DNA of 40,624 nt, from the NCBI GenBank assembly GCA_018303445.1, contig JAGVYE010000050.1:1-40624 (forward strand). The letters are read 5' to 3'. The notes beneath the pieces were generated by a model, which saw nothing but the letters and a program-made list of their open reading frames with translations, had not been told where the DNA came from and did not search any database. The DNA comes from Candidatus Woesearchaeota archaeon (lineage in GTDB: Archaea > Nanobdellota > Nanobdellia > Woesearchaeales > GW2011-AR9). Each line of letters opens with the position of its first letter. Within the stretch, counting starts at the first letter, position 1. Position numbers and translations under genes: made by a program. Positions 1-40,624 of this stretch are shown here, piece by piece.

Positions 1-32
1 CACGCCAGAGCTTTTCTTCCTAGATAGGGAAT

Positions 33-89
33 CCTCGCTCCGTAGCGAAGCGGAGGAGTTGCCCCGCAGGGCAACCCTTTAGGGTGAGG
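33..89. repeat. Cluster of three consecutive small hairpins closed by CCTC/GAGG (cloverleaf-like), at the 3' end of the HAD gene
   Basis: CTCCG(38-42)/CGGAG(51-55), GTTGCCC(58-64)/GGGCAAC(69-75), ACCCT(74-78)/AGGGT(81-85), outer CCTC(33-36)/GAGG(86-89). The last two stems share 74-75, so not all can form at once. Confidence 0.5.
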
Positions 90-648
90 AGGATGTCAAT
101 TTTGTTCTCAGAAAAAGCTTTTTCTCCAATGCTCGAAGGAAAATAATGAATACAGGCGCTTTTTCCCCCCCATAGTAAAAAGAATAAGGTTCAATGAGAA
201 AGCGATGGTTAATCCCTCCCTGCAAGGCGCCCCATAAATCAACAATAAGCCTATCACCAATCATGGCGGTATTCTCTCCAGCAGCTTTAAAGTGTTCAAT
301 AATAGAACGAAAGCTGTGTGGTGCAGGTTTGTCATTTTCTTGGGAGATATAAACATTGACGTCAGGAAGCATTTGTTGTATTTCTTCTCTTCTTTTTGCG
401 GTACAGTTGGAAAGCAAAGCCACGTGAAATGATTTTGTCAGTTCTTTTAGCAGAGTTCGTGTTTTTTCTTCAACACGATCGTGGTATGCAGTAAGGGTGT
501 CGTCAACATCAAAAATAAGCAGCTTTACTCCTTTTCTGGCAAGTGTTTCGTAAGGGATGTTATATACAGATTTATATCTTTCTACAGCGAGGGAAGTTTT
601 GTATTTCCAGCTCTCTTTCCAAAATTTGAAATAGGCTCTAATATTCAT
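79..648 (-). CDS. HAD-superfamily phosphatase (YqeG-like, subfamily IIIA)
   Basis: FDVDDTLTAYHD motif I, LLSNC motif II, IGDRLIVDLWGA motif IV in the translation. Confidence 0.85.
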   Translation of the reverse strand: MNIRAYFKFWKESWKYKTSLAVERYKSVYNIPYETLARKGVKLLIFDVDDTLTAYHDRVEEKTRTLLKELTKSFHVALLSNCTAKRREEIQQMLPDVNVYISQENDKPAPHSFRSIIEHFKAAGENTAMIGDRLIVDLWGALQGGINHRFLIEPYSFYYGGEKAPVFIIFLRALEKKLFLRTKLTSSSP

Positions 649-764
649 AGTTATCTCTTTTTTCCTTTGAGATTGCTAATTTAGTGCGTAATGTTTAAAA
701 ATGATTCCTTTTTTAATTAGAGCAAGGCCTCGTAGCTTAGCCTGGCTTGAGCGCACGACTGATA

Positions 765-802
765 TCTTGGCGGAGTAAAATCTTATAATGCCAAGGACTG
801 AC
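765..802 (+). other. tRNA intron at or near canonical position 37/38 (38 nt)
   Basis: CTTGGC(766-771)/GCCAAG(790-795) helix inside the anticodon loop; stem resumes at 804. Exact ends are ambiguous by 1-2 nt. Confidence 0.8.
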
Positions 803-818
803 ATCGTGAGGTCCCCAG

Positions 819-908
819 CAAACTTTTGGCGACGCAAAAGTTTGATAAAAAGTCACTCTGGTGGGGCATAAAGTCCCACGACATACGAAATGCCAAGAGT
901 TTGGGGAA
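819..908 (+). other. Noncanonical T-arm tRNA intron (about 90 nt, near position 53/54)
   Basis: CCCAG(814-818) is separated from its TTCAAAT-CTGGG partner by 90 nt. The insert is closed by a 12-bp helix CAAACTTTTGGC(819-830)/GCCAAGAGTTTG(892-903) with one G-U pair. Confidence 0.82.
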
Positions 909-1118
909 TTCAAATCTGGGCGGGGCCATTTTATTCTTTTCTCACAGGCCGATGCTTTAAAGAAAGCGGTACGCGTACCATGCATATACCATCCGAACCT
1001 TACCAGTATAGCGTTGATGGTCTGAGACAACCTGTCGAAGCGATACGATCCGCGTACTCAAATTGATTCTTATATTTCTTGGAGATATTTTTTAAATAGG
1101 CCCTTCTTCGACGGTTAT

Positions 1119-1574
1119 ATGTACGAACGACTGCAAGGGTATCAATCTATAGATCGGTTAATGGAAGAACAAAAAGATTTTGTACGAGAGGGGCTTAATG
1201 ATTTTCCTTTTTATACTGGTCTTGTAAGAGCCTTAAAAGGGAATCGTAGATCTTATGCTGTAGGAATATTCGTGTCTCCTAGAAAGGAAAAGATGCTTCG
1301 TTATATGTCGCGTAATGATTCCGAGGGGCGAATTACAGAAATTGTTCATTGCACTGAAGAAGAACCGGATTTCGCTCTGATAGTCAATGAAGATTCATTA
1401 TTAAAGATTTGTGGTAATGCGGATATCATTAGAAAAAAAATTGAAGAAAGAGATTTTACTGAGCTCAAGAAATATGTTTTTCCTCTTCCCCGTTCTCGAA
1501 CACGCGACATTTTTGAATTTGCAAGATTAGCGCGTTTACTTCCCGCACTTCTTCGTCATTATTGTTCTGTATAA
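1119..1574 (+). CDS. Hypothetical protein
   Basis: 151-aa ORF preceded by an AT-rich TATA-like stretch (ttttttaaatagg). Confidence 0.6.
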   Translation: MYERLQGYQSIDRLMEEQKDFVREGLNDFPFYTGLVRALKGNRRSYAVGIFVSPRKEKMLRYMSRNDSEGRITEIVHCTEEEPDFALIVNEDSLLKICGNADIIRKKIEERDFTELKKYVFPLPRSRTRDIFEFARLARLLPALLRHYCSV

Positions 1575-1721
1575 GTCATTTTCTCAATAATATCTATTAT
1601 CTTATTGATAATTTTCTAACATCAATTACTAACAATATATTTCTTTGTCTCTAAATCTTTAAATACGGGTTGTCATTCTGGAATACTCACTATAATTTTA
1701 CAGAGGGGGGGTGTATTAATT

Positions 1722-2837
1722 ATGAAAAGAGTGATGATGAGTTTACTAGCTTTAATTTTTATTATCTTTGTTGTGGGTTGTGTAGATTACAAAGCGTATG
1801 ATTTACAGAAGTCTTCCGCTGATGATAATGATTTAGTGAATGAAATTGCGGAAATAGAAAAAGAATTAGCTGGTCAAGATTCTAATGGTGCTGTGGAGGG
1901 AAGTGCTGAAGAAATTGATGATAAAGAAGTAGTATCTGAAAACAAGTCTGAAAATGTTTCTGATGGGGTTGAAGGTGTTGTTGTTGAAGAAGTTGCGTTG
2001 CCTGAATTGCAAGATGGGGGGGATAGTGGGAATAGTAAGGAAATAGAAAAAGCCGATAAAGAAAAAGAGATAGAAGAAAGTGTTCTCACTCTTTCTGTGA
2101 AAGAGAATGATTTCATAAAACTAAGTCCCAAGATTGTTGATCCTGATGATGATCCTATTACTTTTACTTTCAGTAAACCATTAAATGAGAAAGGAGAATG
2201 GAAAACAAATTATGGTGATGCCGGAGAGTATGTTGTCACCTTACGGGCTACAGATGGAAAGCTTAGTACAGAAAAGAAAATAAAAATTGTTGTAGAGCGA
2301 GTAAATGTTCCGCCAAAAATCGGAGTTCTCAGCGATATAACAGCAAAAGAAGGCCAGGTGATAAAATTTCAGCCTAATGTGACAGATCCTAATAAAGATC
2401 CTGTTACTGTTGTTGTCTCCGATCCGCTTAAAAATGGAATGTGGGAAACAGATCATACCAGTGCAGGAGAGTATAATCTTCGGGTTACGGCCAGTGATGG
2501 GGAGTTGGAAAGCGCCGCAACGTTTAAACTTACGGTTGTTGACGTGAATCAAGTTCCGGTCATTAAGAATGTTGCAGAAAACCTCTCTGTTAAAGAAGGT
2601 GATGTAGTAATGATTAAACCTCAAGTCACAGATCTTGATGAAGATAAAATTAATCTCACCATCAGTGATCCTGTAGGCAATGGCGGGGTTTGGGAAACAA
2701 GCTTTACAGATCATGGAGATTATGTCGTGACGGTTACGGCAAGCGATGGGAAAGGGAGTGTAAGCAAGCGCGTGCGTCTTGTCGTTGAGGATGTCAACAA
2801 GCCACCGGAAATTGTTGATGTGAAACTAAGCAACTAA
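1722..2837 (+). CDS. Secreted lipoprotein with tandem Ig/cadherin-like repeats
   Basis: Signal peptide with lipobox-like VVGC; Glu/Asp/Ser-rich linker; three repeats of the form VxExDxxxxxPxVxDPDxDxxxxxxSxPL...GxWxTxxxDxGEYxVxVxASDG. TATA-like tttaaata near 1658-1665. Confidence 0.8.
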   Translation: MKRVMMSLLALIFIIFVVGCVDYKAYDLQKSSADDNDLVNEIAEIEKELAGQDSNGAVEGSAEEIDDKEVVSENKSENVSDGVEGVVVEEVALPELQDGGDSGNSKEIEKADKEKEIEESVLTLSVKENDFIKLSPKIVDPDDDPITFTFSKPLNEKGEWKTNYGDAGEYVVTLRATDGKLSTEKKIKIVVERVNVPPKIGVLSDITAKEGQVIKFQPNVTDPNKDPVTVVVSDPLKNGMWETDHTSAGEYNLRVTASDGELESAATFKLTVVDVNQVPVIKNVAENLSVKEGDVVMIKPQVTDLDEDKINLTISDPVGNGGVWETSFTDHGDYVVTVTASDGKGSVSKRVRLVVEDVNKPPEIVDVKLSN

Positions 2838-2871
2838 GTTTCGTCTCTTTTCTTTTTTTTACTTAAGGAGA

Positions 2872-5199
2872 TTGGGAAGCATGAGAAAGCTACGACAAAA
2901 AGTGCTGATAGGATTGGTTTTTCTTCTAATTTTGATCCCTATGATCTTGGCGGCTACACGGACCTTTCATGTGCAGGAAACTGATTTTGTTAAAATTGTC
3001 CCCAAAGCCATAGACCTAGATTATGATGCCGTGGTTTTCAACTTTTCTGAGCCATTAGATGAAAAGGGAGAGTGGCAAACAACGTATGATGATGAAGGGG
3101 AATATGAAATAGAAATTCTGGCCTCTGATGGCAAGGATACATCTAAAGAGAAAGTACGGTTAATTGTCAGTAATAAAAACCAGCCTCCCGTGATAAAAGA
3201 AAAGCTGTTGATGATGAAAGAATCGCAAGTGGTTGATCTGCGGGAAATAGTGGATGATCCTGATGGCGACGTTTTAAAATTTGAATTTAAAGAGCCTTTT
3301 AACCAAGAAGGGAGGTGGAACACGACATATGATGATGAAGGGCTCCACTTAGCAGAATTTACTGTTTCCGACGGCGAATTTACTGTTCCTGCCAGAGTAG
3401 AAATAACAGTTCTTGATACTAATAAGCCTCCGATGATTAAAGATGCTTTTTCCCTCGATTCAATAGTTCCTATTAAAGAAGGAGAAACACTTAAATTTTT
3501 TGTCGAGGCTCTTGATGAAGATCTCCTTCAATATGAATGGCTTTTCGATGGCGTGAAAATAGCTGAAGTAGAAAAGGGAGAAATCTATTTTGACTTCAAT
3601 ACAAGCGGCAAACATTTCTTAGAATTAAATGTAAGCGATCCTTTTCACACTACTTTAAAGCAATGGAACGTGGAGGTAAAAAATGTTAATCGTCGCCCTG
3701 CATTAACTCTCATCCCCGTTACTGTTAATGAAGGAGAGGAAGTCGTTCTGGACCTTCCCAGAAAGGATGCAGATGGCGATGAATTAAATTATATTTTTCA
3801 AAAACCATTTAATGATGCAGGACGGTGGTTGACAACGTATAACGATGCCGGAACCTATAACCTGACGGTTAAGGCATCAGATGGCGAACTCGAAATTAAA
3901 GATATTTTTGAAGTTATGGTTTTGGATGTTGACAGAGTTCCAACGCTCGAAGTGCCGGGAAAGCTTGTTGCGAATGAAGGAGAAAAAATATCTTTCATTA
4001 TTCTTGCTCAGGACCCTGATAATGACAGCCTGAACATTTCTGTTTATAATATGCCTGCAGAAGCCAGGCTTGACAGTAAAAATAAGACTTTCATTTGGAC
4101 ACCTTCTTTTGATACTATTAAGCGAAAGGAGAATATTCTGACTAATATTCTCAATGCCCTGCGGCTGGAACGATTTTTCTTAGAAAAAGATGCTCTGAAC
4201 TTAAGAGTTGAAGCGTGTGGCAAGAAACTTTGCACTGAACGGAAGGTTGAACTTATAGTGCATAATGTAAATCGTCGGCCAGTTTTCAACATTGTGGAAA
4301 ATTTTACGGTGCGGGAAACGGAAACGGTCTCTCTTTCTGGTGTTCGTATTGATGATGCGGATAATGATCTGGTGCGTCTTACTTTTACCTCACCATTAGG
4401 GAAACGATCCGGAAAGTGGCGTACAACATATAATGATGCAGGGGTGTATACTTCGTATCTTACAGCGAGTGATGGGCAATTAAGCGAAACGAAACCAGTC
4501 GTTATTCAGGTACAAAATGTTGACAGACCTCCTTCTTTGAAAGTCTCTGACGAGAAGCTGCTGGTTAATGAAGGCGAAGAATTTGTTATTAAAGTTACCG
4601 CTTCTGACATTGACAACACCACGGTAAATCTGACGGTGGCGAATTTACTTCCTGGAGCATCGTTCCGCGAGGGGATTTTCTCCTGGACGCCGCCTTTCGA
4701 TTTTGTCGAAAATAAATCTGCGGGCATTGTGGCAAGAATCTTGCGTGAATTGCCTTCCTTCAATCGGTGGTTTAGCCAAGATGAAGCTTCTTTGTGGATA
4801 GAGTTTATTGCTTCTGATGCCGACTTTAATGTCATTCATCCCGTGAAAATAACGGTGAAAGATGTGAACCGCAAACCACAATTCCAGTCTTTAACTCCAG
4901 CAAGGATCATTAATACCCAGATAAATGAACCGGTTTTGTTTCAAGTGGAAGTCGCTGATCTGGATCAAGATGCCTTATCTTATCGCTGGATTTTTGGCGT
5001 GGGAGAGCCGAGGATTAAAGGCACTAAGGCCGTAGAACGAGTTTTTGTTACTCCTGGCACAAAAAAAGTGAGTGTTATCGTTAGTGATGGCCTCGATAGC
5101 GTCCGCACTACTTGGACCGTAAATGTCTTGCCAGAAGAAGCGGGAAAAGATGTTTCATTAGGACCGCCTGTTTTTGATGTATATGTCGTGGAAGGGTAA
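2872..5199 (+). CDS. Secreted protein with about seven tandem Ig/cadherin-like repeats, paralogous to the upstream lipoprotein
   Basis: Hydrophobic N-terminus and repeated GEWxTTYDDxGEYxxxxxASDG...VxNxNxPP units. The likely start is ATG 2881 rather than TTG 2872. Confidence 0.82.
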   Translation: MGSMRKLRQKVLIGLVFLLILIPMILAATRTFHVQETDFVKIVPKAIDLDYDAVVFNFSEPLDEKGEWQTTYDDEGEYEIEILASDGKDTSKEKVRLIVSNKNQPPVIKEKLLMMKESQVVDLREIVDDPDGDVLKFEFKEPFNQEGRWNTTYDDEGLHLAEFTVSDGEFTVPARVEITVLDTNKPPMIKDAFSLDSIVPIKEGETLKFFVEALDEDLLQYEWLFDGVKIAEVEKGEIYFDFNTSGKHFLELNVSDPFHTTLKQWNVEVKNVNRRPALTLIPVTVNEGEEVVLDLPRKDADGDELNYIFQKPFNDAGRWLTTYNDAGTYNLTVKASDGELEIKDIFEVMVLDVDRVPTLEVPGKLVANEGEKISFIILAQDPDNDSLNISVYNMPAEARLDSKNKTFIWTPSFDTIKRKENILTNILNALRLERFFLEKDALNLRVEACGKKLCTERKVELIVHNVNRRPVFNIVENFTVRETETVSLSGVRIDDADNDLVRLTFTSPLGKRSGKWRTTYNDAGVYTSYLTASDGQLSETKPVVIQVQNVDRPPSLKVSDEKLLVNEGEEFVIKVTASDIDNTTVNLTVANLLPGASFREGIFSWTPPFDFVENKSAGIVARILRELPSFNRWFSQDEASLWIEFIASDADFNVIHPVKITVKDVNRKPQFQSLTPARIINTQINEPVLFQVEVADLDQDALSYRWIFGVGEPRIKGTKAVERVFVTPGTKKVSVIVSDGLDSVRTTWTVNVLPEEAGKDVSLGPPVFDVYVVEG

Positions 5200-5241
5200 G
5201 TTTTTATATTATTGGAGATTTAACAAAATATTTATTTAGTG

Positions 5242-5319
5242 ATGACTTCTGAAAAACAGCAAAATCCACATTGGCAACAGTATCGGGATTATATTAGTGG
5301 TTTTATCGAAAAAGTATAA
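5242..5319 (+). CDS. 25-codon ORF, possibly the N-terminus of the 5297-5689 gene in another frame
   Basis: ATG with upstream TATA-like tttttatatta; translates as MTSEKQQNPHWQQYRDYISGFIEKV; overlaps the next ORF in the +1 frame. Confidence 0.4.
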   Translation: MTSEKQQNPHWQQYRDYISGFIEKV

Positions 5320-5689
5320 AAACCATAGAATATTTGTATATAAGATGGGATTGTATTCAAAACTTAGGCAAATAGGGCATGGTAGATTAGAATCATTACG
5401 TAGGGCAATAGGATATCGTGTTCAAAATACAATGCCCTTTCCATCTCATGAGCCAATAGAACTCCAAATCGAGGAACATTTATCGAGCTTAGAAGATTTA
5501 GTAAAGCCTAAATATAGGCCACAGGGAACTGAATTAAGCGAACCTATAAAGAGGGAACAAATAGATCATCTAGTGGGATACCTCGATTCACAATTACGAT
5601 GGGATGACAAAAAAAGATTCTCGGCAGCCCAAATTAAAAGATATGAAATACTTTTGGAACGACTTGCAGGTATATATTCAGAAGAGTAG
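5297..5689 (+). CDS. Hypothetical protein (5' end uncertain; the ORF start is GTG, possibly continuing from 5242 by frameshift)
   Basis: 130-aa ORF; alternative start ATG 5345. Confidence 0.5.
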   Translation: MVLSKKYKNHRIFVYKMGLYSKLRQIGHGRLESLRRAIGYRVQNTMPFPSHEPIELQIEEHLSSLEDLVKPKYRPQGTELSEPIKREQIDHLVGYLDSQLRWDDKKRFSAAQIKRYEILLERLAGIYSEE

Positions 5690-5818
5690 TTCTCTTAGAC
5701 TTCTGAAAATTGTGGATAAATAAGCATTGTTAACTCTGAAGATGCTAATTTCTTTAATAAAACAAATAAAAAAAAGAAAAACTAAGAAAAGATGTTTAAG
5801 CATAATTTTAGAATCGTA

Positions 5819-6004
5819 CTAAAACTTCTTTCTTTTTGCGTAACATTCTCTGCAGAACACAGGCTTGCCTTCCTGAGGCTTAAAAGGCACTTGACAATCC
5901 TTTCCACAGTCTGAGCACGTTGCATCATGCATTTCTCGTGGTCCAAAATCTCTTCGCGGGCCGCCGCCAGAAAAGCGTCCACCGCCGCGGTTAAAATCTC
6001 CCAT
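5819..6004 (-). CDS. Small zinc-ribbon protein with RGG-like N-terminus
   Basis: MGDFNRGGGRFSGGGPRRDFG...CSDCGKDCQVPFKPQEGKPVFCRECY. An SD-like ggaggg just upstream favours start 6004 over 6031. Confidence 0.8.
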   Translation of the reverse strand: MGDFNRGGGRFSGGGPRRDFGPREMHDATCSDCGKDCQVPFKPQEGKPVFCRECYAKRKKF

Positions 6005-6218
6005 ATTTTTTCCCTCCAATAATATTTTCATAAAAAAGAAAACTGATTAAGCTTTCATTTTTATGTTTTTTATAGATAAATGGCGTTTTATTTAAAAGTC
6101 TTGTGCTGCAACTCTAAAATTAGAGTGAAAATGGGCTTATTAGACTTTGACCTCAAAATGGCGATTCTGTAGTCACTATAAAGTAATATTTATAAATAAA
6201 ACTAACTTTTTCAGTCTA

Positions 6219-7379
6219 ATGGCAGTTATCGAATTTCCTCAAAAGTTGTATTTTGATGAGAGAAGGCCCCTGAGAGTTGAGCGGAAGAGTACAGGTAATA
6301 GCCTCTATCGGGCTTTTTGTTCTTCTGATGGTCCTTTGACACTTGGCGCTTCTCCTGATGCGGCACTGAAATTAGTAAAAATTACGGAAAGTCTAAATCT
6401 CGCTGCAGCGACACCAAGAACAGTTTCTGTTTCTTATGTCGGTGGGAATGAAATTAAAGTTGATGGATTTAGAAGCGTAGAAGTCTTGGATCCTCAAGCT
6501 TTGTTTCAATTACAGCGTGTCTTTCGGCAAAATTTCTTTATGCACGAGACTAAAAGTTGTGCCTATCTCGTCCAGCCATATTCTTCTTCAGAATCTGATG
6601 ATGTTCCTTTTATCTTGAAGAATAATACTTTGTATGGTACAGTTATTACAAAATGGCTTCCAGGCAAAGATGTTGATGACCTTCTTACCGGGGGCATACC
6701 TCTCTACGACACTATTCTCCTTGCCGCTGAAGCGGGAAGAGGGCTGCTTCATTTACATAAAATGCGTATTGCTCATCGTGATGTTAAGCCAAATAATCTA
6801 TTGTGCGTCCCGATTTCTGATTTAAAAGAAGAACTTGCTTTTGCGGAACGAAAAGGACGAGGTGTAACTATTGATCTTGATTTCAGTTTTCCTCTTCAAG
6901 GGTATTCTTGCTCTCCTGAAGCGCCTCCTGATGTAAAAAATCTCCTCTTCGAAAATGTTGAATTTTCTTTAGGGCTGGTATTTGGAACTATTGAGTATGA
7001 GTCGCCGGAACAAGCACGGGGAGGAGCCTTAGACGAAAGAACAGACATTTTCTCTTACGGGCAACTCGTGCATGAATTAGTGACGGGAGAATACCTTTTT
7101 TCTCGTCGTATGAGCAGAAACATCCTTCAAAATTACATTAGTGTATTGCCAGAGATTGATGTACAAGATTTTCTTACCGCTTCGTTTGGCCGCCTTTCTC
7201 CTTTTTTCCCTCCTCTTCTTTTAAACTCCTTTTTTTTCCATCTCTGGGAGACACTCCGTCCGAAACGCGAAAACCGAGGGAAAATTGAACCTCTCATCTC
7301 TGATTTGGAACGACTAGCGATGGAAGCGCCTTCAGAACTTAGGGTAAGAAATACTTTTCCTTATTTAGAACAGCAGTAA
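6219..7379 (+). CDS. Eukaryote-like Ser/Thr protein kinase
   Basis: HRDVKPNNLL catalytic loop, DLDFS in place of DFG, GTIEYESPEQARGG activation/APE region, DIFSYGQLVHELVTGE. TATA-like tttataaataaaa just upstream; start likely MAVIEF (6219). Confidence 0.82.
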   Translation: MAVIEFPQKLYFDERRPLRVERKSTGNSLYRAFCSSDGPLTLGASPDAALKLVKITESLNLAAATPRTVSVSYVGGNEIKVDGFRSVEVLDPQALFQLQRVFRQNFFMHETKSCAYLVQPYSSSESDDVPFILKNNTLYGTVITKWLPGKDVDDLLTGGIPLYDTILLAAEAGRGLLHLHKMRIAHRDVKPNNLLCVPISDLKEELAFAERKGRGVTIDLDFSFPLQGYSCSPEAPPDVKNLLFENVEFSLGLVFGTIEYESPEQARGGALDERTDIFSYGQLVHELVTGEYLFSRRMSRNILQNYISVLPEIDVQDFLTASFGRLSPFFPPLLLNSFFFHLWETLRPKRENRGKIEPLISDLERLAMEAPSELRVRNTFPYLEQQ

Positions 7380-7394
7380 AATTGAGTCCTTATT

Positions 7395-9344
7395 TTAAGG
7401 TCTTAAAGCATTATTAATAATCGCTCCTGCAAATAAATTGAATAAAATCATTACGGCTCCGGCAATAAAGCAGTACAGCAGCGTTCCATTAATTAAACTC
7501 TTTCCTAGTTCATAGCGTTCTCCTAACTTGTCGGCTCCATTTTCAATGCCATTGCTAAGTATGGTAAGAATGTAAGCCAGCTGCACAACATACAAGCCAA
7601 CGACAATTTGAAAGTAATAAGTGGGAATGCCAATGCCAAAAATGTCAAGCAAGTCGCCAAACGCTCCTACTTGCTCACCTCGGCTGGCAAATTGTGCTAA
7701 TTGGGCACTAAGCTTGGTTAAAATGGTAGCAATCATCGATGTTATTCCCACGACAATTCCGGCAATGGCGGGGGTAAGAAATTTTACTTGTGATTTCATG
7801 GAAGAGATAATGTCCTCCATGAGATCTTTTAAGCGCTCTTCAACACGGTGGATTTCTTTAATATAATTGGCCATAGAGAGAAGAGCCTGCGCGGCAATGC
7901 GCGGTCCTTTCTTACTGCTCTCAACAAGAACTTTCATCGAGGATTCAATAACTTTGGAAGGGAAGTTTACTAATGCCCCCACTTTGGAGTTAAAAATGGC
8001 TTCCTCTAATCCCATGCCCAGTTTAGTCATATTTCTCTCTACGATGGTAAAGAAATCTCCCGAGATCGTTCCCTGCATAGTTTGTGCTATCTTGGCAAAA
8101 GCGATTTCTGCCGGCAGGCCATCACCAAGCCTATTGCCCAATTGAAAAAGGGCGGAAGAAAATTCGTCTTCCAAAGCTCTGGTTTGCTGTCGGATCTTAA
8201 TCACATTTTTTGACCGTAAGGAATAGTATAAACCGGCAGAACAGCCAATCCCGGCAATAAGAACCAGTGAAAGAATAGATGAAATCATGCCATACGGTCC
8301 AACTTGTTCGTCTGCGCTGCAGTTAAGAGAAGTTGTTGGGCAGACATAATCAAGAAATTTAAACTTGCCATCGAGTAATTGGATCTCGAAAGTTGGATCG
8401 AGAGTATGAAAAATGAGCGGACTTAAGCCAATTAGTAGTGTTACCGCAAAGACCAGGAGACTAAAGTATAAAGGATTGATGGCCAGGCTGATATTTTTAG
8501 CTAAGGGAATAACAACTTTACTTAACTTTTCAAATCCCGCTTTTTTTGTAAGATCCTCAATGCCATATCCTGAAGGCCTCTTGGAAAGAATGGTTTGTCC
8601 GAGATAGAAAACACTAATAGGCAAGGTAATATTGTAAAGAAGACTAATATAAATGATCATAATAATGGGAGAACTTTCACTGCTCAGGAAACTGACAACC
8701 AAAGGAAGAATTACTAGCCCCAAAATGGGGAGAATAATCCCCAGCATGTTCAGCATTGTCATCGGTGTTTTGAGATTATGGGCGTAATGGAGCATATTTT
8801 CGTACGTTCCATTGAGAATAACTTCTAGAGCTTTATCAAGCAAGGCTAAACGGCGTTCTTCTGAACCTTCAAATAACGATGATTCAATAAGATGGAATGA
8901 TTCCACAAATTCTTTGTTCCAATCTTTCCAGTACCCTAGGTAAGATTCAGCAGAATCACGAATGGTGCTAAATTTTTGTGTTTCTACGTCCCAGAGAAGT
9001 TTGCGAAAGTCAAGAGAAATTGGGGGATCGAGATGTTCTGCAGCAAACTCGATAGCTCTCTCGAGGTTGGAGGTATGGCGCATGTAAGTAACGAGGTAGA
9101 AAATGCTCTGGATCATTTGGTTGGAAGCCTTAATGCGCCATTTATTGGCGAGGAAAAGAGGAAAACGCTGCAGGGCAGGAATCATAAGCAGGCCGGCGCC
9201 AAGGCAAAAAAAGATGAGAAAAAACAGTGGTTTTTCTACTCCGAGAAGAATAGGTATGCTGAAAAAAATGAATGAGCCAAGAATGGCGACAATTAACCCG
9301 GCGAGGATCGAAAAAGAAAGAACACCGGAAGGGGTGCAATTCAA
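7395..9344 (-). CDS. Archaeal TadC/T2SSF-like polytopic membrane protein with two T2SSF-type domains
   Basis: Multiple TM segments and a duplicated T2SSF-type layout. The TTG start (9344) is suspicious because the frame stays open upstream without ATG or GTG. Confidence 0.75.
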   Translation of the reverse strand: MNCTPSGVLSFSILAGLIVAILGSFIFFSIPILLGVEKPLFFLIFFCLGAGLLMIPALQRFPLFLANKWRIKASNQMIQSIFYLVTYMRHTSNLERAIEFAAEHLDPPISLDFRKLLWDVETQKFSTIRDSAESYLGYWKDWNKEFVESFHLIESSLFEGSEERRLALLDKALEVILNGTYENMLHYAHNLKTPMTMLNMLGIILPILGLVILPLVVSFLSSESSPIIMIIYISLLYNITLPISVFYLGQTILSKRPSGYGIEDLTKKAGFEKLSKVVIPLAKNISLAINPLYFSLLVFAVTLLIGLSPLIFHTLDPTFEIQLLDGKFKFLDYVCPTTSLNCSADEQVGPYGMISSILSLVLIAGIGCSAGLYYSLRSKNVIKIRQQTRALEDEFSSALFQLGNRLGDGLPAEIAFAKIAQTMQGTISGDFFTIVERNMTKLGMGLEEAIFNSKVGALVNFPSKVIESSMKVLVESSKKGPRIAAQALLSMANYIKEIHRVEERLKDLMEDIISSMKSQVKFLTPAIAGIVVGITSMIATILTKLSAQLAQFASRGEQVGAFGDLLDIFGIGIPTYYFQIVVGLYVVQLAYILTILSNGIENGADKLGERYELGKSLINGTLLYCFIAGAVMILFNLFAGAIINNALRP

Positions 9345-9403
9345 GTGACTGGCATCCAGAGCTTCTTGTGTTTTGGCGGACTTTTTAGGATCTGTTTTTA
9401 ATT

Positions 9404-9544
9404 TTAATACGGATACAATTCGCGTTTGAAATCAGTGTATTCTTTAGAAGAGATCTTTTTTTCGAAGGCGGGCAGATCGCCAAATTCTTCCTTAATTTTT
9501 TGTTTATATTTTTCAATTAATTCTTGATGTTCATCGTCTTCCAT
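9404..9544 (-). CDS. 46-aa ORF immediately upstream of, and overlapping the open frame of, the T2SSF gene
   Basis: MEDDEHQELIEKYKQKIKEEFGDLPAFEKKISSKEYTDFKRELYPY*; the T2SSF frame is open through the end of this ORF. Confidence 0.5.
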   Translation of the reverse strand: MEDDEHQELIEKYKQKIKEEFGDLPAFEKKISSKEYTDFKRELYPY

Positions 9545-9627
9545 CTCTAAAGCCTCTTTTTACTGATGAAGAGAAAGCAAGAGTCTTTAAAAAGATAGCG
9601 GAGGTGTTAAGTAAAGTTCTTAAGTAT

Positions 9628-9786
9628 CCACTGGGTAAAGGAAGGTTGCCATCATTACACGAACGATCGTATCAAAAAACAAGTCTATTGCGGGAGGGGT
9701 TGTGCCATCCGGGAAGGTTCCCGCACTACTATTCTTAAAGCAAAAAAGTGAGTCGATGGCAACCCCCCCAAGGCTTTACCAAGTGG
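9628..9786 (+). ncRNA. Long imperfect-hairpin intergenic element (copy 1), candidate structured RNA or dispersed repeat
   Basis: Outer arms CCACTGGGTAAAG(9628-9640)/CTTTACCAAGTGG(9774-9786), 12 of 13 pairs; inner GGTTGCCATC(9644-9653)/GATGGCAACC(9755-9764), 10 of 10. Core is collinear with 27379-27565. Confidence 0.6.
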
Positions 9787-9897
9787 GGCATAGTTGGAAA
9801 ATTGACTTAAAACAGGAAGATCTCTGTATAGAAAATTTGACCTGTGTTTTAAGCAATATAAATGCATATAAATCTGTTTATTCCAACCCAGATATTT

Positions 9898-11061
9898 ATG
9901 GGTTATGATGCCGCGGATTATGAAAGAAGAGAAGAAGTTGCCATTCGTGATGGTAAAACCGCTTTAGCTAAGGCTCCTTGGTTATTTAATAGATCACGAT
10001 CTGAGACGAAAGGTTTTTTTGCTGAAGTTAAGTCTCATCCCGCCCTGAAAGATCATTTTGTGGCACATTGTGTTGATGGCATTGGCACGAAACTTTTTCT
10101 CAGCGCCTGGAGTGGGAATTATCGCACTATGGGAAGAGATGGCCTTGCCATGAATGCAAATGATATGGCTACTCTTATTCGTGCCTTTCCTTCTGAAGTA
10201 AATCTTTATTTTGCGGTTCAAGGGGGAGTTGAACAAGAGCATATGGGAGAAATAATGTCCGGTTTTGTCGATGCTCTGACGGCTATTCGTATCCCTAACG
10301 CACCATGGGACGTCAATATTGGAAAAATAGAAACGGCCTCTTTAGATGAAATGATCTCTTTAGGTGTTGCAGGGAAAGGGTGGGATGTTGGTGTTTCCCT
10401 CGTTGGTTATATTGAGAAATCTCTTGTTCCATTTTTGCGTCCTCAACCAGGGCATGTTATAGTCGGGGTTTCATCCACCGGTATGCACAGTAATGGTTAT
10501 ACCGCCGCGCGGCATGTGTTACTTACTCCCGATATTGAACCACGGGAAGAATGGAAAGCTCAGTATCAAGGACGTTTTTCTTTACATGATAAACCAGAAC
10601 TTCTTCAAGGCAGAACAATTCTCAAAGCCATGCTGGAAGCAACGGCACTTTATACTGTTGAGGCAGCTTTGATCGGTCGGCAATTTTCTAACTGTGATAT
10701 TTATGGAATTAATATAACGGGAAACGGGCTGCATAATTTTAATCGAGCTGGTAAGGGGGTTTCTTTTGAGATAACTGATCCTCTAGACCCATTGCCCATT
10801 CACAAACTTCTCGTTCAAGAGTCTCATTGGGATCCCCAAACAGCTTATAAAAAGCAGAACATGGGGATGGGATTTGCCTATGTCGTTCCTTCGTTGGAAA
10901 TCGCAGAAGGCATGGTAAGATTAATTAATAAAAGAAGCGAGAATAAGGCTCAAATTGTAGGCGAAGTGGCTAAAGCACGTGAAGGAGAAACAGTCCTACG
11001 CACGACGTTGCACAAACCTTATGAAGGACCAGCTCTTGAATTTGTAGGATATAATAGCTGA
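9898..11061 (+). CDS. purM: Phosphoribosylformylglycinamidine cyclo-ligase (AIR synthetase)-like protein
   Basis: CVDGIGTKL, GRDGLAMNANDM, VGVSSTGMHSNGYTAARHVLL, NMGMGF; start likely MGYDAADY (9898) after TATA-like atataaatgcatataaat. Confidence 0.82.
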   Translation: MGYDAADYERREEVAIRDGKTALAKAPWLFNRSRSETKGFFAEVKSHPALKDHFVAHCVDGIGTKLFLSAWSGNYRTMGRDGLAMNANDMATLIRAFPSEVNLYFAVQGGVEQEHMGEIMSGFVDALTAIRIPNAPWDVNIGKIETASLDEMISLGVAGKGWDVGVSLVGYIEKSLVPFLRPQPGHVIVGVSSTGMHSNGYTAARHVLLTPDIEPREEWKAQYQGRFSLHDKPELLQGRTILKAMLEATALYTVEAALIGRQFSNCDIYGINITGNGLHNFNRAGKGVSFEITDPLDPLPIHKLLVQESHWDPQTAYKKQNMGMGFAYVVPSLEIAEGMVRLINKRSENKAQIVGEVAKAREGETVLRTTLHKPYEGPALEFVGYNS

Positions 11062-11098
11062 GATAATTGGGAGGAAGATATTTCATACATTTTCTAAA

Positions 11099-12625
11099 AT
11101 GATGGAGACAATTGGACTTGCAAAAACTGAATTCTTTGAGGAGATGAGAAAACAGGGCCTTGCTCTTGCTTTTGATGATGTACGCTTAGAAACAGATCAT
11201 TCTGAGATCATGCCGGCTGATGTTGATATTACTTCTTTTTTCTCACGGGGGATTCAATTAAAGATTCCCCTCGTCAGTGCAGCGATGGATAAGGTCACAG
11301 AACATCGTATGGCGATCGCCATGGCTAAATTAGGCGGGCTGGGAATTATTCATAAAAATCTTACACCAGAGCAACAAGCGGCAGAAGTAGCTCGAGTGAA
11401 ATACCATTTACATGGCTTAATTCATAAGCCTATTGAAGTAAGAGATACCGATACTATCGACGTAATTCTTCGAAGGCGAGAGGAAAAATGGTATCGTTTC
11501 CATACTTTCCCGGTTATAAATTCAGAAGGAAAGTTAGTGGGAATTCTCACGCAAAATGATTTTGATTTTTGTCGAGACCAATCACTTTTAGCAGCGACGG
11601 TAATGACTCCCTTCAGTAATTTAGTAAAAGTGGACGAAACTGATAACGTTGATGTACAGCGTGCTTATGAAATAATGATGGAGAGCAAGAAAAAAGTTTT
11701 ACCTGTCCTAAGAAACGATGGCACTTTACAAGGAATGTATGTTTTCAGCGACGTCAAAAGAATTGTTTCTGGTGAATCTTCTAGATATAATATCGATAAC
11801 CAAGGTAGATTGCGTGTCGGAGCAGCTATCGGCGTCTGTGATGATGCTTTGGCGCGACTTGAAAAGTTAGTTCCGTTACAAATAGATGTTGTCGTTATCG
11901 ACACGGCTCATGCTGATTCTAAATCAGTTATAGATACGCTGAGAGAAATTAAAGAGCAATATTCTTCTCTTGAAGTCGTCGTAGGAAATGTTTCTTCGCC
12001 ACCCTCGGTTCGAAGATTAGCATATGCTGGCGCTGATGGGATAAAAGTTGGGCAAGGCCCAGGATCTATTTGTACAACTCGCGATGTTGCGGGTATTGGC
12101 ACACCTCAAGTGACGGCCGTTTACTGGTGCAGTCTCGAAGCGAAAAGACATAACATTCCTGTTTGCGCTGATGGAGGAATTACACATACAGGAGATATTA
12201 CGATTGCGATGGGAGCTGGAGCGTATTCGGTAATGTTGGGAAATAAACTTGCCGGAACAAATGAATGTCCAGGAGAAGTTCTTTTAATGGAAGGGCGGCA
12301 AGTGAAAGTGTATAGGGGTATGGGTTCAATTGGAGCTATGAAAGCGTACAGAAGTTCTCGAGAACGGTATCGACAAGGAGATGTTCCTGCAGGTAAATTA
12401 GTGCCTGAGGGAATTGAAGGTTTTGTTGAGTATAAAGGACCAGTGGAAATGGTGGTACATCAATGTGTTGGCGGATTGCGAAGTGGAATGGGTTACGTCG
12501 GAGCAAGGAATGTAGAAGAATTGATTCAGAAAGCGCGTTTCTTGCGTTTAACAGGCGCTGGACAGCGGGAATCACATCCCCATGACTTGCTGAAGATTCA
12601 ACCTGCCCCAAATTATGAGAGGTAA
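11099..12625 (+). CDS. guaB: IMP dehydrogenase with CBS domains
   Basis: [11 protein letters not shown] pair, [44 protein letters not shown]. Confidence 0.95.
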
Positions 12626-12630
12626 AGATT

Positions 12631-14157
12631 ATGTCGATCGTAGCTGTTATAGGAACTCAATGGGGAGACGAGGGAAAAGGCAAAGTCGTGGATCGGTATG
12701 GCCAACAAGCACACTGGGTGGTACGTTATCAAGGAGGAAACAATGCGGGACATACCATTGTCGTTGGTAATGAAAAGAAAATTTTGCATTTAATTCCTTC
12801 CGGAGCTATGCATCCTCAGGCAGGAGTTGCTTTAGGGCAAGGCGTGGTCATCTCTCCTGAAGCGTTAATACAAGAAATTGAATCATTATCTGGTGTTTAT
12901 ACTTTAGAAAGTCGTCTTAAAGTTGATTTACGAGCTCATGTTGTTACACCGATGCAGATTGCTGCTGATATTCAACGAGAGCAACGAGGGAGTGGCGTTG
13001 GTTCAACTCGTAATGGAATTGGGCCCTGTCATGAGGACAGAGCTGGAAAACGAGGTGTACGCTGTGGTGATTTTCTTTTTAATCCTGAACAGGCACGACG
13101 ACAATTGGAAAAGCAGATTGAACATTGGAGTTATGCTGGTTCTGGTGAGCAGGTTTTTATGGAACTTGCAGGCTTCATTAGAAAATTAGAAAAAATTTTT
13201 GCTAATGTAACGGACCTGGTCCTTGATGCTTATCAGCAGGGAAAGAATATTTTATTGGAAGGAGCTCAAGGACATCTTCTAGACCCGGATTTTGGCACTT
13301 ATCCTCATGTAACGTCGTCAAATCCGGGAATTGCTGGCATCGCTGCTGGGCTGGGAATAGATCCTCGTCTGGTGTCGCATGTTACTGGTGTCGTCAAAGC
13401 GGTCATGACGAGAGTCGGCGATGGTGCTTTTCCATCCCAATTAGTCCAGGAGCGATGGCAGAAAGAAGAAGTGATGAAATTTATCTATGAAAAAGAAGGC
13501 ATAACAGCTGAAGAATTTGAGGCCCATGATTCAAAAACACAGAACGTGATACGAAAGAAGTGGGCAGCACAATTTAGTTTACCTGAAGATTACGCTTACG
13601 TGATGCAGCATTTATCTGATGCGGAAAAGTATGTGCAAGGACAAACTGTTGATCCTCTCCCTGAACGTTTGGCTACCATTTTAGGTTCTGGTGAAAGAAA
13701 ACAAACGAGGTTAAATCATCTCTTAGGAATGTACTTTATGGCGGCAGCAGGAGAATTTGGCGCCACTACGGGAAGGCCTCGAAGAACAGGATGGTTAGAT
13801 TTAGTGGCATTGAAGGATGCAGTCGAAAAGAATGGTATTAATGGATTGGCCATAACGAAACTTGATTGTTTGGGTGATTTGCCTGAAGTAAAAGTTGTGG
13901 TTGGTTATTCGCTTGAAGATCAAACTGTTTCTAAATTTCCAGAATTTCGTTTACAGGGGGCTATTCCGGTCTATGAATGTCTTTCTGGATGGGACAGTAG
14001 AGCTGTGACACGAGCAAGCATATTTGTGGAATTGCCAGGAGGAGCGCAGTCCTATGTAAGAAGAATAGAAGACTTTGTTCATTGCCCAGTCCATATCATT
14101 GGCACAGGGCCAGGAAGAAATCAAGCAATAGAATTACATCATCCGTTTAGCTTTTAG
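12631..14157 (+). CDS. purA: Adenylosuccinate synthetase
   Basis: IGTQWGDEGKGKVVD, GGNNAGHT, STRNGIGPCHEDRAGKRGVR, GAQGHLLDPDFGTYPHVTSSNP, TTGRPRRTGWLD. Confidence 0.95.
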   Translation: MSIVAVIGTQWGDEGKGKVVDRYGQQAHWVVRYQGGNNAGHTIVVGNEKKILHLIPSGAMHPQAGVALGQGVVISPEALIQEIESLSGVYTLESRLKVDLRAHVVTPMQIAADIQREQRGSGVGSTRNGIGPCHEDRAGKRGVRCGDFLFNPEQARRQLEKQIEHWSYAGSGEQVFMELAGFIRKLEKIFANVTDLVLDAYQQGKNILLEGAQGHLLDPDFGTYPHVTSSNPGIAGIAAGLGIDPRLVSHVTGVVKAVMTRVGDGAFPSQLVQERWQKEEVMKFIYEKEGITAEEFEAHDSKTQNVIRKKWAAQFSLPEDYAYVMQHLSDAEKYVQGQTVDPLPERLATILGSGERKQTRLNHLLGMYFMAAAGEFGATTGRPRRTGWLDLVALKDAVEKNGINGLAITKLDCLGDLPEVKVVVGYSLEDQTVSKFPEFRLQGAIPVYECLSGWDSRAVTRASIFVELPGGAQSYVRRIEDFVHCPVHIIGTGPGRNQAIELHHPFSF

Positions 14158-14178
14158 ATTTTATTCCCATCTCGGTTA

Positions 14179-14210
14179 ATACCCCGCAGCTCTGCTGCGA
14201 TTGGGAGTTT
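14179..14210. repeat. Dispersed palindromic element 3' of purA (ATACCCCGC-N11-GATTGGGAGTTT)
   Basis: Reverse complement AAACTCCCAATC-N11-GCGGGGTAT matches 37945-37975; internal CGCAG/CTGCG hairpin. Confidence 0.55.
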
Positions 14211-14277
14211 CATTTGTTTTTTTTACTTATGTTTTTTCCCGTAATCTTTTTAAAGAAACTTCACAATCGTTAAGTTT

Positions 14278-15699
14278 ATGGTGAAAGCAGTTCAAATGCA
14301 AGAGAAAGTAGTACCACAAATTGAGATTAAAAGAGATATCTATGAAGAAGCCGATGCTCATAAAGCGCGATTTATCGCTCCTCCTGGTATAAATGAAGAA
14401 GTTGTAAGGTTAATTTCTACAACAAAAAATGAGCCTGAATGGATGTTACAAAAGCGGTTGAAAGGGTTAGAGCATTTTCAAAAAACGGCGCTTCCTGCTT
14501 TTGGGCCCAATTTACAAGATTTAGATTTGAATGATATTGTTTATTTTGTTGATCCTAATGCGAAAGAATCGGATACCTGGGAAAAAGTTCCAGAAGAAAT
14601 TAAAAGAACGTTTGACCGTTTAGGAATTCCTGAAGCAGAGAAAAGTGTTCTGGCTGGAGTTGGAGCACAGTATGATTCCGGCGTCGTGTATCATAATTTA
14701 CATAAAAAGCTGAAAGAGATAGGGGTTATTTTTGAGAATATGGATGCAGCTGTACAAAAGTATCCAGAGATGGTGAAAAAATATTTCATGACGAAATGTG
14801 TTCCCCTAACCGATCATAAGTTTGCGATGTTACATGCTGCCGTCTGGAGCGGAGGCACATTCATTTATGTGCCAAAAGGGGTGAAAGTAGATTTGCCGCT
14901 CCAAGCCTATTTTAGAATGAATGCACAAAAAGGTGGACAATTTGAGCATACCCTTATTATCGTTGATGAAGGGGCAGAGCTGCATTACATTGAAGGCTGT
15001 TCCTCGCCTCGGTATAGTGAAAATTCATTGCATGCGGGATGTGTTGAAATTTTTGTCCTCGAAGGAGCAAAAATGACTTATTCTTCCATTGAAAACTGGA
15101 GTAAAAATGTGTATAATCTTAATACGAAACGGGCCATTGTGCAGAAAGACGGGCATATGAAGTGGCTCAATGGCAATGTAGGAAGTGCTATAACGATGTT
15201 GTATCCTTGTTCCGTCCTTGTCGGAGAGGGGGCATCAAGCGATAGCGTCGGCATTGCCTTTGCGGGGAAAGGCCAGCATCATGATACGGGTAGTAAAGTT
15301 TTTCATGCGGCGCCAAATACTTCTTCGACTATTGATGCCAAGAGCATTTCTAAAGATGGAGGAATCGCAACATACCGCGGTTTAATTCATGTTGCTCCTA
15401 CGGCGCAGAATTGTAACGCTTTTATGAGATGTAATGGGTTAATCTTAGATAAAACGTCGCGCTCTGATGCTATTCCGGTTTTGCAAATTAAGAATTCTGA
15501 AGTAAATGTGGCGCATGAAGCAACCGTTGGCAGGATCGGCGATGAAGAAATCTTTTATCTTATGAGCCGAGGTTTGAGTGAAAATGAGGCGGTCAAAATG
15601 ATTGTTTCAGGATTTGTCGGACCATTGACAAAAGCCTTGCCACTGGAATATGCCGTCGAGTTAAACAAGTTAATAGAGTTAGAGATGGAAGGGCATTGA
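14278..15699 (+). CDS. sufB: Fe-S cluster assembly protein SufB
   Basis: SufB-family translation including GCSSPRYSENSLHAGCVEI, HHDTGSKVFHAAPNTSS and RSDAIPVLQIKNSEVNVAHEATVGRI. Confidence 0.95.
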   Translation: MVKAVQMQEKVVPQIEIKRDIYEEADAHKARFIAPPGINEEVVRLISTTKNEPEWMLQKRLKGLEHFQKTALPAFGPNLQDLDLNDIVYFVDPNAKESDTWEKVPEEIKRTFDRLGIPEAEKSVLAGVGAQYDSGVVYHNLHKKLKEIGVIFENMDAAVQKYPEMVKKYFMTKCVPLTDHKFAMLHAAVWSGGTFIYVPKGVKVDLPLQAYFRMNAQKGGQFEHTLIIVDEGAELHYIEGCSSPRYSENSLHAGCVEIFVLEGAKMTYSSIENWSKNVYNLNTKRAIVQKDGHMKWLNGNVGSAITMLYPCSVLVGEGASSDSVGIAFAGKGQHHDTGSKVFHAAPNTSSTIDAKSISKDGGIATYRGLIHVAPTAQNCNAFMRCNGLILDKTSRSDAIPVLQIKNSEVNVAHEATVGRIGDEEIFYLMSRGLSENEAVKMIVSGFVGPLTKALPLEYAVELNKLIELEMEGH

Positions 15700-15723
15700 A
15701 TGGTTTCTTAGGTGTTTGTGAAC

Positions 15724-16509
15724 ATGGGAAAAATACATTTCAAAAATCGAAAAGGACAGCGTATCGTCGCCTTAGTTGATAGATCTCAGAAAAATCAACA
15801 AGGGCTTGTTTTTGTTACACACGGATTAGGAGGATATAAAGAACAAGATCATATTAAAACATTTGCTGATGCTTTCAAAGAAGAAGGTTTTACTGTTGTT
15901 CGTTTCGATGCCACTAATGCTTTTGGAGAGAGCGATGGTAAATACGAAAATGCAACTACTACTAATTATTTTGAAGATTTGGAAGATGTCATCTCCTGGT
16001 CATCAACTCAAGATTGGTATACGGAGCCGTTTTGGTTAGCAGGGCATAGTTTAGGCGGACTTTCTATAATCTTATTTGCAGAAAAATTTCCTGATAAAGT
16101 CAAAGCCATAGCTCCTATATCTACTGTTGTTTCCGGAAAATTAAGTTTAGAATCTCCAAAATACAAAAAGAATGAGATTTTAAAGATCTGGAAAGAAAAT
16201 GGTTGGAGGATAGAGAAGAGTACCTCACGACAAAGGGCAATTAAGAAACTTAAATGGTCTCATATGGAAGATAGGCTAAAATATGATGTTTTAAATAATA
16301 TTGATAAGCTTACAATGCCCGTTTTACTTATAGTTGGAGATCAGGACGATTCTACTCCGCTTGAACATCAACAAATATTATTTGATGCTATCTCCAGAAA
16401 AAAAGAATTACATCTTATTAAAAACGCCCCTCATACATTTCAGGAAATGGAACATTTAGCTGAGATCAAAGAAATTTTTAGAAATTGGATCGACAAAAAT
16501 AAATCCTAA
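15724..16509 (+). CDS. Alpha/beta hydrolase
   Basis: HGLGGYKEQ, GHSLGG nucleophile elbow, VGDQDDSTP, C-terminal APHTFQEMEH. Confidence 0.88.
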   Translation: MGKIHFKNRKGQRIVALVDRSQKNQQGLVFVTHGLGGYKEQDHIKTFADAFKEEGFTVVRFDATNAFGESDGKYENATTTNYFEDLEDVISWSSTQDWYTEPFWLAGHSLGGLSIILFAEKFPDKVKAIAPISTVVSGKLSLESPKYKKNEILKIWKENGWRIEKSTSRQRAIKKLKWSHMEDRLKYDVLNNIDKLTMPVLLIVGDQDDSTPLEHQQILFDAISRKKELHLIKNAPHTFQEMEHLAEIKEIFRNWIDKNKS

Positions 16510-16515
16510 AATAAA

Positions 16516-18141
16516 ATGAATAAAGAAGATTTTCCTCTTTTACATGAACATCCAAATTTAGTTTATTTAGATAATAGTGCTACCACGCAAAAGCCACTCT
16601 CAGTTATTAATGCTCTGGTTGATTTTTATAAGAATACTAATTCTAACGTTCACCGGGGAATTCATTTTCTTTCACAGAAAGCAACCATGGAGTATCAAAA
16701 AGCACATGAAGCGGTGGCTGATTTTATCGGCGCAGAGGCCGAAGAAATTGTCTTTACTTCCGGAACAACGCAAAGTTTGAATCTTATTGCTAGAATGCTG
16801 GGAAGAAAATTGCGAGAAGATGATGAAATTGTTCTGACAGAAATGGAACATCATAGCAATATTATCCCCTGGCAGCAAATTGCCAAAGAAAAGAAATGTG
16901 GTTTGAAATACATTCCTCTCACTTCTGGCTATACATTGGATATGAAGGAAGCTCGGCAGATGATAAATTCTAAAACAAGAATTGTTGCCGTAACTCATGT
17001 ATCTAATGTTCTCGGAACAATTAATCCAGTACGGGAATTAGCTTCGCTGGCACATGATGTCGGGGCTTTGCTGATTGTTGATGGCGCTCAATCTGCACCT
17101 CATCTGAAAATAAACGTTAAAGATCTTGGTTGCGATTTTTTTGCTTTTTCCGGGCATAAAATGTGCGGCCCGACAGGAATTGGAGTACTTTACGGGAAGA
17201 AAGGACTCTTACAGAATCTTGATCCGGTTGAATTTGGCGGCGGGATGATTAAAGAAGTTACAAAATGGCACGCAACCTGGGCTGATCTTCCGGCGAAATT
17301 TGAAGCTGGAACACCAAATATTGCCGGAGCCGTAGGGTTACGAGCGGCAATAGATTACTTGAATAATATAGGTATGGAGAAAATCCAAGAACAAGGGAGA
17401 GAACTTATGGCATATGCCTTACAGAAACTATCCTTATTGCCGAAGGTCCGCATTATCGGACCTGTTATCGCTAATGAAAGAATCCCGGTTTTTTCTTTCA
17501 CGGTTGACAAAATGCATCCTCATGATGTGGGTGATTTTCTTGATAAACACAATATTGCGGTCAGGGCGGGGCATCATTGCGCCATGCCTTTAATGAAGAC
17601 GTTAGGCATTAATGGAACAGTGCGCGCCTCTTTTTATTTTTATAATACTCTGGAAGATGTTGACAAACTCATCTCGGCGTTGCATAATTTACTTAATTCC
17701 AAGATGGAAAATGTCTCTCTGAGAAATGTTGATAAGAACCAAATTGTTTTTGGAGAACTCACAGAAAAGCAGGAGATTTATAAAGAAAATGTTTTGGACC
17801 ATTATAAAGAACCACGAAATAAAGGGATTCTCAAGGAGTACACTCATTCCTGTCGCGAGGTTAATCCGGTTTGCGGGGACGTGGTTACTCTTTATTTGAA
17901 CGTCGAAAATGAAAAGATACAAAATGTTTCTTTTATGGGCAATGGCTGTGTGATTAGTCAGGCTTCTCTCTCTTTACTTACAGAAGAAATGAAAGGGAAA
18001 CCGGTTCAAATGGTACAAAATTTTACACTGAATAAGATCTTTTCTCTTTTAGGAATTCCTATAAGTCATACCCGTTATACGTGTGCATTTCTTTCATTGA
18101 AAGCCGTGCATGGAGCGTTAAAAAATGGTCTTAGAAATTAA
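16516..18141 (+). CDS. sufS: SufS-SufU fusion: cysteine desulfurase plus IscU/SufU-like scaffold
   Basis: N-terminal SufS: YLDNSATTQKP, HRGIHFLS, SGHKMCGPTGIG, AGHHCAMPLM. C-terminal SufU-like: LDHYKEPRNKG, NPVCGD, FMGNGCVISQAS, RYTCAFL. Confidence 0.92.
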   Translation: MNKEDFPLLHEHPNLVYLDNSATTQKPLSVINALVDFYKNTNSNVHRGIHFLSQKATMEYQKAHEAVADFIGAEAEEIVFTSGTTQSLNLIARMLGRKLREDDEIVLTEMEHHSNIIPWQQIAKEKKCGLKYIPLTSGYTLDMKEARQMINSKTRIVAVTHVSNVLGTINPVRELASLAHDVGALLIVDGAQSAPHLKINVKDLGCDFFAFSGHKMCGPTGIGVLYGKKGLLQNLDPVEFGGGMIKEVTKWHATWADLPAKFEAGTPNIAGAVGLRAAIDYLNNIGMEKIQEQGRELMAYALQKLSLLPKVRIIGPVIANERIPVFSFTVDKMHPHDVGDFLDKHNIAVRAGHHCAMPLMKTLGINGTVRASFYFYNTLEDVDKLISALHNLLNSKMENVSLRNVDKNQIVFGELTEKQEIYKENVLDHYKEPRNKGILKEYTHSCREVNPVCGDVVTLYLNVENEKIQNVSFMGNGCVISQASLSLLTEEMKGKPVQMVQNFTLNKIFSLLGIPISHTRYTCAFLSLKAVHGALKNGLRN

Positions 18142-18877
18142 AGATTTACATGTGGAAAGGAATGGACAGGAAATTATTAAAGGGTTTACCGCTACTTTTC
18201 ATCCAGGAAAAATCTATACCTTAATGGGTCCGAATGGAAGCGGCAAGTCAACTTTGGCATATGCGATTATGGGTCATCCAAAGTATGGAATAATTCAGGG
18301 AACTATTCTTCTTAATGGGAAGGATATCACTCATGAAAAGGCGCATCTGAGAGCAAAAGCGGGCTTATTTCTATCGTTTCAATATCCTGTAGAAGTTCCA
18401 GGGTTGTCCCTAAGCAGTTTCTTGCGCACCGCGGTAAATAATCTTCAGGGAAAAAAATATTCTGTCATGGAGTTTCATGCTTTGCTTAAAGAAAAAATGG
18501 CGATATTGAAGATTGACCCTACTTTGGGCAAGCGTGATTTAAATGCGGGGTTTTCAGGAGGAGAAAAAAAACGGTTAGAGATGTTGCAGTTGCTTCTGCT
18601 CAAACCATCTTATGCTTTACTTGACGAAACAGATTCGGGCTTAGATGTTGATGCCCTTAAAATTGTGGCTCAAGGAATCCAGGAAGCACGGAAGCAGAAA
18701 GAAATGGCTATCATCGTCATTACTCACTATAACCAGTTCTTAAAATATCTTCAGCCGGATGAAGTTCTTATCTTAGTGCAAGGGAAAATAAAAGCTCATG
18801 GCGGCTATGAACTGGCTCAGCGCATTGAAAAAAGTGGATTTGACAGCTTTATCAACAAACAAGAAACGGTTTCATAA
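18125..18877 (+). CDS. sufC: Fe-S assembly ATPase SufC
   Basis: Walker A GPNGSGKST, GFSGGEKKR signature, LDETDSGLDVDAL. Confidence 0.95.
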   Translation: MVLEIKDLHVERNGQEIIKGFTATFHPGKIYTLMGPNGSGKSTLAYAIMGHPKYGIIQGTILLNGKDITHEKAHLRAKAGLFLSFQYPVEVPGLSLSSFLRTAVNNLQGKKYSVMEFHALLKEKMAILKIDPTLGKRDLNAGFSGGEKKRLEMLQLLLLKPSYALLDETDSGLDVDALKIVAQGIQEARKQKEMAIIVITHYNQFLKYLQPDEVLILVQGKIKAHGGYELAQRIEKSGFDSFINKQETVS

Positions 18878-18879
18878 AA

Positions 18880-19167
18880 ATGGTTACACGAGAACAGTTA
18901 ATTGAAGAAGTATTCAAGAAATATTGCGATCCGGAATTAGGGATAGACGTCTGGACCTTGGGATTAATTTATGATTTAAAAGTCGATGAGAAGAAAGTAT
19001 TTGTTTTGTTAACGTTTACCTCTCCTTTCTGTCCATATGGGCCGGAAATGATTGATACTTTAAGAGAGATGATTAAAGAAAGAGGAGTTTCAGAAGTAGT
19101 TATGGAAGTAACGTTTGATCCGCCATGGAAGCCGACAGAAGAATTACGTGAGATGCTGGGAGTGTAA
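18880..19167 (+). CDS. MIP18/DUF59 family Fe-S assembly factor (SufT/PaaD-like)
   Basis: DPELGIDVWTLGLIYDL, TFTSPFCPYGP, VTFDPPWKP. Confidence 0.9.
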   Translation: MVTREQLIEEVFKKYCDPELGIDVWTLGLIYDLKVDEKKVFVLLTFTSPFCPYGPEMIDTLREMIKERGVSEVVMEVTFDPPWKPTEELREMLGV

Positions 19168-19312
19168 CCCCTTTTTAGAATTTTTCTCTAATTCTTCCAG
19201 AGCTCTTTTACTTGCTATTTCCATCTTTGATACAGCCAAATAGCTTTTAGCAATGGAAATGAAAAGATTTCAACAGATACTTTTTTAACTTCTTTTCGCT
19301 TTATGCTTAAAA

Positions 19313-19675
19313 ATGACTCTTCCAGGAAAATATCCTCAGGAAATTGAAATGTGGTATGTGCTTCCGGCGATACGAAAAGAACTGGTGATTGCATTAAAAA
19401 ACCAAGGAAAATCTCAGAAAGAGACCGCTTTACTTTTGAATCTTACAGAGTCAGCTGTTTCTCAATATCTCAATGAAAAAAGGGCCAAGGAAGTTTTCTT
19501 GCCAAAAGAAATTAAAGAATTTATTGCAGAAGCGGCGATGAAAGTGAAGGATAAAGAAAGTGCTTATCAGCAAATTCAGAAAATCAGCGCGTATGTAAAG
19601 AGAACAAAAGCTATTTGTAAAATCCACATGGGTGTCGAAAAAGGGTTAGAAAGATGCCAGATTTGTTTTGAGTGA
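19313..19675 (+). CDS. HTH transcriptional regulator with C-terminal Cys/His motif
   Basis: QKETALLLNLTESAVSQYLNEKRAKEV helix-turn-helix; C-terminal CKIHMGVEKGLERCQIC. Confidence 0.75.
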   Translation: MTLPGKYPQEIEMWYVLPAIRKELVIALKNQGKSQKETALLLNLTESAVSQYLNEKRAKEVFLPKEIKEFIAEAAMKVKDKESAYQQIQKISAYVKRTKAICKIHMGVEKGLERCQICFE

Positions 19676-19709
19676 ATTAAGAGAAGTTACAACCTATTTA
19701 GCAATTTTA

Positions 19710-21998
19710 TTATTTCTTCCATTTCTTGGCTTCCTTCCGCAGCCATTCTCGATATTCAAAATAAATCAGGTCACTGTCAAGATGGCCGGCTTTATCTTTA
19801 ACTTTGTCGGAAATTAGTTGGAATTTTTCATTGCACTGAATAATAAATTCGGCTTCCAGCATTTCAGGATTATTTATATTGACAAACTCTTCCATCACAG
19901 CCTGTTTGCACTTCCCCCGAAGCTCAATGTTATTCCAAACGGCGTCCCAATCGCCGGCAAATTCTTTAATCCTCCCGGCCATGCGTTTCAGAATTTCAGA
20001 ATTACCGTTAATTAAATCGTCTGTTACTTCTAACTCGTCTGTTTTTGGATTATAGACCATTAAGTCGACAAAAGCTCCTTCTTTCAGCGGATCTTCGTCC
20101 CATTCTTTGCGCACTTCTGTAATGCGTAATATTCTTTTGAACTTTTTAAGACCAGAGATAACGGGGTTCACGATAACGATAATGTCAATAGCTTTAAATG
20201 AAGTTTTAGGAACGCCAATGTCGTTTACAACCCGGTCATATACTCCATAGGGAGAATCAGCGTGAATAGTTCCCGCCACAACGTTGGCGGCGGCTCCAAC
20301 ACGCATCGCTTCAAATAAAGCTATAGCTTCTTTGGAACGAACTTCGCCTACAAAAATGGCTGAATCTCCTAGACGCAGAGTAGAGCGAATGCCAATAGAC
20401 GGCTCTACTTCAGAACTTTGCGTAGAAAGTGCTGAAGCTACTTTGAGGGCTTCAAGGTTATATCCCAGTTTACGCATTGATTCTTGTGGCAGTTCGAAGG
20501 TGTCTTCAATGGTTATAATTCTCGACCGGCGGGACATTTCAGTAAGAAAACTTCCCAATAAGCTGCTTTTTCCACTGGAGCGTGTTCCGGCCACCAGCAA
20601 GGTAGCATTATTCATAATAAGGAAGCTCAGCAAGCCTGCGGCAAGAGGGTTAAACATTCGCACTTTTGGTTGCAAGTATAAAGGAAAGGTCCAAGGATAA
20701 TCACGATGGCGGCGGAAGCTGAACGCTAACCCCAAAGGGCTTAAAGGAGCAGTAAGAGCAGAAACCCTGGAGCTAAATCCTTTCACTTTTAATTCCGTGT
20801 CAAGGATAGGATTTGCTTCATCTAGAGGCCTGCCAGAGATAAGCCGTAGTTTCGTGGCCCAGCTTTCCACTTCCAAATGCGTTGGATAAATGTTGGTATA
20901 GCATTCACCATAATCTTGATGGACAATGAAAATGGGCAGTTCCCCATTAGGTGAATTAATGTTTACATCCTGAACTTTGGGATCAGCGAGAAGGAGTTCA
21001 ATCAATCCAAAACCTACAGTGTAACGAAGCAACGCTTGTGCCAGTTGGTCCATTTGTTCTTCTGTCAGTTTTAGTTTCCGCTGCTGGACAATATCATTAA
21101 TAAGGTCACGGCCGATGTTAAAGAAAACTTCCCGCATCCGTTCAGGATCAACAAATTCATCCTTGGTGGGCTTATGTTCAGACATAATCCTTTTGACATC
21201 ATCAAGAATTTGATACACCTCTTCTTCAAACTGAAATTCAGGAGGAGTAATATGGTAAAGAGTTTTAACATCGTTATCAAAAGCAAAAATGTTTACTTGC
21301 GACGAATTATTGTCAATGGTAAATTCATAACTTTCCAATAATTCACCGTCGGGAAATTCTGATACTAATTTGGTGTACATGAAATCTGGGCGAGTGGTGG
21401 GATGGAAAATATTACTGTAGATCTCCCGTTTTCCTAATTCATAATCTTGAGAATGAGGCATAAGAAGCTTAATAAGGCGGGTATTTTCGAGATCCAGGAT
21501 TACTTGCTGTAACGCCATAACAAACAGTTCCTGGCTTTTTTTATGTCGTGAATCAAGAATGTTTTCTAACTTGAGCTTTTCTCTTCGTTCCATACGTTTT
21601 AGTTCCACAAAGGCCGCCAGGGGATCTTCTTTAAGCCGTTTTGACGTTAACCTTTGGAACTGGGTAAAGCTGCCACGAAGATATCGCTCATGCTGCGGAT
21701 CAATGACCAAATGGGAATATTGATACCTCTCATCGTGGTTAATTTTTCTGAAAATACGCGCTAGTTCTTGAAGGAGTTCTGTCTGTGAGACGTCATATTC
21801 ATATTCCCTCAACTGGGAGATAATGATAATATTGACGCCTGTATTTTGCAACAGAACGTCAATAACCTTGGACATGCATACTTCATTATATTCAATAGAC
21901 GGGGGGAAAGAACAGCGCTCGGCATAAATTTTAATGATTTTATTTTCTCCCTCATGATAGGTTTCGTACTCAAAGCAAGCTTTGGCGTGGTCTAACAT
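19710..21998 (-). CDS. Archaeal type II/IV secretion ATPase (TadA/T2SSE family)
   Basis: VAGTRSSGKSSLLGSFL Walker A, IITIEDTFELP, SAIFVGEVRSKEA, GTIHADSPYGVYDRV. Confidence 0.92.
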   Translation of the reverse strand: MLDHAKACFEYETYHEGENKIIKIYAERCSFPPSIEYNEVCMSKVIDVLLQNTGVNIIIISQLREYEYDVSQTELLQELARIFRKINHDERYQYSHLVIDPQHERYLRGSFTQFQRLTSKRLKEDPLAAFVELKRMERREKLKLENILDSRHKKSQELFVMALQQVILDLENTRLIKLLMPHSQDYELGKREIYSNIFHPTTRPDFMYTKLVSEFPDGELLESYEFTIDNNSSQVNIFAFDNDVKTLYHITPPEFQFEEEVYQILDDVKRIMSEHKPTKDEFVDPERMREVFFNIGRDLINDIVQQRKLKLTEEQMDQLAQALLRYTVGFGLIELLLADPKVQDVNINSPNGELPIFIVHQDYGECYTNIYPTHLEVESWATKLRLISGRPLDEANPILDTELKVKGFSSRVSALTAPLSPLGLAFSFRRHRDYPWTFPLYLQPKVRMFNPLAAGLLSFLIMNNATLLVAGTRSSGKSSLLGSFLTEMSRRSRIITIEDTFELPQESMRKLGYNLEALKVASALSTQSSEVEPSIGIRSTLRLGDSAIFVGEVRSKEAIALFEAMRVGAAANVVAGTIHADSPYGVYDRVVNDIGVPKTSFKAIDIIVIVNPVISGLKKFKRILRITEVRKEWDEDPLKEGAFVDLMVYNPKTDELEVTDDLINGNSEILKRMAGRIKEFAGDWDAVWNNIELRGKCKQAVMEEFVNINNPEMLEAEFIIQCNEKFQLISDKVKDKAGHLDSDLIYFEYREWLRKEAKKWKK

Positions 21999-22180
21999 CT
22001 TTTTCCTCTTTTTGTCTGTTTTAGGTAATAGTAGAAAGAGAGTTTATTATATTTTCTGTAGTTGGTTGTATTTTTGGGGTTTCTCTGGCTCTGTAGAAAA
22101 TATCGCTGTCGTTTGGTCACGGTTTCACTACTTTCTCATCCTTACAAAAATTATTATACTTACTAATCTTAAACTGAGAT

Positions 22181-22591
22181 ATGGCGAAGAATGAAGATTT
22201 GAAGCCGGAGGTGGGGTTTGATCAGGCAAAAATGTACGTGTGGCTAAAAGGATTGGAAGGAAAAGTTAATAACCTTAATCGGGAAATAAATGTCTTAAAG
22301 AATGATTTGAGCAGAAAAAATAGTCAACTGAAGCAGGAAATGAAAACTTTTTCTGAAGATGCCTTGGAGTTAAAAAGGGAACAAACTCAGGCCTTGCAAA
22401 AAATAGATCTGATTATTGGTGAACTGAAAAGAACGGCTGGCGTTGAAGAAGTGGCCACCATAAAAAAATACATTGACTTCTGGAATCCCTTAAACTTTGT
22501 CACGCAACGAGATCTTGAGCGGATGGTGGATCGCAAGGTGCAAAGTCTGCAAATGAATAAAGAATCAGAAAATAATGCCAGACATAAATAA
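22181..22591 (+). CDS. Coiled-coil protein of unknown function
   Basis: Heptad-rich 136-aa ORF with C-terminal KKYIDFWNPLNFVTQRDLERMVDRK. Confidence 0.7.
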   Translation: MAKNEDLKPEVGFDQAKMYVWLKGLEGKVNNLNREINVLKNDLSRKNSQLKQEMKTFSEDALELKREQTQALQKIDLIIGELKRTAGVEEVATIKKYIDFWNPLNFVTQRDLERMVDRKVQSLQMNKESENNARHK

Positions 22592-22663
22592 CTCCTAAAA
22601 TTGTTAGGTCTGGCAAACTTTAGTTGCGGAAAAACCTAGAACCCACTTTTGTCCGCAACTAAA
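22577..22663. terminator. Tandem hairpins between two coiled-coil genes
   Basis: TGCCAGAC(22577-22584)/GTCTGGCA(22608-22615), 8 bp, enclosing CCTAA/TTAGG; then TTTAGTTGCGGA(22619-22630)/TCCGCAACTAAA(22652-22663), 12 bp perfect. Confidence 0.55.
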
Positions 22664-22747
22664 ATAACAAAAAGAATAAATAGACCTTTCTCCTTCCTTT
22701 CCTAAAAAAGGTGATGCTGCATTACGCCGTTATTTCAACAAAATCAA

Positions 22748-23353
22748 ATGGGAAATTTGACGACTGAAGTAGCCCAATTGCGTGAAGAAGGATTGACAGA
22801 TGGTGTTATTATGGAGGAATTATCTCGAAAGGGTTATAAAGCTGACCAAATTCATCAAGCTTTGATGCAATTAGACGGTGGAGATGTTGAGGAAGAAAGT
22901 CTTGTCGCTCCCAGTTCACCACCTATGCCTCCAGGCCGTCAAGGAACTAAGATGCAGATGCTCAGCGGCGGGTCTTATGGCGGATCTTCTGAGATGATGA
23001 ATTCCCCTGATGTGAGTAATATTTATGAGAGAGTGGAAGAAATTGTCGAAGGTATGATTGATGAGAAATGGGATGAATTATTAGGAGAAGTAAAGAAAAT
23101 CATTGAATGGAAAGAGAAATTTGAGGAAGAGCAGCGAAAATTAACAAATGAATTAGGGAAATTAAAAGAAGATTTTCAAATCTTACATCAAGGCGTGCTC
23201 GGGAAGTTAGAAGATTATGATACCAGAATGACCGGCGTTGATACGGAGTTAAAGGCGGTGGGAAAAATTTTTAAGGATGTCGTGCCACAGTTTGTGGAAA
23301 ATGTGAAAGAATTGTCTTTTATTACAGAAGATATGAAGAAAGGAAAGAAATAG
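22748..23353 (+). CDS. UBA-like N-terminus plus coiled-coil protein
   Basis: VAQLREEGLTDGVIMEELSRKGYKADQIHQALMQL followed by a long coiled coil. Confidence 0.7.
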   Translation: MGNLTTEVAQLREEGLTDGVIMEELSRKGYKADQIHQALMQLDGGDVEEESLVAPSSPPMPPGRQGTKMQMLSGGSYGGSSEMMNSPDVSNIYERVEEIVEGMIDEKWDELLGEVKKIIEWKEKFEEEQRKLTNELGKLKEDFQILHQGVLGKLEDYDTRMTGVDTELKAVGKIFKDVVPQFVENVKELSFITEDMKKGKK

Positions 23354-23357
23354 TTTT

Positions 23358-23960
23358 TTAGTGTCCGCCGGTAATCGTTTCTGATTGCGAAAGTAAACTA
23401 ACGGTGAAGATCGCAATAATAAAAATTACAATGAATCCTAAAATTTTAGGATGAAACAAAGTCGCGATTACATTCTGTTTATGACTCGGCGTTCCAACTC
23501 CTCTCGTGACCGTAATTTCTCCGATTTGTTCATCTATCGTTACTTGTTCATCGTCTGGAAAAGAAAGTGATGTTAACTGCTGTCCAAAGACGGAGCCAAA
23601 TCCGGCGATAACAATAAGCAGGCCGACGACAAAAAGAGCCCAGCCGATGCCTTTGTCTTCTTTGACATATTCAAAAATGGACTTATCCGTGTGGCCGAAG
23701 ATCATATAAAGTAATACTAACAAGATGAAAAAGATAATGGCGACGGCAAACCAGGGAATGACAAAATTTAAAATGGCAATGGCAGCTTTTGATAATAGAA
23801 TCGTGAAGGCGGCAACAACAGCAATAAGCCCGTTAATGCTTTTATTTTCTCCAATGACTTTGGTTTTTTGCAAAATGGCGAAAACAAAGGCAAATACCAA
23901 CAGCCAAGGGAAGATAAAGCTAATCCCTTCCAGCAGACTAAGATCAAGGATGGTGGCCAT
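23358..23960 (-). CDS. Small polytopic membrane protein (tandem paralog 1)
   Basis: FIFPWLLVFAFVFAILQKTKVIGENK plus several TM segments. Confidence 0.75.
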   Translation of the reverse strand: MATILDLSLLEGISFIFPWLLVFAFVFAILQKTKVIGENKSINGLIAVVAAFTILLSKAAIAILNFVIPWFAVAIIFFILLVLLYMIFGHTDKSIFEYVKEDKGIGWALFVVGLLIVIAGFGSVFGQQLTSLSFPDDEQVTIDEQIGEITVTRGVGTPSHKQNVIATLFHPKILGFIVIFIIAIFTVSLLSQSETITGGH

Positions 23961-23971
23961 CTTTTAATGCT

Positions 23972-24556
23972 TTAATGCTTCTTCCCGATATCTTCGAGCA
24001 GTCCTCCTAAGCCTTTCCAGACATTTTTTGCAGTTCCAGAAACAGTTGAAGTTGTCGGATCTTTAGTAATAAAGTAGACCACGAGGCCAAAGATAAGTAT
24101 GATGACCATAAGTTCTGTTGTTTCTGCCGTCCACCAGCTAAAAAGGTCATAAGGACCGCGCCATAAGCCAAAAGAAGCGCCAAAAATATAAGCCACAAAA
24201 CCAACGGCGAAAACAGCGATCAGAGGAGCAGCGCCTTGCGCGAGATTCTTGCCAAAAATGCCTAACAAAATCAAGAGCATAATGGCGGCAACGCTAACTA
24301 AAGAGATACTGGGGAGTGTTTCGTTAAGGACTCGTACTGGATCATAGCCCAAGGGATACGTTCCGAGGATATGAGGGATGACAAAGAGCAACCCCAAAAT
24401 CAAAGCGATGATAACATTGAAATTCTTACGATCGCCTAAGATCTTGGTTTTAAGCAGCACAGCGTAGATGATCGTAAAAACTAACAAGAATGGTAAGAGA
24501 ACGTCCAGTACTCCATACGTTTCAAGGTAGTACACGAGTGTTTCAAATGTTGCCAT
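23972..24556 (-). CDS. Small polytopic membrane protein (tandem paralog 2)
   Basis: VLLPFLLVFTIIYAVLLKTKILGDRK plus several TM segments. Confidence 0.75.
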   Translation of the reverse strand: MATFETLVYYLETYGVLDVLLPFLLVFTIIYAVLLKTKILGDRKNFNVIIALILGLLFVIPHILGTYPLGYDPVRVLNETLPSISLVSVAAIMLLILLGIFGKNLAQGAAPLIAVFAVGFVAYIFGASFGLWRGPYDLFSWWTAETTELMVIILIFGLVVYFITKDPTTSTVSGTAKNVWKGLGGLLEDIGKKH

Positions 24557-24569
24557 GGGAAAACCTCCA

Positions 24570-25145
24570 TTAATGATTCTTTTTTTCTGTGGAATGCGGA
24601 TGGTCTATTTTTGCTTTTTCTTCTTTTGGTTCTTTCGTTATATACCACATGAAAAGGATAATAACAATAATAAAGACGATACTTGATGCCCATTCCGCCT
24701 GGATATTGGTAAAGATCCTGAAGATAGGGCGCAACCAGCCCAAGGCGTTCAGGAAAATGAGGACAATGCCTAAAAACATGACGACACTGAAAAAAGTTAC
24801 CCATTTAGATCCTTCTAATGAAAACTGCTTGTCAGTATAAAATACGCCGACTAAGAGCAGGAAACTTATGGCGAGAACAATTAATAATACGACATTCGCC
24901 ATGACTTCATTGATAATTCTTACTAATTGGGTTGAGGCGATAACAAGAAAGGCGATCACAAAAGCAATCATGGCGTCAAGGTTCTTCTTGCTGTACTCTT
25001 TTTCACCAATTTTTTCAATTCCAAGAATCTTTGTTTTTTCTAGAATAGCGAACATCAGGGTAAATACGAGCAAGAAAGGCAGAATAATATCGTATACTCC
25101 CAACTCTACAAAAAATTCAATGGCATTGCGAAAAGTACTGGGCAT
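24570..25145 (-). CDS. Small polytopic membrane protein (tandem paralog 3)
   Basis: IILPFLLVFTLMFAILEKTKILGIEK plus several TM segments. Confidence 0.75.
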   Translation of the reverse strand: MPSTFRNAIEFFVELGVYDIILPFLLVFTLMFAILEKTKILGIEKIGEKEYSKKNLDAMIAFVIAFLVIASTQLVRIINEVMANVVLLIVLAISFLLLVGVFYTDKQFSLEGSKWVTFFSVVMFLGIVLIFLNALGWLRPIFRIFTNIQAEWASSIVFIIVIILFMWYITKEPKEEKAKIDHPHSTEKKNH

Positions 25146-25227
25146 TTCTTTAACCTCTTTTGATGAACTTTAATTAAAAGAGCGAAATATATAAAGGTTT
25201 CCTTTATCCAAAAAAAGGGAAAAAAGG

Positions 25228-25252
25228 CGCTATCACCATTTAGTAGATAGCG
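25228..25252. promoter_or_regulatory. Hairpin/operator candidate in the divergent promoter region
   Basis: CGCTATC(25228-25234)/GATAGCG(25246-25252) between divergent genes, with TATA-like sequences on both sides (ctttatatattt on -, ctttaaatag on +). Confidence 0.4.
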
Positions 25253-25357
25253 ACGGTAAATTTTTCCTTGGTAAGGTAACTACTTTTCAAGTACAATCAC
25301 GATTTCGAAGCGAAGCCTTTAAATAGTAGTATGATTTCATTTTTTAACCATTAAGAG

Positions 25358-26788
25358 GTGGGTGAATTGAAGGCTACATTTTACAGTCTGCTGTTGTTCT
25401 CACTGGTAGTCTTTTCTCCTTTTATTTCCGCCGCTTCTGATATTATTCTTTCTGCAGAAGTGAATCAAGTTACACCCAGTGAACAAGCGGTATATGCCGT
25501 CACAGTTAAAAATAACGAAGACAAAGCGCAACGCTATACTTTTTACTCTTTTCAGACCGGATGGACGGTGGAACCTTCTCCTCTCACGGATAAAATTATG
25601 AACATTCCTGCTCGGGGAACGCATACGACAAAAATTATCGTCCAGCCTTTGGAAGAATTGCCTCCGGGAATTTATACCCTTTCTGCCGTTATTGAAAATG
25701 TGGACAGTTCAGAACGTTACCCTTTGGTCTTTAAAGTGTATCTGGCGCCAGAGAAACCTCTCCATTACCTTCCTTCTATCCGCGTGGAGATCGATATGGA
25801 TGAAAAAATCAAGCCTACAGATACAGTGCCGATTCGCTTGCGTGTTGAAAACCGCAATCCTTTGGATTTAAAGGCCATGAAAGTACGCATCCAAAGTGAA
25901 ATGCCCGAATTCGCCAAGGAAGCCGTTGTTGGTTTAGAGCCTCTGGGTGAGAAAGAATTAGAATTCACGATAACGCCTAATAAATTTCAGCAGCCGAAGA
26001 AATATACTCTTTTCTTCGTTTTTGAACACGAAGGAAGAGACATTAAAGTTCTTGAAAAAGAGCTGGAAGTGCTTACTCTTACGCCTGGGTTTGAAATCAC
26101 AAAACAAGAAGAGTCCCTTTACTTGAAGAAGTTTACGGAGCTGAAGATTACGAATAAAGGAAATGTCTTGAATAAACAAGAAGTGACGTATCCGGTAACG
26201 TGGTGGGAAAGTTTGTTCACGACAGGAGTGATGAGGGAAAAAGAAGAAAGCGGGCAGCGTTATTTTGTCTGGGAAGTTGAACTTCAACCGGATACTTCAA
26301 CAACCGTGCAGTTTGTCACTAATTACAGGGTTCTGGTTTATCTGGGAATATTATTGTTTTTATTCCTCTGTTTTTACCTTTACGCGCGGTCTCCGATGGT
26401 CGTCATAAAAAGAGCTGTTACCACAAAGGGTGACGAAAGTTCCCTTTCTGAAATAAAAATTCGCTTGGAAATTCAGAATAATTCTAAAAAGCCATTGAAA
26501 AATGTTTCTATCATTGATGTTGTGCCGACGATTGCCAACGTCGAAGAAAGCTTAGAATTGGGAACATTGAAGCCATCTGAAATTAAGCATGTCAAGCAAG
26601 GAACGAGAGTAAAATGGTCTTTGGCAGAATTAGATGGGCAGGAACACCGGATTATTACTTATAAAGTTCGCGCCAAGCTCAATATTTTAGGCGTCTTCCG
26701 ACTGCCCAGGGCGACTGTTGCTTATACTCATGGAAGAAGGTCCCGCAAGGCTTATTCAAATATGACGCGGTTAGGCGTGGAAGAATAA
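25358..26788 (+). CDS. Secreted, membrane-anchored beta-rich (CARDB/NEW3-like) protein
   Basis: Signal peptide, NxxxxxxRY...PLxxLPPGIYTL-type domains, TM YLGILLFLFLCFYLYA, then a DUF11/CARDB-like cytoplasmic region. Confidence 0.65.
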   Translation: MGELKATFYSLLLFSLVVFSPFISAASDIILSAEVNQVTPSEQAVYAVTVKNNEDKAQRYTFYSFQTGWTVEPSPLTDKIMNIPARGTHTTKIIVQPLEELPPGIYTLSAVIENVDSSERYPLVFKVYLAPEKPLHYLPSIRVEIDMDEKIKPTDTVPIRLRVENRNPLDLKAMKVRIQSEMPEFAKEAVVGLEPLGEKELEFTITPNKFQQPKKYTLFFVFEHEGRDIKVLEKELEVLTLTPGFEITKQEESLYLKKFTELKITNKGNVLNKQEVTYPVTWWESLFTTGVMREKEESGQRYFVWEVELQPDTSTTVQFVTNYRVLVYLGILLFLFLCFYLYARSPMVVIKRAVTTKGDESSLSEIKIRLEIQNNSKKPLKNVSIIDVVPTIANVEESLELGTLKPSEIKHVKQGTRVKWSLAELDGQEHRIITYKVRAKLNILGVFRLPRATVAYTHGRRSRKAYSNMTRLGVEE

Positions 26789-26908
26789 ATCTTATTTGAG
26801 GTGTGCATTGTTTATTTGCGTGAATAAAAACATTTATATATAACTTATACTTATAAAAATCAATTTATCATAATCGAAATAAGTAAATGGTGATGAGGGT
26901 GTGGAAAA

Positions 26909-27307
26909 ATGAAAGATTTTTTTTTACATTTAAAGGATAGGTTTTTGAAACCACAAGAGGATGTGGATGAAGAGTCTGGTGATCCATCAGACTATTTGGA
27001 ATTGAATTCAGAACATGGGAAAGATGAAAAGTCGCGCGTCTTAGTAAGGCCCTTTGTTATGGAAGAGTTTGAAGATATTAAAGAAGTATTAGATGTTTTG
27101 CGTGAAGGGTCAACCATTGCGCTGGTGAACATCAAGCCTCTGAAGGATAAAGATTTAGTTGAACTGAAGCGCGCTATTTCTAAGCTGCGCAAAACATGTG
27201 AAGCAATTGATGGAGATATTGCCGGATTTGGCGAAGATTATGTTGTGGCTGTTCCGTACTTTGCGCGAATACACCGCAATAGTGTAAAAGTGCCGCAGGA
27301 AGAGTAA
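26909..27307 (+). CDS. sepF: Archaeal SepF-like cell division protein
   Basis: VLVRPFVMEEFEDIKEVLDVLREGSTIALVNIKPLKDKDLVELKRAISKLRKTCEAIDGDIAGFGEDYVVAVP. Confidence 0.9.
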   Translation: MKDFFLHLKDRFLKPQEDVDEESGDPSDYLELNSEHGKDEKSRVLVRPFVMEEFEDIKEVLDVLREGSTIALVNIKPLKDKDLVELKRAISKLRKTCEAIDGDIAGFGEDYVVAVPYFARIHRNSVKVPQEE

Positions 27308-27378
27308 GATTTTTTTTTGTTACTCTTTTTTTGTTTTCAGAAAGATTCTTTTCATGAAATTTTTTCTTAATAGCCGGC

Positions 27379-27565
27379 TTAGGTTTCATCCAATAAATTG
27401 TTTATGGAACCACAGCCAACTCGCTTTAAATATGTATTCTTTAAATATGTATTACTTGGAATGCGGCATCTCCGGAGGAGCTATCCCTCTGCTACAATAG
27501 AAAGTAAAACTTTTAGCAACGCTCGTAATAATGGCGATGGTTCCCACCTATTGGATGAAACCTAA
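27379..27565 (-). ncRNA. Long imperfect-hairpin intergenic element (copy 2), candidate structured RNA or dispersed repeat
   Basis: 17-bp perfect arms TTAGGTTTCATCCAATA(27379-27395)/TATTGGATGAAACCTAA(27549-27565); inner GGAACCA(27406-27412)/TGGTTCC(27538-27544) and GCCA(27415-27418)/TGGC(27532-27535). Core is collinear with copy 1. Confidence 0.6.
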
Positions 27566-27579
27566 AGCTTAAAAACTTT

Positions 27580-28896
27580 TTAATACAAATATCCCCACAT
27601 CTGCAAACGATCAGAATCTCTTAGCCATTTAACGCCAATGTCTGTTCTGTAGTACATGCTTTGAAGGAGAATGTTATTTACTCGGGCATAAACTTGTTTT
27701 CTTGCTTCTTCGACAGTAGTGCCGCAACCAGTTATAACAAGTACATATCCATGATCTCCCGCCACAACCCAGATGTCATTGATGATTTTTACATCCCCTA
27801 AATGGACGCCTTCAAAATTTGGCTTCTTGAAAAGGATGGAAAGATCTTTGTAAATTGCCGATTCATTTTTGTCTTCATAGGGAAAAGGCGGCACAACGAC
27901 AACCACACCAATCTGAAAGTTTTTCTTCACTTTCAATTCGATTTTTTCTTTTTTTGCCAACTTATACAAAAGCTCTCCCCATTCATTTAAAACTCCTTCC
28001 ATTTGGATGCTGATCGTCGGATAACCAAATCTCGAAGTGAATTCTAAAGGGTAAATTCCTTTGGCGTTGGCAATACAGTTTATGTCAATGTATCCAACAT
28101 ATCCTGATTTAACAAGATCCTCTTTTATCTTCAGCAAGGTATTTCTAAATATTTCATTCGGCGGCGACCAATACATGAATGTTCCCATTTCTCCCGTATA
28201 AGGTCCAATGTCGCCAGGAAACAGTTTCTTGTGTTCAAAATTGACATTAACAGGATAGACAAAATCTTCTCCATTGAAAAAAGTTCCCACGGCAACTTCA
28301 ACGCCTACAGCCATTTTTTGCAGTTGAAATTTCTTGATTTTTTTTGCCCACGTTTTTTTGTTCTGTTCGAGAATTTCAATAAGATCTTTTCCGTCTTCTT
28401 CTTGTCCGAGAAAGAGAATTCCTTTTTCTACCGACGGTGTATTCCCAGAAGGCTTGAAAACGTATCTTCCTGGATTTTCTTTGATAAAGGCGATGGCGAA
28501 ATCAAAATCAAGAAAATTCCAGCAGGGGAGAACAGACATGCCCATTCGTTTCATTTCGTTTTGCCCGAATTCCCGGTCTTCTTCTAATCGGTCTGTATAT
28601 TTGCTTCCACCGACGACGGCTTTTCCTGAAGCCCGCAAGGAGTCGGCGATTTCTCCAAAGCCGATGTCGTCGAAAATAATCACGTCCGCCCAATCGGCAA
28701 AACTTTTCCAATCGCTGATCTTTTCCAGAAAACCGTCGTAGACGTCTCTCTCTGATTCCTTTTCGATAAATATTTTTACTTCATGTCCTTCTTTCTTAAC
28801 CTGCCAGGCTAAATCTCCGCTTAAACTCTCAGAAGAAACGAAGAGAAATTTCTTCGGCGCAGGCGTTATTTTGGTTTTATTTCCGTTGGCATTCAT
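27580..28896 (-). CDS. purD: Phosphoribosylamine-glycine ligase-like ATP-grasp enzyme
   Basis: VVGGSKYTDRLEEDREFGQNEMKRMGM, DIGPYTGEMGTFMYW, GYVGYIDINCIANAKGIYPLEFTSRFGYPT, YYRTDIGVKW. Confidence 0.8.
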   Translation of the reverse strand: MNANGNKTKITPAPKKFLFVSSESLSGDLAWQVKKEGHEVKIFIEKESERDVYDGFLEKISDWKSFADWADVIIFDDIGFGEIADSLRASGKAVVGGSKYTDRLEEDREFGQNEMKRMGMSVLPCWNFLDFDFAIAFIKENPGRYVFKPSGNTPSVEKGILFLGQEEDGKDLIEILEQNKKTWAKKIKKFQLQKMAVGVEVAVGTFFNGEDFVYPVNVNFEHKKLFPGDIGPYTGEMGTFMYWSPPNEIFRNTLLKIKEDLVKSGYVGYIDINCIANAKGIYPLEFTSRFGYPTISIQMEGVLNEWGELLYKLAKKEKIELKVKKNFQIGVVVVVPPFPYEDKNESAIYKDLSILFKKPNFEGVHLGDVKIINDIWVVAGDHGYVLVITGCGTTVEEARKQVYARVNNILLQSMYYRTDIGVKWLRDSDRLQMWGYLY

Positions 28897-29055
28897 TTGT
28901 TTTTATTTTTCAAGATTTTTTAATTCGTGCTTACTATAAAAAGATTTCTACTTTTTTAGAAAAATTTTCTTTTTATTTTTTTTAATCAGAAATGGCAACA
29001 CTTCTCTTTCATAAGCGTAAAACATTTAAAAAAACACGATCTTTAACAAAAAATT

Positions 29056-29193
29056 GCCACGGTGGCACAATCTGGTACTGCGCAGGATTGCTAGGTGCGC
29101 TGGTTTGAAAAGGGAATTTCCTCTCAATGATAATCAGTTCCGCGCAGATATCCTGTCCCTCTGGGATTCCCGGTTCAAATCCGGGCCGTGGCG
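29056..29193 (+). tRNA. tRNA-Ser(GCU) with anticodon-loop intron
   Basis: Acceptor GCCACGG(29056-29062)/CCGTGGC(29186-29192), anticodon stem CAGGA/TCCTG, anticodon GCT(29090-29092), long variable arm TCCC-TCT-GGGA, T-arm CCCGG-TTCAAAT-CCGGG. Confidence 0.92.
29094..29149 (+). other. tRNA-Ser intron (about 56 nt) near position 37/38
   Basis: Insert between A29093 and A29150 in the anticodon loop; GCGC/GCGC complementarity near its ends. Confidence 0.8.
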
Positions 29194-29264
29194 CTTTTTT
29201 TTCTTTCTTTTTTTTTCTTTTATTGACCACAAAATAATTAAACAAGGGATTCTTTTTCTTCTAG

Positions 29265-29603
29265 ATGAGAAAAGAGATAGAGAACTGGTGGAAACAAGCT
29301 CTCGCGGATTTGCGGAGTTCTAAGAATTGTATTACTTCAGGTGATTACTATCTTTCTGTCTTTATGAGTCAACAGGCAGCGGAGAAAGCACTCAAGGCCT
29401 TGTCGCTTCTTTTATTTCGTGAAATACCTCAAGGTCATTCCATAATTTACTTAGCTCAGAAAGTAAAATTACCTTCCAGGATGTTGTCTGATGTCCGGGA
29501 TCTAAATCCGGAATATCTCACAACGCGTTATCCAGATATCACGGCAGGAGTTCCTGCGGAATTGTATGATGAAGTAATAGCAATGAAGCATATTATAAAA
29601 TAA
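29265..29603 (+). CDS. HEPN-domain protein (putative toxin of a HEPN/MNT pair)
   Basis: WWKQALADLRSSKNCITSGDYYLSVFMSQQAAEKALKAL; HEPN family N-terminus. Confidence 0.85.
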   Translation: MRKEIENWWKQALADLRSSKNCITSGDYYLSVFMSQQAAEKALKALSLLLFREIPQGHSIIYLAQKVKLPSRMLSDVRDLNPEYLTTRYPDITAGVPAELYDEVIAMKHIIK

Positions 29604-29610
29604 AACAGCA

Positions 29611-29644
29611 AAGGCAGTTATAGAATGAAGGCAGTTATAGAATG
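29611..29644 (+). repeat. Perfect 17-bp tandem duplication AAGGCAGTTATAGAATG x2
   Basis: Two identical adjacent copies, 29611-29627 and 29628-29644, each ending in ATG. Confidence 0.95.
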
Positions 29645-29963
29645 GGTAAAACAACAGATCCGATTGTGAGATCATTTTCTCTCCTTATTCAAAAAAATTT
29701 TTCTGTTTGTAAAATTATACTCTTTGGTTCTCAAGTAAATGGAAAAAAAGAGAAAAGACAGTGATTATGATTTTCTGCTTGTAAGTCCACGGTTTAGAAA
29801 TTGGAAGTGGGAAGAACGTTCCGCAAAAATATATCTTCTCAAGAGGAACATTCCTGCGGCGATGGATATTATTTGTTTAACTCCAGAAGAATTTGAAGAA
29901 AAAAAGACAAAAATAGGCATTGTCCGAGAAGCTGTGGAAACGGGAGTAGAGGTTACCGTTTAA
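29642..29963 (+). pseudogene. MNT-type minimal nucleotidyltransferase, frame-disrupted at an A7 run
   Basis: ATG 29642 frame gives MGKTTDPIVRSFSLLIQKNFSVCKIILFGSQVNGKK... then TGA at 29762. The 29739 frame continues KDSDYDFLLVSPRF. Together they form a GSx(n)SDxD nucleotidyltransferase motif. Confidence 0.75.
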
Positions 29964-30137
29964 AGGCAAAAAAAGATTTTGTGTGTCTCAAAAAATCTTC
30001 TATTTGGAGGAGCTATCGTTAGTTCATCTGAAAATTCAATTTCCTTGCTTTTTATGATCCCTTACGCTTCCTCTTCCAAGACAGAACATTTATATACCCT
30101 GGAAATTTCTTTTGAGATAAAAAGTATGAGGCAGTAG

Positions 30138-33100
30138 ATGGAAGAAAAAGAGGTTCGAAAGGTCGGAAAACCTTTCGTGGTAGTAGCAGTTACGGTTCTT
30201 CTAATCATTATTCTAGTTGGATTTCTTTTTTATGCCGCTCCGAAGAAAGGTATTGGGGCGGGACAGGCGGTATATACTGGTAGTGTTGCATCTGTAGACT
30301 CTGGTACGGCTGGATCTGTTGCCGTAGTATCACCGGGTTATTACCCCGACGGATTAACTTCTTGGGGTGATACTGGGAATGGAAATTGCCCTCAGGCGAC
30401 AAGCGCTTGCATCAATTTTAACGCTGGTTCATGTTTTCCTAATAATTTCGTTGCAGCAGGTTCATATTGCTTAAATAGGAGATGGTATCAATGCCCTTCT
30501 TCTTCTGATGCCTCCAGATATCAAAATGGAAAGTGGGTAGGATATTTTGTCGGTGATCAAATTTGCACCACTGGGGGATGGGTGCCACTACCAGCAGCGT
30601 GTAATGAACCTGGGGGGACTACTCCTGCTTCTTTCTGTGATGGCACGCAATGGACAACACAGTGTACAGCGAAGGAAAGTAGATTATTTCAAAGTAATGG
30701 CCAGCCTAGTGCAAACTTTGCTGGTGATGGAACGGCGAATGGATGTCTGTCTTCTGGGTATAATTGCATAATATCTGGCGTCATAAAATCAACAGGTTAT
30801 CCAGTTGGATTAAACCATTTAGCAGCATCACAAATGTGTGCGAATGATGGAAATTGGTATGTATGCGGTTCTGAAAATAATGGAGAAACACGAGGGGGTT
30901 TTATTTGTCAAGGAAATCAATGGCTGAGACAGGAATGTACCGAAAGACAAAAAGGTCAAATTCAAAGCAATATTTTTTGTGACGGACGGCAATGGCAATC
31001 AATCCCCGCATGTGCGCGAGGACAAAGCGGACTTATCGCTCCAGCGCAAGGAACTCCTTTGGTCTATTGCCAAAATGGAGCCTGGAGTTCTCTCAATAGT
31101 GCTGATAATTCTGCAGGTATTTGTAACAATGCTAATCAAGGCAAATCTCTCGTCGGGAAATTATATTGCGATGGCACGCAATGGTCAACGGCTTGCACTG
31201 TGCCGCAAACTCCCCTCTATAAAGGGGCTCTTTTAGACCGAATTCTTACAAATCCAGGAGTTTGTTGCCCTCCTGGTTTGTGTTACTCCTCCGCTCTGGG
31301 CGGCACGGGAAAATGTGTTCTTGACAGCCAAGTAGATCCACCTCCACTGGCTTCTGGTCAACCTCAAGAAATTACTTTTTACTGTTCTAGCGGATCATTA
31401 TATGAATGTAATCGCAATACCGCGCAAACTTTAGGTACGTTTACCTTAAGTAAAATGCAGATTTGTTATAACGGGCAATGGCAATCAGTAGCTCAAGGGT
31501 GTACACAGCAAAATGTTAATGAAGTTTACGGCCAAGCATATTGTAGCGGTCAGCAGTGGCAGCCTTGCAGTGATGTTCCCGGATTATTATGTATGAGAAA
31601 TCAGCCGTTCCAATGCAATACGCAAAATAAAGGAACGGTTCGTTCTGGGACGGAAGGAAGTTTCTATTGCAGCGCATCCTCAACTTGGTTGAAGTGTGAA
31701 CAAAGCATCGTCGGGCAGCTGCAGGATGAATCATATGTATGTGCTGATAATGGAGGGCAAGTAGAACGTTATATCTGGACAGCTATAAGTTGTCAGGCGT
31801 GTTTAGCCAGCAATCCAGGGAAATGTGTCGGCAGCAATACAGTTGATGTGGCCACAGGACGAGAAACACAAGATTCCGATAAATATTATTTTGATTCTTC
31901 ACTGAGTTCTCAAACTGCGGCGTTATCTTCTGCCGTGGCGCAGAAAGCAGGATGTGTTGATGAAAATGTTGCTCAATGCACACGAAATGGCAATGCCTAT
32001 TATGTTGATCAAAGTTTTGTCTCCGGTGCCACAGCTCGAACTAATAATCCTGTCTGTGGGAATGATAATCGATGGCAAACATGTCCGATATCATTTAATG
32101 GATACGTTCCCAGCGATGGCGGGGAATATTTATGTGGACGTCTAACACAAGGTCAAGCTTCAAGTTGGATTCAATGTTCAGCTAGTACTCCCCAAGGCCA
32201 GCAATATAGCGGCTTTACGTGTACTAATATTAATGGAAAATGGCAGTGGTTCAGCCAGTTTGCTTGTTCTCCTTCAAGCAAGTATAAATTAAGAGGAACA
32301 GCTTCCGGTGCCACAACGATTGCTAATACTCATATGTGCGACAGCTCTCAATGGCGAGCCTGTGAATATTTTGACACTAATCCTGTTCAAGATTATAATG
32401 TTAATTTTTCATGCCAGCACCCTTCCCAGGCTGCGATTGGGCAGAGAAGAATCACGATGATGGAATCGGCATGCACAAATAATCTTGACGACGATAACGA
32501 TGGTGTCAGCGATTGCGGAGATGCAGATTGTTTCAGCCAGTTAAGTCCAAGTGGAAGATATACGGTAACCATGAAACGATATGGATGTTTGCGTGCCAAT
32601 GTTGATGTCGCGGTCACACCGACGGTCGATTATCAGGAAATTCATCTCTGCGATCAGGGAACAGAAAGATTAGCTGATGTAGCAACGATTTGTTCTACAC
32701 AAGGCACGGTTCAAGTGCAATCGGTCTCGGCTTTGCATCGAGCGGCGGCGCAGCCGCAAACGTATGCTCCACGATCCCTGACATTCTTGTACTTCCAGCC
32801 CACTTCCGGATTGAAAGAAGTCCATGCCGTGTATACGGCGGATATTTCCAGCGCTACGCAGACAACTCCACAAGCCTTTCCTTTAAGTTCCTTTGCGCCG
32901 AATATGGTTAATGGCCAGAAATTAATGTTATTATTAAGCAATCAAATGTATATGTTATCCTTCCCATCGAATGACACGCTCTTTTCATTTGAGAAACTGC
33001 AGTTACTGCATATTCCGACGATGAGAACGTATCCTCTGCAACAGTTCTCCGGTTCCAATCAGTACGTCTTTTCTGTCGAAAATCAACAAACCGTTGTTGT

Positions 33101-35408
33101 AGAAGTTAACACTGCGCAAAGGCAAGTCGGAATTTTCTCCCGCGCTTCTGGAGCAGCCGCGCTGGAAGTGGCTGCTGGTTATGTCACGCCGCAAAATTTA
33201 GTTCAATTGTTAGAAGTGCCGTTCACCCAAACTTCACCTGTAGAAATAAGTCTTCCTGTTGAAGTCGGTAAATTAACCATCTGCCGTGAAGATAATCCGG
33301 CGGATACAGTACAGGCCTTATTATGCCACGCTGATATTGGAAGCCAAACTTTCCAGAGAATTGCTTCCTTACGTTTGGGAAATCTAACACGGTTAAGCAT
33401 TGGGGCTGCAGATTATGCGTTGTTATATGAATTAACGAATACGACGAAAAAAGTCAGCGTCTACAAAATTCTTACTCCGGGAGTGCAGCCTGCTCCTAAT
33501 TTAATTCCTTATAATGAGTTTATTAACGCGATGGCGCAAGGAAGAAGAGTGGCGGTGGAAATGCGCGACGAGCAAGGAAGAACGAATTTGTATTTAGCTG
33601 AGCATCCGACACAAGCCACTTTTTCTCTTCCGGTGGTGAAATTAAAAACGTATAAAGTGCAAGGAACAACGGAATTTGTCGCGTCGGGAAGTGTTGACAG
33701 AGTTGAATTCATGGTTCTCGATGGAAGAATTACCATTCAACGAAATTATGGAACGCCTCCCCCGCCATTTGATTTATTTGCGGAGACAAAACGGCAAATT
33801 GCGGACACACCTTTGAATTTAGAGCAAGCCTTATTCACTTCCATGTCTTCTGAAGTTCCGGTGCGAATTGATGCAGGAAGGATTACGCCAACAACTCAGA
33901 CCACAGAGTATGGCATTATCTCGGCGGCGCCAAATGACATCGCTTTATTCCAGCCGACGTTTAGAGTGCAGCGAACTGCTCCGGGAATAAGCACCTTTGA
34001 TCTTCCGTACAGAGTACCTGTTGTGGATGGAATACCGGCAGGAAGCACAGCCCGAGGGGCGCGCGATACTTTATTTTATTATCACTCGGCGAGAATTGAA
34101 GGAGAAGTGCCAATCAAGACCGTTTCCATCCATCGCTTGTATGAACTTCCCAATAATGGAAGAACTTTATCACACACTTTTGATAACTCTTTCATTTCCA
34201 CGTTTACGAAAGGAAAGGAAATGGCGTTGAAGTTTGAAAACTCTGTAGAAAATCAGGCCGATAAGTACTATTTATTAGGATATCAAGGGGCAGATCCTAC
34301 GGTTCAATTCTTTGACATCAATAAAGTAACACTGAAATCATTGAAAGATGCTGCTGCGTATCAGAAAACTGTTTCCGGACAGCAAGTGTTGTTTACTAAT
34401 CCTGAAGGAATAATTAACGTGACAGTTATAACAGATCAATCTGGCAATGATCGCATTGAATTCAGCACGATCACGCAAATTCAAGTTGCCACAACACAAT
34501 TACAACGGGATTATGCTTATACTATTGGCACGGCAGATCAGGTGCTGATTGACACGCAGTTGTTCAGTATGTGCAATGTTCAGGTTTACAGTCGAGTAAC
34601 AGCGGCAAATGTCTGTTATGGCCAGGGAACAACGGCACAAAATATCGTTGTTGATGGTGTAACGGCTTTTAGATCGCCGCAAGGAACAACGTTCCTTCTC
34701 GAAAGCAATGGAAGAACCGGGGATAATAAGAGAGTCATCATTAGAAAAATGGTTCATTTAAATAAAAATACACCGCGTTTTGATCTTCTCAGAGAATTAA
34801 ACTGGACGTGGTTTACGGATCATGTTATCAGCGGCGATATGCCGGTCTTTAATGTGACGGGAAAGAACTATTTGCCGATTACCCAATCCAGCCTTTTGCA
34901 AGATCTGCAGTTTGTCTTACATTCAGATGCTGCTCAGCGGGTCGTTATCCGCAATATCTACCAAAAGTCGCCCATTTTATTTAATGGCAGTTTTGTTTTC
35001 GGACAACATGTTATTGTCGCAGATCAGGAATTGACGGGAGAAGCGCGAAGCCAGACCGTAGGAGCAAAATTAGAATTACAAAGTTACACATATCTCCCTG
35101 ATGATGATAGTGAAGTGATGATGAACGTGACGGCTAACCCGGCAAGCCAGTCTCTGACGTTTACGAGTTTATTGAATGGCGCGGAGTACGTGCTGGAAGC
35201 AACGCCCACTTCAAATCCTAAGCTTTTATTACTCCATCTCCAGCGTGATGGAACGTCTATCATGCGCCGCTATTTTGCGGAAGGAAAGGCGCGACGCTTA
35301 ATATTAGAAGGACAATTAATGGAAATTAGGGTGAAGCGCATTTATATCGGAGAGGATAGAAATAATCCGCAGTTCTTCCATGCGGATCTTTCCTTGCGGA
35401 GGCAATAA
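30138..35408 (+). CDS. Giant membrane-anchored Cys-rich surface protein (1756 aa)
   Basis: N-terminal TM VVAVTVLLIIILVGFLFYAAP then GQAVYTG; repeated [FY]CDGxQWxxxC units; CTNNLDDDNDGVSDCGDADC motif; Cys-poor C-terminal half. Confidence 0.8.
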   Translation: MEEKEVRKVGKPFVVVAVTVLLIIILVGFLFYAAPKKGIGAGQAVYTGSVASVDSGTAGSVAVVSPGYYPDGLTSWGDTGNGNCPQATSACINFNAGSCFPNNFVAAGSYCLNRRWYQCPSSSDASRYQNGKWVGYFVGDQICTTGGWVPLPAACNEPGGTTPASFCDGTQWTTQCTAKESRLFQSNGQPSANFAGDGTANGCLSSGYNCIISGVIKSTGYPVGLNHLAASQMCANDGNWYVCGSENNGETRGGFICQGNQWLRQECTERQKGQIQSNIFCDGRQWQSIPACARGQSGLIAPAQGTPLVYCQNGAWSSLNSADNSAGICNNANQGKSLVGKLYCDGTQWSTACTVPQTPLYKGALLDRILTNPGVCCPPGLCYSSALGGTGKCVLDSQVDPPPLASGQPQEITFYCSSGSLYECNRNTAQTLGTFTLSKMQICYNGQWQSVAQGCTQQNVNEVYGQAYCSGQQWQPCSDVPGLLCMRNQPFQCNTQNKGTVRSGTEGSFYCSASSTWLKCEQSIVGQLQDESYVCADNGGQVERYIWTAISCQACLASNPGKCVGSNTVDVATGRETQDSDKYYFDSSLSSQTAALSSAVAQKAGCVDENVAQCTRNGNAYYVDQSFVSGATARTNNPVCGNDNRWQTCPISFNGYVPSDGGEYLCGRLTQGQASSWIQCSASTPQGQQYSGFTCTNINGKWQWFSQFACSPSSKYKLRGTASGATTIANTHMCDSSQWRACEYFDTNPVQDYNVNFSCQHPSQAAIGQRRITMMESACTNNLDDDNDGVSDCGDADCFSQLSPSGRYTVTMKRYGCLRANVDVAVTPTVDYQEIHLCDQGTERLADVATICSTQGTVQVQSVSALHRAAAQPQTYAPRSLTFLYFQPTSGLKEVHAVYTADISSATQTTPQAFPLSSFAPNMVNGQKLMLLLSNQMYMLSFPSNDTLFSFEKLQLLHIPTMRTYPLQQFSGSNQYVFSVENQQTVVVEVNTAQRQVGIFSRASGAAALEVAAGYVTPQNLVQLLEVPFTQTSPVEISLPVEVGKLTICREDNPADTVQALLCHADIGSQTFQRIASLRLGNLTRLSIGAADYALLYELTNTTKKVSVYKILTPGVQPAPNLIPYNEFINAMAQGRRVAVEMRDEQGRTNLYLAEHPTQATFSLPVVKLKTYKVQGTTEFVASGSVDRVEFMVLDGRITIQRNYGTPPPPFDLFAETKRQIADTPLNLEQALFTSMSSEVPVRIDAGRITPTTQTTEYGIISAAPNDIALFQPTFRVQRTAPGISTFDLPYRVPVVDGIPAGSTARGARDTLFYYHSARIEGEVPIKTVSIHRLYELPNNGRTLSHTFDNSFISTFTKGKEMALKFENSVENQADKYYLLGYQGADPTVQFFDINKVTLKSLKDAAAYQKTVSGQQVLFTNPEGIINVTVITDQSGNDRIEFSTITQIQVATTQLQRDYAYTIGTADQVLIDTQLFSMCNVQVYSRVTAANVCYGQGTTAQNIVVDGVTAFRSPQGTTFLLESNGRTGDNKRVIIRKMVHLNKNTPRFDLLRELNWTWFTDHVISGDMPVFNVTGKNYLPITQSSLLQDLQFVLHSDAAQRVVIRNIYQKSPILFNGSFVFGQHVIVADQELTGEARSQTVGAKLELQSYTYLPDDDSEVMMNVTANPASQSLTFTSLLNGAEYVLEATPTSNPKLLLLHLQRDGTSIMRRYFAEGKARRLILEGQLMEIRVKRIYIGEDRNNPQFFHADLSLRRQ

Positions 35409-36913
35409 TGGCAAATTTCCTTGAAGAAAATAAAACGGAAAGAAGAAAAGTTTTGGCGGGCGTAGGCATTATAGTTATTGTTCTTCTCCTGATCACGGTC
35501 TTTGTGGCGTATTATCGGGGAAATGTGGCTCAGGCTATTTCTATTGGCGATCAGCCCCATTTGGGAGAAATCAATTTAGTGCAAGAGCAAAAGGTGTCAT
35601 TCACGTCTTTGCCGGCAAATGCGGTGCGAAATAAAACGGCGGCATTACGCATTGCTTTGCATCCCTTCGCCTGCGATGGGAATAACGCCTGTGATGGACT
35701 GGAAAGCGTCCTGAGCTGCCCGTCGGTGTGCAATGATCCAGTGCGGCATTTCAGCGGCTTGTATGCGTATAACTTTACTCTCTCTCGTCCGAATCAGGAG
35801 ACGTTTCACTTTGAAATACGCGAGACGCAGAATCAAATCGTGGCGGAAGACACGTTTACCGTCGGAAGAGATGATGTGGTGGAAGTGTATTTAGATAAAG
35901 ATGATGATCTTGCAGATCTGAAGGTAAGTTATGAAAATAATCGGGTTGAGGCGACAAATTTGCATTACCGATCCAGCGCACGGCCAGTAATTACTGTTGC
36001 TGACGGCCAGGATAGACCCCTTTCCTTAGTTCATTATCTGCCGGTAAATCAGCGTTTGAATTTAGTAATACGAGCTTCGACTTCCGTGGCGGCTCCGCAA
36101 CTTGCGGCGACAATTCAGCGCATCGATACGCAAACTCCGGTTAATGTTTTAGCCAGCCCTCAAACTGACGCAGCGCAACGGCGGACTACAGCGCAAATTC
36201 AATGGCCAGGATCAGCGGAGTCGGGAGCTTACATTCTTAAAGTGGAAGCAGTAGTGCCCGGAGTTAATGAAGTGTTGCAAAATTATTATACGATTGCCGT
36301 CGGCAATATGCTTTATTTCACACCGGCGGTCCCAGGAGAATTTCCCCGCTTTAATTTAAGCCGCATCGAGCCTGCTCCCCAAGTTGGGTTTAAAATTACC
36401 TTTGCTTCAACTCTGGAAAAACAAGCCTTAGCTTTCCCGTGCCTGCCAACGGCAACCGTCGCCCAGGTTTTTACGGCGAATCCAAATATCCAGCGCCTCT
36501 TTGCCTACGATGCCGCGCAGCGCCAGACAGTAACAACGATACGCAACGGGCCGCAAGGAATTACTAATTTTGAATTATTTAAAGGTTATTTTGTGGAATT
36601 GCGAAGCGCACAGGAAACAAATGTTTCCATTACCTGTCCTCGGGTGCAGAGTTTTGAACCGGCAGGAGCCGTGCCTTCACTCGGCGGCCAAGCTACAAGC
36701 CTGGCAGGAGGATGGAATTTAGTGTCCATTCCGGGAACAATTCCACGAGCGTTAGAAGAGTTTGTCGGTTCGGGGACGTTTCAAGTTTATGGATGCAAGC
36801 AAGGGTATCGCTGCAGTCAAACTCCCTTGCCAATGGGAACAAAATTATTACCAGGGCGGCCGTACTGGGTGCACACAGAAAATGGATTGACGTTGAGGTA
36901 TAATGCAGGATGA
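35408..36913 (+). CDS. Membrane-anchored surface protein
   Basis: N-terminal TM VLAGVGIIVIVLLLITVFVAYY; the ATG overlaps the upstream TAA. Confidence 0.75.
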   Translation: MANFLEENKTERRKVLAGVGIIVIVLLLITVFVAYYRGNVAQAISIGDQPHLGEINLVQEQKVSFTSLPANAVRNKTAALRIALHPFACDGNNACDGLESVLSCPSVCNDPVRHFSGLYAYNFTLSRPNQETFHFEIRETQNQIVAEDTFTVGRDDVVEVYLDKDDDLADLKVSYENNRVEATNLHYRSSARPVITVADGQDRPLSLVHYLPVNQRLNLVIRASTSVAAPQLAATIQRIDTQTPVNVLASPQTDAAQRRTTAQIQWPGSAESGAYILKVEAVVPGVNEVLQNYYTIAVGNMLYFTPAVPGEFPRFNLSRIEPAPQVGFKITFASTLEKQALAFPCLPTATVAQVFTANPNIQRLFAYDAAQRQTVTTIRNGPQGITNFELFKGYFVELRSAQETNVSITCPRVQSFEPAGAVPSLGGQATSLAGGWNLVSIPGTIPRALEEFVGSGTFQVYGCKQGYRCSQTPLPMGTKLLPGRPYWVHTENGLTLRYNAG

Positions 36914-37944
36914 GAAAAATAATTTTAGCGTTGTTATTTGGATTTTGTTTTGCTCTGATATTTGTTGTTGCGCAGCAAGCGCCTCCTTCATTAGATGATT
37001 CGCATTTGTTTTATGGTGCGGTGCAAGGCTTGCCGTCAGAAGGGTATACGATCCGCGCCCGCAATGGCGTCCGTGAATTTTCTGCTTCTATCGTCAATGG
37101 GCAGTATGGATATTCTCCTATTTTGAGAGTGCAAGGAATGAGCAGGAATACGATCACGTTTGTCGTTATTAGTTCTTCTGGGCTGGACACTAAAGAGGTA
37201 GGTACGGCAGCGTATCAACCCGGTGGGGTAACAAAACTTGATTTTCAGTATGTGGGAACAGCGAGTGCGCAGCAGGCAGGACAAGCACCGCCGGTACAAC
37301 CACCATCAACACAACTTCTTCCACCAGCGCAAAATAGAACAGCGCTTGGAACTCCTTTACCTCCTTGCGCGCAACAATGGCAATGTGGTGCATGGACGGC
37401 GTGTGTGAATAGCGCGCAAACACGAGTTTGCCAAAGAAACGATCTTTGCGGCGCAGGAAGCGAGGTTGTAGTGACGGCAAAACCGCCTGAAATCCAGGCT
37501 TGCCAGGCAAGTGTTCCTTACACGCCACCTGTACAGCAACCTTTTGTCCAACAGCAACTTTGTGTTCCTGGGATTAAACAATGTCAGGGAAATATTTTAC
37601 AACAATGTTCGCCTGATGGAATGGTTTGGAATACACTGCAGACTTGCCCTGCGGGATGCGATATGGTCGCGTTAACTTGTAAGATAGCAGAACAACCTGC
37701 AGTTCAGCAGCCAAAAGCAGAGGAGAAAGAGTCTTCTGTTATAACTATAAGCGCGGGGATAGTAATTTTATTATTGATTATTGTTCTCGCAGCCATTTAT
37801 ATTGTGCGCGAACAAAAAAGGTATGCGCCTCTGAAACAGTATATAATCGCAGCGCGGACTAAAGGGTATAATGACCAGCAAATTAAAACCAGCTTAGTTG
37901 CCAGTGGCTGGGATTTACAAAAAGTGGAGAGATATTTGAAATGA
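36910..37944 (+). CDS. Secreted protein with TSP1-like Cys region, C-terminal TM and UBA-like tail
   Basis: Signal peptide; CAQQWQCGAWTACVNSAQTRVCQRNDLCG; TM ISAGIVILLLIIVLAAIYIV; tail AARTKGYNDQQIKTSLVASGWDLQKVERYLK. ATGA overlap with the upstream gene. Confidence 0.75.
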   Translation: MRKIILALLFGFCFALIFVVAQQAPPSLDDSHLFYGAVQGLPSEGYTIRARNGVREFSASIVNGQYGYSPILRVQGMSRNTITFVVISSSGLDTKEVGTAAYQPGGVTKLDFQYVGTASAQQAGQAPPVQPPSTQLLPPAQNRTALGTPLPPCAQQWQCGAWTACVNSAQTRVCQRNDLCGAGSEVVVTAKPPEIQACQASVPYTPPVQQPFVQQQLCVPGIKQCQGNILQQCSPDGMVWNTLQTCPAGCDMVALTCKIAEQPAVQQPKAEEKESSVITISAGIVILLLIIVLAAIYIVREQKRYAPLKQYIIAARTKGYNDQQIKTSLVASGWDLQKVERYLK

Positions 37945-38000
37945 AAACTCCCAATCACCTCAAAGGGCGGGGTATCTGTCAACAGCACAGGGAGTTTTCA
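37942..38000. terminator. 11-bp inverted repeat downstream of the 344-aa gene, containing the dispersed AAACTCCCAATC...GCGGGGTAT element
   Basis: TGAAAACTCCC(37942-37952)/GGGAGTTTTCA(37990-38000); the left arm begins at the stop codon. Confidence 0.5.
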
Positions 38001-38083
38001 AAGTGTCTGATGTCTCTTTGGATAATTAGCGAGTTGATGCAAAATAACCTCTCCACTCCAAGCAGAGGGGGTATCAGAAACCA

Positions 38084-40624
38084 ATGAAAAAGAAAATAGT
38101 AAAAATGGAAAATAAAGGGTATCCTTACAAGAAAATTCTATTTGCAGGAGTGCTTATAGTGGTGTTAGTAGGTTTAATGGTGGTATTATTTTCTGGAGGT
38201 CAGAAGAAGGAAGCGGTGGCGGGGCAGGCGGGTTTGGTCTCCGCGGAAGCTTTTGTTTTTGAAGCGTCAGTTCCAAGAAATGAACTAAATAATCTAAATT
38301 ATTTTCGATTACTTTCCCCTGTTTCTACGACGGGAGAAGTGAATCCGGGCTTTCGCTGTCCGGTTGGTTCTATAGTTGGTTCTAGATATACTACACATTG
38401 CGTCGTAGACGGGAGGCAAATTACCGGTTGGAGGGTCATAAAACTTATGACTCCAAGCCAAGTAAAAGAAATTAAAATAAGAGTTAGTGGTGCAGGTGGT
38501 GAGGCAGGCGATACAGCAGACGCTCTTGTATTTATTCGATCATCAATAGATAACCCATGGTATCATGCCTTCACTGGTGTAGCTGCCAGTGGTGATGGAA
38601 CTCTCGATAGTGCTGGTTTTATGATAGATGGTCCGGAAATTACTGCGACTCATACGTATGTCTCACCGCCATTAATTCACTCCATTCTGATCGCGCGATC
38701 AGCAAGAGGTCCTTCTGCTCCAGATCCTAGAATTAGGAGCGTGGAATTAATTTACGCTTGCAGTAGTTCCAGAGAATATGATCCTGTGGTGGTCAATGGA
38801 GTCAATGGATTTTGTCGAAATGAAAATTTAGTTACTAATCTTCATGGTCTTTCTTGTAACCAAGATAGACGGACTATTGGTAGATTCTACTGTGAAAATG
38901 GGAACTGGAGAATACTACCTCCTAATAATAACATAGAGAGTCGATTTTTTAGTGCGGATGGACTTCCATTGAATCCACCGGCACAGCCGGTAACTGGAAA
39001 CTGTCTTTACAGTAATAATTGTGTTGGTTCAATTCCGACAGGGAATTTTTGTTATGACTATGAAAGATTAATCGAGGGCGAAGAATTTCTTTGCGCTATG
39101 AATGGTTGGTATAAATGTGATCTAGAGTGGATGACCCCTTGGGGGATTGATCTAAGTGAGGCAAGTTCTAATTTAAATCTAGTTTGTTTAAATGTTGGTA
39201 CTGAAGGCAATCTGCAATTTAAGTGGTCGATTTGTGATCAAGGAAGGAGAGGGCTAATTAGTCCTGACAATCGTTTATACTGTGAAAATCTACAATGGAG
39301 AACTTGTAAATCAGATAGACTAAATTCATTTGGTTCTAGTAATTCTGATCGCAGTGTATATTGTGATGGAACAGCATGGATACGTTGTGATGAAAGCATG
39401 GCAGGTCAAATCAGAACTAATTTCATTTGTCGCAATGGAATGTGGGCAACGATAACTTGCGGTAATAGGTTTGTTGAAGCTGCCGAACAATGCGATGATG
39501 GAAATACTGCCGATAGCGACGGCTGTTCAAGCACGTGTCAGAATGAACAAGCGGCAGCTCGCTGTGGCGATGGAATTCATCAAGCTGCCGGCGTAGATGG
39601 AATAGCAGGAAATGCTGATGATGAACAATGCGATGATGGAAATACTATCGAAAATGACGGCTGTTTAAGCACGTGTCAGAATGAACAAGCAGCAGCTCGC
39701 TGTGGCGATGGAATTCATCAAGCCGCTGGCGTAGATGGAATAGCAGGAAATGCTGATGATGAACAATGCGATGACGGCAATACCGTAAATACTGATGCGT
39801 GCACGAATCAATGTAAAAATGCAGAATGCGGAGATGGAGTGATAAGAACAGATCTTGATGTTGCAGCTGCAGGATTTGAAGTGTGTGATGATGGGAATAG
39901 AGTAAATACTGATGCGTGCACTAATATTTGCCGCATTGCTCTTTGCGGCGATAGAATTGTCAGAACTGGAATAGAACAATGCGATGATGGCAATCAAGTG
40001 AATGACGATGGCTGTTCAAGCGCGTGTCAAGATACTTCGGTTGCAGCAGACACAACCCCGCCGCGAATCACTCAATCAAGGGCAACAAGTGTGACGTCAG
40101 TTCAGGCCCGCTTAGAAGTTTCCACCAATGAAGCAGCGACATGCAGGGCAAGTACTAGAAATGAAAATTATGAAAGTATGCCCTTCAATTTTGTTGCAGG
40201 ATCTGGAGGGGCGACTCATTCTGTTACTGTTGCATTTACGGCTGCGGTATTACAAACTTATTATGTTCGCTGTCGCGATACGGCAGGAAACGCTCAGACC
40301 ATAAGCACAGTTATAACTTTCTTAACAGATAGCAGTAGCGGATGGAGTGTTCAAGCTCGTCTTCCAAATAACTTATTTGACATTCACTTCATTAATGCTT
40401 TAAATGGCTGGGCGGTTGGCAGGTCGTCTGTTGGCGCGGTAATATTCAATACTATTAACGGTGGCGCTAACTGGGCGGGACCAACTGTTCTGTCGAGTGT
40501 TAGTGAATTAATTTCCGTCCATTTTGTGGATGCAAATCAAGGCTGGGCAGTTGGCAATAAAATGGTGAATAGTATGGATATTGCTGTAATACTTCATACT
40601 TCAAATGGAGGTAGTAATTGGGCA
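38084..40624 (+). CDS. Large membrane-anchored Cys-rich surface protein, truncated by the window edge (Cys/Trp repeats, DUF4215-like repeats, Ycf48/BNR-like repeats)
   Basis: N-terminal TM ILFAGVLIVVLVGLMVVLF then AGQAG; LYCENLQWRTC and VYCDGTAWIRC; EQCDDGNTxxxDGCSSTCQ repeats; GWAVG...NGGxNW units. Open frame to the last base; absent from the ORF track because it is incomplete. Confidence 0.85.
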   Translation, partial: MKKKIVKMENKGYPYKKILFAGVLIVVLVGLMVVLFSGGQKKEAVAGQAGLVSAEAFVFEASVPRNELNNLNYFRLLSPVSTTGEVNPGFRCPVGSIVGSRYTTHCVVDGRQITGWRVIKLMTPSQVKEIKIRVSGAGGEAGDTADALVFIRSSIDNPWYHAFTGVAASGDGTLDSAGFMIDGPEITATHTYVSPPLIHSILIARSARGPSAPDPRIRSVELIYACSSSREYDPVVVNGVNGFCRNENLVTNLHGLSCNQDRRTIGRFYCENGNWRILPPNNNIESRFFSADGLPLNPPAQPVTGNCLYSNNCVGSIPTGNFCYDYERLIEGEEFLCAMNGWYKCDLEWMTPWGIDLSEASSNLNLVCLNVGTEGNLQFKWSICDQGRRGLISPDNRLYCENLQWRTCKSDRLNSFGSSNSDRSVYCDGTAWIRCDESMAGQIRTNFICRNGMWATITCGNRFVEAAEQCDDGNTADSDGCSSTCQNEQAAARCGDGIHQAAGVDGIAGNADDEQCDDGNTIENDGCLSTCQNEQAAARCGDGIHQAAGVDGIAGNADDEQCDDGNTVNTDACTNQCKNAECGDGVIRTDLDVAAAGFEVCDDGNRVNTDACTNICRIALCGDRIVRTGIEQCDDGNQVNDDGCSSACQDTSVAADTTPPRITQSRATSVTSVQARLEVSTNEAATCRASTRNENYESMPFNFVAGSGGATHSVTVAFTAAVLQTYYVRCRDTAGNAQTISTVITFLTDSSSGWSVQARLPNNLFDIHFINALNGWAVGRSSVGAVIFNTINGGANWAGPTVLSSVSELISVHFVDANQGWAVGNKMVNSMDIAVILHTSNGGSNWA
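39485..39760 (+). repeat. Two near-identical 138-bp (46-aa) tandem repeats within the surface-protein gene
   Basis: GAACAATGCGATGATGG... starts at 39485 and 39623; a third unit starts at 39761 and then diverges. Confidence 0.92.

Follow-up and report, generated by a model that had tools for sequence, protein, structure and literature searches.

Non-canonical tRNA introns, several introns within one tRNA and transposition of introns are all known in archaea, and PMC4033280 reports them chiefly from Thermoproteales. In Caldiarchaeum, a tRNA gene is disrupted at one locus by an integrated mobile element (Sugahara 2012, PMC3293823); the insertion, at a tRNA-Thr locus, is 1.9 kb long and carries a putative recombinase, and one model holds that the incoming attachment site already bore an intron (PMC3293823). 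Integrative elements of the SSV/pNOB8 type, as described in that same source (PMC3293823), are marked by direct repeats of a gene terminus and by a gene restored on one side only, tRNA ends being common targets. Group I introns are known in Woesearchaeota rRNA (PMC6125680).

The locus analysed here lies in a window (the whole stretch of DNA under study) of 40,624 nt from an archaeon of the Woesearchaeota type, and comprises a tRNA-Ile(GAU) gene with two inserts, the second of which contains a copy of a short repeat hereafter called E. As with the Thermoproteales-type introns, positions in the D-arm, the anticodon and the T-arm are used, similar introns are found in different tRNAs and several may occur in one gene; the differences are that the intron here belongs to an interspersed element whose two hairpins covary and which is found outside tRNA genes as well, and that the host lineage is not crenarchaeal. 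The Caldiarchaeum locus offers the same succession of 5' tRNA fragment, inserted element and restored tRNA gene, and the same tie between integration and intron gain, whereas E, ~75-110 nt long and non-coding, has many copies across the order and itself takes the place of the intron. With the SSV/pNOB8 type it shares the duplicated gene termini and the one-sided restored gene, but it comes without an integrase, its many targets include protein-gene ends and tRNA 5' ends, and its duplications are 12-72 nt long. It is unrelated to the Woesearchaeota rRNA group I introns, as judged by size and by Rfam. MITEs and non-autonomous IS200/IS605 elements are likewise short and non-coding, with hairpins near both ends and, as E appears to be, under selection for DNA pairing; IS200/IS605 elements are not known to make target duplications, whereas E has flanking duplications. 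No published description of E was found in the open-access literature, to which the search was confined. E is a previously unnamed two-hairpin element, probably mobile.

A tRNA-Ile(GAU) gene interrupted twice

The sequence-only reading had proposed a tRNA-Ile(GAU) gene at 726-928 interrupted at 765-802 and at 819-908, and all these coordinates hold. The features of the locus are listed below, with the evidence for each in brackets (A3 and A4 are alignments of E copies described in the next section, and BHB stands for bulge-helix-bulge).

726..764, + strand: exon 1 of tRNA-Ile(GAU), positions 1-37, with the anticodon GAT at 761-763 (cloverleaf; ARAGORN on the spliced form)
765..802, + strand: intron 1, at the canonical position 37/38, with an imperfect (relaxed) BHB (pairing probabilities; relatives with an intron there too)
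803..818, + strand: exon 2, positions 38-53, ending in the T-stem 5' strand CCCAG (ARAGORN; exons 2 and 3 contiguous in the related genome G028)
813..816, + strand: 5' strand CCCC of the 4-bp BHB central helix, exonic, its partner GGGG at 903-906 being intronic (pair probabilities 0.91-0.96)
819..908, + strand: intron 2, within the T-arm at 53/54, a copy of E with a 3' extension (BHB; cmsearch)
819..844, + strand: hairpin 1 of E, strands CAAACTTTTG/CAAAAGTTTG at 819-828/835-844 (A3 and A4 alignments; covariation)
861..879, + strand: hairpin 2 of E, GTGGGGC/GTCCCAC, followed by the conserved GACA at 880-883 (covariation in A3 and A4)
892..903, + strand: third strand GCCAAGAGTTTG, an inverted copy of 819-830, forming the BHB intronic helix (sequence; pair probabilities)
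903..906, + strand: 3' strand GGGG of the BHB central helix (pair probabilities)
909..928, + strand: exon 3, positions 54-73, comprising the T-loop, the T-stem 3' strand, the acceptor 3' strand and the discriminator A (ARAGORN; sequence)

As had been claimed, a complete cloverleaf needs both segments removed: the 75 nt left, with intact exons and every stem paired, are called tRNA-Ile(gat) by ARAGORN, which makes no call when 819-908 is kept in. That the gene would easily be missed by standard callers was also correct, ARAGORN returning no tRNA from the raw window and Rfam no gathering-level match. The predicted 12-bp helix 819-830/892-903 was confirmed; it contains a single G-U pair, and in the minimum-energy fold its intronic stretch 820-830/892-902 reaches a probability of 0.98-0.99 from the third pair inward. 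The pairing suggested between CCC (814-816) and GGG (904-906) is real and slightly larger than proposed, since it joins CCCC (813-816) to GGGG (903-906), again in the minimum-energy fold. This 4-bp helix is bordered by two 3-nt bulges, A817-G818-C819 and A907-A908-U909, i.e. the arrangement that defines a BHB. Folding of the complete unit lies 3.8 standard deviations below that of shuffles (z = -3.8) and is therefore not due to chance. In archaea, the splicing cut falls after the second base of the bulge; the positions of the two bulges thus place the expected cuts at 818/819 and 908/909, which would make the intron exactly 819-908 (53/54). From these features we infer that 819-908 is spliced from tRNA-Ile(GAU) in vivo. 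At the 37/38 insert (765-802), the pairing probabilities indicate a weaker BHB, of the relaxed and imperfect kind.

The genome encodes one predicted catalytic subunit of the EndA endonuclease, of 198 aa (PF01974 match, E 1.9e-28). The nearest solved structures are the catalytic subunit of Nanoarchaeum equitans (closest chain 3iey_A, E 2e-36) and the M. jannaschii enzyme; the PF01974 search of the genome gave no second subunit. According to PMC12397907, the enzymes of nanoarchaea and crenarchaea tolerate diverse intron structures. When the mature tRNA-Ile(GAU) was searched against its own genome, only its own exons and weaker matches to other tRNAs were recovered; the assembly, at 95.5% completeness, thus yielded no other tRNA-Ile(GAU), a result that falls short of proving the absence of a second gene. 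Despite a completeness of ~95%, the ordinary Rfam model recognizes just 11 tRNAs in this genome, which suggests that most of its tRNA genes are interrupted. Another tRNA gene with an internal insert was noted in the window at 29056-29193 (+ strand; 41 bits with the tRNA model, ARAGORN silent), and an Ile-like tRNA with the apparent anticodon UAU at G000:C28:10483-10600 (L045, L262) appears to have a 37/38 intron plus a T-loop intron, the latter of another sequence.

Comparison with relatives revealed the corresponding empty site. The family includes at least six genomes (G028, G032, G005, G014, G007 and G003) whose tRNA-Ile(GAU) has an uninterrupted T-arm, and GGTCCCCAGTTCAAATCTGGGCGGGGCCA in G028 is identical to exons 2 and 3 of the window once joined; a 37/38 intron like that of the window is present in the tRNA-Ile(GAU) of several relatives. 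Because the T-arms of relatives are uninterrupted and the joined sequence of G028 is identical, the T-arm intron is most simply regarded as a gain, with exact boundaries, in the lineage of the window. The structure, the orthologous empty sites and the failure to find another copy in the assembly all support a doubly interrupted tRNA having a BHB intron in its T-arm. Reading 819-908 as an intron was right but incomplete: the insert is also one copy of the order-wide interspersed element E.

Architecture, distribution and covariation of element E

E consists of hairpin 1, an A-rich linker, hairpin 2 and then GA(C/A). In the family alignment, hairpin 1 is for instance AAACCTTTTGGC..GCAAAAnGTTTG, the linker is close to GATCAAATTCaCTCAAG, and hairpin 2 (GTGGG..CCCAC) is followed by GACA. 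The 5' strand of hairpin 1 has an alternative partner, 892-903, in the splicing-competent fold, and a strand equivalent to 892-903 is present in both other copies of the window's genome. The three copies of this genome reside in three tRNA genes, i.e. similar introns in different tRNAs. That of the window scores 61.2 bits with cmsearch (E 7e-12), against a model for which it is one of the 32 founding copies, the independent copies being those of A4. The copy on contig C39 is 86-87% identical to the window's intron and occupies the same T-arm position, between the flanks CCCAG and TTCGAATCTGGG; its host gene has a D-arm of the tRNA-Val type by eye, brute-force joining having left the isotype unsettled. 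The third copy, on contig C28, is 77% identical, lies at 37/38 of tRNA-Glu(UUC) and has its own BHB (CTTT/AAGG).

A covariance model built from four copies (R1) found matches in 20 of the 49 genomes of the family, with ten in one genome. A second model (R2), built from the 32-copy set A3 and applied with a match threshold of E<=0.01, detected E in 82 of the 288 genomes of the order, with up to 15 copies per genome; these counts are lower bounds, ~16 candidates having been scored per genome. Within a phylum sample of 279 genomes, none was found outside the order (39 of the 39 genomes with matches belong to it). Full-scoring copies were present in two MAG records labelled Candidatus Woesearchaeota and Nanoarchaeota, with the scores of G020 and G010, both from the window's family.

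The two hairpins covary. Among the 32 copies of A3, 11 of 16 pairs do so, with a score reached by none of 500 shuffles. A4 gathers 89 order-level copies, none of which had been used in building R2: 14 of the 16 pairs show compensatory change, with 279 compensatory cells (0 of 500 shuffles), and 95.7% of the cells are paired, in an alignment fitted to the model and hence favouring the structure (sliding the partners by one column brought pairing to ~50%). G-U pairs account for 11 of 1341 cells (<1%), below the 58 mismatches. This scarcity suggests that selection on the pairing of E acts on DNA strands rather than on RNA.

Sites occupied by E

As a tRNA intron, E is found at four positions: in the D-loop, at 37/38, at 53/54 and at 59/60. 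The 53/54 copies in the T-arm are those of the window and of C39. At 59/60, in the T-loop, ten copies are preceded by GTTCRA and followed by YGAAAG; counting by this signature replaced an automatic count of tRNA introns by brute-force joining, which was dropped for its high null rate (28 real versus 16 null). By inspection, the 37/38 copies include that of C28 and several others, and D-loop copies without duplication are L061, L123 and L155. The initial view of such introns as unusual needs amending, since they are not rare here: T-loop or T-arm introns recur across this archaeal order. A second type of T-loop intron, GCCAGTTACACTAGGCGAGTCGTACTCAGGTGGGGC..., was seen at L028, L037, L080 and L088 (genomes G001, G025 and G069); its hairpin 2 is as in E and its first part is different, and it is possibly a subfamily.

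Outside tRNA genes, the following cases were identified by inspection. At L107 (G160:C75:5890-5957), E lies in an apparent intron of 16S rRNA, between GGATTAGAT and ACCCGAGTAGTCC. In four genomes (L058, L063, L068 and L135), it is inserted antisense at the same place of the rnpB 5' domain, and these copies adjoin GGACTTTCCTC, the complement of GAGGAAAGTCC. In one genus (G161 and G192), many antisense copies (L150, L151, L170-L173 and L177) separate a Shine-Dalgarno-like GGAGG from the start codon of a gene. At L115 and L147 (G104), copies of E follow one another head to tail, repeating every ~65-75 nt with no gene fragment in between.

Duplicated gene ends and their polarity

Flanking duplicates were found at 45 of 132 copies of E, with scores from 12 to 59 (mismatched-flank pairs gave at most 11); a few of the 45 are tandem E arrays. 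The duplicates, of the length given above, correspond to tRNA 5' ends (D-loop insertion), tRNA 3' ends (T-loop insertion) and protein-gene starts or ends, by-eye candidates for the latter including SecY-like and SRP54-like termini. In many of these X-E-X copies the duplicate X immediately adjoins E. The polarity is fixed: in each of the 21 duplications where ARAGORN finds a tRNA, hairpin 2 faces the restored gene and hairpin 1 the fragment, and the protein-gene cases, judged by long open frames, show the same orientation. Codon differences between protein-gene duplicates are 24 synonymous versus 9 non-synonymous overall, and 22 versus 1 for the six clearest genes, which were picked after the results were known. 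Because the polarity is fixed and the differences are mostly synonymous, an integration event bringing in a homologous gene terminus, of the kind known from SSV and pNOB8-type elements, is favoured over simple duplication. Tandem E-X-E-X arrangements (e.g. L102 and L140) and an independent second insertion into the same tRNA-Lys gene in a sister species fit such integration.

A comparison of intergenic sites in two congeneric species gave no clean before/after pair, left flanks not being conserved, and disclosed a decayed copy of E at one orthologous locus as well as the tRNA-Lys insertion just mentioned. Duplication of a gene terminus, with one copy restoring the gene, is a feature of the 45 copies and was not seen at the window's copy. 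The tRNA-intron copies, that of the window included, have no duplication above the null, and for this reason their route of insertion may differ.

Search for a mobilizing enzyme and for known relatives

No recombinase was found beside E and no convincing E in the integrase neighbourhoods examined; E itself is non-coding. Tyrosine recombinases are found in genomes with and without E, so that their association is uninformative. A link to IS200/IS605 was set aside, the Y1 transposase being absent from the window's genome, present in 5 of 24 genomes and not tracking E. As to known RNA families, Rfam gave nothing relevant at E<=2, and E is absent from Rfam 15. Introns of group I or group II were rejected on the lack of an Rfam match and on size, 90 nt being too short for their catalytic core; by eye, conserved nucleotides of self-cleaving ribozyme cores are missing. 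A pattern scan of viral contigs produced one hit, which does not score with the model, and a viral origin was not retained. Pattern hits in unrelated bacteria and in Methanococcoides were attributed to chance, with the exception of one weak covariance-model score of 20 bits.

Weighing the explanations

Our preferred explanation, to which we give a probability of about 0.7, is that the T-arm insert is both a BHB intron and a copy of E, a miniature non-coding integrative element mobile within the order, whose intragenic copies persist by means of EndA. Mobility is invoked because copies are found outside tRNA genes and are flanked by duplicated gene ends. E, with a copied gene terminus next to hairpin 2, would recombine site-specifically with the homologous end of a tRNA or protein gene and become integrated there; the gene would thereby be restored and its old terminus would stay behind as the fragment on the hairpin-1 side. 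Sense copies inside tRNA or rRNA genes would persist where the flanking strands form a bulge-helix-bulge, with the host EndA cutting E out and a ligase joining the exons. In the window, the process would have taken place between positions 53 and 54 of tRNA-Ile(GAU). A point against this explanation is that the lengths of the duplications and the targets vary beyond what is usual for one integrase.

The X-E-X layout, with X directly at E in so many copies, could also come from a transposon that makes long target-site duplications and brings no replacement gene end; this is unlikely given the fixed polarity between the orientation of E and the restored gene, an orientation that target-site duplications do not have, and given the synonymous bias, which is unexpected if one duplicate decays neutrally. 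Ordinary transposition of a tRNA intron, in which a BHB intron is copied between tRNA genes through similar exons without any separate mobile element, is documented (Fujishima 2010, as cited in PMC4033280). Copying of this kind is likely for the two T-arm copies of the window's genome, which share their position, near-identical T-stem flanks and 86-87% identity. As an account of E as a whole it is quite improbable, because E is also placed where tRNA splicing cannot operate: between duplicated protein-gene ends, in tandem arrays and, antisense, in rnpB and ahead of start codons.

The strong covariation of both hairpins and the location of E next to gene starts or ends might instead point to a conserved structured RNA, such as a cis-regulator or a guide RNA, hosted in introns and not mobile as DNA. 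We give this little credence: RNA helices would not be so poor in G-U pairs, and E occurs in both orientations relative to genes, with duplications at its flanks and no Rfam entry. That the locus is simply a dead tRNA gene with two inserts would agree with standard tools seeing no tRNA there, but is very improbable in view of the intact, fully pairing exons, of the perfect BHB at 53/54 and of the lack of any other tRNA-Ile(GAU) among the sequences of this genome.

Significance for tRNA intron gain

With the integrative element as the preferred reading, we would go one step further only tentatively, at somewhat less than even odds: E may represent a new class of mobile elements, restricted to a single archaeal order and persisting in essential genes either by rebuilding their ends or by being removed from the transcript by EndA, the gain of tRNA introns in the D-loop, anticodon loop, T-stem and T-loop being a by-product. 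On the preferred reading, mobile DNA is linked to how archaeal tRNA introns arise. Earlier proposals on how such introns are gained called upon the integration of an element, at the one Caldiarchaeum locus, or, in Thermoproteales, upon transposition deduced from similar sequences. In the present case a single small family combines, over dozens of genomes, repeats that duplicate gene ends and BHB introns at four tRNA positions, and through it a connection of tRNA introns with mobile DNA becomes testable. Introns of the E type may also account for the failure of tRNA annotation in genomes like that of the window, where the Rfam model recognizes so few tRNAs.
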